From assembly GCA_003388505.1 (NCBI GenBank), contig QQVO01000060.1:62001-126000 (forward strand): 64,000 bases of DNA. The letters are read 5' to 3'. Under the pieces are notes generated by a model. That model saw nothing but the letters and a program-made list of their open reading frames with translations, was not told the DNA's origin and did no database searches. Positions 1 to 64,000 of the stretch are shown one piece after another. The number at the start of each line of letters is the position of its first letter. Position 1 is the first letter of the stretch. The translations under genes were made by a program, and so were the position numbers. Source of the stretch: Planctomycetota bacterium. GTDB lineage: Bacteria; Planctomycetota; Planctomycetia; Planctomycetales; Planctomycetaceae.

Positions 1-126
1 GTCGCACGTGCCCTCCACCCTCAACTCTCTCCCACCATTGTCATCGCCGCCTGAGTGACGGAAAATCACAACGCGGCGCAATGCTCCGCCCTGACACAGA
101 AATCAACCCGATCCGGAGAGACCCTG

Positions 127-636
127 ATGTTCCGCTCGATCGCAACCGCCAGTACGCTACTGATCGTCGGCTTCGCCGACTCCCCACCGGCCGTCGCGCA
201 ACAAGCGGCCGATGCAGAAAAGAAGACCGAAAACACCGCCGAACTCAACGAACAGGAACAGGCCTTCGCCGACGACATGGCTGGTTGCGTCCTCGTGGGG
301 ACATTCAGTGTCGACGGAAAGGACGACGCGGCCCCCAAATCGGAACGTTACGAGATCAAAGGGGCCACCAAGGTCGAAGGCGAAAACTGGCTCATTCACG
401 CCCGCATTGTCTTTGGCGACATCGACGCCGTCGTTCCGGTTCCCGTGCAAATGCACTGGGCCGGCGACACACCGGTCCTCTCGGTCAACGATCTCGAGTT
501 GCCGCTCGTCGGGTCCGAGTTCTCCGCACGAGTCCTCTTCGACGGAGACCGCTACGCCGGCACCTGGGGGCACGGAAAAGTCGGCGGCCACATGTGGGGC
601 ATGATCGAAAAGTCCGACGCGGCGAAGAAACAATGA
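127..636 (+). CDS. Exported hypothetical protein
   Basis: A protein of 169 residues that I do not recognise. It begins with a signal-peptide-like segment (basic start, hydrophobic core, AVAQQ cleavage-like site near residue 25). An acidic, glutamate-rich linker and a probable beta-rich domain containing DGDRYAGTWGHG follow. The ATG at 127 was chosen because GGAGAG lies six bases upstream and it places the signal peptide at the N-terminus; an in-frame start at 55 would add a non-hydrophobic leader. Its stop overlaps the start of the next gene (ATGA), so the two are probably co-translated. The protein is likely periplasmic or outside the cell; its function is unknown. Confidence 0.75.
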   Translation: MFRSIATASTLLIVGFADSPPAVAQQAADAEKKTENTAELNEQEQAFADDMAGCVLVGTFSVDGKDDAAPKSERYEIKGATKVEGENWLIHARIVFGDIDAVVPVPVQMHWAGDTPVLSVNDLELPLVGSEFSARVLFDGDRYAGTWGHGKVGGHMWGMIEKSDAAKKQ

Positions 637-1658
637 CCGTACAGCCCGCTCCTTGCCGGCCATCCGTCCGTATCGCACGCGTGCTGCTACTCCTCGCCGC
701 GACCGTCGCGCCGCGCGCGATCGTTCGGGCTGCCGACGTCCTGCCCGAACTCAGAGAGATCGAGATCGAAAGCTCCCAGGACGGCTCATTGCAGCCCTCG
801 CGCATCTGGGCCCCCGACACAGCCGATGCGACTCCCACGCCCCTCCTGATTTCTCTCCATTCCTGGAGCGGCGACTACCTGCAGGACCGTTCCCGCTGGC
901 TCGCCGAAGCGGCGGACCGGGGTTGGGTCTACATCCAGCCGAATTTTCGGGGACGCAACGATCATCCCGAGGCCTGCGGCTCAAAACTCGCCCGGCACGA
1001 CGTCCTCGACGCTCTCGACTGGTGTCTCTCGAAATACAGTGTCGACGAGGAACGAATCTACCTCGCCGGCGCGTCCGGCGGCGGACACATGACCATGCTG
1101 ATGGCGGCCCGCCACCCGGACCGCTTTTCCGCCGTCTCCGCCTGGGTCGGCATCAGCGATCTCGCGGCCTGGTATCAATTCCACCTGCAGGACGGAGAAC
1201 CCCAGCGGTACGCGCAAATGATCGCCCTCTGCTGCGGCGGCCCACCCGGCGCGTCGCCGGAGGTCGACCGCGAGTACCGGGAACGGTCCCCCATTTTCTG
1301 GCTGCACGACGTGGGCGACCTGCACATCGATCTCAACGCCGGCGTCACCGACGGAAAGACCGGTTCGGTTCCGATTCGGCACACGATCGACGCGTTTAAC
1401 GTCATCGCCGCCGCCGGTTCCCACCCCACCGTCACCGAATCCGAAATCGAGCAACTCGTCGCGGATGAGCGATTGACCAACCCCCGTCCCTCCGACGTCG
1501 CCGTCGACGACGACTATGACCGAGAGATCTATCTCCGCCGCACCGCCGGCCCGGCCCGCGTCACCATCTTCGACGGGGGACACGAAGCCCTCCCCGCCGC
1601 TGCCTGCGCCTGGCTCGACCGGCAATCGCGGCCCACCATCCACCGGCGCGATGAATAG
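633..1658 (+). CDS. Exported alpha/beta hydrolase (prolyl-oligopeptidase/esterase type)
   Basis: A 341-residue protein with an N-terminal hydrophobic signal (residues 13-33) followed by an alpha/beta-hydrolase fold. Visible motifs are an oxyanion-type strand LLISLHSWSG (71-80), the nucleophile elbow GASGG with Ser148, and a candidate catalytic His317 in DGGHEALP. Members of this fold hydrolyse esters or peptides; the substrate cannot be read here. The start overlaps the stop of the preceding exported protein by four bases (ATGA), indicating translational coupling. Export of both proteins suggests a joint role in the periplasm, which is inference. An acidic residue completing the triad is not assigned. 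Confidence 0.8.
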   Translation: MTVQPAPCRPSVRIARVLLLLAATVAPRAIVRAADVLPELREIEIESSQDGSLQPSRIWAPDTADATPTPLLISLHSWSGDYLQDRSRWLAEAADRGWVYIQPNFRGRNDHPEACGSKLARHDVLDALDWCLSKYSVDEERIYLAGASGGGHMTMLMAARHPDRFSAVSAWVGISDLAAWYQFHLQDGEPQRYAQMIALCCGGPPGASPEVDREYRERSPIFWLHDVGDLHIDLNAGVTDGKTGSVPIRHTIDAFNVIAAAGSHPTVTESEIEQLVADERLTNPRPSDVAVDDDYDREIYLRRTAGPARVTIFDGGHEALPAAACAWLDRQSRPTIHRRDE

Positions 1659-1694
1659 TCACACTCGAGGAGCCGAACAACGGGCCGAACCATC

Positions 1695-2804
1695 GTGAGC
1701 GACGACGAACTGCTCGATCTGCTGCGGCTGAACATGGTCTCCGGACTCGGCCCGCGGACCATGTCGCTTCTGCTCGGTCGCTTCGGAAGCGCCTCCGGAA
1801 TCCTGCACGCCTCGGGGGAGGAACTGCTCGCCGTCTCTGGTGTCGGCCCGAAACTCTCCGCCGCAATCACCAAGGCCCGTAGCGACGACTCCGCTCAGAC
1901 CGAACTCGCCCGCTGCCGGGAATCAGGCGTCCGGCTCCTCACCCGCGACGCCGCCGATTATCCCGGCCTGCTCGCGGAGATCTGCGACGCACCGCCCCTT
2001 CTCTACTGCCGGGGAACCCTCACCGAAGCAGACGGTCTCGCGATCGGCATCGTCGGGTCGCGGCAGTGCACGCTCTACGGCCGGCAACAGTCCGAACGCC
2101 TCGCCAGCGCTCTGGCCAGGGCCGGATTGACGGTCGTCAGCGGACTGGCTCGCGGAATCGACGAAGCCGCCCATCGCGGCGCGCTGCTGGCTGACGGCCG
2201 CACCATCGCCGTCAGCGCCACCGGCCTGGCCAACATCTATCCCCCCGAACACAAGACGCTTGCTGACGAAATCGCCGCGCAGGGCGCCCTTGTCTCGGAA
2301 TCTCCGCTCGACCGCGGACCCTCGCGCGGCATCTTCCCCCAGCGAAACCGCATCATCTCCGGCCTTTCGCTGGGCGTGATCATCATCGAAGCCAATCGCA
2401 AAAGCGGCGCACTGCATACAGCGCGTCACGCAATGGAGCAGGGCCGGGAAGTCTTCGCCCTGCCCGGCCGCATCGACAGCCTCGCCAGCCAGGGCTGCCA
2501 CGACCTCATCCGCGACGGCGCAACGCTCATCCGCGGGCCCGACGACGTCCTCGAAGCCCTCGGTCCCTTGATGCAGCCCGTCACAACACCGGATGACCAG
2601 GTCATCCACACCCCGCGCGAACTCTCGCTCACCGACCAGGAACGCAGTGTTCTCAATCTGGTCACCGCCGACCCGCAGCATGTCGACCAGCTATTGCAAG
2701 CCGTCGAAATCGAAACCTCCCGCGTCCTCGCCACGCTCACCATGCTCGAAATGAAACGCCTCATCCGCCGCCTCCCCGGCGGTTTCATCGTCCGCGCGAG
2801 CTGA
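1695..2804 (+). CDS. dprA: DNA processing protein DprA/Smf
   Basis: A 369-residue DprA. It starts with GTG at 1695, 36 bases after the hydrolase gene. Residues 1-65 form the N-terminal helix-hairpin-helix-like region (SGLGPRT, SGVGPKL). Residues 115-290 form the extended Rossmann fold with the GSR motif (121-123) and SGLARGID (149-156). The last 70 residues form a winged helix. In the family, DprA binds single-stranded DNA entering during natural transformation and loads RecA. Length and domain order are complete, so the gene looks functional. No other competence gene is in the window. Confidence 0.95.
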   Translation: MSDDELLDLLRLNMVSGLGPRTMSLLLGRFGSASGILHASGEELLAVSGVGPKLSAAITKARSDDSAQTELARCRESGVRLLTRDAADYPGLLAEICDAPPLLYCRGTLTEADGLAIGIVGSRQCTLYGRQQSERLASALARAGLTVVSGLARGIDEAAHRGALLADGRTIAVSATGLANIYPPEHKTLADEIAAQGALVSESPLDRGPSRGIFPQRNRIISGLSLGVIIIEANRKSGALHTARHAMEQGREVFALPGRIDSLASQGCHDLIRDGATLIRGPDDVLEALGPLMQPVTTPDDQVIHTPRELSLTDQERSVLNLVTADPQHVDQLLQAVEIETSRVLATLTMLEMKRLIRRLPGGFIVRAS

Positions 2805-3220
2805 GCAGCCGACGTTTGACTTCGTTTCCACCGCCGATCTTCCAACCGGTCGGCGTTTCGCTGAGTGCATCTGTTGGAGCGTTTTGCAGAACTGTGCTTG
2901 TGCTGAGGGGGCAGGTTGGCTGAAGTTCGTTATCTCCGGAGAAGTGGCGGGTCGAGAGCCGAGAGTCCCGGGGCCCAAATCGTTGACGCATCGTTGGTTA
3001 AGTCTCTGGGCTCTTGACTCTCAGCCCTCCACAATTTTTCGGTGATGCATCCGCGAATCAAGAGCCGGTCTTTCTCGGGGCCACATGCCGAACTGCAAAG
3101 CGATCCAGCCACAGCCCCCGTGCTCTTGCCCCAATCCTCCTTGTTCTCCCCAGCACTGCGAAGTATAGATTTCATTATCCAATCTGCCTCGCGTTTCTCG
3201 CACCGTCTCAGTCCGATCGC
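2805..3220. other. Intergenic, no gene seen
   Basis: About 416 bases separate dprA from the kinase gene. Reading frames that extend into it have no recognisable protein content or convincing ribosome binding site. I see no clear promoter, terminator or repeat here. Confidence 0.5.
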
Positions 3221-5386
3221 ATGGGCGTGTCGCTCGAACAATTCCGGCAGCGCGTCAAGCAAAGCGGACTGATGTCCGGCGCCGACCTCACCGCGTTCGA
3301 GACCGCTCTCGACGCCCCGCCCGAAACCGCCGAAGAACTCGCCCGAGCGCTCGTCCGCAAAGAGCAACTCACCAGCTATCAGGTGAAAAAGGTCTACGCA
3401 GGAAAAGGCGACAACCTCGTGCTGGGGAACTACATCCTGCAGGACAAAATCGGCGCAGGCGGAATGGGACAGGTCTACCGCGCCGAGCACCGCAGGATGA
3501 AGCGCACCGTCGCCCTCAAAGTCCTCCCGCCCGACGCCGTCCAGGATCAAACCGCCGTCCAACGCTTCCATCGCGAAGTCGAGGCCGTCGCCCGGCTCAG
3601 CCACCCCAACATCGTCACCGCCTACGACGCCGACGAAAACAGGGGCGTGCATTACTACGTCATGGAGTTCGTCGACGGCGTCGATCTCTCCACGCTCGTC
3701 AAACGCGACGGCGTCTGCACCTGCCGGCAGGCGGTCGGCTATCTCATTCAGGCGGCCCGCGGGCTCCAGTACGCGCACCAGCAGGGCGTCATCCACCGAG
3801 ACATCAAACCCTCAAACCTCCTGGTCGACCGCCACGGAACAGTCAAACTGCTCGACCTCGGCCTGGCAAGATTCGACGACGGCGACGTCGCCCACTCCGC
3901 CGCACTCACCGGCACCGGCGCGGTCATGGGGACCATCGACTACATGTCCCCCGAGCAGGCCCTCGACACCAAGCACGCCGACGCCCGCAGCGACATCTAC
4001 TCCCTCGGCTGCACACTCTGGTATCTGCTCACCGGAACCCCCCTCTTCGGCGGCGACACCGTCGTCAAACGCATCATCGCCCACCGCGAAGAGGAGACGC
4101 CGTCCCTGAGCAAGATCGTCGCCCGCCTCGGAAGCCACGAACCGCCGCCTCAGCTTCTCACCGCAGTCGAATCCGTCTTCCGCAAGATGGTCGCCAAAGA
4201 CCCGGACGACCGCTACCAGACCGCCGCCGAGGTCATCGACGCCCTGCAAGCATGCACCGCCTCTTCCAGCGCCCACACCGTCGCCGTCACTCCGGACCGC
4301 ACGAAATCCGATTCCGATTCACACAGCGACGACAACGCACTGCAGAAACTCTTCAACCATGTGCAATCCGCAGACACTCCCACCATCGCCGCACCGTCGG
4401 CCGAGGCCCTCGCTGACGACGCTGAAGCGGTTTTCCCCGACACCGCACCCTCCGGCGTCCTCGACCAGACCATGACCTCCGGCCTCAGCCGCTTCCGGGA
4501 CAAACGGCAGGGAGGCAGCATCGTCTCCGAGGTCCGCAATCTCGTCGCCCGGCACAAGAAACTGAGCCTCGGCATCGCCGGCAGCGTCCTCATCCTGCTC
4601 GTCCTCGGCGCAATCGCGAACCGCCCCCCGGCCACGTTCGATTCCATCGATCCTGCTCCCCCACGCCCCGTCAATCCTCCCCCACCCGAGGATGCCGCGA
4701 ACATCCCCTCAATGGCCGCGAGTCCCCCCGCAACCGAACATCAACCCGCCGCCGGCCTCGTCTTCGACGGCGTCGACGACTACATCGAAGTCCCCGACTG
4801 GACCTACAACGCCTCCCAACCGGTCACCATCGAAGCCTGGGTCACGCCGGCAGGCGATCGTCACGAGCCGGCCAACCTCGTCTCCTGGCTCGGCCCCCGC
4901 TGGATCACCCTCTGGCGAAACAGCGAGCAATGGGGAATCGGTTCCGTCACCAGCGGAAACAACCGCATCATATTCGCTCTCTCAACTCTTGTGCCGGGAG
5001 AGCGAATCCACATCGCCGGCACGTGGGACGGGCAAGACATCGATCTCTTTCTCAACGGTCGCCGGCAGCAAACCAGGGAACCGCTGGCCTTCAACTACGG
5101 CGACGGAACCACCGGCCTTTACATCGGCGGTGTCCCGGTCGAGAAGCTCCCCTCCGGCCATGACGGCGAAGACCGCTTCTTCAGCGGCATCCTCCACTCC
5201 CTCCGCATCACCCGCGGCACTCTCTACAACACCGACAACTTCTCGCCCCCCGAAGTCCTCACCCCCCACAACGACACCCAGGCCCTCTACCTCTTCAACA
5301 CCCCCGTGACCGACCAGGCCGTCGATCACTCCGGCCAGAATCACCACGGCACAATCCACGGCGCAACCTGGGACGCCGGAGATTAG
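3221..5386 (+). CDS. Membrane Ser/Thr protein kinase with extracellular LamG domain
   Basis: A 721-residue kinase. Residues 1-70 are the helical segment (…[11 protein letters not shown]…) that precedes many planctomycete kinases. The Hanks-type kinase spans about 71-335, with glycine loop IGAGGMG (77-83), Lys100, HRD at 192-194, DLG in place of DFG at 212-214, and SPE at 243-245. A low-complexity linker leads to one membrane span (about 448-466). A proline-rich stretch and a concanavalin/LamG-type domain from about residue 510 ([27 protein letters not shown]-like strands) follow. The topology suggests an external carbohydrate- or protein-binding sensor linked to a cytoplasmic kinase. The ATG at 3221 was preferred to an upstream in-frame start because the conserved segment begins there. 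The stop overlaps the convergent neighbour by four bases. Confidence 0.9.
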
Positions 5387-7005
5387 AGCCGTGTCGCGCC
5401 GCCGACCTGTCCCGATTCCCTTCCCCCCTCGGCCGCGTCCGTTTCACCCAGCTCAACCACAAAGTGCCCCACCAGGCTGTGCCGCTCGTACGAAAGCAGA
5501 TAAACGTGCAGCAGCGAAGGGTCGTCTGCGTCCCGGTGCATCACCGGCCCGTCGACGCCGACCGCGTGATGGTCGATCCATCCGTCTTCCCCGTCCAGCA
5601 GGACGCTGACATACGGACTCTCATCCGGCGGATTGTCCTGCAACTCCTCGTACGCCTGGTAAAACGGCGGCGTCCCGATTCCCATCGGCAGGTAGAGCCC
5701 CTTCGGATAATCGTCGATCGGCAACGCCGGCACAGCGTCCATATCGAATCCACTCACGATAAACCGGCACACGCCCGGTTGCGTCCGGCTCGAAAATACG
5801 AACTCCAGCTCCGCCAGAGGAACATCCGACCCCGGCGACTCAATCGCCCGCAACACGACCTGCTCGAAACGGTCCATCAGTCCGTATTCCGTGTCCCGCG
5901 GCACGTCCACGCTGTACCTCCCGGGCGGAACGAACGAGGCAAACGCGACCGCACGTCCGTCGTAAAAATCGCCCCACTCACGGATGTTTTGTGTGAGGTT
6001 CGTCCGCCGCTTGGTGATCTGCTCCCCCCGCGCGATCAGCTTCTCAGACGGATCGAACGTCACCGGAGCGTCCCGTTCGTCGACCACCCGCCGCAACTTG
6101 TCCAACGGCACAATCGTGCCCGTCGGGTCCACCCAATGCTCCAGGTAGTGCCAGTGCTCGACATACGGCAATCCGGTGTTCCGCTCGAAGATCTCCTTGT
6201 AGTGCCCCATGGGAAACGTGAACCAGCCCTGATAGTACAACGACTTCCCGCCGTTCTCTTTCACGAACAGCAGCACTTCCCACAAGCCCGCGTTCAGACA
6301 GTTCTTCGCCAGTTCCACGCTGTAGAGATTCTCCCGCTCGAAGCCGTCGCCCCCCGTAATCTCCACCTGCGGCGAGTTCGGATCGAAGCGGACCTGCTGC
6401 CGATTCCACTGCCGGTCGGTCAGCGCGATTCGTGTCAAGCCGGCGTCTTCCTTGGCCCACTCCGGCAGGCTCGGCGTCATCAGGCTGACATCCACGTCAC
6501 GCACCACCACGCGGGCTATGTCGTCATTCAGCGGCTCCAGCACGAAATCAAAGTGCGCGGCGTCCTTGTGCACCAGCGTCAACTCCCGGCCGTCGTACCG
6601 CCCGTGCTGAACGCTGCGCGTCGAAGGATTCTCCGGATACTCTTTGCTCGTGAACTCAACCAACTGCGGCTGCATCGTCTCCGCGACGCGATACTTCTGC
6701 GACACGTACGCCGCTCCGGCGGCAGCCAGCAGCAGCAACACCCCCGCCGCAGCCGCCAGCTTCGCGCCCCACCCGGCCCGCCACCGCACCCACATGCCAA
6801 TCACCAGCAGGACGGCCCCCGCGCCCGCCGCCAGGTACAGCGGCAATGGTTGCACAAACCCCTGCGCGCAGACCCCGCCCAGCCCGAGCGCCACCACCAG
6901 GCCGAACAACCACCGCAGCCACCCCGCCGATCCGGAGTTCGACTCCCGCGACGAATCCCCTGGCGCCGCCTCCCGCTCCGCGACCTTCGATTCCGCAACT
7001 GTCAC
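5383..7005 (-). CDS. Hypothetical membrane protein
   Basis: A 540-residue protein with no family I recognise. The N-terminal 120 residues contain about three hydrophobic segments ([57 protein letters not shown]). A large soluble, Trp- and Asp-rich domain follows, with [13 protein letters not shown] and [15 protein letters not shown] stretches. A GTG start at 7005 is chosen because AGGAG lies nine bases upstream; an in-frame start at 7089 lacks such a site. The large domain probably faces the periplasm. The stop codon overlaps that of the convergent kinase gene. Confidence 0.75.
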
Positions 7006-7282
7006 AATCCACTGCTCCTGACGAATCGTGCAAAAAACGCATTCCTCCAACCGTCCCGCACTGTACAGCAGCGAACGCCGCACCGTCAAAAGCCTCCGGT
7101 GTCACACGTCCTGTTGAGCCGCGATCCACAGGGGAGCGCTCTGCTTCGAGTTCGTTAGAGCGGGCGGCGGCGCCGACCGCGTCTTCCGACGAAAACGTGA
7201 GAACCCGCCGGACGGCACAGCCGGTCCTGTTCTCAATGCCTTGCCGCACTTTTCGGTTCCGAGACGCGATGAACGAATACTG

Positions 7283-7657
7283 TCATTGCAAGAGAGCATG
7301 AATCACAGCGACGGCGACGAGAGTCAGAATGAGAAGCGGAATCAGTATCGCGAGTCCGACGAACGCCACGCCCACTCCGGAGCCGCGACCGTCTCGAGAA
7401 TATCGCTCGATGTAGTAACCGCCGGCCGCTGTTGTGAACAGACCTGCGAAGACCGACGTGACGAAGTAGAAATTCGTCTCCGGGGGAGGAGGCTCGCCGA
7501 ACATGTCCTTGAGAGACAAATGCATCGCACACGTGAACGTCCAGAAGCAAGCTACGGATGCCGCGCAGATCGAAACGGCGAACCAATCAATGCGGAATTC
7601 GGGAAAGTCGTCGAACCCGTCTTCAACGTCAGGTTGTCTGTGAGCGCCTATTGTCAC
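7283..7657 (-). CDS. Small membrane protein, unknown
   Basis: A 124-residue protein with about three predicted membrane spans: IDWFAVSICAASVACFWTF, a middle segment FYFVTSVFAGLFTTAAGGYY, and a C-terminal span LAILIPLLILTLVAVAVI. The coding sense is preferred to an overlapping plus-strand frame because only this translation has coherent hydrophobic segments. It starts with GTG and I see no strong ribosome binding site. It lies between two other minus-strand genes. Function unknown. Confidence 0.6.
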   Translation of the reverse strand: MTIGAHRQPDVEDGFDDFPEFRIDWFAVSICAASVACFWTFTCAMHLSLKDMFGEPPPPETNFYFVTSVFAGLFTTAAGGYYIERYSRDGRGSGVGVAFVGLAILIPLLILTLVAVAVIHALLQ

Positions 7658-7703
7658 CAGGTGTATCCGCTGAATGGGTCCATCGAAGAGTGACCGCGCA
7701 CAT

Positions 7704-7722
7704 CCGGCCTCATTGAGGCCGG
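7704..7722 (-). terminator. Hairpin, probable terminator of the amidohydrolase gene
   Basis: A perfect 8-bp stem (CCGGCCTC/GAGGCCGG) with loop ATT lies just after the stop codon of the minus-strand amidohydrolase gene. There is no long T tract, so rho-independent action is unproven. Confidence 0.45.
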
Positions 7723-7732
7723 CTACAGCCTG

Positions 7733-8725
7733 TTATGCGGTGCCCTCCAGCGCGCGGAGGTGGTTGTTGTAGAAGAGGTCTGCGAGCGTCTCTTCGTCGG
7801 AGACGATGCGTTTGAGGAAATCCTGAAGCTGCGTGCTGTAGCATTGGCCTTTGAAGTTCTCCCCCCTGCCGTCGTAGCAGGGGCAGTCGCTGCCGAAGAG
7901 GAGTTGGCGGGAGTTGCGTTCAATGAAGCCGGCGGTGAAGTCTTCGTCGCGGGAGAGGGCGTTGAAGCCGCTGCCGGCGGACATGTCGCCGTAGAGGTTG
8001 GGGTACTCGCCGAGCAGCCGGTCGAGGAGGCCGCCCGGTTTGACGGGGCCGGTGGGGTAGAGGGTTTCCTCGGCGGGAGGGACGTCGGCGCTGATATGGG
8101 ACCACCACGACTGCGCGTGCCCGATGATGCGGACTGTCTTGTAGCGCTGGAGGTAGGTTTCGAGGTCGTCGGCGATTCCCTGGTTGTAGCCGTTCGGGCC
8201 GTCCTGGAAGTGGATGGTGATCGGCCAGTTGAGTTCGTCGCACAGCGCGATGACGGCTTCGACGCGGCGATCTTTGAGGGGGAGGTGTTCCTTCTGTTCG
8301 CCGATTCCCCGGCAGCCGAGCAGGTGGAAAGCGCGGATGCGTTCGATGACGTCGGGCTGGCGGATGTCGGTCTGGCAGAAAGGGATGATGCGGTCGGGGT
8401 ACCGGTGGTAGGCGTGGAGGACCGTTTCTGTTCGCAGCGTGACGCCCCCTTCGCCCGTTTCGAGCGGCAGGATGAACGCCTTGCCGGTGCCGGTGGCGTC
8501 CATGTGCACGATTGTGTCCTCGATGGTGCGGTCGTAATGGTTGATGTGCAGGTGGCAGTCGATGAGTTTGCGGTCGGCGGGGTTGTCGGCCGTTTCCTTT
8601 GCGTCATCGCCCGGATCGTCTGCTGCGGCGGGGCCGGCGTTGTTCATCGCCAGGAGCCCGGCGGCTCCGGTGGCGGTGGCGGAGAGGAAGTTGCGGCGGG
8701 TGAGGTTGGGGCGTTGGTTGCTCAT
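7733..8725 (-). CDS. Tat-exported amidohydrolase-family protein
   Basis: A 330-residue protein with a twin-arginine leader (TRRNFLSATATG, residues 9-20). A TIM-barrel metal-dependent hydrolase of the amidohydrolase_2 type follows. The first metal motif IDCHLHIN gives His58 and His60. Later strands carry FCQTDIR, ITIHFQDG, IIGHAQSWW and LLFGSDCPC, the last fitting the typical GSD metal-ligand strand near the C-terminus. Such proteins hydrolyse or decarboxylate small cyclic or carboxylated substrates; the substrate cannot be inferred. The Tat signal implies export of a folded, metal-loaded enzyme. Confidence 0.85.
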   Translation of the reverse strand: MSNQRPNLTRRNFLSATATGAAGLLAMNNAGPAAADDPGDDAKETADNPADRKLIDCHLHINHYDRTIEDTIVHMDATGTGKAFILPLETGEGGVTLRTETVLHAYHRYPDRIIPFCQTDIRQPDVIERIRAFHLLGCRGIGEQKEHLPLKDRRVEAVIALCDELNWPITIHFQDGPNGYNQGIADDLETYLQRYKTVRIIGHAQSWWSHISADVPPAEETLYPTGPVKPGGLLDRLLGEYPNLYGDMSAGSGFNALSRDEDFTAGFIERNSRQLLFGSDCPCYDGRGENFKGQCYSTQLQDFLKRIVSDEETLADLFYNNHLRALEGTA

Positions 8726-8911
8726 TGTGGTTGTCTCGCTTTGCTGTTAAGCCTCACTAGGACGTCTCAGCATTCGACGACCGCTTCCTGACGGGCACGG
8801 CTAGTTGGGCTGTGTGTCGTTCTGTCGCACCGAACAGTTGCACTCCGCGTCCTGAGGTTGGACCATGGGGCGCGCGAACCGTCCCGTTCACTGATTTTCG
8901 GAGAGACACTG

Positions 8912-10357
8912 ATGTTTCACGTACTGCGATCGTTGATCGTAACCCGCCTGCCGGCGGCTGTCACATGCATCGGTCTCTTCGGAGCGTGGGGCGTTGCGAT
9001 CGACGCCGGGGATGTCGCGTACTTCCGGCATGACCAGGGGGTACAGGACGAGAAGCCGCTGCCCAATCTCGACAGCGAGTCGTCGCTGGTGTGGAGAACG
9101 GAACTGTTGCCGGGGCATTCGACGCCTTGCGTGTGCGGCGACCTGCTGGTGCTGACGACCTATGACGAAGAGGCGGAGGCGCTCGCCACCGTGGCGCTCG
9201 ACCGGAAGACGGGGGAAGTCCGCTGGACCAGGCCGGTTCCGTCGGAGTCGATCGAAGAGACGCATCGCACGGGGAGTCCGGCGGCGAGCAGCCCGGCGTT
9301 CAACGGGGAGCATGTGTTCGTATTCTTCGGCAGCTACGGGCTGATGTGCTACGACCTGGAGGGGGAACTGGTCTGGTCGCGCGAGATGGGGCCGTTCCAG
9401 GACGAATTCGGCGCGTCGAGTTCGCCGATCCTTGTCGACGGCAAGGTGATCCTCAATGAGGACCACGACGTCGACAGCTTCATCATTGCACTCGATCAGG
9501 AGACGGGCGAGACGGTGTGGTCGACGCCGCGCGAGGAGGCGACGCGGAGCTATTCGACGCCGGTCGTGTGGGAGGTGGACGGCGAGCCGCAGATTGTGGT
9601 GGCCGGGGCACTGAAGCTGACGGCGTACGACGTGTCGACGGGCAAGGAGATCTGGTGGGTCAACGGACTCTCGCGGATCGTCGATACGACGCCGGTCATC
9701 ACCGATCGCGGGCTGTTTCTGGCGACCTGGACGCCGGGAGGCGATACGACCAATCGGATCGCCATGGAGCCGTTTGAGGAAGCGGTCGGCCAGTATGACA
9801 AGAACGGCGACGGGGAGATCGGCAAAGACGAACTGGACGAAGGCCCGGTGCTGCAGCGGTTCTTCCGGATCGACCTGAATCAGAACGGCGCGCTCGACGC
9901 GGAGGAGTGGGCGCGGCATGCATCGGTCTTCGAGCGGGCGCAGAACGTGGCGATGCTGGTGAAGCCGGGCGGCGAGGGAGATGTGACCGAAACGCACGTG
10001 GAATGGATCGCCCGGGAAGGCCTGCCGGTGGTGCCGAGTCCGGTCGTCTATCAAGACGTGATGTACATGGTGCGGGACGGCGGCGTGATTACGACGCTCG
10101 ATGTGGACACGGGAGAGATCATCAAGCAGGGCCGGGCGGTCGGCGGGGGGAACTTCTACGCCTCGGCCGTGGCCGGCGACGGAAAGGTGTATCTGGCGAG
10201 CGAACTGGGGATCGTGACGGTGCTCTCGGCCGGTCGCGACTGGGAAGTGATCAGTTCGCGGGACTTCGAAGAGCGGATCATGGCGACGCCGCTGATCGAC
10301 GGCGGCCGGCTGTACGTGCGGACCGATGAAGCGCTCTATTGTTTCGAGGGGCCGTGA
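8912..10357 (+). CDS. Exported PQQ-type beta-propeller protein with EF-hand pair
   Basis: A 481-residue exported protein. Residues 1-35 form a signal peptide. Repeated blades with WRTELLPGHSTPCV, LDRKTGEVRWTR, LDQETGETVWSTP and LDVDTGEIIKQ are typical of PQQ/PQQ-like propeller repeats. Between blades, around residues 295-332, sit two EF-hand-like calcium loops (DKNGDGEIGKDE and DLNQNGALDAEE). The ATG at 8912 follows GGAGAG and positions the signal peptide; an in-frame start at 8858 would not. No dehydrogenase signature is seen, so a structural or binding role is more likely than a quinoprotein enzyme. Confidence 0.85.
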   Translation: MFHVLRSLIVTRLPAAVTCIGLFGAWGVAIDAGDVAYFRHDQGVQDEKPLPNLDSESSLVWRTELLPGHSTPCVCGDLLVLTTYDEEAEALATVALDRKTGEVRWTRPVPSESIEETHRTGSPAASSPAFNGEHVFVFFGSYGLMCYDLEGELVWSREMGPFQDEFGASSSPILVDGKVILNEDHDVDSFIIALDQETGETVWSTPREEATRSYSTPVVWEVDGEPQIVVAGALKLTAYDVSTGKEIWWVNGLSRIVDTTPVITDRGLFLATWTPGGDTTNRIAMEPFEEAVGQYDKNGDGEIGKDELDEGPVLQRFFRIDLNQNGALDAEEWARHASVFERAQNVAMLVKPGGEGDVTETHVEWIAREGLPVVPSPVVYQDVMYMVRDGGVITTLDVDTGEIIKQGRAVGGGNFYASAVAGDGKVYLASELGIVTVLSAGRDWEVISSRDFEERIMATPLIDGGRLYVRTDEALYCFEGP

Positions 10358-10377
10358 GAGCGCTCGAACGGGCAACG

Positions 10378-10399
10378 CCCGCCGGCTGCGACCGGCGGG
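10378..10399. terminator. CTGCGA-loop hairpin between convergent genes
   Basis: Stem CCCGCCGG/CCGGCGGG, loop CTGCGA, 20 bases after the propeller gene's stop. The convergent arrangement suggests bidirectional termination. The same stem and loop recur at 54362-54383, and related hairpins occur at 16391, 17984 and 55607. Confidence 0.5.
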
Positions 10400-10402
10400 T
10401 CT

Positions 10403-10454
10403 CGCACGCTGTCAGTGTGCGTCCGCCGGGCGGCGCACGCACTCTGCGTGCGCC
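10403..10454. repeat. Two-hairpin dispersed element, copy 1
   Basis: Two adjacent palindromes: CGCACGCTG/CAGTGTGCG at 10403-10421, and a perfect 10-bp stem GGCGCACGCA/TGCGTGCGCC at 10432-10454. A second pair with the same cores occurs at 61517-61579. It lies between convergent genes, so it may add to termination. Confidence 0.55.
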
Positions 10455-10461
10455 TACGATG

Positions 10462-10917
10462 CTACTCGCGGTCGAAGACCAGTTCGGCGTTGCCGGTCTT
10501 GAAGTCGGTTTTGAAGACGAATTGATCGTCGCCTCTTGGCTCGACGGTCCAGTCGGCGGAACGGGATTGGCCGTCGGGGGTGGCGGTGTCGCTGTGGCCG
10601 ATGATGGTCTCATTCTCGAGGGAGGCGTAACCGACGCCGTGGCTGCCGTCCTTATGGAAGCTGACGATCTTCATGTTGTTGGTCGCGGGGTTCCAGCCGT
10701 GGATGATCGTGACGTTCTCGGCTTCGAAGATGAAACAGGATTTGGCTTCGGACTCGCGGACCTTGAGTTCAATCTGCAGGCCCTGGTCGTTGCTGATGGT
10801 CCAGGTTCCGACGAGGAACCGCCAGAACTCCAGGGTTTCTTCGCGCTCTGCCGCCTGGGCAGGGGAGGCGATGAGGAGAGCGGCGAGCAGTGCGGCGAGT
10901 GAGAAAGTGCGGGACAT
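10462..10917 (-). CDS. Exported hypothetical protein, lipocalin-like candidate
   Basis: A 151-residue protein with a clear signal peptide (MSRTFSLAALLAALLIASPAQA). It continues with FWRFLVGTWTISNDQG and alternating strands (ENVTIIHGWNPATNNMKIVSF, DDQFVFKTDFKTG). The opening 'FLVGTW' motif and short beta strands resemble DUF1579-like lipocalin-fold proteins, a tentative fold guess. The ATG at 10917 has AAGGAG upstream. It lies downstream of the Kelch-like gene on the same strand (53 bases apart), so the two may be co-transcribed. Confidence 0.7.
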   Translation of the reverse strand: MSRTFSLAALLAALLIASPAQAAEREETLEFWRFLVGTWTISNDQGLQIELKVRESEAKSCFIFEAENVTIIHGWNPATNNMKIVSFHKDGSHGVGYASLENETIIGHSDTATPDGQSRSADWTVEPRGDDQFVFKTDFKTGNAELVFDRE

Positions 10918-10970
10918 CGATGGTCTCCTTGTCGGTGGCGCCGGTTGATTGAACGGCGTTGGATTGAGGG

Positions 10971-11978
10971 TTACTTGTCGTCGAACCAGTCGGCCGGGAT
11001 GTCGAGCGACCAGACTTCGCTGCTGAGGGGTTGGGCATGGCCGCCGGCGACCCAGAGTTTGTCCTGGAAGACGAAGACGGAGTGTTCGTGACGTTCCTTC
11101 CAGGTTGTTTCGGATTCGAGCTGTTTCCATTCCTTGCCGTCGGCGGAGTACCAGACGTCGCCCCAGTTAGTGGATGGGTCATTGGACCAGCCTCCGACAA
11201 CCCACATGCGGTCGCGGTAGGTTGTGGCCGAGAACCAGAGGCGAGCGTGCCAGGGAGCGGCATCGGTTTCCTGCCGCCAGGTCTTGCCGTCGGCGGATGA
11301 CCAGACGTCGTTATAGGCCTGGTACTCGGGCACGTAGTTGCCGCCGCCCATCACGTAGATGCGGTCATTCAAGACGACGGCCTGATGGTAGGCGCGGGGC
11401 GACCAGTCGGCGGACTCGGTGACCTGTTCCCAGTGCTCACCGTCGGCTGAGCACCAGACGTCATTGGTGAGGCTCGATTCGTCTCCGAAGTAGTAGTTTT
11501 CGGTTCCGCCGAGAATCCACATTTTGTCGTCGAAGACGACGGCCCCCGCCGCGATGCGGGGTGACCAGCCGGCGTCGTCGGTGGCCTGCTCCCACTCGTC
11601 GCCGTCGGTGGAGGACCAGACCTGATTGCTGGCGGAGTGGCCTTCGAGGCGGCCGTTGTACCAGCCGCCCATGAACCACATGCGGTTCTTGAAGGTCAGC
11701 GCCATGGAAAGGTCGCTATGAATCCAGGGGGCCTCTCTGGTGACGAGCGTCCATTCCTTGCCGTCGGGCGACGACCAGACGTCGCGGGGCGGCGCTTCGT
11801 AGGAACCGAACCAGCCGCCGAAAATCCAGAGGCGGTCGTCGTAGACGAGTTCTCCCTGCGAGTCCCGGGCCTGCCACCCGGCGTCATCGGTCACCTTGAC
11901 CCAATCGGGGGCTTTTTTCTGAGCGATCGCGACGGTCTGCAGGGCGAGCAGGATGATTGAAGAGAGGAAAATTCGCAT
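10971..11978 (-). CDS. Exported Kelch-like beta-propeller protein
   Basis: A 335-residue protein with an N-terminal signal (MRIFLSSIILLALQTVAIA) and about six repeats of 50 residues. Each repeat carries a pattern such as DRLWIFGGW…DVWSSPDGKEWTLVT (compare NRMWFMGGW, DKMWILGGT, DRIYVMGGG, DRMWVVGGW, DKLWVAGGH). The GG doublets and spaced W residues fit a Kelch-type propeller. Such propellers usually bind proteins or glycans; no catalytic residues are evident. An in-frame extension upstream to 12380 lacks signal-like content, so the start at 11978 is preferred. Confidence 0.85.
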   Translation of the reverse strand: MRIFLSSIILLALQTVAIAQKKAPDWVKVTDDAGWQARDSQGELVYDDRLWIFGGWFGSYEAPPRDVWSSPDGKEWTLVTREAPWIHSDLSMALTFKNRMWFMGGWYNGRLEGHSASNQVWSSTDGDEWEQATDDAGWSPRIAAGAVVFDDKMWILGGTENYYFGDESSLTNDVWCSADGEHWEQVTESADWSPRAYHQAVVLNDRIYVMGGGNYVPEYQAYNDVWSSADGKTWRQETDAAPWHARLWFSATTYRDRMWVVGGWSNDPSTNWGDVWYSADGKEWKQLESETTWKERHEHSVFVFQDKLWVAGGHAQPLSSEVWSLDIPADWFDDK

Positions 11979-12363
11979 CGGCCGGTGGTTGAGTTCGAAG
12001 AATGGATTCGCGCAAAGACGCCAGGTCGCGGAGGGTTTTTTACTGGTGCTGTCGTTCGGTCGAGTTCTCTTGTCTCCATCGTACCGGCAGGGCGCTTTGA
12101 TCGGTACTGGAGGCGCTCTATCGGCCCGTTGACCGAACTCCGGCTCCTTGCGGACTGGAGAGGTCGTAGCGGCGGGCTGTTGATTCGTGCAGTGTGGCGG
12201 ACTGCGAGGTCGATGTCGGTTTGACGACCCTGCGGCGGCGCTCGCGCGTCGCAGTTCCCGCCCTGCAGCAGAATGAACTTCCATGATCGCGTCCGGTGTT
12301 TCCGCAAATGAGAATCTTGCAAGCGGCTTGAAGCAGGAGGGGCGGTCGGGCAAACTTCGTCGC
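11979..12363. other. Divergent intergenic region
   Basis: About 385 bases between the divergent Kelch-like and GNAT genes. It must hold both promoters, but I could not assign convincing -35/-10 pairs. No RNA or repeat is recognised. Confidence 0.4.
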
Positions 12364-13422
12364 ATGCTTGACGTTCGCACCTATGCCGGCGATGCGGCGA
12401 CCCTGAGCGAGTTTGTGGGTCGTGTGTGGCGGGCCACCTATGCCGACCGGATGCCGCTGCCTGTCTGGGACGAGCGCTTTTTCGATTGGCAGTTGACCTG
12501 GCGTACTGCGGAGGAGCGGCCGCATTGCGTTGCAGTGTATGACGGCGACCGTTTGGTGGGGACGCTGCTGGGCGAGGAATTCCGGTTTCGCTGGTTCGAC
12601 TCGGAGCATCTCGGCACGCAGGGAAGCTGGCTGACGGTGGAACCGGAGTATCGCCGTCAGGGGGTCGGCAAGCTGCTGCTTGAAGAACTCAAGCGCCGAC
12701 ATCGTGAGCGGGGCGCGGATTTTCAGATCGGTTACGGGTATCACGGGTCGCGCTTGTCCCTGGGGCCGAAGTTCTGGAAGACGCACCCGGAGGGCACGGT
12801 GGTTCCGCGCAGCCTCGGGTTTTCGGTGCGGGTGCTCAACCCGCGCGCGGTGGCGGCGTGGGAGTTAAGCCGCTTGGAGGGATGGGGCGCGCGGGGTCTG
12901 GAGTGGTGGCAGCCGCGTCCGGAGAAGTGGCAGCCCGACTCGCACGTGCGGGAGTATCGCAGCGAGGATCTGGCGTCGTGTCTGGAACTCTCCCACGGGC
13001 TGCTCGATCACGTCGAAGTGGGGATCATGTGGGAGCAGGACCGTCTGGCGCATCAACTGGACTACAAGGACTATCCGCAGACACTGGTGTATGAGACGGA
13101 CGGACAGGTCGCCGGTTTCATCAACTACCACCGGATGGAATACCTCGGCCGGGGAACGATCCGGATGGCGATGATCGATCTGTTTGCGGTCGGCGATCTG
13201 CCGTTGCCGGCGCAGGTGGCGCTGATGAAGACGGCCTTGTCCCGGATGCACAAGGAGGGTGTCGACGTGGCGATGTTGCTGCGTACGCCCTGTTTTCCGG
13301 GTGGCGTGCTGTGGCGAACCGGTTTCATTCCGCGATTGGCCGATCAGGCGATTCTGCTCACGAAGATGACCCCGGACTTCGATCCGGGGCGGGCGAAGCG
13401 GTTTCACGTGCTGTGGCGGTGA
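12364..13422 (+). CDS. GNAT-family N-acyltransferase
   Basis: A 352-residue GNAT protein. The acyl-CoA-binding motif A is clear at LTVEPEYRRQGVGKLLLEEL (90-109), with the RRQGVGK pyrophosphate loop at 97-103. The C-terminal half (DLASCLELSHGLLDH…, LFAVGDLPLPAQVALMKTAL) looks like a second, degenerate GNAT-like unit. Family members move an acyl group from acyl-CoA or acyl-ACP to an amine. It lies 338 bases upstream of the reductase-aminotransferase fusion, on the same strand. Acylation of an amine made by that enzyme is an attractive but untested idea. Confidence 0.8.
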   Translation: MLDVRTYAGDAATLSEFVGRVWRATYADRMPLPVWDERFFDWQLTWRTAEERPHCVAVYDGDRLVGTLLGEEFRFRWFDSEHLGTQGSWLTVEPEYRRQGVGKLLLEELKRRHRERGADFQIGYGYHGSRLSLGPKFWKTHPEGTVVPRSLGFSVRVLNPRAVAAWELSRLEGWGARGLEWWQPRPEKWQPDSHVREYRSEDLASCLELSHGLLDHVEVGIMWEQDRLAHQLDYKDYPQTLVYETDGQVAGFINYHRMEYLGRGTIRMAMIDLFAVGDLPLPAQVALMKTALSRMHKEGVDVAMLLRTPCFPGGVLWRTGFIPRLADQAILLTKMTPDFDPGRAKRFHVLWR

Positions 13423-13760
13423 CGGCGGGAACGCCGGCGACCGGTCAGCGAGACTTCTCCGTTTTTTGAGATTCGGCGGATTGCGCCGGGTCTGTGCGGA
13501 TGTGGTGGATAGAATGCATTGGCCCGCCCGGCGGCGATCGATTCGGCGGCGCAGGCGACAATACAATTGCATCCCTTGACGCGATATGACAGCATCAATG
13601 GTTGCGCCGGTTGAGTTCAGCGGGTTCACAATACGGCGGAATTCAAGAAAGTTTCACAAATCTCGACGACTTGCGACCGGCTTGGCGCCGGTCGGGTCGG
13701 GCTGCCGCGAGACGTTTTCCCTCCGTCCGCACGTCGGACTGGCATCGAGCAAGGACATCA
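13423..13760. other. Leader region of the reductase-aminotransferase gene
   Basis: A stretch of 338 bases with no supported gene. A hairpin with GACCGG/CCGGTC arms lies about 70 bases before the start codon (near 13675-13693). Whether it is regulatory is unknown. Confidence 0.35.
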
Positions 13761-16367
13761 ATGAAGTTCGCATTTCTCATTCATCCGATCAGCACGGAGG
13801 TGAGTGATCTGACCCGCCTGGATGCGGACACCGGCGTTCTCAAGACCTGGGGGACGGACCCGCTCGGTCTGCTGGCCCGGATCCACGGCCCCGAAGCCGC
13901 GCGTCAGTACGCTTCGACGCAGCGTGAGACCGGTCCGGTGGTGATCGATGAAATCTGCGGTCCGACCTCCCACGACGGCAAGGAGGTTCGGGGCCGTCTG
14001 ATCGAGATTCCGATGAAGGCGTCGGAGATTCTGGAGTTTCCCGACGCGGCGGTGGAGCAGATTGAACGTGCCGTGAAAATGGCGGCCGATTGGGGCGCGC
14101 GGGTCGTCGGCCTGGGCGCCATGACGGCGGTTGTCGGAGGGCGCGGAACATACATCGCCGAGCACAGCCCGATCGCCATCACCACAGGCAACAGCCTGAC
14201 GGTGTACGCGGCGATCCAGGGTCTGTTCCATGCCGCGGACGAGCTGAATTTCGACCTGCGGCGGGAAACGATCGCGGTTGTCGGCGTTCCGGGCAGCATT
14301 GCCTCGGCTGCGGCGACGCTCTTGGCGCCTCATTGCGGGGAGTTGCTGATCGTCGGGAGACGCGCTTCAGCGCCGGCCCAGCGCCTGGCGGACAAACTCG
14401 GCGTCGAGTTGTTGCTGGACATCGACGAAGCGTGCAGCCGGGCGCGAATCGTGTTCTCAGCGACGTCGTCGGGAAGCTGCATCGACCAGACGAAGTTGCA
14501 GCCGGGGACGATTGTGGTCGACGTGGGCGTTCCGGCCGACGTGATGGGAGACGGACCGCTGCGTTCGGACGTGCTGGTGCTGACCGGTGGACTGGCCGCG
14601 GTGCCGGAGGACGGACGATGGCATTCGCCGCGCGTGATCCGGTTCCAGCGGGGGATGATCCCGAGTTGCATGGGCGAGACGATGATCCTGGCGCTGGAGG
14701 ATCGGCAGGAATGCTACTCGCTGGGCCGCGTGCTGGACGTGGAAAAGATCGCCGAGATCGGCGCAATCGCCACGGCGAACGGTTTCCGGTTTTCCCGGCT
14801 GTGCTCCTTCGGCCAGGTGCTGGACGACTCGGTGCTGGCGGAGTTCCGCAAGCATGTGCGGCGCGATCCGGCCCGGCAGCCGCTGCGGAGGACCGAGAAG
14901 AGCGGCGCGGCGGAGCTGGCGAAGCGCGCACCGCGATGTTTCAGCCGGCACATCAATCCGCCGCTGGCGGCGTTCATGGAACGCGCGGGCATCGCGCGGA
15001 CGTTCGTGCGCGGCGAAGGCGCCTGGCTTTACGACGCGGACGGAGCGCGGTATCTGGACCTGGTCTCCGGTTACGGCGCGGTGAACCTGGGGCACAACCA
15101 CCCGGCGGTTGTTGATGCGGTGAAGAGTGCGATCAACTCGTACTCGCCGGGATTCGCTCCGTCGGCGATCAATCCGTACGCGGCGGCGCTGGCGGAGGAA
15201 CTGGTTTCGCTCTCACCGGCCGGCCTCGAGATGGCCTTCTTTACGAACAGCGGAACCGAAGCGACCGAGGCCGCGCTCAAACTCGCGCGGGCCTCGACCG
15301 GCCGAGCGGGACTTCTGCATTGTTTCCGCTCTTTCCACGGGAAGTCGATGGGCTCGCTGTCGGTGACCGGCAAGACGGAGTTGCAGCAGCCGTTTCAACC
15401 GCTGGTCGCTGCGGCCGAGGGTGTCCCGTATGGGGACGTCGACGCATTGCGCCGCGAACTGCGGAAGCAGAAGTATGCGGCATTTCTCGTCGAGCCGGTG
15501 CAGGGCGAGGCCGGCGTGTATGTGCCGCCGACCGGGTATCTCAAGCAAGCGGAAGAGATCTGCCGTGAGAACGGGACGCTGCTGGTGGTCGACGAGGTGC
15601 AGACCGGTCTCGGCCGGACCGGCGCGCTGTTCGCCTGCGAGCACGAAGGCGTGACGCCCGACATCCTGACGCTCGCGAAGTCGCTGGGCGGAGGGATGAT
15701 GCCGATCGGGGCGATGCTGGCCCGCGGGGATGTGTGGCATCGCGCGTATGGAACGGTCCAGACCTGCCTGCTGCACACGAGTACGTTCAGCGGGGGCAGC
15801 CTGGCATGCGCCGCGGCGCTGGCAGGAGTGCGTGCGGTTGTCGAAGAAGAACTTTCGGAGCGGGCCCGGGATCTGGGCCAGCGGTTGCAGGACGGGTTGC
15901 GGGAACTGACAACGCGATACCGCTGCGTCAAAGAGGTGCGCGGCAAGGGACTGATGGTCGGCGTGGAGTTCCGCGCCTGGCCCAGGACGGCCGTGAACCA
16001 CTGGAAGTCCCTCGACGAAACGGGACTGACCGCGTACCTCGTGAAAGGGTACGACGGGATGGTTTCGGCCCTGCATACCCTGCAGGCAATGTTCATCCTG
16101 CTGAACCGCTTCGGGATCTACACGCAGAACACCCGGTCGAATCCGCTGGTGCTCAGGATTCAGCCGCCGCTGATGATCGCCGAAGCCGAGATCGACCGTT
16201 TCCTCGATGCGATGCACCAGACGTGCCGCGAAGTGGACCACATCTGCAGCGCGCTGACCGGCGGCGTGAGCAAGTCGTCGCTGGGCAAGCACGACGCGCG
16301 GTCGGAAGCGGAGGCGCCCAAGCCGGCGAGCGACGTGTTTCTATCGGCGCCAAGCAGGGATGCGTAA
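13761..16367 (+). CDS. Acyl-ACP-reductase-like domain fused to class III aminotransferase
   Basis: An 868-residue two-domain enzyme. Residues 1-360 resemble the cyanobacterial long-chain acyl-ACP reductase (AAR). Shared features are VIDEI…GRLIEIP (61-84), the LGAMTAVVG and TTGNSLTVYAA stretches, the dinucleotide motif VVGVPGSIASAA (173-184), and SCMGETMILALE (302-313), whose Cys303 aligns with the acyl-accepting cysteine of AAR. Residues 390-830 are a PLP-dependent class III aminotransferase: SGTEA (497-501), Asp611 in VVDEVQTG, and Lys640 in TLAKSLGGG. A plausible reaction is reduction of an acyl thioester to an aldehyde followed by transamination to a primary amine or aminoketone; this is inferred. 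PigE of prodigiosin synthesis has a similar size and C-terminal domain. The ATG at 13761 follows AAGGA. Confidence 0.85.
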   Translation: MKFAFLIHPISTEVSDLTRLDADTGVLKTWGTDPLGLLARIHGPEAARQYASTQRETGPVVIDEICGPTSHDGKEVRGRLIEIPMKASEILEFPDAAVEQIERAVKMAADWGARVVGLGAMTAVVGGRGTYIAEHSPIAITTGNSLTVYAAIQGLFHAADELNFDLRRETIAVVGVPGSIASAAATLLAPHCGELLIVGRRASAPAQRLADKLGVELLLDIDEACSRARIVFSATSSGSCIDQTKLQPGTIVVDVGVPADVMGDGPLRSDVLVLTGGLAAVPEDGRWHSPRVIRFQRGMIPSCMGETMILALEDRQECYSLGRVLDVEKIAEIGAIATANGFRFSRLCSFGQVLDDSVLAEFRKHVRRDPARQPLRRTEKSGAAELAKRAPRCFSRHINPPLAAFMERAGIARTFVRGEGAWLYDADGARYLDLVSGYGAVNLGHNHPAVVDAVKSAINSYSPGFAPSAINPYAAALAEELVSLSPAGLEMAFFTNSGTEATEAALKLARASTGRAGLLHCFRSFHGKSMGSLSVTGKTELQQPFQPLVAAAEGVPYGDVDALRRELRKQKYAAFLVEPVQGEAGVYVPPTGYLKQAEEICRENGTLLVVDEVQTGLGRTGALFACEHEGVTPDILTLAKSLGGGMMPIGAMLARGDVWHRAYGTVQTCLLHTSTFSGGSLACAAALAGVRAVVEEELSERARDLGQRLQDGLRELTTRYRCVKEVRGKGLMVGVEFRAWPRTAVNHWKSLDETGLTAYLVKGYDGMVSALHTLQAMFILLNRFGIYTQNTRSNPLVLRIQPPLMIAEAEIDRFLDAMHQTCREVDHICSALTGGVSKSSLGKHDARSEAEAPKPASDVFLSAPSRDA

Positions 16368-16390
16368 TCAGGCCGTGGTCACTCGCCTCG

Positions 16391-16418
16391 ACCTGCCGAT
16401 CGCAGTCGGCGGGTTTTT
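16391..16418 (+). terminator. Rho-independent terminator
   Basis: Stem ACCTGCCGA/TCGGCGGGT with loop TCGCAG, immediately followed by T residues (TTTTT from 16414). It lies after the fusion gene and before the convergent fumC stop. On the other strand its loop reads CTGCGA, placing it in the hairpin family described under findings. Confidence 0.65.
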
Positions 16419-16433
16419 CGGGAGCGCGGAGCG

Positions 16434-17858
<1,425 letters not shown>

Positions 17859-17983
17859 GTCTCTTCGTTTCTGATAGGAGTTCGTCGATCGATTCCGCGC
17901 GACATCATAGCGATCGTCGGCGCGTCGTGTTAGACGCGCGGAAGGCCGATGGGGGAGGGACTCGCACCAACGCGCAAAGGGAA

Positions 17984-18009
17984 CGCCCTCGGGCTGCAAC
18001 CCGAGGGCG
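17984..18009. terminator. CTGCAA-loop hairpin
   Basis: Perfect 10-bp stem CGCCCTCGGG/CCCGAGGGCG with loop CTGCAA, between the fumC start and the stop of the minus-strand heme protein gene. It probably ends transcription of the NsrR-like/heme protein unit. Confidence 0.5.
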
Positions 18010-18038
18010 CTGCGTTGCGGTGATCTGGTGGAGGTCGC

Positions 18039-18575
18039 TCAGTCGAGAGGAATCGTATATCCGAGCATCCCGATCGGCGCGCCCTCTTCGACGTCGCGGT
18101 AGTTTTCGTGGCACATGATGCACTTTTCGAGGACGACCGGAATCGGCGTGGCGGCGCGGAGCACTCGCTTGCCGTCCTGCGTCTGGACTTCGTCGTAGTA
18201 GTCGGCTCCGTCCTTGAGCTTCTCGGCGGCCGCTTTCTCGAAGTCGTCGGTGGGGACGTTCTCATCGTTGTAGGGCTCGCCGGAAACGTCGAGCAGCCGG
18301 ACTTCGTGCCAGCCTTTTTCCTTGACGGCGGCGAAGAGCGCCTTGGCGGCCGCTCCGGCCGGCAGGTCCGATTCCTCGGTCACGTAGTTGTCCGTGATGA
18401 GGACGACGGCCGTCTTGTAGACGTCGTCGAGCATCTTGACGTCCTTGCGGGCTTCGTCCAGCGCGGGGTCGGACTTCTTCTCGGCGAGGCCGGGACTGCT
18501 GAAGATCGCGCCGAGCAGGGCGAGGACGGTTGCGGCGGCGGTCAACGAGAAGGCGAGACGAGGTTGGAATCTCAT
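18039..18575 (-). CDS. Exported heme-c protein with Tll0287-like (DUF3365) domain
   Basis: A 178-residue protein with an N-terminal signal or anchor (RLAFSLTAAATVLALLGAIFSSPGLA). A PAS-like Tll0287/DUF3365 domain follows, and near the C-terminus there is one c-type heme site CIMCH in LEKCIMCHENYRDVEEG, followed by PIGMLGYTIPL. Such proteins are exported heme sensors or small electron carriers. The gene starts 71 bases after the NsrR-like regulator on the same strand, so the two probably form one transcript. This suggests a role in nitric-oxide or redox stress, which is inference. The ATG at 18575 positions the signal peptide. Confidence 0.8.
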   Translation of the reverse strand: MRFQPRLAFSLTAAATVLALLGAIFSSPGLAEKKSDPALDEARKDVKMLDDVYKTAVVLITDNYVTEESDLPAGAAAKALFAAVKEKGWHEVRLLDVSGEPYNDENVPTDDFEKAAAEKLKDGADYYDEVQTQDGKRVLRAATPIPVVLEKCIMCHENYRDVEEGAPIGMLGYTIPLD

Positions 18576-18646
18576 GGGAGCGCTTTCCAGGTTGAGATTG
18601 AAGGGGGGGGTGAAACTCTGTGATTCGGCCTGCGGGCGAACGATCG

Positions 18647-19075
18647 TCAGGCTGTGTCGGTCAGTTGCACGAGGCTCGCGCCAGGCTTGACGACGTCGGC
18701 AATCGTGAACTTTGCAAAGTAATCGCGCTGCAGTTGTTCGGCTTCGGAGAGAATGGTCTTCAGCCGGCATCCCGGCTGGATGACGCAGACGTCGTCGATG
18801 GCGACGCAGTCGAGCAGGTGCAGGCTGCCTTCGATCGGCTCGATGACGTCGAGGAGGCTGATGGAGTCCGCCGGGCGGGCCAGTTCGAGTCCGCCCCCCA
18901 CGCCGCGGATGCTGCGAATCAGCCCCACTTGCGCCAGCCGCTGGACGACCTTGGCGAGGTGGTCCTTCGAGATCCGGAAGAACTCCGCGATCTCCGCGAT
19001 CTGGACGCGTCGCTGCTCTGCCGCGAGGAACATCAGCGTGCGGAGGGCGTAATCGGTATGGAGTGAGAGTCGCAC
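18647..19075 (-). CDS. Rrf2-family regulator, NsrR-like
   Basis: A 142-residue Rrf2 protein. The N-terminal winged helix (MRLSLHTDYALRTLMFLA, IAEFFRISKDHLAKVVQRL, GVGGGLELARP) is standard. Three cysteines (90, 97, 103) in LLDCVAIDDVCVIQPGC, followed by RLKTILSEA, match the Fe-S cluster ligands and following helix of NsrR closely. NsrR senses nitric oxide through this cluster and represses detoxification genes. The GTG start at 19075 gives the canonical N-terminus but lacks a clear ribosome binding site. A perfect palindrome 10 bases upstream is the likely autoregulatory operator, and a heme protein gene follows. Confidence 0.85.
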   Translation of the reverse strand: MRLSLHTDYALRTLMFLAAEQRRVQIAEIAEFFRISKDHLAKVVQRLAQVGLIRSIRGVGGGLELARPADSISLLDVIEPIEGSLHLLDCVAIDDVCVIQPGCRLKTILSEAEQLQRDYFAKFTIADVVKPGASLVQLTDTA

Positions 19076-19085
19076 GGAAAATAAT

Positions 19086-19114
19086 CTAAACAGGTACGTT
19101 GATTACCTGTTTAG
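19086..19114 (-). promoter_or_regulatory. Perfect palindromic operator of the NsrR-like gene
   Basis: Two perfectly complementary 11-base arms, CTAAACAGGTA (19086-19096) and TACCTGTTTAG (19104-19114), are separated by seven bases. The site ends 10 bases before the regulator's GTG start. It sits in a locally AT-rich stretch where a promoter or leaderless start would be expected. Size and position fit a dimeric Rrf2 repressor site. Confidence 0.7.
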
Positions 19115-19170
19115 GATAGCCACGTGTCGGGCGTCCGTCAATCGAGTCGGCATCGGACGAGAGTGGTGAA

Positions 19171-19408
19171 AGCTGTCGTTTACACACATCTTTCGATCCC
19201 CGATTGAGTGACTCTTCGAGAGATTCGAATGGGACGCGGCAGATCACGGATGGGACGGATTCCCGTCGATCGCTTTCTGCGGAGTGCAGAGTATTCTCGC
19301 CTGGGTCGATGCGGTCTCGGCGCTGCCGCCTCTCGAGGAATCTCCCCAAAATCCGTGCTGATCCACCGAATCCGCGTGAATCCGCGTTCTATTCGCGAAT
19401 CCCTTTGG
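19171..19408. repeat. Dispersed repeat of about 240 bp, copy 1
   Basis: This segment matches, on the opposite strand, the stretch 58620-58857 along nearly its whole length with scattered substitutions. Shared blocks include CCCCGATTGAGTGACTCTTC, GGAGTGCAGAGTATT and GATGCGGTCTCGGCGCTG. Both copies lie between genes and neither appears to be coding. Confidence 0.75.
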
Positions 19409-19413
19409 CCCGT

Positions 19414-20649
19414 TCACTCGCCGAACCAGTCGGGGCGGAGTTCCAGGACGACGCCGGCCAGCCAGCGGGCTTCGCCTTCGGTCAGGTTCGGGATCTCGCA
19501 GAGGTCGGTGTTGGCCTGCGCGACGAACGCCAGCCCGAACGGAGACTTGTCCCCAAGGGAAGAGTTCGAGTCGCTCTTGCTGCGGCGGAGTTCGAGCCGG
19601 TCGAGTTCGGCGACGTTCCACGACTTCGTGTGTGTGTAGAGCGGCCAGAAGGTGCGCTGGACGATCCGGTCCTGTTCAAAGCACCACTTCGTGTGACGGA
19701 ACGGTTCGAGCATCACAGCGATGAGTCCCGCGAACATGGCCAGCCCGATTGCCTCGAAGGGAATCAGGAACACGAACATGCCCCACCACTCCCAGCCTTC
19801 CGGTCCCTCGTCCATCGGCATGAAACCGAAGAGCGCCAGCACAAACACCAGCACGATTCCGTTCCAGAAGGCGTTTATGAACAACAGTGTGCCCAGCGCC
19901 CCCGGATGCAGCCGGCCCTGTTCGGAAAACGTAAAGCCGTCGACCTCTTCGGTCAGTTGCCAGGCGGTCTCAGAGGGCGGACCCGGCAAAGTGTCGTCCA
20001 AGTCGATCACTTCATTCCCGGCGGATGTAGACGAAAGCAGTGATCGATGCGCTCCGGAAGCGGAGAGTCTCAGTCCGGGATCGATGTCTGGCCCCGTTGA
20101 TTCGAGGAAGCCGTTGAGTGCGTGAACGAGCCACGCCCGTTCCCGGTCCGGAAGACGAAAGGCAAACCTCACCGGCTTGCCGAGCGTGACCATCTCGATG
20201 CCCCACAGATGCTCGTCGTTCTCCGTATGCTTGCTGCGGCATTCGCGGAAGCCCTGGATTTCGTCTCGTGGGATGCGTCGGGACGAAAGCTTTACCAAGG
20301 CCGTTCGCAGAAAGAGCGCCTCGTCCGGTTTGAGCACGAGCGTTTCCTGCCCGAAGATCATCCAGACCAGCAGGCCCGCCACGAACAACCAGGACGCCCA
20401 GAACGGGACGGCGAATGCAATCATCCCCAGTTCCGGTTCCGTGATGACCTGTCCGACCAGAAAGACGCAACCGACGGTCCAGCCGATCAGCCACAAGAGG
20501 AGAAATACCCACGGCCCACCGGCCCGTTTGTTGCGGATGGCGATTGAATCGGGCTGCTCGAAGAGTTCGACCGTCAATCGCTGCGGCCGCGCGGGGACCG
20601 GATTTGAGTCAGACGAACGATCATACGCCGTCAAGTTGCCAGAAGACAT
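19414..20649 (-). CDS. Hypothetical membrane protein
   Basis: A 411-residue protein with no recognised family. It has two pairs of membrane spans: WVFLLLWLIGWTVGCVFLV and WASWLFVAGLLVWMIF in the first third, then LLFINAFWNGIVLVFVLALF and FVFLIPFEAIGLAMFAGLIAVML in the second half. Soluble stretches after each pair (ETLVLKPDEALFLRTALVKLSSRRIPRDEIQGF and FEQDRIVQRTFWPLY…) resemble each other, suggesting an internally duplicated PH-like/DUF3592-style layout. The ATG at 20649 has GGGAG eight bases upstream. Confidence 0.75.
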   Translation of the reverse strand: MSSGNLTAYDRSSDSNPVPARPQRLTVELFEQPDSIAIRNKRAGGPWVFLLLWLIGWTVGCVFLVGQVITEPELGMIAFAVPFWASWLFVAGLLVWMIFGQETLVLKPDEALFLRTALVKLSSRRIPRDEIQGFRECRSKHTENDEHLWGIEMVTLGKPVRFAFRLPDRERAWLVHALNGFLESTGPDIDPGLRLSASGAHRSLLSSTSAGNEVIDLDDTLPGPPSETAWQLTEEVDGFTFSEQGRLHPGALGTLLFINAFWNGIVLVFVLALFGFMPMDEGPEGWEWWGMFVFLIPFEAIGLAMFAGLIAVMLEPFRHTKWCFEQDRIVQRTFWPLYTHTKSWNVAELDRLELRRSKSDSNSSLGDKSPFGLAFVAQANTDLCEIPNLTEGEARWLAGVVLELRPDWFGE

Positions 20650-21009
20650 CACGTTCACTCCCGGTGTGACATCGCATACGGGCCGGTCGATGCAGCTCAT
20701 CGAACGATGACTCAAGGCCTCAATTTGTACGTCAATGTTGGCTGCGTCGCGATCTCAGAGCGGGGCGGATGAGACTCGGAAATCGGCACCTGATCCGGCC
20801 CGGCTATCGATACGATCGATCCGGCATCGGGGATCAAGGCACTCCTGAATGAAAACCGGGAAACTCATGATTCGAATCGATTATGCAGGATGCGACGGGT
20901 CGCCCCAGTGGCAATCCGGACAGCCTCACCGGGTTGCGGCGCAGTATCGACTGCCACACAATTGGTTGCCGCCGCTTCGATTTCCTTTTCAGGTTAACGA
21001 GGTCCAGTC
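20650..21009. other. Divergent intergenic region
   Basis: About 360 bases between the divergent membrane-protein and acetamidase-family genes. I see no supported gene, RNA or repeat; promoters must lie here but were not assignable. Confidence 0.4.
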
Positions 21010-22371
21010 GTGACAACCCACCTCAGTGAAGTTGACGCCCCGGTTGCACCGCCTCGGTGTGAGTCGCCGCCGGCGGCGGAAACCGTTCTTGTTGATCGCT
21101 TCACCGACGGCGTGCTCGATCCTGCACTGCCGATGATGGGGCCCGTGCGGAACGGCGGACACATTGTGGCCAACACCGCGCCCGGTTGCTGGGGCCCGAT
21201 GCTTACGCCCTGTCTGCGGGGCGGTCACGAAGTGACGATCCCGGTTGCGGTGGAAGATGCGGAGATCGGCGATGCGATCGCGATTCGCATCCGGGAGATC
21301 ACTGTCACGTCGATCGCGACCGCCTCCGGAACGGACGCTCCGCAAGCGGGCCGCTTCAGCGGCGACCCATTCGTCGCCGGCCGTTGCGCAGAATGCGGCA
21401 CACGGAATCCGGTGACGCGCGTCGAAGGCATCGGACCGGAGGCCGTTCGCTGCGCGAACTGCGGCGCCGAGGCCGCGCCGTTCAAAATCGGCCACGGTTA
21501 TACGATCGCCTTCGACGATCAGCGCCGCGTGGGAGTGACGGTCGATCAGCAGACGGCCGAGACAATTGCCCGCGACGCCCGGCATTTCGCCGCCATGCCT
21601 GCGAACTCGGTCCAGAACTCGGTGCTCACTTCAGCGCCGCACGACCTGGTCGGCATGATGGCCCGGCTGAGGCCCTTCATGGGACAGCTCGGAACCACAC
21701 CGGCGATCGCCATGCCCGACAGCCACAATGCGGGAGACTTCGGTCAGTTTCTCATCGGCGCAGAACACGACCTGGCGATCACCGAGGAGCAACTGGAACT
21801 CCGCACCGACGGGCACATGGATATCGACGCGGTCCGCGCCGGGGCGGTCGTCGTCTGTCCGGTGAAAGTTCCGGGCGGCGGCATCTATCTCGGCGACATG
21901 CACGCTCTGCAGGGGGACGGCGAGATCGCCGGTCACACCTGCGACGTCGCGGGCACGGTCACACTGCAGGTGCAGGTGCTCAAGGGCCTGAACATCGACG
22001 GCCCGCTGCTGTTTCCCGTTTCGGAGGATCTGCCGTATCTGGCCCAGCCGTTCTCTCAGAGTGAACGAGCGACGGCCGCGGCACTGGCTCGCCAATACGG
22101 TGTGGACGACGTTGAGCAGACGGCGCCGCTCTCGGTTGTCGGGACGGGACGCGATCTCAACGCCGCCACCGACAACGGACTGGACCGCGCCGCCGCGCTG
22201 CTTGACATGAGTGTTCCCGAAGTGCGAAACCGGGCCACCATCAATGGCGGCATTCAGATCGGCCGACACCCCGGCGTCGTGCGGGTGACGTTCCTGGTCC
22301 CCATCGATCGCCTGCAGCGCCGCGGCCTGTTGGAACTGGCGCAGCGCCAGTATGGTCTCAATCTCGCTTGA
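21010..22371 (+). CDS. Acetamidase/formamidase-family protein with zinc-ribbon insertion
   Basis: A 453-residue protein of the FmdA/AmdA amidohydrolase family. The second half has the family core GGGIYLGDMHALQGDGEIAGH, and the first half has VRNGGHIVANTAPGCWGP and GGHEVTIPV. Family enzymes release ammonia from formamide or small amides. Between residues 120 and 160 an inserted four-cysteine motif (Cys126, 129, 148, 151) looks like a zinc ribbon or rubredoxin-type knuckle, as found in some members of this family. It begins with GTG at 21010, with GAGG seven bases upstream. No signal peptide is seen, so it is cytoplasmic. Substrate unknown. Confidence 0.8.
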   Translation: MTTHLSEVDAPVAPPRCESPPAAETVLVDRFTDGVLDPALPMMGPVRNGGHIVANTAPGCWGPMLTPCLRGGHEVTIPVAVEDAEIGDAIAIRIREITVTSIATASGTDAPQAGRFSGDPFVAGRCAECGTRNPVTRVEGIGPEAVRCANCGAEAAPFKIGHGYTIAFDDQRRVGVTVDQQTAETIARDARHFAAMPANSVQNSVLTSAPHDLVGMMARLRPFMGQLGTTPAIAMPDSHNAGDFGQFLIGAEHDLAITEEQLELRTDGHMDIDAVRAGAVVVCPVKVPGGGIYLGDMHALQGDGEIAGHTCDVAGTVTLQVQVLKGLNIDGPLLFPVSEDLPYLAQPFSQSERATAAALARQYGVDDVEQTAPLSVVGTGRDLNAATDNGLDRAAALLDMSVPEVRNRATINGGIQIGRHPGVVRVTFLVPIDRLQRRGLLELAQRQYGLNLA

Positions 22372-22406
22372 GTGGACAACAAGTTTCTCCCCAACCTCGG
22401 TGGTCT

Positions 22407-23465
22407 ATGCACAACAAGATTCATCGTTTCGCAGCACCTGTATTCACGATATTCACGTGCGGACTTTTCGGACTCACGGTCCACCCGTCAGACGTCCTCG
22501 CCCAGAACCCGAGTTTCGCGAAAGAGCCGGTCATCGTTGAGTACGACGTCGATCCCGACTGGCCGCATTATCCGGACGACGTCAGCCGGAAGGGGTGGGT
22601 TTCGGGGCTCGCCATCGACGAGGAGGACCAGGTCTGGTTCTTCAAGAAAGGGCCCGATCCCGTCCAGGTCTACACGGCCGACGGCGAATTCGTCCGCACC
22701 TGGGGGAAGGACATGTTCGTCAACCCGCACCACCTTCGCATCGACCATGAAGGGAACATCTGGGTGGCCGATTTCGGCCTCCACGTCGTCCAGAAGTTTA
22801 CGCCCGAGGGGGAGTTGCTGCAGACGCTCGGCGTCAAAGGGGAAGCCGGTGAGGACGAGACACATTTCAACATGCCGACCGACATGGCGATCACCAAATC
22901 GGGCGACATCTTCATCACCGACGGTTACGGCAACCGGCGGATTGTTCATCTCGACAGCGAAGGCAACTTCATCAAGGCGTGGGGAGAGTACGGCTCAGCC
23001 CCCGGCCAGTTCGTGCTGCCGCATGCGATTGTTCTCGACGAAGACGGCAATCTGTACGTCGCCGACCGCAACAGCGGCCGCATCCAGGTCTTCGATCAGG
23101 AGGGGCAGTTTCTCGACCAGTGGAGCGGCGTCCTGATGCCGTGGGGCCTGTCGATCAGCGACGACGGCGACCTGTGGGTCTGCGGGTCGTCGCCGCACTG
23201 GTGGAAGCGGAACGAGGCATATCCGGAGTACAAGGACCAGTTGTTCCTGCGGTTCACGCCAAAGGGCCGGGTCGACCGCATGTGGACGATTCCGCTGGGC
23301 GACATCGGCGAGGATAAGGACAACCCCGACACGTCAGGGCTCAAACCGGGCGAAGCGGTCGGCGTCCATTGCATCGCTGAAGATTCGCAAGGCAACGTCT
23401 ACATCGGCGACATCTACGGCGAACGGGCGCAGAAGTTCGTGCCGGTTGTCAGTCGGGGCGAGTAG
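22407..23465 (+). CDS. Exported NHL-repeat beta-propeller protein
   Basis: A 352-residue protein with a signal peptide (residues 5-32) and a six-bladed NHL-type propeller. Repeats such as VSGLAIDEEDQVWFF, HHLRIDHEGNIWVADFG, TDMAITKSGDIFITDGYGNRRIV and HAIVLDEDGNLYVADRNSGRIQVF have the typical spacing. The layout resembles the lyase domain of peptidyl-alpha-hydroxyglycine amidating enzymes, a common annotation, but catalysis is not established. The ATG at 22407 gives a proper signal peptide; an in-frame TTG at 22368 would overlap the previous stop. It is followed by a short palindrome and another exported protein. Confidence 0.85.
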   Translation: MHNKIHRFAAPVFTIFTCGLFGLTVHPSDVLAQNPSFAKEPVIVEYDVDPDWPHYPDDVSRKGWVSGLAIDEEDQVWFFKKGPDPVQVYTADGEFVRTWGKDMFVNPHHLRIDHEGNIWVADFGLHVVQKFTPEGELLQTLGVKGEAGEDETHFNMPTDMAITKSGDIFITDGYGNRRIVHLDSEGNFIKAWGEYGSAPGQFVLPHAIVLDEDGNLYVADRNSGRIQVFDQEGQFLDQWSGVLMPWGLSISDDGDLWVCGSSPHWWKRNEAYPEYKDQLFLRFTPKGRVDRMWTIPLGDIGEDKDNPDTSGLKPGEAVGVHCIAEDSQGNVYIGDIYGERAQKFVPVVSRGE

Positions 23466-23475
23466 CGAGTAGTAG

Positions 23476-23492
23476 GGCCGGCTGTGCCGGCC
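23476..23492. repeat. GGCCGGC-TGT-GCCGGCC hairpin, copy 1
   Basis: A perfect 7-bp stem with a TGT loop, preceded by TAG, 11 bases after the stop of the NHL gene. The same element follows the next gene at 26042-26058, where it is paired with an inverted relative. Confidence 0.5.
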
Positions 23493-23533
23493 GACGTGTG
23501 TTATGCCTGACAGGATTCCGTGCCGGCTGCAAT

Positions 23534-26041
23534 ATGAAAACGCAATTTCGACGACTCGACCGCCGCCTGGCAATTTCCACTTTTCTCACACTCGCCACGG
23601 CGTTGCCGGCCATTGCCGCCGATGAACCGGAGGTCGGTCTCCACGCCCGCAACCTCGAAGCCCCGTTCTGCTACCGGGCCGGAGGTGAGCGGTCGTGGCC
23701 GATCTGTGACCGGCCGTTGAACGAGGATCAATCAGTCTCTCTCGCCGCGCGGCGGGACGGGGAGGTTGTCGCACAGGGCAGTCCGATTGAACTCGGCGGC
23801 CTGACGGTCACCGTTTCGCGCGACGGCTGGCTGCACGTCGATTCCAAGTCGGACGACGACGATGCTTCATTTGAACTGGAAGTCACACTCGGAAGCGAGT
23901 CGCAAAAGCTCACTGTCCGACCTGCGCCGCCCGACCGCCCCCTCACGTACATCGCCGATTTCGGCGACGACATCATTCGGATTTTCGGTGAGTCGAGCAA
24001 CCGCTACCAGCCGATCGAGAAGAGCGGTTTCGACCAGTACTTCCGCCGGCTGCAGGCGCAGGGAATCACCCGCCTGATCGTGTGGCAGAGTCCGTTCCCC
24101 TACATCGTCGATCCCGACAACTACCGGCCCGAAGACTGGCAGCGGTACGAACAGCAGGCGCGGGCGATCCTCGATTCCCAGGAGTTGACGGCGGGCATCG
24201 AAGGTCGCAATGGTTTTTCCGCCTGGGGGTGGGTCCGGCAGTTGATGGCGCTACGCCTCATGCCGGAGTTCGGAGAGATGCTTTCACAGAGCGCGGTCGA
24301 CCACGGCATCAAGTTGACCGCCAGTTTCCGTCCGTTTGAAGCCGCCCTTACCAAGTACTACGTCGTCCCGGCCTTCGATCACGAAGGCCGGCATCTTTGG
24401 GACTTTCAACCGCTCTGCTCGCCGGTGGTGAATTATCACCCGGATGAAGTCTGCTTTGCGCATTACCGCAAGATTCTGGAGCGGATGGGGAAGCCGGAGG
24501 CCGGCACGCTGGCAGCGATTGAACTGCCCGGCATCGAGAACGCGGATGAACTCGTGAAGCGGATGGAGAGCGGCGAGCGCGTGCTGGAACTTCGCGCGTC
24601 GCCCTTCCCGCCGCAGGCGGACGAGGCGCTCGTCCTCGTTCGGCAGGAGTCCGGCGGATTCGAACTCCGGCCGTATGCCGAGATTCGGGACCGCACGCTC
24701 TCCCACCTCGCTGTCCTGGAAGACGTTGTGTGGGAGGCCGCGGACGACGGGCTGCGGGCGCGCAACATCTCGCTGCCCGAAGGGCACCGATTCCTGCTGC
24801 TCTCGCAGCCTGAAGGCTCTGACGTCACAATCGAACTCTCGACCGAACGCCCAGTCGTTCTGAGATCCCAGGCCGGAAATCGGCTGGGTGGGGAGAACGT
24901 CTATTTCGCTTTCGACGAGACCGGTTCCGAACCAGAGCCGACGCGCCTCAGCGGCATCGTGCCGAACGGGCACTTCCACGCCGAGTTTCAGGCGACCGAA
25001 GCCAGCATCGAGCGCGTCCTGCCCGGGCCACTTCGCATTCCGCTGGCTGGTAAGCAACTCGTTATCAGCCTCGGTGCCGACTGGTCGGTCGAGATGATGG
25101 ACTTCACGCAGCCGGCTGCGCGGGAGTTCGCCGTCAAACAACTGCGGACTGTCCTCGGCTATCCGGCGTTCGATGAGATCATCCTCAACACCCGCTCGCA
25201 CACCCAACTGGCCGGGTATCTCGGCGACGATCAGGGAACTGCCGTACGGCCGATTGTTGCATTGAGGCGAAACGGCATCGGCGATTACTACCAGTTGGGC
25301 CTGGATGAGGCCTACGCGCCGCGCCTGGCGGCCGAAGACCGGCGGTTGCTCGCACTCGCCGGCGACGTCGAAAGCGTCGAACGGATCACCACTCTCCAGC
25401 CCGGCGAATGGCGGGCCGTCACCTGTCAGACCCCCGAGCCCTTCGCCTGGCGCTACACCCGCAACCGTCTCGTCGCCGAAGGCGTGCGCGACCTGTTGCT
25501 CGACCTCGAGCGTGAGTTCCCGGAGACACGCATCCGCGCCGTCATCCCCCCGAGTGCCGCGGCGATCAATCGCATCCTCGAAAACCTCGACTCCCTTCCC
25601 GACGAAAACGGCACTCCCTACGGCCGCGAGTTCTACCGCCGGCTGTGGTGCTCCAACAACCACATCCCCAACATCGGCGAGGGAATGGCGATGGTCGACC
25701 TCACCGGCACGCGCGTCGAACCGGTGTTCCTCGGCAGCGGCGGCTATCTCAACCCGCCCGCGCCGTTCGAGATGTATGTCCGCGAGTGCATCGCCGATCT
25801 GGCCGACAATCGCGGCTCCTCCTTTCGCGGTCCGCGCAGCTATTTCTACGAAGGCCAGAACACCCTCCGCGCGAGCGACCAGGAATCGGCCCGCCGCGGC
25901 CGCGAACAGATGATCCTGCACCTCCTCTCCCACACCGACGACATCGGCGAAGTCATCCTCTACGAAGCCGCCGACTGGACCTACTTCCTCCCGCTCTCCG
26001 ATCCGGACCTGAGTGGGTATGGGTTTCTGGACGAGCCGTAG
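23534..26041 (+). CDS. Large exported protein, possible TIM-barrel hydrolase
   Basis: An 835-residue exported protein with signal sequence (residues 1-29, RLAISTFLTLATALPAIAA). An N-terminal Ig-like or beta region is followed from about 140 by alternating strands and helices (FDQYFRRLQAQGITRLIVWQSPFPYI, DHGIKLTASFRPFEAALTKYY, AREFAVKQLRTVLGYPAFDEIILNTRSH) reminiscent of a glycoside-hydrolase-like TIM barrel. I do not recognise a defined family and no catalytic pair is assigned. It lies 68 bases after the NHL protein gene on the same strand, so a shared extracellular role is possible. A long minus-strand frame covers the same region but is a shadow. Confidence 0.7.
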   Translation: MKTQFRRLDRRLAISTFLTLATALPAIAADEPEVGLHARNLEAPFCYRAGGERSWPICDRPLNEDQSVSLAARRDGEVVAQGSPIELGGLTVTVSRDGWLHVDSKSDDDDASFELEVTLGSESQKLTVRPAPPDRPLTYIADFGDDIIRIFGESSNRYQPIEKSGFDQYFRRLQAQGITRLIVWQSPFPYIVDPDNYRPEDWQRYEQQARAILDSQELTAGIEGRNGFSAWGWVRQLMALRLMPEFGEMLSQSAVDHGIKLTASFRPFEAALTKYYVVPAFDHEGRHLWDFQPLCSPVVNYHPDEVCFAHYRKILERMGKPEAGTLAAIELPGIENADELVKRMESGERVLELRASPFPPQADEALVLVRQESGGFELRPYAEIRDRTLSHLAVLEDVVWEAADDGLRARNISLPEGHRFLLLSQPEGSDVTIELSTERPVVLRSQAGNRLGGENVYFAFDETGSEPEPTRLSGIVPNGHFHAEFQATEASIERVLPGPLRIPLAGKQLVISLGADWSVEMMDFTQPAAREFAVKQLRTVLGYPAFDEIILNTRSHTQLAGYLGDDQGTAVRPIVALRRNGIGDYYQLGLDEAYAPRLAAEDRRLLALAGDVESVERITTLQPGEWRAVTCQTPEPFAWRYTRNRLVAEGVRDLLLDLEREFPETRIRAVIPPSAAAINRILENLDSLPDENGTPYGREFYRRLWCSNNHIPNIGEGMAMVDLTGTRVEPVFLGSGGYLNPPAPFEMYVRECIADLADNRGSSFRGPRSYFYEGQNTLRASDQESARRGREQMILHLLSHTDDIGEVILYEAADWTYFLPLSDPDLSGYGFLDEP

Positions 26042-26104
26042 GGCCGGCTGTGCCGGCCATAGCGCTGTCTCATGAATGCGATCGGCCGGGACAGCCGGCT
26101 CTAC
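26042..26104. repeat. Inverted pair of GCCGGCTGT palindromes
   Basis: The hairpin GGCCGGC/GCCGGCC (26042-26058) directly follows a stop codon. At about 26085-26104 a near-complementary copy reads GTAGAGCCGGCTGTCCCGGC on the minus strand. The two enclose about 26 bases. Similar sequence follows the NHL gene at 23476. Confidence 0.5.
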
Positions 26105-26134
26105 TCCTCTGCGAACACAGAATTGGGTGGACCA

Positions 26135-26842
26135 ATGAACTCTTCGGAATCTGTGATACAACGAACCGGCGCCCCCGACCTCCTCCTCCCCGACGAACTC
26201 CGCGAACCGCTCAAGCAGCATCTGGCCGACCTGAGGGAGCGGTACATCGCCCGCAACTGGGCCGGGCGCGTCGGGTTCGGTGAGCGGCCGGCGCTGCTGG
26301 TGATCGACCTGGCCCTGTTCTGGACGCGGCCCGATACGCAGATGGGGGCTTCGGTCGATTCGGTGGTCGAGGCGACCTGCCGCGTTCTGCAGGCGGCGCG
26401 GGGTGCGAAGATCCCGATCTTCTTCTCCAGCTACAACTACGATCCCGCCACGCCCCCCTCGCCCCACGACCGCAAACTGCAAATGCAGGTCGGACCGGGC
26501 GACGAGGGGCTGTTCGAACTCGACCCTCGCCTCGAGCGTCGGCCGGAAGAGAAGCTGTTTCTCAAGAACTACGCCTCCTGCTTCAAGGGGACCAACCTCA
26601 ACGAAATGCTCACCGGCCTCGGCGTCGACACGCTCATCGTCACCGGCCTCAGCACGAGCCACTGCGTCTACGCCAGTTGTCGCGACGCGACCGACAGCTT
26701 CCGGGTGATCGTCCCCGAGAACGCCGTCGGCGAACGCTGCGAGATCATGCACCTGGTCAACCTGCTCGACATCGACATCGACCTCGGCGACGTGATGCCG
26801 GATGACGAGGTGATCGCCTGGCTTGAAGGGCTTCAAGAATAG
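26135..26842 (+). CDS. Isochorismatase-fold amidohydrolase
   Basis: A 235-residue cysteine hydrolase of the isochorismatase fold. The Asp-Lys-Cys triad is visible: Asp58 in ALLVIDLALFW, Lys144 in LFLKNYASCF, and Cys177 in VTGLSTSHCVYASCRDA. The closest functional class by eye is N-carbamoylsarcosine amidohydrolase/nicotinamidase-like enzymes, which hydrolyse C-N bonds. The substrate is unknown. It has no signal peptide and follows exported genes after a hairpin, so it may be transcribed separately. The ATG at 26135 was chosen over an in-frame start at 26072, which lies within the repeat. Confidence 0.85.
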   Translation: MNSSESVIQRTGAPDLLLPDELREPLKQHLADLRERYIARNWAGRVGFGERPALLVIDLALFWTRPDTQMGASVDSVVEATCRVLQAARGAKIPIFFSSYNYDPATPPSPHDRKLQMQVGPGDEGLFELDPRLERRPEEKLFLKNYASCFKGTNLNEMLTGLGVDTLIVTGLSTSHCVYASCRDATDSFRVIVPENAVGERCEIMHLVNLLDIDIDLGDVMPDDEVIAWLEGLQE

Positions 26843-26955
26843 GGCCGGCATAGCAGACCCACCCTGATCCCGCGTGTGCAATTTTCGTCGATTTCGCTAT
26901 CTTCCGGGCGTTGACGGAGTCTCTGGCGACACGATTTTGCACGGAAGAATCGACC

Positions 26956-28500
26956 ATGGCCCTGCGCGTTTACAACACATTGACCCGCGAGAAGGAACCG
27001 TTCGAGACGCTCCAGCCGGGAAAAGTCTCGATGTATCTCTGCGGCCCGACGGTCTATAAGCCGGCCCACATCGGGCACATGGTCGGTCCGGTGATTTTCG
27101 ACACGGTCAAGCGCTATCTGGCGTACAACGGGTACGACGTGACCTTCGTCATCAACATCACTGACGTCGACGACAAGCTGATCAACAAGGCGGCCGAAGT
27201 CGGCTGCACGGTCAAGCAACTGGCCGAGCAGATGACGGCGGACTACTTCGACAACCTCGAACTGATGGGCGTCGACACGATCGATCATTTCCCGTATGCG
27301 ACCGATCACATCGCCGACATGCAGGCGATGATTCAGGGGTTGATCGACAAAGGCTGCGCGTATCCGCTCGACGGCGACGTCTATTTCGACGTCACCAGCG
27401 ATGACGACTACGGCAAGCTGTCGCATCGCTCGATCGAGCAGATGATGGCAGGCACGCGCGTCGAGGCGAACGAACGCAAGAAACATCCGGCTGACTTCGC
27501 TCTGTGGAAGTCGTCGCGGGCAGGAGAGCCCGCCTGGGACAGCCCGTGGGGTCCGGGTCGCCCGGGATGGCACATTGAGTGCTCGGCCATGTCGTCAAAA
27601 CTCCTGGGGGAGTCGATCGACATTCACGGCGGCGGGCTCGACCTGATGTTTCCGCATCATGAGAACGAACTGGCCCAATCCGAATCGGCCAGCGACGCGC
27701 GGTTCGTGCGGTACTGGATGCATAACGGGTTGATGCAATCGGGCAAGAACACCGGCAAGGTCGGTGGCGGTCACGACCGGCACGGCGACGTCGACGACCA
27801 GGTCGCCAACAAACTGGCCGGTTCTGCCGGGGCGGAGTCGGTCAAGACGGCCGTCTTTGCGCACCATCATCCCGAGGTGGTGCGGTTCTTCCTGCTCAGC
27901 ACGCACTACCGCAGCCCGATCGATTTCTCGAACGAGAATATCGCCGCGACCGGAAAGAGCATGGAGGGCTTTTACCGGATGTTTGAAAGCTATGAACGGA
28001 TTTGCGGCGCCAGCTTCTACGACATTGAGACGCCGCAAACGAGAGAGCACTCGACGTCACTGGAGTCGCTTCCGGAGAGCCTCGCCGTTGAACTGAAGAC
28101 GTTGCGCGACCGGTTCCTGGAGGCGATGGACGACGACTTTAACACCGGCGGAGCGATCGGCATCCTGTTCGAGATGCGGCGGGCGATTAACGGGTACGTT
28201 CACGATGAGGGTCTGCTCGAATCGGCCGGAGAGGAGCAGAAAGCGGCCCTGACCACCGCGACAACGCTGTTTAAGGAACTGGCGAACGTCCTGGGCGTGT
28301 TCCGCCGTCCAGTGGAAAGCGCTGCAGCGGGAGCGGATGACGAATTCGTGTCCGGATTGATGGACCTGATCCTCGACATCCGGGCCGAAGCCCGCGCCGC
28401 CAAGAACTGGGCCGTCGCCGACAAGATCCGCGACGCCCTCACCGAGCTGAAAGTGACGGTCGAAGACGGCAAAGACGGCGTCCACTGGACGCGCGACTGA
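26956..28500 (+). CDS. cysS: Cysteinyl-tRNA synthetase
   Basis: A 514-residue class I synthetase that charges tRNA-Cys. HIGH is present as HIGH at 38-41 (AHIGHMVGP). Zinc ligands are intact: Cys29, Cys209 (HIECSAMS), His234 and Glu238 (MFPHHENE). The region after WMHNG (254-258) is unusual: the expected KMSKSLGN is absent, replaced by a longer glycine- and histidine-rich segment (QSGKNTGKVGGGHDRHG…) before HYRS at 317-320. Relative to E. coli this adds roughly 20 residues. As the only cysS seen here and a complete gene, it is probably functional with a divergent loop. It is convergent with the integrase. Confidence 0.93.
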   Translation: MALRVYNTLTREKEPFETLQPGKVSMYLCGPTVYKPAHIGHMVGPVIFDTVKRYLAYNGYDVTFVINITDVDDKLINKAAEVGCTVKQLAEQMTADYFDNLELMGVDTIDHFPYATDHIADMQAMIQGLIDKGCAYPLDGDVYFDVTSDDDYGKLSHRSIEQMMAGTRVEANERKKHPADFALWKSSRAGEPAWDSPWGPGRPGWHIECSAMSSKLLGESIDIHGGGLDLMFPHHENELAQSESASDARFVRYWMHNGLMQSGKNTGKVGGGHDRHGDVDDQVANKLAGSAGAESVKTAVFAHHHPEVVRFFLLSTHYRSPIDFSNENIAATGKSMEGFYRMFESYERICGASFYDIETPQTREHSTSLESLPESLAVELKTLRDRFLEAMDDDFNTGGAIGILFEMRRAINGYVHDEGLLESAGEEQKAALTTATTLFKELANVLGVFRRPVESAAAGADDEFVSGLMDLILDIRAEARAAKNWAVADKIRDALTELKVTVEDGKDGVHWTRD

Positions 28501-28531
28501 CGTTCCCGTCACGTTTGACGGTTCGTATTCT

Positions 28532-30127
<1,596 letters not shown>

Positions 30128-30477
30128 GCTGCTTCGCCCCCGGCGTTGATGTTTTGTTGAATCGTACTGTTGTGAATTCCCGGAGAAGGGTAAACGTACT
30201 GTCTGCCGAGAAGGATCAGACGCCTTGGAAGTGGGAACTCCCATCTTCCCAACTCACCATCTCAATAACTCCGTCAGTTCGGGAGTGGGCGGTGCCCTCG
30301 TTCCCCCAATGCCCGCCCGCCCCCCTTTAGGGGGGGCGGGCAAGGGGGACCGCACCGCCCGAACTCCCGACTTTCCGGGAACGGAAGTTTCAAAGGTGAT
30401 CTCCGGGCTTCCCGGTCTCCCACACTCCCAACTTCCCAACTTCCCAACTTCCCGTCGCGGTCGGGGTCCGGGCTTCA
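30128..30477. other. Intergenic with GC-rich hairpin and short tandem repeats
   Basis: About 350 bases between the integrase start and the RepA-like gene stop. A 10-bp stem CCCGCCCCCC/GGGGGGCGGG with loop TTTAG lies at 30316-30340, a probable terminator for the minus-strand RepA-like operon. At about 30425-30452 the 8-base unit ACTTCCCA repeats about three times. No gene is seen. Confidence 0.5.
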
Positions 30478-31695
30478 CTACGCCGCCCGCTTGAAGGCGG
30501 GGTAGGCTCGTTCCTTGTAGCGCCCGGCGGGCTTCTTGATCTCGCACTTCACGACAAGACCTTCGTGTTCCAGTTCGGCAAGGAACCGCTTCGCCGCCGC
30601 CGGGGACACGCCTGCTTCCTTGCGAAGAACGGTCTCCGTCTCGCCGTCCGGGTACTTGCCGAGGGCGTTCCACAGCTTCTGCTTAGCCGAGGGCCAACCA
30701 GCCGTTGGCCCGGCGGTGGAACTGTTCGAGGGCTGAGCGGCCCCCTTGCCGTTCGACTCCGGGTTCCCTTGAGCCGCCGCAGATAATGACTGCGTGGCGA
30801 AATCGTAGGTGAGCGACCACTGGCTTCGGTCCGATCCCTCGCAGACGTTGAGCAAGTAGAACGCCCCGGCGTTCAGCGGGCAGTCCGAGACCATCAGCAG
30901 CCGATGCACCCCCGTGCCGATTTCGTAGTCCGTTCGCCGGGTGACGAACAGGAACTGCCGGGCGAGCGCCTCAGGCACAGGGAACTTGATGTCTTCCCGC
31001 GACGGCATCAGCGCGTGGTCTTCGTCGAGCGGCAGACGCAGGATGGGGACAATCCCTGAGCAGGCGCACGTGGCGACGAGATGAAAGATGTCGTGCCACT
31101 TGTTCATGATGGTGGCACGCGCGGGGATGGACAGCATGAAGTCGAACACGACGACCTGCACGGACTCGGAGACCAGTTCGGCCACGAACTCGTCGGCCTT
31201 GAGGCTCCAAACGTCTGCTCCGCGCACGTCGAGCGTGGGCTGCGTCAGCGGCCAAGTGATTCCCTTACTCGCAGCAATCACGGCGATGCGGTGATTGACC
31301 GCACCAACGACCGCCGCTTCCGTGACGAAGCGGACGCACAACGGTCCAGCCGTCGAGAATCCGCGATCAGCATGGGACCGAAGTGCTCCCACACCGAACG
31401 CAAGACTCACCGCGAAGTCGGCGAGAATCCCGGTCGTCAGCGTCTGCGGCGGGCTGGCGACGATCAACGGCTCGTGGATCGCGAGCGTCTCGATCAGGTA
31501 CGGAAGCGGTTGCACAACGGGACCGTTCGTTGCCATCGCCGTGCCCGGCGGAATGATCTGGTTGTTGGGCTGGACGACCCCAGCGCCGTTCGGACCTGAT
31601 TGGCCGGTCGTCGAGGGTGAGGGTTGCTGTTGAATCTTCGGACGCAGCCAGCCGTCAGGGTCGCGGTACAGGCCACCGGGGGTATACTCAGTCAT
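30478..31695 (-). CDS. RepA/AAA_25-like protein with degenerate P-loop and C-terminal winged helix
   Basis: A 405-residue protein. After a low-complexity N-terminus (residues 1-60), residues 65-290 follow the layout of plasmid/island RepA-like RecA-fold ATPases (LIVASPPQTLTTGILADFAVSLAFG, VQVVVFDFMLSIPA, SGIVPILRLPLDEDHAL). The Walker A position reads SPPQTLTTG, lacking the usual GK[ST] lysine, so ATP hydrolysis is doubtful. The last 75 residues form a winged helix (QKLWNALGKYPDGETETVLRKEAGVSPAAAKRFLAELEHEGLV). It may bind DNA and control replication or excision of the island. The ATG at 31695 has AAGGTG upstream. It is followed by small HTH genes on the 5' side of the same strand. Confidence 0.65.
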   Translation of the reverse strand: MTEYTPGGLYRDPDGWLRPKIQQQPSPSTTGQSGPNGAGVVQPNNQIIPPGTAMATNGPVVQPLPYLIETLAIHEPLIVASPPQTLTTGILADFAVSLAFGVGALRSHADRGFSTAGPLCVRFVTEAAVVGAVNHRIAVIAASKGITWPLTQPTLDVRGADVWSLKADEFVAELVSESVQVVVFDFMLSIPARATIMNKWHDIFHLVATCACSGIVPILRLPLDEDHALMPSREDIKFPVPEALARQFLFVTRRTDYEIGTGVHRLLMVSDCPLNAGAFYLLNVCEGSDRSQWSLTYDFATQSLSAAAQGNPESNGKGAAQPSNSSTAGPTAGWPSAKQKLWNALGKYPDGETETVLRKEAGVSPAAAKRFLAELEHEGLVVKCEIKKPAGRYKERAYPAFKRAA

Positions 31696-31771
31696 GTCGA
31701 TTTCACCTTTCGGGAGTTGGCAGCGTGAGACGGGCGGCTTGAGTAACACGGGGCCGCCTTTCTCACGCGCT

Positions 31772-32017
31772 TCAGTCGTCAGTCGCCTCGAACTCGGCAC
31801 GGTTGGGACACCCCGCCGCCACCCAAGATTCGAGATCGGCAAGTCGCCATCGGACGCAGCCAGCGGACAGCCGGACGGGTGCGGGCGTCTTCCCCGCTGA
31901 GACCATTCGGTCCCAGCTTGATGGACCGATTCCGAGCAGCCGGGCGCATTCCCGCCGGTCAACCATGAGTGGACCGACCGGCGGGCTGGCATCTTCGAGT
32001 TTGCTGCGTCTGGTCAT
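31772..32017 (-). CDS. Small HTH protein, AlpA/excisionase-like
   Basis: An 81-residue protein with a MerR/AlpA-type helix-turn-helix: VDRRECARLLGIGPSSWDRMVSAGKTPAPVRLSAGCVRWRLADLESWVAAG. This pattern (x-x-ECARLLGI…W….G..P.P..L..G.xRW…DLxxW) is typical of island AlpA/Xis proteins that direct excision or activate the integrase. The start (ATG at 32017) overlaps the stop of the next HTH gene by four bases (ATGA), so both are translationally coupled. Confidence 0.8.
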   Translation of the reverse strand: MTRRSKLEDASPPVGPLMVDRRECARLLGIGPSSWDRMVSAGKTPAPVRLSAGCVRWRLADLESWVAAGCPNRAEFEATDD

Positions 32018-32223
32018 CGCACCGAGTTCTTCCGCTGGTCGATGCGATCCAATTCCGCCTCGATCCGCTTCACGGCGTTCTCGTCGAACATCCGCGTCTG
32101 TCCTGCGCGGCACACCGGCTCGATTCTCCGCTCGCGGACGACGTACAGGACACGGTGGAGCGGTCTGCGGAGCCGCTCGGCGATTTGCCCGACCGTGTGG
32201 AACTCGTTCTTCTTCCGGGGCAT
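32014..32223 (-). CDS. Small MerR-like HTH protein
   Basis: A 69-residue protein, MPRKKNEFHTVGQIAERLRR at the N-terminus, with a MerR-like HTH (VGQIAERLRRPLHRVLYVVRERRIEPVCRAGQTRMFDENAVKRIEAEL). The ATG at 32223 has GGGAG seven bases upstream. It opens the three-gene minus-strand set (this gene, AlpA-like, RepA-like), which probably controls maintenance of the island. It is divergent from hsdR. Confidence 0.75.
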   Translation of the reverse strand: MPRKKNEFHTVGQIAERLRRPLHRVLYVVRERRIEPVCRAGQTRMFDENAVKRIEAELDRIDQRKNSVR

Positions 32224-32661
32224 CTGCTTCTCCCTTCGAGATGCTTCACGTCGCTCAGCCGACTGCCTCGCAGCCGGGGTACTGCTCGACGCCTCAACCC
32301 CGTTGACGAAAAGTGCCCGCTGACCTGCTGTCTCCGACATTCGAGCGCTGCACGCCAGCGGGTGAATGCCTGCGTGCAACTGCCTGCCGGGACGCAACTT
32401 GCGAAAAGCGGAAGGGGGACGACCGAGGCTGCCCGCGCCGTCGCCCGAAGTGAAAACCAGCCGCGAATTCGTCTACAGCTATTCGGGGCGAAGAACGATT
32501 CTGATCGACGGCACGACTCCGAAGCCCGTGGAAGTGTCGGTAGCCTGACTCACGCTCCGGGTTTCGATGCCTGACAATCCACGGTAAGCTGTGTGATTGT
32601 GAAGGTTTGCGGAGCCGGGCCACGGATCGTCAGCGGTTCCGCCGCATAGGGAACCGCGTCC
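32224..32661. other. Divergent intergenic region upstream of hsdR
   Basis: About 438 bases between the divergent HTH operon and the restriction operon. A plus-strand frame of 60 codons at 32366-32548 lacks a ribosome binding site and family features and was not accepted. Promoters for both operons should lie here but were not assigned. Confidence 0.4.
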
Positions 32662-35064
32662 ATGACGGTGAACAAGAAAGCGCTCAGCGAGCGGGACATC
32701 TGCACGCAGTACATCGCTCCGGCCATCCAGCGGGCTGGGTGGGACTTCGCCACGCAGGTGCGCGAAGAAGTCTCGTTCACCGCCGGGCAGATCATCGTCA
32801 AGGGCAAGCAGGTCCGCCGGGGCAAGCCGAAGCGGGCCGACTACATCCTGTACCACCGGCCCAACCTTCCCATCGCCGTCGTCGAGGCCAAGGACAACAA
32901 CCACCCGGTCGGCGGCGGAATGCAGCAGGCGCTCGAATACGCCGACGACGAACTGGCCCTGGCGCTGCCGTTCGTGTTCGCCAGCAACGGCGATGCCTTC
33001 CTGTTCCACGACAAGACGGGCACCGGCCCCGCCGTCGAGCAGGAACTGTCCCTAGACGCCTTCCCCTCACCCGCCGAACTGTGGGGACGGTACTGCCAGT
33101 GGAAGGGCCTCGACGACACGGCCCAGCAGGTCATCACGCACGACTTCTACTCGGACGGCAGCGGAAAGTCGCCGCGCTACTACCAACTCAACGCCATCAA
33201 CCGCACGGTCGAGGCCATCGCACGGGGGCAGGACCGCGTCCTGCTCGTCATGGCGACCGGCACCGGCAAGACGTACACGGCGTTCCAGATCATCTGGCGG
33301 CTGTGGAAGGCCGGGTTGAAGAAACGCATCCTGTTCCTTGCCGACCGGAACATCCTCGTCGATCAGACCCGCGTCAACGACTTCAAGCCGTTCGGTGCTG
33401 CGATGACGAAGGTCACGAACCGGACGGCGGACAAGTCCTACGAAGTCTACCTTGCCCTGTACCAAGCCATCACCGGCGTCGAGGACGAGAAGAAGGTCTT
33501 CAAAGAATTCTCCCCGGACTTCTTCGACCTGATCGTGATCGACGAGTGTCACCGGGGCAGCGCAGCCGACGACTCGCAGTGGCGGGAGATTCTCGAATAC
33601 TTCGGCTCGGCAGCGCAGATCGGCATGACGGCCACGCCGAAGGAAACGGAGTACGTTTCCAACATCAACTACTTCGGCGAGCCGGTCTTCACCTACTCGC
33701 TCAAGCAGGGGATTCAGGACGGCTTCCTCGCCCCGTACCGCGTCGTCCGCATCGACTTCGACAAGGACCTGACCGGCTGGCGTCCCGAAGACGGAAAGAC
33801 GGATAAGTTTGGCCACGAAATCGAGGACCGCATCTACAACCAGAAGGACTTCGACCGCTCGCTAGTTCTCGACCAGCGGACCATCGGGGTCGCGAAGAAG
33901 ATCACCGAGTTCCTCAAGGGCACCGACCGCTACGACAAGACCATCGTATTCTGCGAGGACATCGACCACGCCGAGCGGATGCGGCAGGCCCTCGTCAACG
34001 AGAACGCCGATCTCGTCGAGGAGAACCGCAAATACGTCATGCGGATCACCGGGGACAACGCCGAGGGCAAGGCCGAACTCGACAACTTCATCGACCCGGA
34101 AAGCCGCTACCCGGTCGTCGTCACTACGTCCAAGCTGCTCACCACTGGCGTCGATGCGCAGACCTGCAAGCTGGTCGTTCTGGACCGACGCATCGGTTCG
34201 ATGACCGAGTTCAAGCAGATCATCGGTCGCGGCACTCGCATCAACGAGGACTACGGGAAGTTCTTCTTCACGATCATGGACTTCAAGAAGGCGACGGAAC
34301 TGTTCGCCGACCCGGACTTCGACGGCCCGCCGATCTGCGTCTACCAGCCCGGCGATGACGACACGCCCGTCCCGCCGGACGAGGACATGGACAACGAACC
34401 CGAAGATGGCGCGGAATCGGATGACGACGGCGGGACCGTGATCCACGATCCCGAACCGCCGGGCGGCGGCATCGACATCCCGCCGGGCGGCAACAGGCCG
34501 AAGAAATACTACGTGGGGGACGTGGAAGTCGCCGTCGCGGCGGAGCGGGTCCAGTATTTCGACCCCACGACCGGGAAACTCATCACCGAGTCGCTCAAGG
34601 ACTACACCCGTAACCGGGTGAGTCGGGAATTCACGTCCCTCGACGAGTTCACTCAGCACTGGACGGCGGCGGAGAAGAAACAGGCGATCATCGAGGAACT
34701 CGAAGAACGGGGTGTCCTGTTCGACGCGCTGGCGGACGAAGTCGGCAAGGACTTCGACCCCTTCGACCTGATCTGCCACGTCGCCTTTGACCAACCGCCC
34801 CTCACACGCCGGGAGCGGGCCGAGAACGTCCGCAAGCGGAACTACTTCTCCGAGTTCGGCGAGCAGGCCCGCGCCGTGCTGGACGCCCTGCTCGACAAGT
34901 ACGCCGACGAAGGCTTCGAGAACATCGAGGACCCGACCGTCCTGCGGGTCGAGCCGCTGAGCCGGTTGGGCACACCGATGGAGATCGTCGAGGCGTTCGG
35001 GGGCCGGGATCAATTTCTGGAAGCGGTGCGGAAACTCCAATCGCAGTTGTACAGCGCAGCCTGA
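32662..35064 (+). CDS. hsdR: Type I restriction enzyme R subunit
   Basis: An 800-residue HsdR. The N-terminal nuclease has the PD-(D/E)xK signature with Asp60 (RADYIL) and Glu75-Ala-Lys77 (VVEAK). The SF2 translocase has Walker A TGTGKT near residue 200, DECH at 294-297, MTATPKETE, and a helicase C-terminal region ([27 protein letters not shown]). The C-terminal region (about 640-800) is the part that contacts the methylase. With HsdM and HsdS it cleaves foreign DNA lacking methylation after ATP-driven translocation. All key residues are present. It is the first gene of the operon, 40 bases before hsdM. Confidence 0.95.
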
Positions 35065-35104
35065 CGAGCCACACCTGATTTGAAGCAGCGGGAACGACAC
35101 CACG

Positions 35105-36550
35105 ATGGTCAGCACGACGCAGATCAAGACGATTCAGGACATCATGCGGAAGGACCGGGGCATCAACGGTGATGCCCAGCGGATCGAGCAACTCGTCTGG
35201 ATGATCTTTCTCAAGGTCCTCGACGACCGCGAACGCGAATACGAACTGCTCGACGACAAGTACAAGTCCCCGATCCCGAAGAAGTACCGCTGGCGGACGT
35301 GGGCCGCCGACCCCGAAGGCATCACCGGCGACGCGCTGCTCGACTTCGTCAACAATGAGATGTTCCCGGCCCTCAAGAACCTGCGGATCAATGGGAATAA
35401 GCAGGCGTTCGTCATCCGGTCGGTGTTTAACGACGCCGTGAACTACATGAAGTCGGGCCAGTTGATGCGACAGGTCGTCAACAAGCTGATCGACGACTTC
35501 GACTTCAACCGCTCCGACGACCGCCACGTCTTCGGCGACATCTACGAGCAGATTCTCCGGGACCTGCAATCGGCGGGGAACGCGGGCGAGTTCTACACGC
35601 CCCGCGCCGCCACGCAGTTCATGGTCGATCAGGTCGATCCCAAGCTCGGCGAGAAAGTACTCGACCCGGCCTGCGGCACGGGGGGCTTTCTCACCTGCAC
35701 CATCGAGCACGTCCGCAGCAAGTACGTGAAGTCGGCCAAGGACGAGCGGACGTTGCAGGAGTGCATTCACGGCATCGAGAAGAAGCAGCTTCCGCACCTG
35801 CTATGCTCGACCAACATGCTGCTGCACGGCATCGACGTGCCGTCGAACATCCTGCACGACAACACGCTCGCCCGGCCCCTCACCGACTACGGTCCGAAGG
35901 ACCGGGTGGACGTGGTCGTCACCAACCCACCCTTCGGCGGCATGGAAGAAGACGGCATCGAGACGAACTTCCCAACCGCGTTCAGGACGCGGGAGACGGC
36001 GGACCTGTTCCTCGTCCTCATCATGCGGCTGCTCAAGGACGGGGGCCGGGCGGCCATCGTCCTGCCGGACGGCACACTGTTCGGCGAGGGCGTGAAGACC
36101 CGCATCAAGGAAAAACTGCTCGCAGAATGCAACCTGCACACCATCGTTCGGCTCCCGAATGGGGTCTTCAACCCGTACACCAGCATCAAGACGAACCTGC
36201 TGTTCTTCGAGAAGGGGAAGCCGACGAAGCACGTCTGGTACTACGAGCACCCGTACCCGCCGGGCCAGAAGTCCTACAACAAGACGAACCCCATTCGCAT
36301 CGAGGAGTTCGACGCCGAGAAGAAGTGGTGGAAGAAGCGGAAGGAGAACGAGTTCGCTTGGAAGGTGCCCGTTCAGGAGATCATCGAAGCCGGATACAAC
36401 CTTGACCGCAAAAACCCACACTCCACGGACGACTGCCCCGGCAACCCGGACGAACTGCTCGACCAGTTTCAGGCGTTGCAACAGCAGATCGACGAGACGC
36501 GGGAGAAGTTGAAGCAGGAACTGATGTCGGCGCTCGGGGGTGAGGCATGA
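35105..36550 (+). CDS. hsdM: Type I restriction-modification methyltransferase M subunit
   Basis: A 481-residue N6-adenine methyltransferase. The N-terminal helical domain (about 1-150) is followed by the SAM-binding motif DPACGTGGF (near residue 186) and the catalytic NPPF motif (TNPPFGG, near residue 275). A long C-terminal helix (FQALQQQIDETREKLKQELMSAL) probably contacts HsdS. It methylates the host recognition site and supports restriction. Its stop overlaps the hsdS start by four bases (ATGA), ensuring coupled synthesis. Confidence 0.97.
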   Translation: MVSTTQIKTIQDIMRKDRGINGDAQRIEQLVWMIFLKVLDDREREYELLDDKYKSPIPKKYRWRTWAADPEGITGDALLDFVNNEMFPALKNLRINGNKQAFVIRSVFNDAVNYMKSGQLMRQVVNKLIDDFDFNRSDDRHVFGDIYEQILRDLQSAGNAGEFYTPRAATQFMVDQVDPKLGEKVLDPACGTGGFLTCTIEHVRSKYVKSAKDERTLQECIHGIEKKQLPHLLCSTNMLLHGIDVPSNILHDNTLARPLTDYGPKDRVDVVVTNPPFGGMEEDGIETNFPTAFRTRETADLFLVLIMRLLKDGGRAAIVLPDGTLFGEGVKTRIKEKLLAECNLHTIVRLPNGVFNPYTSIKTNLLFFEKGKPTKHVWYYEHPYPPGQKSYNKTNPIRIEEFDAEKKWWKKRKENEFAWKVPVQEIIEAGYNLDRKNPHSTDDCPGNPDELLDQFQALQQQIDETREKLKQELMSALGGEA

Positions 36551-38808
36551 ACGCCGACACCTTCCTTCGGAACTTCGGACATCTTGCGGATGCTCCGTCA
36601 GGCATTGACCAACTCCGCACCCTCGTTCTCCAACTGGCCTTCACGGGCAAGCTGGATGGCGATGCATCCGCCCAAGACGCGGCTTCTTGGACGCAATCCA
36701 CAGTCGATAGCATCACGGCGGAGATCGTGCCGGGATTTGCGTGCAGCAAGAAACACGAAGACGCGAACGGGCATGTGCACCTGCGGACTCACAACGTCGG
36801 CACTGATGGCCGACTCAACTTCGACCTGTTGGTGAAGATCGCCGCGAACAAAGTTGACGAACGGAAAGCTGCGCTTCGCAAAGACGATGTGATCTTCAAC
36901 AACACGAATAGTCAGGAATTGGTCGGCAAGACATGCATCGTTGATAATGACTACGATTTTGCATTCAGCAACCATCTGACCATCCTTCGCTTCATCGACG
37001 ACATCGAACCGGGATTCATCGTTCGCTACTTCAACCTTCTGCTGCGGACAGGCGTCTTCTCGCAGATGTGTAACCGCTGGATCGGGCAGGCTGGCATCAA
37101 CACGAAGATGTTGAAGGCTATCGTTGTTCGTTTCCCCTCGATTGACCAGCAACGTCGGATTCTGAAACACATTGAGGATGTCTTCGCCCTGTGCGACGAA
37201 CTCGAAGCCCGGCAACAGGAACGCCGGGCCGTCCACGTCCACCTGAACGGCGCAGCCCTCGACCATCTCACGTCCGCCGAGAACGACACCGACTTCGAGA
37301 TTGCATGGACCCGCGTCCGCAGCAATTTCGACCTGCTGTACTCCGTCCCGGAAAACGTCAACGCCCTGCGGCAGACGATCCTGCAACTGGCTGTGCAGGG
37401 CAAACTGGTCGAGCAGGACGAGACGGATGAACCGGCGTCATTGTTGCTGAAACGGATCACCGGATTGAAAGGAAAGGCGCACGCAGAAGGACTTATCCAG
37501 AAGGACAAGAAGTTCGCACCGACGACTGCATCATCGCCGCCTTGGACCGTCCCCGATTCGTGGGAATGGGTGCGATTGCAGGACCTATTTGAAGTTGTCC
37601 GTGGCGGTTCACCCCGACCCGCTGGCGACCCGCGATATTTTGGCGGAAGCATCCCGTGGATTACCGTCCGTGAGATCACCAAGGATGACGATGTGTTTCT
37701 TCGAGACACGCGCGATGGAATCACTGAATTGGGAAGCAAACGAAGCAGGTTCATCCGTCCGAACGACCTGCTGCTGACGAATAGCGGGGCCACGCTTGGA
37801 GTCCCCAAGATTAGCACGATCACTGGCTGCATCAACGACGGGGTCGCACTTCTGAAATGCTTTCACGACCAGATCGACCTTGAGTACGCATACTATTATC
37901 TGCGTCAGCAGACCCCTGCATTTCGAGCGGTCAAACAGGGCATGGGGCAGCCAAACCTAAACACGCCCATTCTTGCAGGATGGTATTTTCCACTTCCCCC
38001 ATTGTTCGAGCAGTCGAGAATCGTCGAATACATCCAGAAGCTGGATGCCCTGTGTGACGAACTCGAAGCCAAGCTGACGCAGAAGCAAGCAGACGCTGAC
38101 AGTCTGACCGAAGCGATGGTCGCCGCTGTCTTCGCCGGTGAAGTGAAGCCACCTGCTCCGATGACGACCGCTCCCGCGCGGCCCCGGAGTCCGAAGTGGC
38201 CTGCGGAGAAGCCCACCGTCGCACGCCGTCGAGGCTACGAAGAAATTCGCGGAGCCGTGTCGAGCTACGCCGTCAAACGGCTGCACCGGCAGAAGTCGTT
38301 CCACCGCACCAAACACGCCAAGATACTGTCGATGGCGCAGGCCCATGTCGGCGTGGACTTGGGCATCGCTTTCGAGCGCTGGGACCACGGGCCGTTCCAC
38401 CCCTGCATCTACGAAGTGGAGCGGCTGGCGGCCCGGAAGGAGTGGTACGAGACGACGGACGGCGAGAAGGTCGCCTACAGCCCCGGTCCCAAGATCGGCG
38501 AACAGGTCGGCCGCGCCGAAGAACTGCTCGGCGACCGACAAGCCGAGATGGATCGGCTGCTCGACCTGTTCTCCGGGATGCGAACCCGCCGGGCCGAACT
38601 CATCGCCACGACCTTCTTCGTCTGGAACGACCTGCTGATCGACGGCGCGACTGCCGACGAGTCGGAGATCGCCGACGAGTTCTTCCGCTGGCACGAATCA
38701 AAACGCAAGAAGTTCACTCCGGTCAAGGTCGCCGAGGCCATCGAGTGGCTTCGCGACAACGACATGGTTCCCACCGGGAAGGGACACCGAACCACGCTGC
38801 GCAGTTGA
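36547..38808 (+). CDS. hsdS: Type I specificity subunit with extra C-terminal domain
   Basis: A 753-residue HsdS, longer than the usual 400-550. Two target-recognition domains (about residues 45-190 and 330-485) are each followed by a conserved coiled-coil: IDQQRRILKHIEDVFALCDELE near 198 and SRIVEYIQKLDALCDELEAKL near 490. From about 563 an added domain of 190 residues begins (GYEEIRGAVSSYAVKRLHR). It carries KHAKILSMAQAHVGVDLG and FERWDHGPFHPCIYEVERLA, which resemble the Panacea/DUF4065 pattern (KLLYLAQ…, W.HGP..p.vY). That resemblance is by eye only. The domain may modulate or guard the complex. Confidence 0.9.
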   Translation: MNADTFLRNFGHLADAPSGIDQLRTLVLQLAFTGKLDGDASAQDAASWTQSTVDSITAEIVPGFACSKKHEDANGHVHLRTHNVGTDGRLNFDLLVKIAANKVDERKAALRKDDVIFNNTNSQELVGKTCIVDNDYDFAFSNHLTILRFIDDIEPGFIVRYFNLLLRTGVFSQMCNRWIGQAGINTKMLKAIVVRFPSIDQQRRILKHIEDVFALCDELEARQQERRAVHVHLNGAALDHLTSAENDTDFEIAWTRVRSNFDLLYSVPENVNALRQTILQLAVQGKLVEQDETDEPASLLLKRITGLKGKAHAEGLIQKDKKFAPTTASSPPWTVPDSWEWVRLQDLFEVVRGGSPRPAGDPRYFGGSIPWITVREITKDDDVFLRDTRDGITELGSKRSRFIRPNDLLLTNSGATLGVPKISTITGCINDGVALLKCFHDQIDLEYAYYYLRQQTPAFRAVKQGMGQPNLNTPILAGWYFPLPPLFEQSRIVEYIQKLDALCDELEAKLTQKQADADSLTEAMVAAVFAGEVKPPAPMTTAPARPRSPKWPAEKPTVARRRGYEEIRGAVSSYAVKRLHRQKSFHRTKHAKILSMAQAHVGVDLGIAFERWDHGPFHPCIYEVERLAARKEWYETTDGEKVAYSPGPKIGEQVGRAEELLGDRQAEMDRLLDLFSGMRTRRAELIATTFFVWNDLLIDGATADESEIADEFFRWHESKRKKFTPVKVAEAIEWLRDNDMVPTGKGHRTTLRS

Positions 38809-38873
38809 CCGGCTGACGCACGACTGCAAACACGGAACCGTTGATGTCGAGCGAGTCTACCCGTTCGCCAGCA

Positions 38874-41012
38874 TCACGGTAGTCGGAACACCCGCACGAT
38901 GGCGTCCGCCCCTGCCGTCACGGCGAAACGACCATCCGGCGAGACGGCGATGTCCCACACGCCCGACTCCTGCTCATCGAACTGCATCACCCTGCGTCCG
39001 GTCTTGGCGTCCCACAGGACGAGTCTGCTGCCGCCCGCTTTCTCGCCTGCTTGAACGGTCCCGATGAGAACTTTGCCGTTCGGCAGGAAGGCCACGGCAG
39101 CGACGCTGCCGGGCAGTCCTTCGAGTCGCTGCACGACGCGCTGTGTCGTCGCGTCCCAAACGATGGCCTGCGAGTTCGCACTCCCACTCACGACGAGCCG
39201 ACTGTCGAGGGAGAAAGCGACGCTCCACACTTCGCCGCCGTGCTCGCCGAACTCGGCGACCTTGGCCCCGTCTTGCACGTTCCAAAGTCGAACCGTTCCG
39301 TCCACGCTGGCGGTTGCGAGGGTGCGACCGTCGTTCGTGATTGCCAGTCCCCGGACAGACTCGAACGCACCGGATTCGCGGGACGGATGGGCCTTCACAC
39401 GGAGAAGCTGCTCGCCGGTGTCAGTCTCGAACACGGTCGCTGCTCCGATGTAGTCTCCGACGATCACTCGGCGACCGTTAGGCGTGAACAACGCCGCAAA
39501 GATCGTTGCAACGTGTGAGGACGTGAGATCGTGCTGCACTTTCCCGCTGCGCTCGTGCCACAGGTAAAGCCTGCTGCGCGCCGTGGCCGCCATGATTCGA
39601 TCACCGCCCGGCTGAAAGCCGACTGCACGAACGACTCCGTCCGCCCCCTCAAATCGCCTCACTTCCGCGCCGTTCTTGAGGCTCCAAAGGATCACTTCTT
39701 CGTGAAGCCCGCACGACACGACCTTCGTTCCGTCGCCGGATACGTCCACGCCGTACACGATCCCGCTGTGGCCCCTCAGTTCTCGCACGATGCCGGGCGG
39801 GCCGTCCGCCAACCACGAATCGGGTTCGGCCTCAGCACGACCAGCAGCAGGTTCGGGTACGTCGCGATCCTCGTTCGGTAGAACCGGGACACGCTCGCCG
39901 TTCTCGATGGCCGCGATCACGGCGTCCTTGTCCGGCAATCCGATACCCCGCCAGTCCTCATCGGCCCGCCACGCCTTCGTCAGTGCTTCGACGCGACGTG
40001 CAATCCAATCCTCGGATTGCTTCGACAGCGCTTCCCGTTCCGGCGTTCCAAACCGGAAGTGAGTTCGGATGTGATCGTGGAAGTCCGAGTCTGCCTTTCG
40101 TGCAATCGCCGTCGCGGTCTCCCGTTCTATGCGCCGCTGTTCCATCGTCGCATCGAGTTCACGACTTTGCGCTTCCAAGGTTGCTTCTTCGGCAGCCCGT
40201 TGCTCGGCCAGTCGCACCTGCAATTCCTTCTCGAACTCAACGCCGTCCCGGTCGTCGAACCGGCGCTTGATACGGATGATCGTGTTCTTCAGCGCCTTGC
40301 GGTCAACGGGTTTGTTGCTGTCCAAACCGACGACCTGAACGGTCCCCTGCATGTCGAGGAACGGGACCGTTTCGCCATCTGCCCCTACGTCCTCGTGGAC
40401 GCGGAACGGTGTGATCGTCGCCGTGCCGTCCGCCGTGCGATAGACCCACACATGGTGACGCCCGTTCCACGCCTTCGAGACGGGTTGGCCGAGGACGGCG
40501 TCGAGCAGTTCGAGCGAGATTATGTCTTCTTGGAACACGTCTCCGAGCCGCGTGTCCCGGCACGCCGGGTCAAGCCTCAGCAGATCGACGATCTCCCTAA
40601 CTTCGTTCGATGTGTAGTCGGCTGCCGTCGTCGAACCAGCGCCACCGGGGCGGAACAGCGTTCCCACTCCGGCAACGACGGCGACCAGCAGCAACAGACC
40701 CACGGCCCCAACGACCAGCATCCGCATCGAGACATTTCGGCCGCGCCCGGCAGACGACGATCCGTCTGTGCGTGCGGGCCGGGGCGGGGGGCTTCCGGTT
40801 CCGCGCTTCGGCTTCGGTGGGGCCGCAGGTGTGTCCTTGAAATCGAGTCCCTTCACCCGGCTCGCAGGAACCCACTCGTCCATGCCTTCCTTCCAGACCA
40901 GATCGTCCGGTCGCAATTCGCCAGCGGCAGCCAGCCGATTGAGTTCCGTTGCCGCGACCGGCCCCTGCTGGTGGTCGTCGCCGGTGCTGTAGTGCCACTC
41001 GTTGTTCGACAC
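38874..41012 (-). CDS. GYF_2-TM-coiled-coil-WD40 membrane protein
   Basis: A 712-residue protein. Residues 1-55 form a GYF_2/DUF4339 domain (EWHYSTGDDHQQGPVAATEL…DDLVWKEGMDEWVPAS). A linker and one membrane span (MRMLVVGAVGLLLLVAVVAGV, about 96-116) follow. The middle part carries RLDPACRDTRLGDVFQEDI and a charged coiled coil (about 265-330). The C-terminal 300 residues hold about seven WD40 repeats (HSGIVYGVDVSGDGTKVVSCG, SVDGTVRLWNVQDG, SGSANSQAIVWD). The GTG start at 41012 has AAAGGGA upstream. It is convergent with hsdS inside the island. It looks like a membrane scaffold; any defence role is speculation. Confidence 0.85.
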   Translation of the reverse strand: MSNNEWHYSTGDDHQQGPVAATELNRLAAAGELRPDDLVWKEGMDEWVPASRVKGLDFKDTPAAPPKPKRGTGSPPPRPARTDGSSSAGRGRNVSMRMLVVGAVGLLLLVAVVAGVGTLFRPGGAGSTTAADYTSNEVREIVDLLRLDPACRDTRLGDVFQEDIISLELLDAVLGQPVSKAWNGRHHVWVYRTADGTATITPFRVHEDVGADGETVPFLDMQGTVQVVGLDSNKPVDRKALKNTIIRIKRRFDDRDGVEFEKELQVRLAEQRAAEEATLEAQSRELDATMEQRRIERETATAIARKADSDFHDHIRTHFRFGTPEREALSKQSEDWIARRVEALTKAWRADEDWRGIGLPDKDAVIAAIENGERVPVLPNEDRDVPEPAAGRAEAEPDSWLADGPPGIVRELRGHSGIVYGVDVSGDGTKVVSCGLHEEVILWSLKNGAEVRRFEGADGVVRAVGFQPGGDRIMAATARSRLYLWHERSGKVQHDLTSSHVATIFAALFTPNGRRVIVGDYIGAATVFETDTGEQLLRVKAHPSRESGAFESVRGLAITNDGRTLATASVDGTVRLWNVQDGAKVAEFGEHGGEVWSVAFSLDSRLVVSGSANSQAIVWDATTQRVVQRLEGLPGSVAAVAFLPNGKVLIGTVQAGEKAGGSRLVLWDAKTGRRVMQFDEQESGVWDIAVSPDGRFAVTAGADAIVRVFRLP

Positions 41013-41625
41013 GGTGTCCCTTTCGTCTCCGGTTGGTCTGGTGTTCCCCTTCGAGGACTGTCGGGGCAACGCGCGGCTGGTGTTCGGCGCAATGAAAAAG
41101 GAGCGCCGAACCAGCGTGCCCACCAACCCCCGCCAAGGGGCGCATGAAACAGCACTGGCCGACGCCCCCATACGGGGGCGCGGCACAAGCACTGCCTTCA
41201 TGCGTTCAAGAACCCGAAGGTTCAGGTTGGCGGTATTTGGTGAAGCAGTTCTTGACGCCTGCGCGTCAAATCAGGTTGTCAACGCGGCCTTCGCGCGGCC
41301 GCGATCATCGCGATTCTGTTCTCCGCTTTCGGAAAGTGACTTCGTTTCAAGTCACGTTGGACTCACGCTTCAAGATTACCCCGGATTTGTGGGCATCGCA
41401 ATGTGCAGTTGTCTGCCCGTAGCGGTCCTTGTACGGTGGAGATTGCTCATTCCGAGCGTCGGCTGAAATCCACCGAAGGGATGCCGACCGCCAACCTACT
41501 ACAACGCCTGCGCAGCAAGGTGGTGATCTTCGGGGCGGTCCACCGGACCGGACGATGAGCAGGCTCGCTCCGCGTCCTGCCTTTCTTTCAACATGGCAGG
41601 CAATTTTCAGAAGCGGAGTTTCCTG
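41013..41625. other. Intergenic region in the island
   Basis: About 610 bases between the divergent WD40 and Cys-rich genes. A hairpin CGCCCCC/GGGGGCG with loop ATAC lies at 41163-41180, and a smaller CCCC/GGGG stem nearby. No gene is supported. Confidence 0.4.
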
Positions 41626-42168
41626 ATGGCTCGAAGACTTCCCCACGACCGTTGCGCGGTTTGCAACCGAACGCTTGCCGAAACCGGCGGCAAGCGACTC
41701 GTCGCCACGGCGTCCCACGCACTTCGCATCTGCGCCCCGGACACCCCGCTGGGGAGCCTTCATCACCCGGCCCGGATGATCCGTCTCCGGGGCGACTTCC
41801 GGGACGTGATCGTCGTCCTCAGCGGCGTGAGGCTGTGGACGCACAACGCCGTCGCGAACGTCGAGCGGATCGTCTACGAGGGCACGCGGCCTTGGTTCTG
41901 CCAGCGCTGCGCCGTCAGCAACTTGTGCCCGGCGTGTGAAACGCCCCTGACCACCGCCCCCGGCACGGACCATCTCGAAGACGATGGCCGCACGGTACAC
42001 TCGCCCCACGTTGCCGGGTACGTGCGGGAGTGCCCGAACCCGTCGTGCAAGCGTCACCGAACCGGCGTCCCGGATGGGGACGCGACCGACTGGATCGACG
42101 ACATCCCCTTTGATCCCGAACTCAACCGCCGGGTGGACGATCTGCTCGGCGAGGACTCACCGGAGTGA
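41626..42168 (+). CDS. Cysteine-rich, probable zinc-binding hypothetical protein
   Basis: A 180-residue protein that I do not recognise. Several CxxC pairs are spread over it: CAVC at 10-13, CQRC and CPAC near the middle (WFCQRCAVSNLCPACETPL) and a C-terminal CPNPSCKRH. This indicates two or more zinc sites. The ATG at 41626 has GGAG seven bases upstream; an in-frame ATG at 41593 lacks one. It is the last cargo gene before the right island end. A nucleic-acid-binding or adaptor role is possible. Confidence 0.65.
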   Translation: MARRLPHDRCAVCNRTLAETGGKRLVATASHALRICAPDTPLGSLHHPARMIRLRGDFRDVIVVLSGVRLWTHNAVANVERIVYEGTRPWFCQRCAVSNLCPACETPLTTAPGTDHLEDDGRTVHSPHVAGYVRECPNPSCKRHRTGVPDGDATDWIDDIPFDPELNRRVDDLLGEDSPE

Positions 42169-42400
42169 GAAGGAACAACGCTGTCGCTGGTCAGCCCGGA
42201 GCGTCGAGACTAACCACTCCATAGGACGGCTACGCGGCACCGAAAAGCTGATTCCGACGCGCGAGCACTGTTCCCGCCCGTGCGCCATCCTCATACCTTG
42301 CCACAACTTCGAACGACTTGCCGAGATTTCGCGAAGTCACCGACGAGCGACCGCCACAGGGGATGTCGTGCCAGTTGTGGAGTCTACGTTGTTTGCGCAG

Positions 42401-42629
42401 TCAACCAACACGGTCGGACCCGGTGTTGTCGGACTCGATGAGCAACAGGATCGCCCGTTTTAGGTGGTCCGGCAGTGCGGACCATTGGGCGACGACTCGT
42501 TGCAGGTCGGGGTCCGATTCGAGGGAATCGGAAGGCCCGGATGAGGCCGGTTTTCGGCCTTCGGCTTCAACCATGACTTCAACCACGTCTGGATTCCTGC
42601 CTGAATCCCGACGTTTTTGCGAATGTTCG
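42401..42629 (-). pseudogene. Detached integrase C-terminal coding segment
   Basis: A 75-codon minus-strand stretch that continues, in frame and without a stop, from the antisense tRNA codons of the right repeat. It ends DLQRVVAQWSALPDHLKRAILLLIES plus nine residues, like the closing helices of planctomycete integrases, and contains DVVEVMVEAEG, similar to DVVEAMVAVAS in the integrase tail. The offset between the two repeats (14001 bases) is divisible by three, so in a circularised island it would directly extend the integrase frame to about 575 residues. In the integrated state it has no start of its own. Confidence 0.7.
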
Positions 42630-42692
42630 CCGGTCTTGAAAACCGGCGTGGGGTAAAACTCACCGGGGGTTCGAATCCCCCCCTCTCCGCTT
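42630..42692 (+). repeat. attR: tRNA-end direct repeat
   Basis: A perfect 63-base copy of 28629-28691. It lacks the 5' half of the tRNA, so it is not a tRNA gene. It marks the right island boundary; host sequence resumes at 42693. Confidence 0.93.
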
Positions 42693-42977
42693 GCTTTCAA
42701 CACCTGACTTTAACCTGCTTTGCAGCAACGATTTACAACAACCGGTCTGGTTGACACCACCGGCCGTGTCAGGACTGGGCCGATCAGCGGGATGGATGAC
42801 GCAGCCGTCACATCCCCGCGGCGTCCGCGCCTGTACGGTCCGATCGTCGACGTTATGATGACTGTGTGGGATCCGGTCGCTCTCGCACCGCTCCAATGCT
42901 TTCCTTTTTGTCCGTGACCATGAGTCCGCTCGCTTTCGGACTCTAACAGCACACCAGCCCCTGAACTGGAGGCATCC

Positions 42978-44108
42978 ATGCTTCGTCGCACCTTCTCGTT
43001 GCTTACGATCGTCGCCCTGTGCAGTTTTTCGTTGGCCCATGCGGACGACAAGCAAACCGTCGGACCCGATGCCGACCGGCTGCAGGAGATGACCGGGCAA
43101 GCGGTCGAGTTTCTGCGGACGACACAGGCCGATGACGGAAGCTGGACCTCCCCGCAGGCGGTCGGCATCTCGGCGCTGGTGACGACCTCGCTGCTGAAAT
43201 CGGGCCTTGATCCGGAAGACCCCACGGTCGCCAAGGCCCTGCAGAACCTGGAAGGGTTTATTCAGGACGACGGCGGCATCTATCACAAAGACAGCAAGCA
43301 CAGAAACTACGAGACGTCGATTACATTGCTGGCGTTCGACGCCGCCAATGCCGACGGCCGCTACAACGAGACGATCGCCCGCGCGGCTGACTTTCTCAAA
43401 GGCCTGCAATGGGACGAAACCGAAGGCATCGACCAGTCCGACCCGGCCTACGGCGGCGCCGGGTACGGTGGGCACGAGCGGCCCGACCTCTCGAACACCT
43501 CGTTCTTTCTCGAAGCGATGATCACGGCCGGCGTCTCGCTTGACGATCCCGCCGTCAAGAAAGCATTGGTCTTTGTCTCCCGGACGCAAAACCTGGAGAG
43601 TGAGGCCAACACCACCCCCTTTGCAGCGAAGGTCGACGACGGCGGCTTCTACTACACCCCCGCCGCCGGCGGGACTTCGCAAGCCGGCACCACCCCCAAC
43701 GGCGGGCTCAGGTCGTACGCCAGCATGACCTACGCCGGGCTGAAGAGCATGATCTACGCCGGCTTGGCCGAAGACGATCCCCGTGTCGAAGCCGCCACCG
43801 AGTGGATCCGCCAGTTCTACTCGCTCGACGAGAATCCGGGAATGGGCCAGCAGGGACTGTTCTACTACTACCACACCTTCGCCAAAGCGCTCGACGCGAT
43901 GAACGTCGACCTGTTTGAAGACGCCGAGGGCGATACGCACGACTGGCGCAAGGAACTCACCGAGCACCTCGCGTCGATCCAGCAGGAGAACGGAAGCTGG
44001 GTCAACTCCGCCGAGCGCTGGTACGAAGGCGATCCCAACCTGGTCACCGCCTATTCACTGCTGGCGCTCTCCTACTGCCAGCCGAAAGAAGTCGAGGTTG
44101 AAAATTAG
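42978..44108 (+). CDS. Exported squalene-cyclase-fold (prenyltransferase-repeat) protein
   Basis: A 376-residue protein with a signal peptide ([22 protein letters not shown]). Alpha-alpha repeats follow, containing QW-like motifs: [42 protein letters not shown] and [31 protein letters not shown]. The fold is that of squalene-hopene cyclases and prenyltransferase subunits, but the length is about half and no DXDD acid motif is seen. A noncatalytic exported role is therefore likely. GGAGG lies seven bases before the ATG. It is the first host gene after the island. Confidence 0.85.
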
Positions 44109-44144
44109 AGCGACGCACACATAACGGTGGCAGCCCCATCGGCG

Positions 44145-45047
44145 CTATTCGAGCAACAGCGATGCCGAGGAAAAAACCGGACCCTCCACGCACGTGCGGC
44201 GATAGTCCCAGCCCGGATCCTCGTCGACCCGGACGCGGGTCACGCAACTGAAGCAAGCGCCGAATCCGCACGCCATCGGTGTTTCCAGCGACAGCCAGCA
44301 GGGCGCCTCGTGCTCCGCACACAACGCGGCGGTCGCTCTCATCATCGGCTCCGGTCCGCAGCAGTAGACGGCCGCCGGACGTTCCGTCTCGTCGGTCAGC
44401 ATCTCTCTCAGCAATTCGGTGACGAACCCCGCCCGCCCTTCGGAACCGTCGTCGGTCGAAATCCGATGGCTGAACCGGGGGATGTCTGCGAAGTCCGACA
44501 GATCGGCCCGGACGTCCCGCGTTTGCACTCCATACAGCAACGTCACGCGGGACGCCTTCTCCGCAACCGCCCGGCCGGGATTGCCGTACCGGCGCTGCCC
44601 GGCCGCCTCGCGCGCCACGGCCAGAAACGGCGTATACCCGATCCCTCCCCCCACGCACACCAGATGCCCCGCCCGCGGCACCGGAAATCCATTGCCCAGC
44701 GGCCCCCACAACTCCACCCGCTCCCCGCCGCTCCAGCCGGCCAGCAGTCCCGTCACCTTGCCGATGACGTGGTAAACGAAATCGATCGCCACGGCCCGTC
44801 CGTCCGCATCACGGGCAACGTCATACAGAGCGAACGGGCGGCCCAGCAGCGGATCGCTGCCCCCCGGAATGCGGATCATGAAAAACTGCCCCGGCACGAT
44901 CTGCTCCGCGATCTCCGGACATTCCAGCCGCAGCCGGAACGTGTCCCGCGCAAGCGGCGCCTGCTCAACCACGCGGCCCGTGCATTCGACTGCGGTCGGG
45001 ACCATCCCTGGAAATCCTGCGCACGACTCAGTGAGATCCTGTGGCAT
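44145..45047 (-). CDS. pyrK: PyrK-like dihydroorotate dehydrogenase electron-transfer subunit
   Basis: A 300-residue FAD/NAD and [2Fe-2S] reductase. The FAD-binding beta barrel has LLGRPFALYDV, the NAD-binding half has HLVCVGGGIGYTPFLAVAREA and CGPEPMMRATAALC, and the C-terminus carries Cys260, 265, 268 and 286 in the PyrK arrangement (ACGFGACFSC…TC). PyrK passes electrons from NADH to PyrD in pyrimidine synthesis. No pyrD is adjacent, so a related ferredoxin-NADP reductase role is possible. GGAGG lies just before the ATG at 45047. Confidence 0.85.
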   Translation of the reverse strand: MPQDLTESCAGFPGMVPTAVECTGRVVEQAPLARDTFRLRLECPEIAEQIVPGQFFMIRIPGGSDPLLGRPFALYDVARDADGRAVAIDFVYHVIGKVTGLLAGWSGGERVELWGPLGNGFPVPRAGHLVCVGGGIGYTPFLAVAREAAGQRRYGNPGRAVAEKASRVTLLYGVQTRDVRADLSDFADIPRFSHRISTDDGSEGRAGFVTELLREMLTDETERPAAVYCCGPEPMMRATAALCAEHEAPCWLSLETPMACGFGACFSCVTRVRVDEDPGWDYRRTCVEGPVFSSASLLLE

Positions 45048-45422
45048 GTCCCTCCGCCGTTGATATGAGTGCCCGCGCGACTTTCAGTGAATGGGAAACA
45101 GGCCGGCTGCTTCTTTCGTAAGCAACGATTCCATCCTGTCGAGACAGGTGGAACAGCTCCCCGGTCGGCGGCCAATCGCGGCCGCGCACCCGGCATGAGC
45201 CATCCTTCCCGTTCGTGCGACCAAACCCGCGTCAACCACCGGATGCGTTGGTCACCTTCCGGCGATTGTAGTGGCAAGCCGAGAGGGAATGACAGTCTCC
45301 CCGTGAGTTCACACCGGGCAATCGATTCTTGCGACCTCGGCAAGCCATGGCAGGGCATCCTTGATAGTTTCAAAGCTGCTGCTGAACCGTGAAATCCTCA
45401 AAAATGCCCTCTCGGACTTGGA
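45048..45422. other. Intergenic, no gene seen
   Basis: About 375 bases between two minus-strand genes. Frames within it give no coherent protein, and I see no convincing hairpin or repeat. Confidence 0.4.
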
Positions 45423-47510
45423 CTATTGGGCCGCACGCGTCGTGCGCCGCCGCAGCACGATGAAATACTCGCCGGCGTCATGCTCCACCAGTTTCCACTC
45501 CTCGGGATGCTCTCGCAGTTCACGCACCGCCCGGTAAGGCTCTTTTCGCAACTGACGGATCTTGTCCCGGCTGTGATACGGATGCTCGATGTCAATCACG
45601 ATCCAATCGGTATCGTGCGGGACGCGGTCCTCATAGTTCGACACCGCGCGCGGGTAGTCGCTGTAGTCGTACGACCGCTCGCGATGCGTCAGACTGGCAT
45701 GCACAAAATCAGTCGACGCCACCCGCGCGTCAGCCGGGATCAGCGCGTCGACCGTCTCGAACTGCCGGGCCCGCTCAGTCGGCACGTAGAGCCCCCGCCA
45801 GAACATCGCGTTTCCCGGATCCCAGAAGCTCAGGCTCAGTGGCGAAAAACCCAAAAACAGACCCGTCGTCAACCCGCACAGGCACGCGAATCGCGCGCGG
45901 CGAATCGCCGCGGCCTCTGCCCCGGTCGCAGGCTCATCGGTGGAATCGCCTGCCGAAGGCGCCGTTCTCCATCGCGCGAGTCCCGCCGCGGCCGCCCACA
46001 GCACGATCGGAACCAGCGGAGCATGAAAGTGATGCACCGGCGCCGGCGGCTGCATCGCGATCGTGTTCAGACAGAGCAACGCCAGCAACGGCAGTCCCAC
46101 CGCCAGTCGTCCCGGCGACCGCAGCGGGAGACCGCCCAACGGTACGAGCAGCAATAAGACATACTGCAGACTGCCGGAGTTGATCAGTTCGCCGAACATC
46201 AACCGCGGACTCGTCAGCATCGTGCCGAGAATCTCCCCCGGTGTCTCACCGAACTTCTCGAAGTATCGAGCGTAGTGAACGGTCTCCCCCCCGCGGAACC
46301 ACGGAATCGCATACTTGACGGCCACCAGCAGGTAGACGGCCCCCAGCACCATCACGACCGCGCCGACCACCGCTTGCCGGCGCTCCTCCGGCATTGTGCC
46401 CTGCCAGGGGCGGGCGGCCAGCAGCATCCACAGGCCCAGCAGCGACGTCACGATCGCGTAGTCCTCCTTGGCAGACAGCGCCAGCAGCAGAAACAGCGTC
46501 ATCCGTCCGTAGCGGCGAAGTTCCATGCTGTCGATCGCCCACAAGAACAGCGGCACACCGAAGGCGATCGGGCGGAACGTCTTGAAATCGATCGCAATGT
46601 CCAAAAACTGCAGGGGCACGTACAGCAGCGTCGCCGCCGCGAGCAGCAGTGACGCTTTTCGCGAGCCGCAATGCCTGTGCGCGATGCGATACACCGGAAT
46701 CGCACAACTCGCCAGCGCCAGCGACTCGCACAGTTCCAGCAGCAAATGGCTCGGCCACAGCAGATGCAGCGGAACGAGCAGCACGTGCACAACCTGAATG
46801 TGCTCGCCGAGAAACAATCCCTGATCGAGGTAGCTCCGGAATCCCTTGCCATGTTCGAGGTTCCACAGGTGTTCCTCGTACATCGCCGAGTCGCCGTGGG
46901 GAATTCGCAGGTTGAACCACAGTCCCCAGTTCATGGCCGTGAAGACAACCGTGAAGACTCCCACCAGACAGACAAGAGGCAGAACCGACGAGGTGCGCCC
47001 GCCAGTCGCCTCCCGCTGCGTCGCAGACTGCAAACTGAACCACGCCCCGGTCCACCCGGCGATCGCCACTGCCGCCCACAACGGGGCGGTCGCCGCGAGG
47101 AGATTGAGTCCCGACTCCGACCCGAGCAGCAATCCGGCCGTCCAGCACACGGACCACGCCGCCGGCAACAGCCACCACCGCCAACCACGGTCGGCCCATG
47201 CGATCGACGCAGAATAGAGCGACCACGGCTGCCTGCGCTTGACCAGCCAGCCGCCGGCAATCCAGGTCACGCCCGACAGTAAAACGATCCCCGCCGCAAG
47301 CCACGCCGACAGTTCCGGATTCACCCCGCCGGCCCCCGGCGGCATCGACGCCAGCCCCAGGGCCCGCGCGATTCCGTTCCACGCGTCGCGGCTCAGGAAC
47401 AACTCCGCCAGGTCAGCCAGCACCGCACGCGCAAACGCAAACGTCCCCAGCGTTCCCACGATCAGGAACAGAGGGCCGCGGCTCGCCGGTGACATGGAGA
47501 ATCGTTGCAT
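45423..47510 (-). CDS. DUF2079 polytopic membrane protein
   Basis: A 695-residue protein with about 11-13 membrane spans. Near residue 205 it carries the DUF2079 hallmark, a periplasmic loop HGDSAMYEEHLWNLEHGKGF, followed by LFLGEHIQVVHVLLVPLHLLWP. The family is related to GT-C glycosyltransferases such as ArnT/PMT, so a lipid-linked sugar transferase role is possible. The C-terminal soluble part (TERARQFETVDALIPADARV, DYPRAVSNYEDRVPHDTDWI) is typical of the family. Its exact substrate is unknown. Confidence 0.85.
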   Translation of the reverse strand: MQRFSMSPASRGPLFLIVGTLGTFAFARAVLADLAELFLSRDAWNGIARALGLASMPPGAGGVNPELSAWLAAGIVLLSGVTWIAGGWLVKRRQPWSLYSASIAWADRGWRWWLLPAAWSVCWTAGLLLGSESGLNLLAATAPLWAAVAIAGWTGAWFSLQSATQREATGGRTSSVLPLVCLVGVFTVVFTAMNWGLWFNLRIPHGDSAMYEEHLWNLEHGKGFRSYLDQGLFLGEHIQVVHVLLVPLHLLWPSHLLLELCESLALASCAIPVYRIAHRHCGSRKASLLLAAATLLYVPLQFLDIAIDFKTFRPIAFGVPLFLWAIDSMELRRYGRMTLFLLLALSAKEDYAIVTSLLGLWMLLAARPWQGTMPEERRQAVVGAVVMVLGAVYLLVAVKYAIPWFRGGETVHYARYFEKFGETPGEILGTMLTSPRLMFGELINSGSLQYVLLLLVPLGGLPLRSPGRLAVGLPLLALLCLNTIAMQPPAPVHHFHAPLVPIVLWAAAAGLARWRTAPSAGDSTDEPATGAEAAAIRRARFACLCGLTTGLFLGFSPLSLSFWDPGNAMFWRGLYVPTERARQFETVDALIPADARVASTDFVHASLTHRERSYDYSDYPRAVSNYEDRVPHDTDWIVIDIEHPYHSRDKIRQLRKEPYRAVRELREHPEEWKLVEHDAGEYFIVLRRRTTRAAQ

Positions 47511-47620
47511 GGCGTGTGCGACGTCTGTCGGTGCGTCACGTCAATATCGCATCCGATCAGGTGCGTCTACAATGGCGGCCGTTCCCTCCCGGACCCGCTT
47601 CTCCAAGCGGACTGTTGTGC

Positions 47621-48955
47621 ATGACCGACGCGTACTCAGACATTCCAGAACTGGCGGATCTGGAATCGGGCCGAAGTCTGGTCCGAATTCCGAGCGAGCA
47701 GAACGTCCCTTTCACGCCCCGCGTCCGGGCGCTGGTCGATACGGCCGAATTCCGCCGTTTGACCGACATCAGCCAGTTGGGCCTTGTCTCGCGGGTCTAT
47801 CCGGGCGCACGGCATTCCCGGTTCGAACACGCACTCGGCGTATTTCACAACGCGCTCCGCTTCATTCAGCAACTCAGGCGGGACGAAAAATTCCGCGAAC
47901 GGATTGATCGCCGCCGTGCCGAAGTGCTGATCGCCTCCGCCCTGCTGCACGATCTGGGGCATTGGCCCTTCTGCCACCCGATTGAAGACCTGGCGCTGGA
48001 GGGCATGCCGCCGCACGAGGACCACGCCGGCCGGTATCTGCTGGGGGATACGGAACTCGCGTCCGTGCTGCGCGAAGTGTGGGAAATCGATCCCGAGGAG
48101 GTGCTCGACGTCATCGCACCCCGCAGCGATTCTCCGCAACTTCGCCTGCTCCGCTCGATTCTTTCCGGTCCGATCGACGTCGACAAGATGGATTATCTCG
48201 AGCGGGACAGTCTGCACTGCGGCGTGCCATACGGACGCAACTTCGACAAGCAGCGGCTCATCCAGTCGCTCGTCGTCAACCAGGCCGGCGACGGGCTGGC
48301 CCTGACCGACAAAGGGAAGACGGCCGCCGAACTGATGGTCTTCGCCCGCTACGTGATGTTCAGCGAAGTCTATTGGCATCACGCCGTCCGCTCCGCGACG
48401 AGCATGTTCGCCCGCTGCTTTTTTGAGTTGCATGAGCGTCTCGACCTGGATGATCTGTTCGACCTGACCGACGCCGGGATGATCGCGTCGCTCCAGCGGG
48501 CCGCCGCCGGAACTCCCTCCGCGCAGTTGCTCGACGGCGTCTTCGGTCCGAAGCGCAGGCTGTACAAGCGGGCCGGAGAGTATGGGCACGAGCACGAAGT
48601 CTACGGCAGGCTCGCGCAGCGCCCCTACCGTTTCCTCGTCGAGTGCGCTCGAAATCTGGCGGAGGAGCTTTCGTCCTCAGCCGGGACGCCGATCGCGCCT
48701 GAGCAGGTGCTCATCGACGCCCCGCCGCCGCACCGGGAGGTGGAATTCGCCGTCGACATCTACTTCCCGAAGCGGAGCGCCTATCGACCGCTCAAGGAGG
48801 TCTCGCCCGTCGTCGACGCGTTGGCTCGGACGCAGTTCGATGAGTACGTCAAGCGCGTGCGGGTCTTTCTCGACCCGCAGGTGGCGGAGTCGGTTCGCCG
48901 GCTCTCCGACTTTGACCGCTGCGCCGTGCGGGCCATTGAGAAGACGAATTCATAA
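47621..48955 (+). CDS. HD-domain phosphohydrolase (dGTPase/SAMHD1-like)
   Basis: A 444-residue protein. The HD-domain metal ligands are visible: His65 or His70 in ARHSRFEHALGVFHNA, His110-Asp111 in SALLHDLGHWPF, and Asp188 in GPIDVDKMDYLERDS, with His114 and His119 nearby. Order and spacing match deoxyguanosine triphosphate triphosphohydrolase-like and SAMHD1-like enzymes, which remove triphosphate from dNTPs. The ATG at 47621 is chosen because the extension to 47489 is basic and not conserved-looking. No partner gene is adjacent. Confidence 0.85.
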   Translation: MTDAYSDIPELADLESGRSLVRIPSEQNVPFTPRVRALVDTAEFRRLTDISQLGLVSRVYPGARHSRFEHALGVFHNALRFIQQLRRDEKFRERIDRRRAEVLIASALLHDLGHWPFCHPIEDLALEGMPPHEDHAGRYLLGDTELASVLREVWEIDPEEVLDVIAPRSDSPQLRLLRSILSGPIDVDKMDYLERDSLHCGVPYGRNFDKQRLIQSLVVNQAGDGLALTDKGKTAAELMVFARYVMFSEVYWHHAVRSATSMFARCFFELHERLDLDDLFDLTDAGMIASLQRAAAGTPSAQLLDGVFGPKRRLYKRAGEYGHEHEVYGRLAQRPYRFLVECARNLAEELSSSAGTPIAPEQVLIDAPPPHREVEFAVDIYFPKRSAYRPLKEVSPVVDALARTQFDEYVKRVRVFLDPQVAESVRRLSDFDRCAVRAIEKTNS

Positions 48956-49020
48956 TCGCGCTTGCCCCTCCGGCGACCGAAGTGGAGAATAGACGAGTGC
49001 TTCGCCAGTGTTGAATTGAC

Positions 49021-49096
49021 GGGTGCCACTGGCTCTGCCAGTGAGAATCGCAATGGACGACTTCCCAGCAATGCACTGGCAGAGCCAGTGGCACCC
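49021..49096. repeat. 23-bp perfect inverted repeat
   Basis: Arms at 49021-49043 (GGGTGCCACTGGCTCTGCCA…) and 49074-49096 are perfectly complementary over 23 bases, with a 30-base spacer. Flanking TGAATTGAC (left) and GTCAATTCA (right) extend the symmetry after a three-base offset. It lies between the HD gene and the FGE lipoprotein gene. Confidence 0.75.
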
Positions 49097-49211
49097 AGCC
49101 CGTCAATTCACGATTAAAGAACCACCAGTGGAATCCCCCTTTCCTCTCACGGTCCCGTCGGCGCGCTAAAGGGCGTGACTATTGATACGGAACAGGACAG
49201 GTAGCAGTTTG

Positions 49212-50483
49212 ATGAATCGTCTGCCCCGCCATATCGCGATCCTCTGCTCGATGGGACTCTTGATCTGCTGCTGCGGTTGCAGCGGCGGGGAGGACTCGAG
49301 CGCCCCCCCCATCTCCGCCGCCCCGCCGTCGGCGCCTCCCAAAGCGGCCACGCCGATCAACATTTCACCACGCAAGTCGAACAAGGCGTCGCCGCCTCCC
49401 GGGTCCGGGAACGATTCCTCAAAGAAGACGGAAACCCGAGCCTCGGACCTCCCGGACGTTCCGCCTGAACAGATCTTCCGGGTCGGAATGGACATCCCCA
49501 ATGTCGAACTCTGGCCCCGCGACCGGTCGAACGAAGACGATGTCTTTACCGTCATCGCTCGCGAAGACGGACTCGGGTCGGAAACGGTCACATTGATTCC
49601 GCCTGAAGGCTCACGAGCAAACAACCGCAATCAGCCCGCTAAAGCGGTGGAACTTCCGAAAGGGTTCACCCCCGTGCGCGGCGCCGGACTCGCCGAGGAC
49701 GGACGGCCTTTGCGCATCGTCTGTGACAAGGACGGCGCCGAGATGGCCTATGTGCCCCCCGGCTTGTTTCTTCAGGGGGAAGACGGCGGCTCACCCGACG
49801 CCGCTCCCATGCATCCCGTCGAACTCGACGGCTACTACATCGACATCTACGAAGTCACCGTCAGCCGATACATGAAGTTTCGCAACGAGGAGTCGCCCGC
49901 GCCTGGCATGCCCGCCAATGCGAACGCACCTGCCGACCATCCGGCGCTCGGACTCGCCTGGCGCGACGCGTTCGCCTATTGCAAGTGGGCCGGCAAGCAA
50001 CTCCCCACCGAAGCGGAATGGGAAAAAGCGGCTCGCGGACCGGACAGTTTCCAGTATCCCTGGGGGAACGGACGCCCGGTCTGGCAGCGCTCGCGGACTC
50101 CCGGGCAGATCGATCCTGTCGGCTCATTCAAGGCCGACCGCAGCGTGTACGGAGTTTACGACCTCGCCGGCAACGCCCAGGAATGGTGCGCCGATTACTA
50201 CGCCGACGATGCCTACCGGCAAGCCGTGCCGAGCGACGGTTCGATCGCCGTCAACTGGGACGGACCGCGCCGCCCGTCGATTTCAGGTCATCGCGTGGTT
50301 CGCGGCAGGTCGCCCGACTGGCGGTTGTGGCATCGGGCCAGTGAATCAATGACCGGCACACCGGAGAACGTCGGCTTTCGGGGCGTATTGCGGTTCGAAC
50401 CGGCCGAGGAGCAAGACGAAGAAGCGACCGCTGAGAACGACAACGCCCCGCCTCCCGCAACGCCGCGAAGAGGACGACGTTAG
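49212..50483 (+). CDS. Lipoprotein with FGE-sulfatase (SUMF1) domain
   Basis: A 423-residue lipoprotein. The signal ends in a lipobox (LLICCCGCSGG), so Cys lipidation is likely. A disordered proline- and serine-rich linker (25-120) leads to the FGE-sulfatase fold at about 160-400: MAYVPPGLFLQGEDGG, LPTEAEWEKAARG, YPWGNG, YDLAGNAQEWCADYY and RVVRGRSPDW. This fold generates formylglycine in sulfatases, but the C-terminal cysteine pair of true FGE is not seen here (RGRSPDWRLWHRASES). A binding or structural role is thus more likely. The ATG at 49212 puts the lipobox near the N-terminus. Confidence 0.85.
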   Translation: MNRLPRHIAILCSMGLLICCCGCSGGEDSSAPPISAAPPSAPPKAATPINISPRKSNKASPPPGSGNDSSKKTETRASDLPDVPPEQIFRVGMDIPNVELWPRDRSNEDDVFTVIAREDGLGSETVTLIPPEGSRANNRNQPAKAVELPKGFTPVRGAGLAEDGRPLRIVCDKDGAEMAYVPPGLFLQGEDGGSPDAAPMHPVELDGYYIDIYEVTVSRYMKFRNEESPAPGMPANANAPADHPALGLAWRDAFAYCKWAGKQLPTEAEWEKAARGPDSFQYPWGNGRPVWQRSRTPGQIDPVGSFKADRSVYGVYDLAGNAQEWCADYYADDAYRQAVPSDGSIAVNWDGPRRPSISGHRVVRGRSPDWRLWHRASESMTGTPENVGFRGVLRFEPAEEQDEEATAENDNAPPPATPRRGRR

Positions 50484-50716
50484 GTTGCTTTCTTCCTGGA
50501 AGTTGTTGCACTTGAGTCAAGTTTCTTTCCAGGCGAGCGGCGAGGTGTAAGTCCGCCGATTCGTCCTCCGGAAAGTTCGCATGGTTCGAGGCCCTGCCTC
50601 GTTAGAGTCCTCCGAATCAACAGACGCGCAACTTGCCTCAATCTCTTCCGTGTCTCCGCGACTCGACGGTGCGGTCGCGGTGCGTCATCCGGGCTCGTCT
50701 TGTCGTTCGCCGACGC

Positions 50717-52579
50717 TCACGCTTCCACCTGCATGATCGGCTCCACCTCACCTTGAGCCGTGACCTCCCCGATCACCGTCTCGTGGAAAGTGTGCATCCC
50801 CAAGACGGTCCGCGCCGTCTCCCCGCGCGTCAGATTGTGCAGGTACAACCATTGATGGTCCCCGACCCGCAACCGGCTTGCGTAAGCATCGCAAACAGGC
50901 AGAATGCTGCCGTCTTCCGCCACCGTCACCCGCCCCCACGCCACCCCCTTCTTCCGCCGCGCCGGTGAGAAATCGACAAACAACGGACACACCACAGCGC
51001 TCCCCGAGGCTTCCTGCGTCAAAACGATTCCCTCCTCGTCGACCGCAAGACGTCCTGCCGCACGATTCACCGAGTCCTGCTCGAGTCCCAACGGAAACAG
51101 CCGCAATCGCAAACGGCCCCGATCGATCGCCCACTCGCGCGTCAAGGCGTCCGCCGTCGGTTCGCTACCGCGCACCAGCGGCAACCGCATCGAATGCTGC
51201 AACCCGCGCGCCGCGTCTCCGGTGGACTGCACAATGTCAACCAGCAACACGAAATGGTCCGTCCGCGACAGCAGCACCTGCCGCAGCAGCGTCGTCTCGT
51301 CATTCAGCTTCGTCTGCAGTTCCGCATAGTCCGCGTCCCCGTCCGAACACCAGCAGCAGCATCTCCAGTCCCTGCCGCCGGTCGCCCGCTGCCCGTCAAT
51401 GAGAGTCTCCGCCTCCCAACTCCCTTTGGCCCACGAAACGCCGAACGCGGTCAGATCAATCCGTGGCATCTCTCCGTCAAACGCCAGCACACACGAGTCC
51501 TCGCCCGGCCCCCAGTTGTTTCGCAAGCAGGCCAACTCCGACTCGTCCGACTGAGACGCCGGCAGATCCTTTCGCTTTGACCGGCCTGAACCGCCCCCGC
51601 TCCTGGTCGCCGTCCGTTCCATCCGCATCGTCCGGGACGACCCGGCCCCCCGCGCCAGCTCGTCGGAATCGTCCTTCACCGAACCGAGGAACTGCACCGC
51701 CGCGTGCCCGGTTCCCAGACCGGCGACCTCGCACGCTGTTCTCAGCATCGAGACCGGACCGCTCACCGCGCCGTTGCTCAGCGCCGTCTCACCGTTCGAC
51801 CGGCACAACGCGGCGCATCGCTCGACCGTCTTGCGGAACCTCGTCCGCCCCGCCTTGTCGATCCACTCGTCGCCGGTTGCCTTGGCGAAACCCGCCGCCC
51901 TCACGAACGGCGCCAGCCACAGCGGCAACCGCTCCAGCAAACTCGCATGAGGCGTCCCGTCCGCGTCGCAGCAGGTCTTCAGTGCCTTCCGCAAGGCTTT
52001 CGCGCCGCGCGTTGCACACCGCCGCGAGCCGCGCAGATCGGAGAACACCGCACCGCACAAGGACGGCAACTCTCCCTCCACCAGAACCTGCTGATCGTCG
52101 GTCAGCGAAACGCCCTCATCAACATACGTTCCATCCAGAATCGGACCGACCCACCCCGCCGTATCGCGCCACAACCGTCCCAACAACCCGTCCGGCAACG
52201 GCTGGCAATGCACCAGAATCGTCAGCCAACCCAGCAACTCGAACGGATCGGGCCCCGCCTCTTCATATTCAGCCAGGTGTTCCGCCACGCCGTCGGCCAG
52301 ACGCAGCAGCGACTTCCGCACCGGCTTCCGGCCGGTCTTTCCCAGCCGCAGCAACAACTCAGACATCGCATCGCTGCGCGCCGTCGACTCAAACGCCGAC
52401 TGCGACCACAGCGGCTGCCACAAGAGAGGCGTCGTCCGCGACGAAGATTTCTCCACCCGAGGCAACCCCGACTTTCGCACTCTGCGCCCCAACTCGATGT
52501 CGTCGCCCGAAGCCGCCGCGTCCACCAGCGCCCCCGCCGCAGACTTCCTCCAAACAATCTCTCTCACAGCAACCGGCAT
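50717..52579 (-). CDS. Large hypothetical protein, possibly heparinase-II-like
   Basis: A 620-residue protein without a signal peptide. The first half is helical (LRLADGVAEHLAEYEEAGPDPFELLGWLTILVH…). The second half is rich in strands (LQTKLNDETTLLRQVLLSRTDHFVLLVDIV, AVVCPLFVDFSPARRKKGVAWGRV). The helical-toroid-then-beta-sandwich order recalls heparinase II/III-type lyases, but no catalytic residues are confirmed, so this is a weak suggestion. An unusual cysteine cluster RCCCWCSDGD occurs in the middle. The ATG at 52579 has GGGAG upstream. Function unknown. Confidence 0.7.
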   Translation of the reverse strand: MPVAVREIVWRKSAAGALVDAAASGDDIELGRRVRKSGLPRVEKSSSRTTPLLWQPLWSQSAFESTARSDAMSELLLRLGKTGRKPVRKSLLRLADGVAEHLAEYEEAGPDPFELLGWLTILVHCQPLPDGLLGRLWRDTAGWVGPILDGTYVDEGVSLTDDQQVLVEGELPSLCGAVFSDLRGSRRCATRGAKALRKALKTCCDADGTPHASLLERLPLWLAPFVRAAGFAKATGDEWIDKAGRTRFRKTVERCAALCRSNGETALSNGAVSGPVSMLRTACEVAGLGTGHAAVQFLGSVKDDSDELARGAGSSRTMRMERTATRSGGGSGRSKRKDLPASQSDESELACLRNNWGPGEDSCVLAFDGEMPRIDLTAFGVSWAKGSWEAETLIDGQRATGGRDWRCCCWCSDGDADYAELQTKLNDETTLLRQVLLSRTDHFVLLVDIVQSTGDAARGLQHSMRLPLVRGSEPTADALTREWAIDRGRLRLRLFPLGLEQDSVNRAAGRLAVDEEGIVLTQEASGSAVVCPLFVDFSPARRKKGVAWGRVTVAEDGSILPVCDAYASRLRVGDHQWLYLHNLTRGETARTVLGMHTFHETVIGEVTAQGEVEPIMQVEA

Positions 52580-52937
52580 CAATGCCCGCTCCCTGTCGGT
52601 GACTTGTGGTCCGTCAATTGCGAGTTCGCAGGTTGAGCGGTTCGTACGAAAGCACGAATCCCGCAGGGTTTCGTGCGAATTCGCAATCCAGCCAACTCGT
52701 AAACACAGCCCTGCCAGGGCACTTGTTCACGACTCGCACCCGCGATATTCAACGATCGTCACAGCCTACCCGATCAACAACCGTTTGCAATTCACACCCC
52801 CTCAACCAACAGCCAACAGCCAATGGCCAATGGCCAACAGCCACGCGCCATTCCCACGCATCAGCCGCTTCTGATACAATCCCGCGAACGAACCGAACTG
52901 CTCTCAATCGTTTACAACCGCGCTCAGGAGGCTTTTC
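52580..52937. other. Intergenic with hairpin and GCCAA-type low-complexity tract
   Basis: About 358 bases between divergent genes. A hairpin GCACGAATCCC/GGGTTTCGTGC (52652-52676, one mismatch) is present. A tract around 52805-52850 repeats CCAACAG/CCAATGG units. The Shine-Dalgarno AGGAGG at 52926-52931 belongs to the next gene. Confidence 0.5.
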
Positions 52938-54341
52938 ATGCGCCACAATCGCAGAGACTTCATCAAGACGGCCGCCGCCGCCGGATTCGCCACGTTCAAC
53001 ATCAGCGGCACCAAAGCCTCAAGGCAGATCCTCGGCGCCAACGAACGCATCCACGTCGCCGTCGCCGGAGTGCACGGCCGCGGCCAGTCCCACATCGGCG
53101 GCTTCAGCGGCCTCGACGACGTCGAAGTCACCACGCTCATCGATCCCGACACCCGCCTCCACCGCGAAGGTTACACGTGCATCGCGGACGTCCGCGACGC
53201 GCTCGAAGACAAGAACATCGACGTCATCTCGGTCGCCACGCCCAACCACTGGCATTCCCTCATCACCGTCTGGGCCTGCCAGGCGGGGAAAGACGTCTAC
53301 GTCGAAAAACCCCTCAGCCACAACGTCTCGGAAGGCCGTCGCTGCGTCGAAGCCGCCCGCTACTACGACCGCATGGTCCAGCACGGCACCCAGAATCGCA
53401 GCAGCACCGGCAAGGCCCGCGAAATCGCCGCCGTCCAGTCGGGCGATTACGGAAAGCTCCTCGTCTCCAAAGGCTACTGCTGCAAACCGCGTTGGAGCAT
53501 CGGCCACAAGCCAACCAAACCCGCTCCCGGCGAACTCGACTTCAACATCTGGCTCGGCCCCGCGCCCGAGCAGCCCTACCACGAAAACCTCGTCCACTAC
53601 AACTGGCACTGGTTCTGGGACTTCGGCAACGGCGACACCGGCAACCAGGGCGTCCACGAAATGGACATCGCCCGCTGGGCCATCAAGGACGCCACCCTCC
53701 CCACCAGGGTCTGGAGCCTCGGCGGACGCTTCGGCTACGAAGACCAGGGCGAGACGCCCAATACCCAACTCACCGTCTACGAATACGGCGACGCGATCCT
53801 GCTCTTCGAGACCCGCGGACTCGTCGGCAAGCACGATGGCTTCGACCGCAAGGTCGCCAACGAATACTACACCACCGAGGGCATGATCACCGGCGGCAAG
53901 TTCTATCCTGCCGATGGCGGCGAACCGGAGTCCGTCCAGGCCCCCGAAGACATCAGCGTCACTCCCGGAGGCCCCTTCGGCAGTTTCATCGCCGCCGTCC
54001 GCAGCCGCGAGATGACCGACCTCAACGCCGACGTGGAAGAAGGCCACTACTCCAGCGCCCTCTGCCACCTCGCCAACATCTCCTACCGTCTGGGCGAAAC
54101 CGTTCCGTTCGACAAAAAGAAGATGGCCCTCGGCGACAACAAGCAGGTCGTCGAATCGCTCGAAACAATCCACGCCAACCTCAAAGCGGTCGGCGTGAAG
54201 TTCGACGATACGCAGTACATCCTCGGCCGCGAACTCACGATGAACCCCGAGACCGAAACCTTCGTCGACGACCCGCAGGCCAATCAACTGCTCACCCGCG
54301 AATACCGCGAAGAGTTCGCCGTCCCCGCCAAGATCGGCTGA
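52938..54341 (+). CDS. Tat-exported Gfo/Idh/MocA-family oxidoreductase
   Basis: A 467-residue oxidoreductase with twin-arginine leader NRRDFIKTAAAAGF (residues 4-17). The Rossmann fold starts at HVAVAGVHGRGQSHI (39-53), with the family EKP motif at 123-125 (DVYVEKPLSHN) and NHWHSLI in front. The C-terminal domain has NWHWFWDFGNGDTGNQGVHEMDIARWA, typical of planctomycete MocA proteins. Such enzymes oxidise or epimerise sugars and polyols with NAD(P), and export by Tat implies the cofactor is loaded first. A perfect AGGAGG lies six bases before the ATG. Confidence 0.95.
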   Translation: MRHNRRDFIKTAAAAGFATFNISGTKASRQILGANERIHVAVAGVHGRGQSHIGGFSGLDDVEVTTLIDPDTRLHREGYTCIADVRDALEDKNIDVISVATPNHWHSLITVWACQAGKDVYVEKPLSHNVSEGRRCVEAARYYDRMVQHGTQNRSSTGKAREIAAVQSGDYGKLLVSKGYCCKPRWSIGHKPTKPAPGELDFNIWLGPAPEQPYHENLVHYNWHWFWDFGNGDTGNQGVHEMDIARWAIKDATLPTRVWSLGGRFGYEDQGETPNTQLTVYEYGDAILLFETRGLVGKHDGFDRKVANEYYTTEGMITGGKFYPADGGEPESVQAPEDISVTPGGPFGSFIAAVRSREMTDLNADVEEGHYSSALCHLANISYRLGETVPFDKKKMALGDNKQVVESLETIHANLKAVGVKFDDTQYILGRELTMNPETETFVDDPQANQLLTREYREEFAVPAKIG

Positions 54342-54361
54342 TTGTCACCCGGAGCCCAAAG

Positions 54362-54383
54362 CCCGCCGGCTGCGACCGGCGGG
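54362..54383. terminator. CTGCGA-loop hairpin between convergent genes
   Basis: Stem CCCGCCGG/CCGGCGGG with loop CTGCGA, identical to 10378-10399. It lies 20 bases after the MocA gene's stop and 25 bases before the convergent hemW stop, so a bidirectional terminator is likely. Confidence 0.55.
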
Positions 54384-54408
54384 TCACGCCGCAGAAGGCC
54401 AGCATTCC

Positions 54409-55545
54409 TCACAGAAACTCCACCGCCACCGTATCCGCCATCAACCGCCCCTCCCGGGTCAGCCGGATGCGGTCTCCCTCCGTATCGATCAACCCGGCGT
54501 CCACCTGCCTCCGGATCGTCTCACCGGCGAGGACTTCGAGATCGACACCGAAGCTCTCGCGAAATCGCTTTCGCCCGATTCCGCGCGTCCGCCTGAGCCC
54601 CAACCAGATCGCTTCCCGCGCCCGCCCTTCGATCGAAAGCTCTTCACTTTCTCCGACGGCTGAATCTCCCGCTTCCATCCGCTTCAGCCAGGTCGTCACG
54701 CTCCGATGGTTCGTCCGCCGCACGCCCTCCACGTACGAGGCCGCTCCGGGGCCGAATCCGTAGTAACCGAGGCCCGCCCAATAGACCTCGTTGTGCCGGC
54801 ACTCCCGCCCGGCGCGAGCGAAGTTCGACAGTTCGTACTGCCGCAAACCATGCTCCGGCAGCAGGTCCATCGCCAGCTCATACATCGACCGTTCCAGCGC
54901 ATCGTCCGCGCTCAGCAACTCTCCCCGCTCGCGCCGCGCCCAGAAAGCCGTCCCTTTCTCGAACGTCAGCCCATACGTCGAGATGTGATCGGGTCCAAAG
55001 TCGATCGCCCGCTGTAACGTCTCACGCCAGTTCTCCAGAGTCTGTCCGGGAACCGCAAAGATCAGATCGAGCGAGATGTTCTCGATGCCGCCCCGCAGAC
55101 GCTCAATCGCCCGCTCAATATCAGCTTCTCGATGATCGCGCTCCAGCACCTCCAGCAGGGGCGCAGAGAATGACTGCACTCCCAGGCTCACCCGATTCAC
55201 CCCGTACCGGTGCAGCGCCTCCACTTTCTCTTCCGTAAGCCCGGCAGGATTCGCCTCCACGCTGAACTCGCCACCCGACGTCAGGATCAGCCACTCCCGC
55301 ATCAGTTCCAGCAACCGCTCCAGTTCATCGGCCGCAAGTTGAGTCGGCGTCCCCCCGCCCACAAACAACGTCTCCACTTCCCGCGGCTGCCCCAGCGTCC
55401 GTAGCTCCTGCTCCAGCGCCGCAAGATACCGCCCTGCGAGGTGATCCTTCCCCGCCACCAGAGTAAAATCGCAGTACCCGCACCGATGCGCGCAGAACGG
55501 CACATGAACATAAGCCGCCCGGGGCGTCGACAAAGGAGTCACCAT
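54409..55545 (-). CDS. hemW: HemW, heme chaperone (CPDH-like radical SAM protein)
   Basis: A 378-residue radical SAM protein. The cluster motif CxxxCxxC is at Cys18, 22, 25 (FCAHRCGYCDF). LFVGGGTPTQL, EANPAGLT, RVSLGVQSF and LDLIFAVPGQT follow, then the HemN_C domain (IEGRAREAIWLGLRRTRGI). The spacing and lack of the extra N-terminal part indicate HemW rather than coproporphyrinogen dehydrogenase HemN; HemW inserts heme into proteins. It is convergent with the MocA gene. Confidence 0.95.
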   Translation of the reverse strand: MVTPLSTPRAAYVHVPFCAHRCGYCDFTLVAGKDHLAGRYLAALEQELRTLGQPREVETLFVGGGTPTQLAADELERLLELMREWLILTSGGEFSVEANPAGLTEEKVEALHRYGVNRVSLGVQSFSAPLLEVLERDHREADIERAIERLRGGIENISLDLIFAVPGQTLENWRETLQRAIDFGPDHISTYGLTFEKGTAFWARRERGELLSADDALERSMYELAMDLLPEHGLRQYELSNFARAGRECRHNEVYWAGLGYYGFGPGAASYVEGVRRTNHRSVTTWLKRMEAGDSAVGESEELSIEGRAREAIWLGLRRTRGIGRKRFRESFGVDLEVLAGETIRRQVDAGLIDTEGDRIRLTREGRLMADTVAVEFL

Positions 55546-55606
55546 TCCCGCATCATACCGAGCACACCGAAACCTTCGTCCCTACACACGCACACGCACT
55601 CCCAAA

Positions 55607-55630
55607 GCCCACGGGCTGCGCCCCGTGGGC
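55607..55630. terminator. CTGCGC-loop hairpin
   Basis: Stem GCCCACGGG/CCCGTGGGC with loop CTGCGC. It lies upstream of hemW (divergent side) and before the small CWC gene. It overlaps an in-frame ATG at 55625, which supports the later start at 55655 for that gene. Confidence 0.5.
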
Positions 55631-55654
55631 CTACCCCTCCCCGATCAATATCCC

Positions 55655-55864
55655 ATGCCCGACCCGCCGTCCCCAACCCCCACACCCAACACCGCCTGCA
55701 CCGCCTGCGGCAAACCCTTCCGCTGCGGATTCCGCGCCGGAGAATCAACCTGCTGGTGCGCCGCACTCCCCCAGGTCATTCCGGTCCCGGCAGAATCCAG
55801 CAAGGAAAGCTGCCTCTGCCCCGACTGCCTCCGCAAGCAAGTAGAGCAGATGCAGCAGCAGTGA
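55655..55864 (+). CDS. Cysteine-rich CWC mini-protein
   Basis: A 69-residue protein. Cysteines at 15, 18, 24, 33, 35, 53, 55 and 58 (ACTACGKPFRCG, STCWCAALP, CLCPDCL) match the cysteine-rich CWC family (PF14375), presumed zinc-binding mini-proteins of unknown role. The start at 55655 is preferred to 55625, which lies within a hairpin. It lies downstream of the divergent hemW. Confidence 0.8.
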   Translation: MPDPPSPTPTPNTACTACGKPFRCGFRAGESTCWCAALPQVIPVPAESSKESCLCPDCLRKQVEQMQQQ

Positions 55865-56223
55865 CGAGCAGGGCCAGCTCGGATCATCAGTACGCAGTGC
55901 CCGGCGCGGGCTTCGTCCGCAACCCAACCGCAGGTAAATTGGAAATGAGCGGCGAAGCCGCGCCAGCATTTAGCCGTGAGCGCAAGCTCATGGATCACAG
56001 ACGCCCCATTTGACGGCGGAGCCGCGAACGCGGCGGCAGCAATTCGGAACGTTGATTCAACCTGACTTCTCCCGACCGGACCAGTCCCTCGGCAGTCAGG
56101 CTTTCGTCACGCATCCCAATGCAATTCCCCCGTGTGAACAAACCGCGTTCGTGGATTGTCGATTCAGAATCGAGGGCTGATGCGCAAGTCCAGCCAACCC
56201 GAAAACAAAGCGCTCACAGGCCG
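55865..56223. other. Intergenic, no gene seen
   Basis: About 359 bases between the convergent CWC and BatA/VWA genes. Short GCGGAGCCGCG-like palindromes occur near 56016, but no gene or clear terminator is supported. Confidence 0.4.
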
Positions 56224-58365
56224 TTACTCAGCAGCCACCGGCCGCCGCATCGACAACCGGCCACTCAACAGCGTCTCCGCCACCAGCACCAGCACCGCCG
56301 CCAAAATCAACCACCGCCACAGCTTCTGCTGCCGCTCCAGTTCCCGGTTCTGCAACTGTCGCTCCCGTTCCACCGCACCGGCATCACTCGCCTCAGCGTC
56401 CTCGCGCGCCAGTTTCACCCCAGCCGCTTCCAGCAATTCGTCTTCCAGCGGATCAGTCCTCGACTCACTCGCCGCCAGATTCACTGCAAACCGCACCTCC
56501 TCCAGCGGCGATTCGGCGGTCCCGCTGAGCACATAAATCCCCGGCTCCTCCGGCTCAGTGGCGACCCTGGCCCCCGCCGCAATCTCCACCGTCGAACCAT
56601 CCGGCGACCGCATCTCGAAAGGTGCATCCCGCACCGCCGTCAGCGCAGCGAGCGGAATCTGCTCCCCCACGCTGAACTGCGCCCGCTGCTGCATCTGGCC
56701 GCTGCCGTAGTCGAGCAGCCCGTTCATCAGCGGCACGAACTTCGACCACACCGCAAGCTGACTGTCATCGCGTCGCCACCCCGATGCAAAAAACACGACT
56801 CTCCCCGGCCCCGCGGGGATCTCAACGATCGCCGGGTCTCCATCGTCAAACTGCGCCAACACCCGCGCCCCCTCGAGTGGGGACAGGTCAACCCGCCGGT
56901 GCCTCCAGAACGGCAACTTCGTGAAGTCCGAATATCGCGGATCGGCAAACGGCGCCAGGACCGGATGGTCAAAGTCCACACCGGTCAGCATCACATAGTC
57001 GTCCACCTCCGCTTCCGTCGCCGCAACCGGCGTCACTCCGGCGAGTTCATAGAGTGCAGCACATTCATCCGGTCCCGACGGAACAAACACGATCAATCCA
57101 CCCGAGTCCAGATACTCCCGCAGCCGCACAATCTGATCACCCCGCGGCTGCTCCGCCAACAGCACCAGTTGCACCCCGTTCTCCGCCGTCGGCATCTCAG
57201 CCGACTCGAATTCCCAGTCGACCACCCGCACATCCCGCTCGGACGTATCGGGAAACAACGGTTCCACGTAGTACCGCTGCTGCTCCGGATCGTCCGGATC
57301 GTCACTGCCGAGGTAGACGATCGTCACCTCGCGCCGCCGAGTCCGCGACACATAGCAGATGTTGTCGAACTCATGATCGTCTCCCCGCAGAATCAACCGC
57401 GACGAAACCCGCCCTTCCGGCTCCTCCGGTGCGGCCACCACCCGGCTTTGCCCCGGCGGCACATAGACGTCCATTGCTTTGCTGCTGCCCGTCCCTGATT
57501 CTTCTTCCGACGCTGGTTCCGCTGCGAAATCATCCAGCCACCCCACCGTAAATGTCTCCCGCTCAGAATCCGCCGCATTCGTCACCCGTACCCGCAACTG
57601 GCTCGCCTCAGATTCACCCCCCGCCACCACCTGAATCCCGGCGTTCGTCCTCGCCGTCTCTTCTCCCACCCGAACCAGCCGCACCACCACTTCTTCCGGC
57701 CACGTATACGCCTGCAGCGCCTCGAGCCGGCTGCCCGACTGCAAATCGGACACCACCACAATCTCGCGGACCAGTTCCCGCTCTTCATCCACCGATTCAT
57801 CCATCAGGCTGTCCGCCACGGTCGACAGCGCCCGCCCCAGATCAGTCTCTCGCCATCCCGGCGCCACGTCTTCCAGCGCACTCTCAACCGCGCCCGCTCT
57901 CTGATTCGGATCAACCGCCAGCCAAGACTCTCCATCAAACCGCAATCGCGGCGACGAATCGAACGTATACACAGCGAACCGATCGCTCGGCGACGCTTCG
58001 TCCAGCACCTCCGTGAGTCGCTCCCGCGCCTCGTCCCACACCCCCTCACGCCGCATGCTCGCGCTCGTATCGATCAGCACCGCCACTTGCTTCCCGCCCG
58101 CCCCGAACAGATCGGCCGCCGCCGGTTCCCGCAGAAACGGCCGTGCAAACGCCAGCGCCAGCAGACAGATCGCCAGACCCCGCAGCAACAACAACAACCA
58201 GTGCTCAATCCGGCTGCGACGCGTCACCCGCGGCGGCGACGGCTCCAGAAACATCACCGTCGAAAATACCTGCCGCCCCCGCGGCGTCCGCCGGATCAGG
58301 TGAAACAGAATCGGCAACCCCACCGCCAGCGCACCCAGCAGATATAGCGGTGTCAGAAAACCCAT
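56224..58365 (-). CDS. BatA/VWA-domain membrane protein
   Basis: A 713-residue protein. Residues 1-80 form the BatA N-terminal region with two membrane spans (FLTPLYLLGALAVGLPILFHLIRR and HWLLLLLRGLAICLLALAFA). A von Willebrand A domain follows with MIDAS DTSAS at 99-103. Beta domains and a C-terminal span (LWRWLILAAVLVLVAETLLSG, near 685) complete it. These proteins in planctomycetes usually sit with MoxR ATPases and DUF58 proteins in a stress or envelope complex; here no partner is adjacent. The start at 58365 matches the BatA N-terminus (MGFLTPLYLL); a GTG at 58380 is possible. Confidence 0.9.
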   Translation of the reverse strand: MGFLTPLYLLGALAVGLPILFHLIRRTPRGRQVFSTVMFLEPSPPRVTRRSRIEHWLLLLLRGLAICLLALAFARPFLREPAAADLFGAGGKQVAVLIDTSASMRREGVWDEARERLTEVLDEASPSDRFAVYTFDSSPRLRFDGESWLAVDPNQRAGAVESALEDVAPGWRETDLGRALSTVADSLMDESVDEERELVREIVVVSDLQSGSRLEALQAYTWPEEVVVRLVRVGEETARTNAGIQVVAGGESEASQLRVRVTNAADSERETFTVGWLDDFAAEPASEEESGTGSSKAMDVYVPPGQSRVVAAPEEPEGRVSSRLILRGDDHEFDNICYVSRTRRREVTIVYLGSDDPDDPEQQRYYVEPLFPDTSERDVRVVDWEFESAEMPTAENGVQLVLLAEQPRGDQIVRLREYLDSGGLIVFVPSGPDECAALYELAGVTPVAATEAEVDDYVMLTGVDFDHPVLAPFADPRYSDFTKLPFWRHRRVDLSPLEGARVLAQFDDGDPAIVEIPAGPGRVVFFASGWRRDDSQLAVWSKFVPLMNGLLDYGSGQMQQRAQFSVGEQIPLAALTAVRDAPFEMRSPDGSTVEIAAGARVATEPEEPGIYVLSGTAESPLEEVRFAVNLAASESRTDPLEDELLEAAGVKLAREDAEASDAGAVERERQLQNRELERQQKLWRWLILAAVLVLVAETLLSGRLSMRRPVAAE

Positions 58366-59020
58366 GCCGAAACCCGTCACTCACAAGAAGTCTCAGCGAC
58401 CAGCCGCGAAGCGCAGCAGCAATATCGAAGTGAGCCTGTCAACCACTCCCGATCGACCCCCTCAGCATAGCGACCCCAATCCACACTGGGAATTCGCCCA
58501 CCCGCCGCAGCCGTCGCTCACTGAATCCTCCTCTGCCACGCCCTTGGAAAGCGGTGGTGCGGAACCTGTAGAACGGCCTTCCAAGACTATCAGTTACACA
58601 CAAGTCGGCTGGGGCCCGGCCCCAAAGGATTCTCGAATAGGACACAGATTTTCGCGGATTTCGCGGTTCAGCACGGATTTCGCCGGGAACTCCTGCAAGA
58701 GGCAGCAGCGCCGAGACCGCATCGATTCAGGCGTGAATACTCTGCACTCCACTGAAAGCAATCAGCGAAAATCGGTCCCATCCGTGGTCATCCGCGTTCC
58801 ATTCGAATCTTTCGAAGAGTCACTCAATCGGGGATCGAGAGATGTGTGCAAGAGACAACCTTCCAAGGCCGTGGCCCCAATCTCTTTCTCCCCTCCGACA
58901 TCCGCGCCGACCCGCGTCATCCGCGGCCCATTCGCTCCCACAAACGCCCCCCCGATTGCCCCCTCCCGTCAACGAACGCTAACCTCTTCTCTAAACGCCG
59001 TTCCACCCTCCGCCACACCC
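58366..59020. other. Divergent intergenic region containing repeat copy 2
   Basis: About 655 bases between the BatA/VWA gene and the FAD oxidase gene. It contains the dispersed repeat at 58620-58857. The plus-strand frame that runs through it into the oxidase gene is not coding here, since the oxidase begins at 59021. Confidence 0.5.
58620..58857. repeat. Dispersed repeat of about 240 bp, copy 2 (inverted)
   Basis: The opposite-strand counterpart of 19171-19408. It shares CTCGAGACCGCATCGATTCA-type and TGAATACTCTGCACTCCACT blocks and ends near TTCTCGAATAGGACACAG. Both copies have the same approximate ends (a 'ctattcgNgaatcc' boundary). Confidence 0.75.
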
Positions 59021-60472
59021 ATGTCCCACCCCCCAGAAATCGTTAACTTCGGGGCCAACATCCGCTTCCGGCCGAAGCAATACTACGAACCCCGCACCGA
59101 AGACGAAGTCCTCGACATCCTCCGCCGGCACGCCCGCGACAAGATCCGCGTCGTCGCCGCTCTCCATTCCTGGAGCGACCTGCTCCAGTCTGACGACGCC
59201 GTTGTCTGCCTCAAGCGCTTCACCCACATCGAAACCCGTGTCGACGACGAAGGCCACACCCACGCCACCGTCGGCGCCGGCTGCCGCATCAAGTTTCTTC
59301 TCAAGGAACTCGGCAAGCAGAATCTCACGCTCCCCGCCATCGGACTCATCACCGAACAGATGATCGCCGGCGCCATCGCCACCGGCACCCACGGCTCCGG
59401 CAACCACAGCATCAGCCATCACGTCGAAGAGGTCCGCCTCGCCGCCTACAACCACGAGACCGGCGAACCCGAGATCTTCACCATCTCCGCAGGCGACGAC
59501 CTCCGCGCCGCCCGCTGCCATCTCGGCTGCATGGGCGTCATCCTCAGCGTCTCCTTCCGCTGCGTCCCGCAATACTACGTCGGCGAGATCAACGCCAAGT
59601 ACCAGACGATCGAAGACGTCCTCGCCCACGAGGAAGACTCCCCCCTGCAGCACTTCTTCCTCCAGCCGCACCGCTGGGGCTTCACCGTCCAGCACCGCAG
59701 TCTGGCGCAACCGCTCACCGACCCGATGTACCGCCTCGACATGCGGCTGTACTTCATCGGCTTCTTCGTCACGTTCGACGTCGGCCTGCACCTCGCCTTC
59801 AAGCTGCTCGTCTCGGTCCTCCGCAGCCGGTCCCTCACCCGGCTGTTCCACCGCCACGTCGTTCCCTTCCTGCTGCTGGAAGACAAAACCTACATCGGCC
59901 GCAGCGACCAGATTCTCACCTGGGAGCACGAACTCTTCCGCCACTTCGAGATCGAACTCTTCGTTCCCAAGGAACACCTCCCGGAAGCGGCCGAGTTCAT
60001 CACCGAAGTCCTCAAAGTCTGCGACGGCGCGACGCGCGAACCGTCAGAAAAGGTCGCCGCCCTCCTCGACCGAATCGACATGCGCGACCGGCTCGCAAGC
60101 CTGCACGGCGTCTTCACCCACCACTACCCCATCTGCATCCGCCGCATCCTCCGCGACGACACCCTCATCTCGATGGCCACCGGCGACGACGAATGCTGGT
60201 ACTCCTTCAGCTTCATCACCCTCTCCCGCCCCCGCGAAAACTTCAAACAGATGGCCGACTTCCTCGCCGACTCCACCACCAGACTCTTCCGCGCCAGACT
60301 CCACTGGGGCAAATATTTTCCATTGGGCCACGACCACGCCCGCACCGCCTACCCCCGCCTCGACGACTTCACCACCATCTGCCGCAAGTATGATCCGCTC
60401 GGGGTCTTTCAAAACGCATTCACGGAGGAGATACTCGGCTTGAATACAGCAGAGGGTCACCCAGGTTCTTGA
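59021..60472 (+). CDS. FAD-linked oxidase (aldonolactone-oxidase type)
   Basis: A 483-residue VAO-type flavoprotein. The N-terminal FAD-binding domain has FRPKQYYEPRTEDEVLDILR, VVAALHSWSD, GLITEQMIAGAIATGTHGSG (the FAD pyrophosphate-binding stretch) and HHVEEVRLAAYN. The C-terminal half has a hydrophobic LYFIGFFVTFDVGLHLAFKLLV and ends near ARLHWGKYFPLGHDHARTAYPRLDDF, typical of sugar-lactone and L-gulono-/D-arabinono-lactone oxidases. The substrate is not determined. The ATG at 59021 begins the conserved region. The last codons fall in the 132-bp repeat A. Confidence 0.85.
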   Translation: MSHPPEIVNFGANIRFRPKQYYEPRTEDEVLDILRRHARDKIRVVAALHSWSDLLQSDDAVVCLKRFTHIETRVDDEGHTHATVGAGCRIKFLLKELGKQNLTLPAIGLITEQMIAGAIATGTHGSGNHSISHHVEEVRLAAYNHETGEPEIFTISAGDDLRAARCHLGCMGVILSVSFRCVPQYYVGEINAKYQTIEDVLAHEEDSPLQHFFLQPHRWGFTVQHRSLAQPLTDPMYRLDMRLYFIGFFVTFDVGLHLAFKLLVSVLRSRSLTRLFHRHVVPFLLLEDKTYIGRSDQILTWEHELFRHFEIELFVPKEHLPEAAEFITEVLKVCDGATREPSEKVAALLDRIDMRDRLASLHGVFTHHYPICIRRILRDDTLISMATGDDECWYSFSFITLSRPRENFKQMADFLADSTTRLFRARLHWGKYFPLGHDHARTAYPRLDDFTTICRKYDPLGVFQNAFTEEILGLNTAEGHPGS

Positions 60473-60593
60473 GCCGATGCGTCGCAGCCGCAAGAGGTGG
60501 TATGAGGACGACGGCATGCGGCGACCCACCCCGGGTCCCAACTCACCATGACTCTTGTGCCTTCGGTGCGCCGGTTGATAAGCAACCGGGGCC
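60462..60593. repeat. 132-bp direct repeat A
   Basis: Aligned with 60940-61071 with scattered substitutions. Shared blocks include GGGTCCCAACTCACCATG, CTCTTGTGCCTTCGGTGCGC and GCAACCGGGGCC. Its left end includes the last codons of the FAD-oxidase gene. Confidence 0.8.
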
Positions 60594-60695
60594 ACGCGCG
60601 GCGTCTCTTTTTTTGGCAGCGTCAATTGTTGTAAACACGACAGCGCTGACCGAGAATTGCTGTCGGTACATTCGGCGCGCGTTCGGTGGTCCGTC

Positions 60696-60911
60696 ATGAC
60701 AGTCTTACATTGGCTCGGTGTGGCAGCGTTCGTCGTGTTGGCGTGCTTTGCCGTCCGCGCTGGGAATCGCTGCCCGCAGTGCGGAAAACCGTGGGCGCTT
60801 CGAAACACGGGCGCAACAAGAAAACGCAAGGGGATATTCAAACCGGGTTTTTTCGAACGTCGCTGCAAGTTCTGCGGTCATAGTGTTTGGTTGGATGACT
60901 CGCCGAATTGA
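60696..60911 (+). CDS. Small membrane zinc-ribbon protein
   Basis: A 71-residue protein. One membrane span (VLHWLGVAAFVVLACFAV) is followed by a zinc-ribbon-like pair CPQCG…CKFCGH (NRCPQCGKPWALRNTG, RRCKFCGHSVWLDDS). The start at 60696 is chosen so the span begins the protein; an in-frame ATG at 60657 is also possible. It sits between two 132-bp direct repeats, which may have moved it as a cassette. Function unknown. Confidence 0.55.
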   Translation: MTVLHWLGVAAFVVLACFAVRAGNRCPQCGKPWALRNTGATRKRKGIFKPGFFERRCKFCGHSVWLDDSPN

Positions 60912-60939
60912 CGTGCGTTTACATCGAAACCGAATAACC

Positions 60940-61071
60940 CTGGTTCCTGAACCGGGGCGGCGCAGCCGGAAGAGGTCGCACGTGGACAGCGGGACGCGGC
61001 GACCCACTCCGGGTCCCAACTCACCATGCCTCTTGTGCCTTCGGTGCGCCGGTTGACAGGCAACCGGGGCC
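60940..61071. repeat. 132-bp direct repeat B
   Basis: Second copy of repeat A, same orientation, 478 bases downstream. Together they bracket the small zinc-ribbon gene. Confidence 0.8.
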
Positions 61072-62442
61072 CCCGGGAGGTTATTGGTCCGACCGGGTAA
61101 ACGGTTGCAGAGTTGGAAGGGCGGATTTGCGGGGAAAAAGGGCAAGCGTTCGAAGCGTACACGATTTTTACACACGGGGGTTGTTATGACGGCTGGTGTT
61201 GATTGAGGGGGATCGGGTTGGACAAGCTGGGTGCGCATGGGGTGTGAAACGATGCATCGGGGGATGTTTTCGATTGGCCTGTGGTGCCGGGATGAGGACG
61301 GGTGTTCTCTGTAAACCGGGCGGCGGTTGCGCGGGGGAAGGCGATAGTCGATGGACTATGGTCGATGGCGGAGGGGTAGGAGGCAGGAGGGGAGAGGTTG
61401 GAGAACAGGATGGAAGGTCGTTGAGGGGGCGAATTGGTGGTGCCAGGTTTGCGAACGCAAGCGGCGAAGCCGCGAAAGCCAATGGCTGCGGGCGTTATAG
61501 CCCGGATTATTCGTAGCGCACGCTGCCAGCGTGCGTCACCGGTCTCTGAAATCCACGCGACGCACGCAAGCTGCGTGCGCGACGATTCCTCACCCATTTC
61601 TATTGGACCTTGGGTTGCGGGCACAGCTCGCTCCAAGACTCCGGTCCTCTCTGAGAAACCCTTCGCATCCAAATCCCTTCGTTTCTTTCGTTCCCTTCTG
61701 TGTCGTCACCCGTCAGAACACCCGCTCACCGCAATTTCGCCCGCGCCCTCTCTGCGCCTCCGCGCCTCCGCGAGACACCCCCCAACCCAACCCCGTCCTT
61801 CCCTTCCCTGTCATTCTCTACCCCAGCCGCCAACACTCCGTCGAAACAACTCCTTCCCCGGCATCCAAAGGAACTCACCAGTTCCGGCATTTCCTGCCGC
61901 TGCCGTTTCGGGACGTCACAACACCCCGTAAACACCGCCACCGCAGCAGTTTGCATCGAGAGAGCTGACCCCCAACGCACCCCGCCCTCTACCCCGGCAG
62001 CTTCTTCGCAAGACATCCGCCAAAACGTATTGACCTGAATTGGGCGAATCCATATCGTCCCGCCGCTCGGTCGACGCCACGAGGGCCGCAGGCCGACAAG
62101 AGGCACGTTTCGTCCGCCGTCACTTCAGAATGCGGGCAGTTCGGCCTCGCCGCCGGCACGGATGTCAGCGTCGACCGAACCTTTTTCCAACAGGAGCCAG
62201 TCCTCCCGACTTTCCGAGACCAATCGCCCCCGGAAATGGCTTGAGTCCTCCGCCCCCCTGGGACTCGCTGTTTCCGGGTTTTTTTGTTAAATCGCCTGAA
62301 AAAACGGCTAAAATGTGCACTGGTGTCCCGTGGGTGTCCCGAATCGCCTGAAAATCGGTCAAAAACTGCCATCTTGGCGGAATGCAGACCGACCTGATCA
62401 AGCCCATTCGCTGGCAGCTTTGGCGACGGTAGAATGCCGGCC
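61072..62442. other. Long non-coding stretch with repeats
   Basis: About 1370 bases without a supported gene. It holds the two-hairpin element at 61517-61579, a short tandem of GTCGATGG/CTATGGTCGATGG near 61344-61368, and a CTCCGCGCCTCCGCGAG low-complexity tract near 61755-61780. At about 62255-62360 an AT-richer segment contains a TTTTTTT run and a repeated ATCGCCTGAAAA motif. Open frames here lack ribosome binding sites and family features. Confidence 0.5.
61517..61579. repeat. Two-hairpin dispersed element, copy 2
   Basis: Perfect stems CGCACGCTG/CAGCGTGCG (61517-61535) and CGCACGCA/TGCGTGCG (61561-61579), the same cores and order as at 10403-10454. Confidence 0.55.
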
Positions 62443-62733
62443 ATGCAGATCAACGCCCTCTACTTCGACGTTGAGCCCGTGAAGTCCCCCCGGAGCGAAT
62501 CCGGCACGTTCCTCGTGGTGTGGCCGCTCGACAGCGGCGACGGGAAGTGGACGCACAACGCCCACCCCGACCGGACCGTGATGGACGCGCACGCCGGCGA
62601 CGTGCTGGTCAACAAGCGCACTCCGTACCGGGTCCGCGCCGTGAAGGTCTACCGGTCGTCGCTCTGCCGTGATGAAACGTCTCATCCGTGGTGTCAGTCC
62701 GTCAGAGAGTGCATTGATGGCGCCGGCCGGTAG
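62443..62733 (+). CDS. Hypothetical protein
   Basis: A 96-residue protein without a known domain. It begins MQINALYFDVEPVKSPRSES and continues GTFLVVWPLDSGDGKWTH, with Trp and His residues. It is followed with overlap by the next two small genes, so it likely heads an operon. Function unknown. Confidence 0.6.
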   Translation: MQINALYFDVEPVKSPRSESGTFLVVWPLDSGDGKWTHNAHPDRTVMDAHAGDVLVNKRTPYRVRAVKVYRSSLCRDETSHPWCQSVRECIDGAGR

Positions 62734-63109
62734 GAACAGATCGAAGCGTACCGTCTGCCTCTGGGCGCTTGGGGCGTTTTTGCTCACGGTTCACTACGTT
62801 CTGAGCTACGCGCCGGCCTACCGCGTCATGCGGGACTGGAACGGCGATCTGCTGCCATGGGGCGGCTACTGGTGGGTTTACCGACCGGTCGATGTCCTGA
62901 TTGACGAGACGCCGCTGCAACGCCCCCTGATGGCGTGGGCGGACGTCTGCGGCGTCCGGGATGAGTTTGACTTCGCGATGTTTGTGCGATCCTCTCGCAG
63001 TTGGGACGCGGAAAACTACACACTTGAGCGACAACTGATTCTCGGGGAAGACGGATACGAGGATCGGATTCAGGAGATACGCGATGAAATCTCGCTCGAT
63101 GAACCGTGA
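62717..63109 (+). CDS. Hypothetical single-span membrane protein
   Basis: A 130-residue protein with one N-terminal span (TVCLWALGAFLLTVHYVLSYA) and a soluble tail rich in Trp and acidic residues (MRDWNGDLLPWGGYWWVYRPVDVLIDE…). The ATG at 62717 overlaps the previous gene's stop. An in-frame ATG at 62669 is less likely. Function unknown. Confidence 0.6.
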   Translation: MAPAGRNRSKRTVCLWALGAFLLTVHYVLSYAPAYRVMRDWNGDLLPWGGYWWVYRPVDVLIDETPLQRPLMAWADVCGVRDEFDFAMFVRSSRSWDAENYTLERQLILGEDGYEDRIQEIRDEISLDEP

Positions 63110-63245
63110 ACGTATCACGGTTGAGAAGTTGCACGGCCACTGGTCCGCGTGGTTCTCTGGAATGCCGCAGTTCGCGTTCGGCGGAGCGACGCCGGCGGAG
63201 TCAGTCGATCGGCTGGTAGGTTTCTGCATGAATCATGATCGCTGA
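63084..63245 (+). CDS. 53-residue hypothetical protein
   Basis: A 53-codon gene beginning ATG at 63084, with AGGAG at 63072-63076 giving an ideal seven-base spacing. It starts MKSRSMNRERITVEKLHGHW and continues SAWFSGMPQFAFGGATPAES, which resembles a compact HicB-like or small regulatory fold, though no family is assigned. It overlaps the end of the membrane protein gene by 26 bases in another frame, as expected in a compact operon. Confidence 0.6.
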   Translation: MKSRSMNRERITVEKLHGHWSAWFSGMPQFAFGGATPAESVDRLVGFCMNHDR

Positions 63246-63297
63246 CGGGGTCATTCGCCGGCCCCCACTGTCGTGATTGCAAGGCTCACTCCCCCGC

Positions 63298-63394
63298 CGC
63301 CCTGTCTCGCGCGCACGCGAGCAAGGTACTCGTAAACCCGACAAGCTGCTTGTCACCTTTCTGCCCTGTCTCGCGCGCGCACGCGAGCAAGGTA
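63298..63394. repeat. Pair of CTCGCG/CGCGAG hairpin repeats
   Basis: Two direct copies of about 30 bases (63298-63328 and 63361-63394) share CCCTGTCTCGCGCGC and ACGCGAGCAAGGTA, the second longer by two bases. Each folds as CTCGCG/CGCGAG. Between them lies a smaller GACAAG/CTTGTC hairpin. Confidence 0.55.
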
Positions 63395-63706
63395 TCTTTC
63401 GCAGGTTCGGGCACTGACCGAGTATTTGCGCTTGAGTTCCGCTTTGATCTTACCCTTTCAAAGCCCCTGAGATACGAGCATCGCCGTGAAGTCGATTCGC
63501 TCCTCAAGGTCTTTCCCTGGGGTCTGTCCGGGGTTGGAAACCTTTCGCTTATCTTGCATCGATTCAACCTTGCTGGTGGTGTCCACAACCGCGCTCCGGT
63601 CGCCACGACCACCGCAGGCTACTTGGGACTCTCGTCCGCCGTTACTCTATGTGCGGGACCATTCGGTCACCGCAACTTCTCAATGTCAACTCAAGGGAGG
63701 GCTCTC

Positions 63707-64000
63707 ATGCGCTGGAGACTGTTTACCGCTGGTTTGATCTTCGCGTGTTCCGGATGCTCCGGTTCCGCTCCCCCGGAAGCGCCGCCGGAAAGTTCCGTGT
63801 CACTGAGCGAGCACATGGACGCGCTCGAAGCCGAACGGGGGCGACGGGCTGCGGTTGAGGCGCAACTCGCTGAGGCGTCTGAAGCACTGGACGCCGCCCA
63901 GGCCGACATTGAGTCTCTAATCGCAAAGCAGACGGAGCAGGACGAGCGGATCGCAGAACTGGTGGCGTTGATCGATGGCTACAATTCCGCGCAGGACGAG
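63707..64000 (+). CDS. Lipoprotein with coiled coil, cut by window end
   Basis: The first 98 codons of a gene that runs off the window. AGGGAGG at 63694-63700 precedes the ATG. The signal ends in a lipobox (LIFACSGCSGS), followed by an acidic linker and a long helical, heptad-rich region (AVEAQLAEASEALDAAQADIES) typical of a coiled coil. It is probably an envelope lipoprotein. The rest of the sequence is not visible. Confidence 0.75.
   Translation, partial: MRWRLFTAGLIFACSGCSGSAPPEAPPESSVSLSEHMDALEAERGRRAAVEAQLAEASEALDAAQADIESLIAKQTEQDERIAELVALIDGYNSAQDE

Follow-up and report, generated by a model that had tools for sequence, protein, structure and literature searches.

The window analyzed here, a 64,000-nucleotide stretch of planctomycete DNA, carries a two-domain fusion gene between an upstream GNAT gene and a convergent fumarase-like gene. 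We refer to the fusion order as AAR-TA when the AAR-like domain precedes the aminotransferase (TA) and as TA-AAR when the order is reversed.

12283..13422, + strand: tandem GNAT P0002, 379 aa, N-myristoyltransferase (NMT)-like, ending in -LWR (Pfam GNAT; family profile against the PDB)
13761..16367, + strand: PigE-like fusion gene, 868 aa (NCBIfam NF053554 PigE score)
13761..14864, + strand: AAR-like thioester reductase domain, residues 1 to 368, with Rossmann motif GVPGSI and acyl-accepting Cys303 (phmmer to 4ppm and 6jzq; Cys column 38/38)
14925..16364, + strand: class III PLP aminotransferase domain with Asp611 and Lys640 (Pfam Aminotran_3; 4ppm PigE; residues checked)
16434..17999, - strand: class II fumarase-like gene, convergent with the fusion (Pfam Lyase_1, 322.9 bits; FumaraseC_C, 76.7 bits)

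An AAR-like domain fused to a class III aminotransferase

The fusion frame is open: translation from the ATG at 13761 gives 868 aa, and the ORF as listed is longer, with a TTG start at 13602 (921 aa). Compared with the copy in a second genome of the family, G036, the fusion has a dN of 0.117 and a dS of 1.06 over 593 codons (dN/dS of ~0.11), and the AAR domain alone has a dN of 0.075 and a dS of 0.95. The fusion is under purifying selection relative to the G036 copy and is therefore a real gene. A gene similar to the fumarase-like gene also lies after the end of the fusion in G036 (locus L045; judged by eye). This flank is common to the window and G036 and is outside the system.

A first-pass annotation had described an AAR-like domain joined to a class III aminotransferase, and our searches confirmed both halves. 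Pfam assigned Aminotran_3 to residues 413 to 821 (337.8 bits) and, at most, the generic Shikimate_DH to the N-terminal half (30.4 bits). Against PDB chains (phmmer), residues 1 to 368 matched PigE (4ppm; E value, 7e-47) and the AAR of S. elongatus (6jzq; E value, 2e-17), and a glutamyl-tRNA reductase chain (3oj0) only at an E value of 0.013; the N-terminal domain thus does not match only shikimate- or glutamyl-tRNA-reductase-like enzymes. For the aminotransferase half, PigE (4ppm) was the best PDB match (E value, 3e-113).

The annotated residues are present where they had been placed: Cys303 in the context RGMIPSCMGETMILALE, Asp611 in DEVQTG, and Lys640 in LTLAKSLG. Cys303 had been equated with the acyl-accepting Cys294 of the S. 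elongatus enzyme; the two residues align, and their column is Cys in all 38 aligned AAR rows, so that no homolog in the alignment lacks it. These rows comprise 36 from the window and the compared loci, plus PigE and S. elongatus AAR; 12 other AAR-matching loci (L128, L130, L131, L132, L134 to L138, and L141 to L143) are outside the alignment. One of the 38 rows, that of G476 (L081), deviates from the motif directly after the conserved Cys. The N-terminal domain therefore has the two marks of an AAR-type enzyme, a Rossmann glycine motif and the counterpart of Cys294, and the C-terminal domain has those of a class III aminotransferase, an Aminotran_3 match and the PLP-binding Asp and Lys. An AlphaFold2 model of the fusion was poor (mean pLDDT, 43.4; 4 alignment rows); Foldseek with this model ranked PigE and AAR first, a result to which we give little weight.

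Distribution and history of the fusion

The fusion was found along most of its length in 9 of 99 genomes, its own included (among these nine, the G036 copy is split over two contigs, and the G014 and G025 copies have stop codons as counted by the tool). Within the window's own genome, the AAR domain has one match at an E value of 0.001 or better. AAR matches occur in 18 of the 170 genomes of the window's family, as 12 AAR-TA fusions (three cut by contig ends), five fusions in the reverse order, and one AAR-only ORF. A phylum sample of 392 genomes likewise has 18 with an AAR match: 14 in the TamH (TA-AAR) order, two in the PigE (AAR-TA) order, one stand-alone (G431), and one at a contig end (G121). 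Across this sample, the TamH order was commoner than the PigE order (14 versus 2 of 392 genomes). The stand-alone AAR of G431 (L156) adjoins a FabA-like gene, and an ACP-like gene lies about 3.3 kb further.

Of 2002 plasmid records with any match, 14 have at least 80% of the protein covered at a single site. We inspected 8 of 15 listed plasmid loci; three have the PigE order within prodigiosin-type clusters (one with PigD annotated), and five have the TA-AAR order. Two TamH-order fusions on Rhodobacterales plasmids (L120, Rhodovulum; L122, Haematobacter) lie near VPLPA-CTERM genes, and exosortase xrtD and polysaccharide genes are also near the fusion of L120. These settings could point to a role for an amine lipid in exosortase sorting. 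Around the other TA-AAR loci (L078, L079, L080, L082, and L083; in the phylum sample, L125 to L143), we observed sulfotransferase and P450 genes near L079 and L083, PPDK_N-type PEP/pyruvate-binding genes near the fusions of L082 and L083 (a PEP/pyruvate-binding domain is also part of PigC), and, near that of L080, a polyketide synthase.

We constructed separate trees for the two domains. In the AAR tree (36 rows, with L077 and L081 left out), the 13 AAR-TA fusions from planctomycetes cluster together (96/91), and four PigE rows form a separate group (100/100) that is joined by one stand-alone AAR. The planctomycete fusions adjoin PigE plus that stand-alone AAR; 17 TA-AAR rows and S. elongatus AAR lie beyond a 99/96 branch. 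In the aminotransferase tree (47 rows), from which a length filter removed 4 of the 12 stand-alone loci offered (L014, L016, L018, and L027) and the fusions of G036 and G488, the planctomycete fusions once more cluster together (100/99). PigE here joins eight aminotransferases taken as stand-alone (94/91) and not the planctomycete fusions directly. Three rows labeled stand-alone in this tree (L135, L137, and L142) are TA-AAR ORFs, which inflates the count of TA-AAR changes and leaves the AAR-TA and PigE groups unaffected. A simple single origin of the fusion is not secured by these trees, which are compatible with either one or two fusion events: the AAR tree places the fusions beside PigE, whereas the aminotransferase tree places PigE with stand-alone enzymes. 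Because of this latter grouping, it is not certain that function was inherited from a PigE-like ancestor.

Neighbors of the sister fusions

We compared 14 fusion loci, from 13 genomes and TMED10. A FemAB-like gene adjoins the fusion in seven of them (G050, G032, G040, G057, G014, G486, and G485), and in five of those seven (G050, G032, G014, G486, and G485) a formyltransferase gene lies beside the FemAB-like gene, with its ORF shortened in G014 and cut by a contig end in G486. Pfam confirmed PF04339 in four FemAB-like proteins and PF00551 in two formyltransferase proteins; the rest were assigned by BLAST. In G486 and G014, the genes share a 4-base overlap of the kind seen in operons with translational coupling. 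The formyltransferases of G040 and G057 are on other contigs. Neither gene is beside the fusion in six further loci (the window, G036, G473, G025, G094, and TMED10), of which G094 has just 447 bases downstream of the fusion, with a transposase fragment, and G473 has a sulfotransferase gene in the neighbor position; G488 is cut by a contig end. Neither the FemAB-like nor the formyltransferase query matched the window genome at an E value of 1e-20.

Within the family, 12 of 170 genomes have the formyltransferase at an E value of 1e-20 and 9 of 170 have it below 1e-30, a threshold chosen after the list was seen; in either set, seven genomes also carry the fusion. The FemAB-like gene is present in 27 of 170 genomes, eight of them with the fusion. 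With related genomes treated as independent, the hypergeometric P value for co-occurrence with the fusion is 4e-8 for the formyltransferase (nine-genome set; by genus, 6 of 8, P = 1e-4) and 5e-5 for the FemAB-like gene. A FemAB_like profile gave nothing convincing against the PDB (best E value, 0.039), so the fold of this protein is known via Pfam only. The presence in half of the sister loci of a FemAB_like gene, of the GNAT fold but unrelated to the GNAT of the window, supports acylation of the amine only indirectly.

In G051, which is without the fusion, the formyltransferase lies about 2 to 6 kb from FabZ-like, FabG-like, ACP, and FabF-like genes (ACP by Pfam, the other three by eye). Two other genomes without the fusion have a FemAB-like gene beside LPG_synthase_C-like genes (L108 and L110; by eye).

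The upstream GNAT and its likeness to N-myristoyltransferase

The first-pass annotation had paired the fusion with the GNAT gene, P0002, which lies upstream with a gap of 338 bases. At an E value of 1e-30, members of the P0002 family are present in 21 of the 170 genomes, 23 in total (window positions 12283 to 13422, L032, L157, and L160 to L179). Only two genomes, that of the window (G000) and G036, have both a family member and an AAR-TA fusion, and genomes with the fusion show no enrichment for this GNAT (2 of 12, versus 21 of 170; P = 0.45). The pairing is therefore not general, and across relatives the link that had been proposed is weak. Co-occurrence rules out a P0002-type GNAT as the general partner of the fusion.

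We compared a 12-row profile of the GNAT family with all PDB chains. Eukaryotic NMT ranked first (E value, 5e-11). Against NMT1, the best stretch of this profile had an E value of 8.5e-9 and covered profile columns 32 to 264 of 356, with the last 92 columns unaligned; it spans both GNAT domains and the linker between them (YWHRSLNP in NMT1). As a single sequence, P0002 has weak NMT matches (Pfam NMT, 15.5 bits, under the gathering score of 25), and at an E value of 0.1 Pfam reports NMT in 7 and NMT_C in 2 of 12 family members. The C terminus is exactly LWR in 22 of 23 members; that of G465 ends in -ILFT. According to a GNAT review (PMC4964394), the C-terminal carboxylate of NMT probably serves as the catalytic base, a feature said to be unique among GNATs. 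The fixed LWR end is a signature of the family and only suggestive of such a mechanism. The review names “Treponema” among the sources of solved NMT structures, which we take for a slip. An AlphaFold2 model of P0002 was poor (mean pLDDT, 44.1; 2 alignment rows).

By BLAST, the GNAT family has LPG_synthase_C-like neighbors in 13 of 23 loci and GH3-like neighbors (acyl-amido synthetase type) in 9 of 23; Pfam confirmed LPG_synthase_C for one protein and GH3 for six. The member in G465 overlaps an asparagine-synthase-like gene by 4 bases; a TA-AAR fusion lies about 8.5 kb away, and the same stretch contains a polyketide synthase. We consider the chances evenly balanced that the fusion and its GNAT neighbor are functionally unrelated, with their adjacency in G000 and G036 reflecting shared synteny only. 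The absence of enrichment, the intergenic gap, the fumarase-like gene that follows the fusion in both genomes, and the commoner neighbors of the GNAT family all argue for this reading; the G465 locus and the position of another GNAT-fold gene next to half of the sister fusions argue against it. Either way, the reading is compatible with the explanation of the fusion itself that we prefer.

A predicted route from acyl thioester to amine

The fusion very probably turns activated acyl chains into amines. We consider it highly likely that the protein is a bifunctional enzyme of the PigE kind that would convert an acyl thioester to an aldehyde and then to a primary amine, and that the planctomycete amine feeds a pathway other than that of prodigiosin. 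In this scheme, Cys303 of the N-terminal domain would accept the acyl group of an ACP or CoA thioester, and the resulting thioester would be reduced with NAD(P)H to the aldehyde. The aldehyde would be handed to the C-terminal aminotransferase, where PLP on Lys640, with an amino acid donor, would yield the primary amine. At half of the sister loci, the FemAB-like transferase, of the GNAT fold, would probably acylate the amine, perhaps with formylation as well. For the species of the window, the NMT-like tandem GNAT is a possible acylating enzyme, a role that co-occurrence does not support.

Both half-reactions are predicted by homology to PigE and TamH. More tentative are an acyl chain as the substrate, a long chain in the amine, N-acylation of that amine, and its destination in a membrane lipid or natural product; the neighbor genes suggest the later steps of N-acylation and N-formylation. 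An amine-lipid pathway is plausible but unproven. A specific version of it is a two-gene pathway within the window: the fusion would make a lipid amine and a bacterial NMT-like GNAT would acylate it via its own C-terminal carboxylate, giving an N-acyl amine, while sister planctomycetes would reach a related product by a FemAB-like transferase and N-formylation; together these would be an undescribed class of planctomycete amine lipids. We put this version forward tentatively and think it rather unlikely.

The fusion might instead be a module resembling glutamyl-tRNA reductase and an aminomutase that converts a polar acyl donor (an aminoacyl-tRNA or an amino-acyl carrier protein) to a small amino compound and not to a lipid amine. 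PigE has itself been compared with the GluTR-GSAM pair (PMC8341465), and the weak resemblance of the N-terminal domain to 3oj0 points the same way. However, the PigE and AAR matches are far stronger than the GluTR match, half of the sister loci have acyltransferase-like neighbors, and the stand-alone AAR of G431 lies near FabA-like and ACP-like genes. We therefore regard such a module as very unlikely.

We also determined whether the PigE kinship of the fusion extends to a prodigiosin-type pathway. The NF053554 PigE model scores the fusion at 789.9 bits over residues 54 to 826 (785.2 bits in a second search), below its curated equivalog cutoff of 850, and none of the 392 phylum genomes reaches that cutoff. 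When the proteins of a Pseudoalteromonas prodigiosin-type cluster were searched against the window ORFs (E value, 1e-3), one of nine, PigE itself, matched; as a control, nine of nine matched in each of two clusters, L116 and L119. The window ORFs also lacked homologs of the ACP and acyl ligase of that cluster; this absence, the inactivity of purified PigE, and the restriction of TamH to acyl-ACP made by TamA count against our preferred scheme. Other genes of that cluster accompany PigE on Pseudoalteromonas, Methylocystis, and Thioclava plasmids. PigD had no match in 13 fusion genomes (E value, 1e-5; a search without a positive control), and the PigC query yielded partial matches only in AAR-TA genomes. 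Given these results, and even though no named family is closer than PigE and the two groups have AAR domains that lie together, apart from the TA-AAR rows, it is scarcely credible that the fusion is a genuine PigE that reduces and transaminates a branched 3-acetyl-acyl thioester to give a pyrrole (2-methyl-3-alkylpyrrole type) for a prodigiosin-like pigment. Two genomes with TA-AAR fusions (L158 and L159; G043 and G467) do encode PigC-like proteins of nearly full length (25% identity).

The first-pass annotation had proposed that one polypeptide could turn an acyl thioester into an amine. This proposal is well supported by homology and well founded, but it is not new, because the chemistry is already known and in print for PigE (PMC8341465) and for TamH (PMC9594044). 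What looks new is the setting, away from pigment genes and beside a gene that resembles NMT. New, too, are the AAR-TA fusions in 12 of 170 family genomes, with a FemAB-like neighbor in 7 of 14 loci and a formyltransferase in 5. Neither an AAR-aminotransferase fusion in planctomycetes nor a bacterial NMT was found in the open-access literature, among the matches listed. To our knowledge, no enzyme of the planctomycete AAR-TA clade has been assayed. On our preferred reading, the PigE/TamH amine route extends beyond red-pigment clusters into planctomycetes. Since half of the loci couple the fusion to an acyltransferase-like gene, often with a formyltransferase, the predicted lipids should be within reach of ordinary lipidomics. 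The NMT resemblance of the GNAT family, together with its fixed C terminus, may bear on the origin of eukaryotic NMT.

Comparison with NMT, cyanobacterial AAR, TamH, and PigE

Like eukaryotic NMT, the window GNAT family has a tandem GNAT arrangement, and its fixed C terminus may be a further likeness. Unlike NMT, it is bacterial and ends in -LWR, and the window sequence falls below the Pfam NMT cutoff.

S. elongatus AAR (6jzq) is a homolog of the N-terminal domain, with Cys294 aligned with Cys303. Unlike the window protein, it is unfused, and the aldehyde made by cyanobacterial AAR goes to hydrocarbon synthesis and not to an amine (PMC8341465).

TamH (tambjamine YP1, Pseudoalteromonas tunicata) combines in one chain the same two proposed activities as the window fusion. 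In published work (PMC9594044, 2022), TamH and TamA converted a C12 acid to the C12 amine in a coupled assay, TamH accepted only acyl-ACP made by TamA and not C12-CoA, and its domains are reversed, with the aminotransferase first. The window fusion, with AAR first, does not have this order, and the TamH-order rows of the AAR tree, TamH itself not among them, lie across a supported branch (99/96) from the planctomycete fusions.

PigE consists of an N-terminal AAR-related thioester reductase, with Cys296 at the Cys294 position, and a C-terminal transaminase; PigE lysates converted a thioester to a transaminated, cyclized product, and purified PigE gave no product (PMC8341465, 2021). Unlike PigE, the window fusion scores under the family cutoff and belongs to a separate AAR group (96/91), and half of the sister fusion loci have FemAB_like partners. 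PigE-order proteins on plasmids have about 36 to 37% identity to the window fusion. The first-pass annotation had called PigE comparable in its two-part size. The size agrees, and the remark understated the likeness: the window fusion has the PigE architecture, an AAR-like domain followed by a class III aminotransferase in one chain, and its domain order and active-site Cys are those of PigE (prodigiosin MAP biosynthesis; NF053554, 4ppm). Judged by sequence, PigE is the closest characterized relative of the window fusion.
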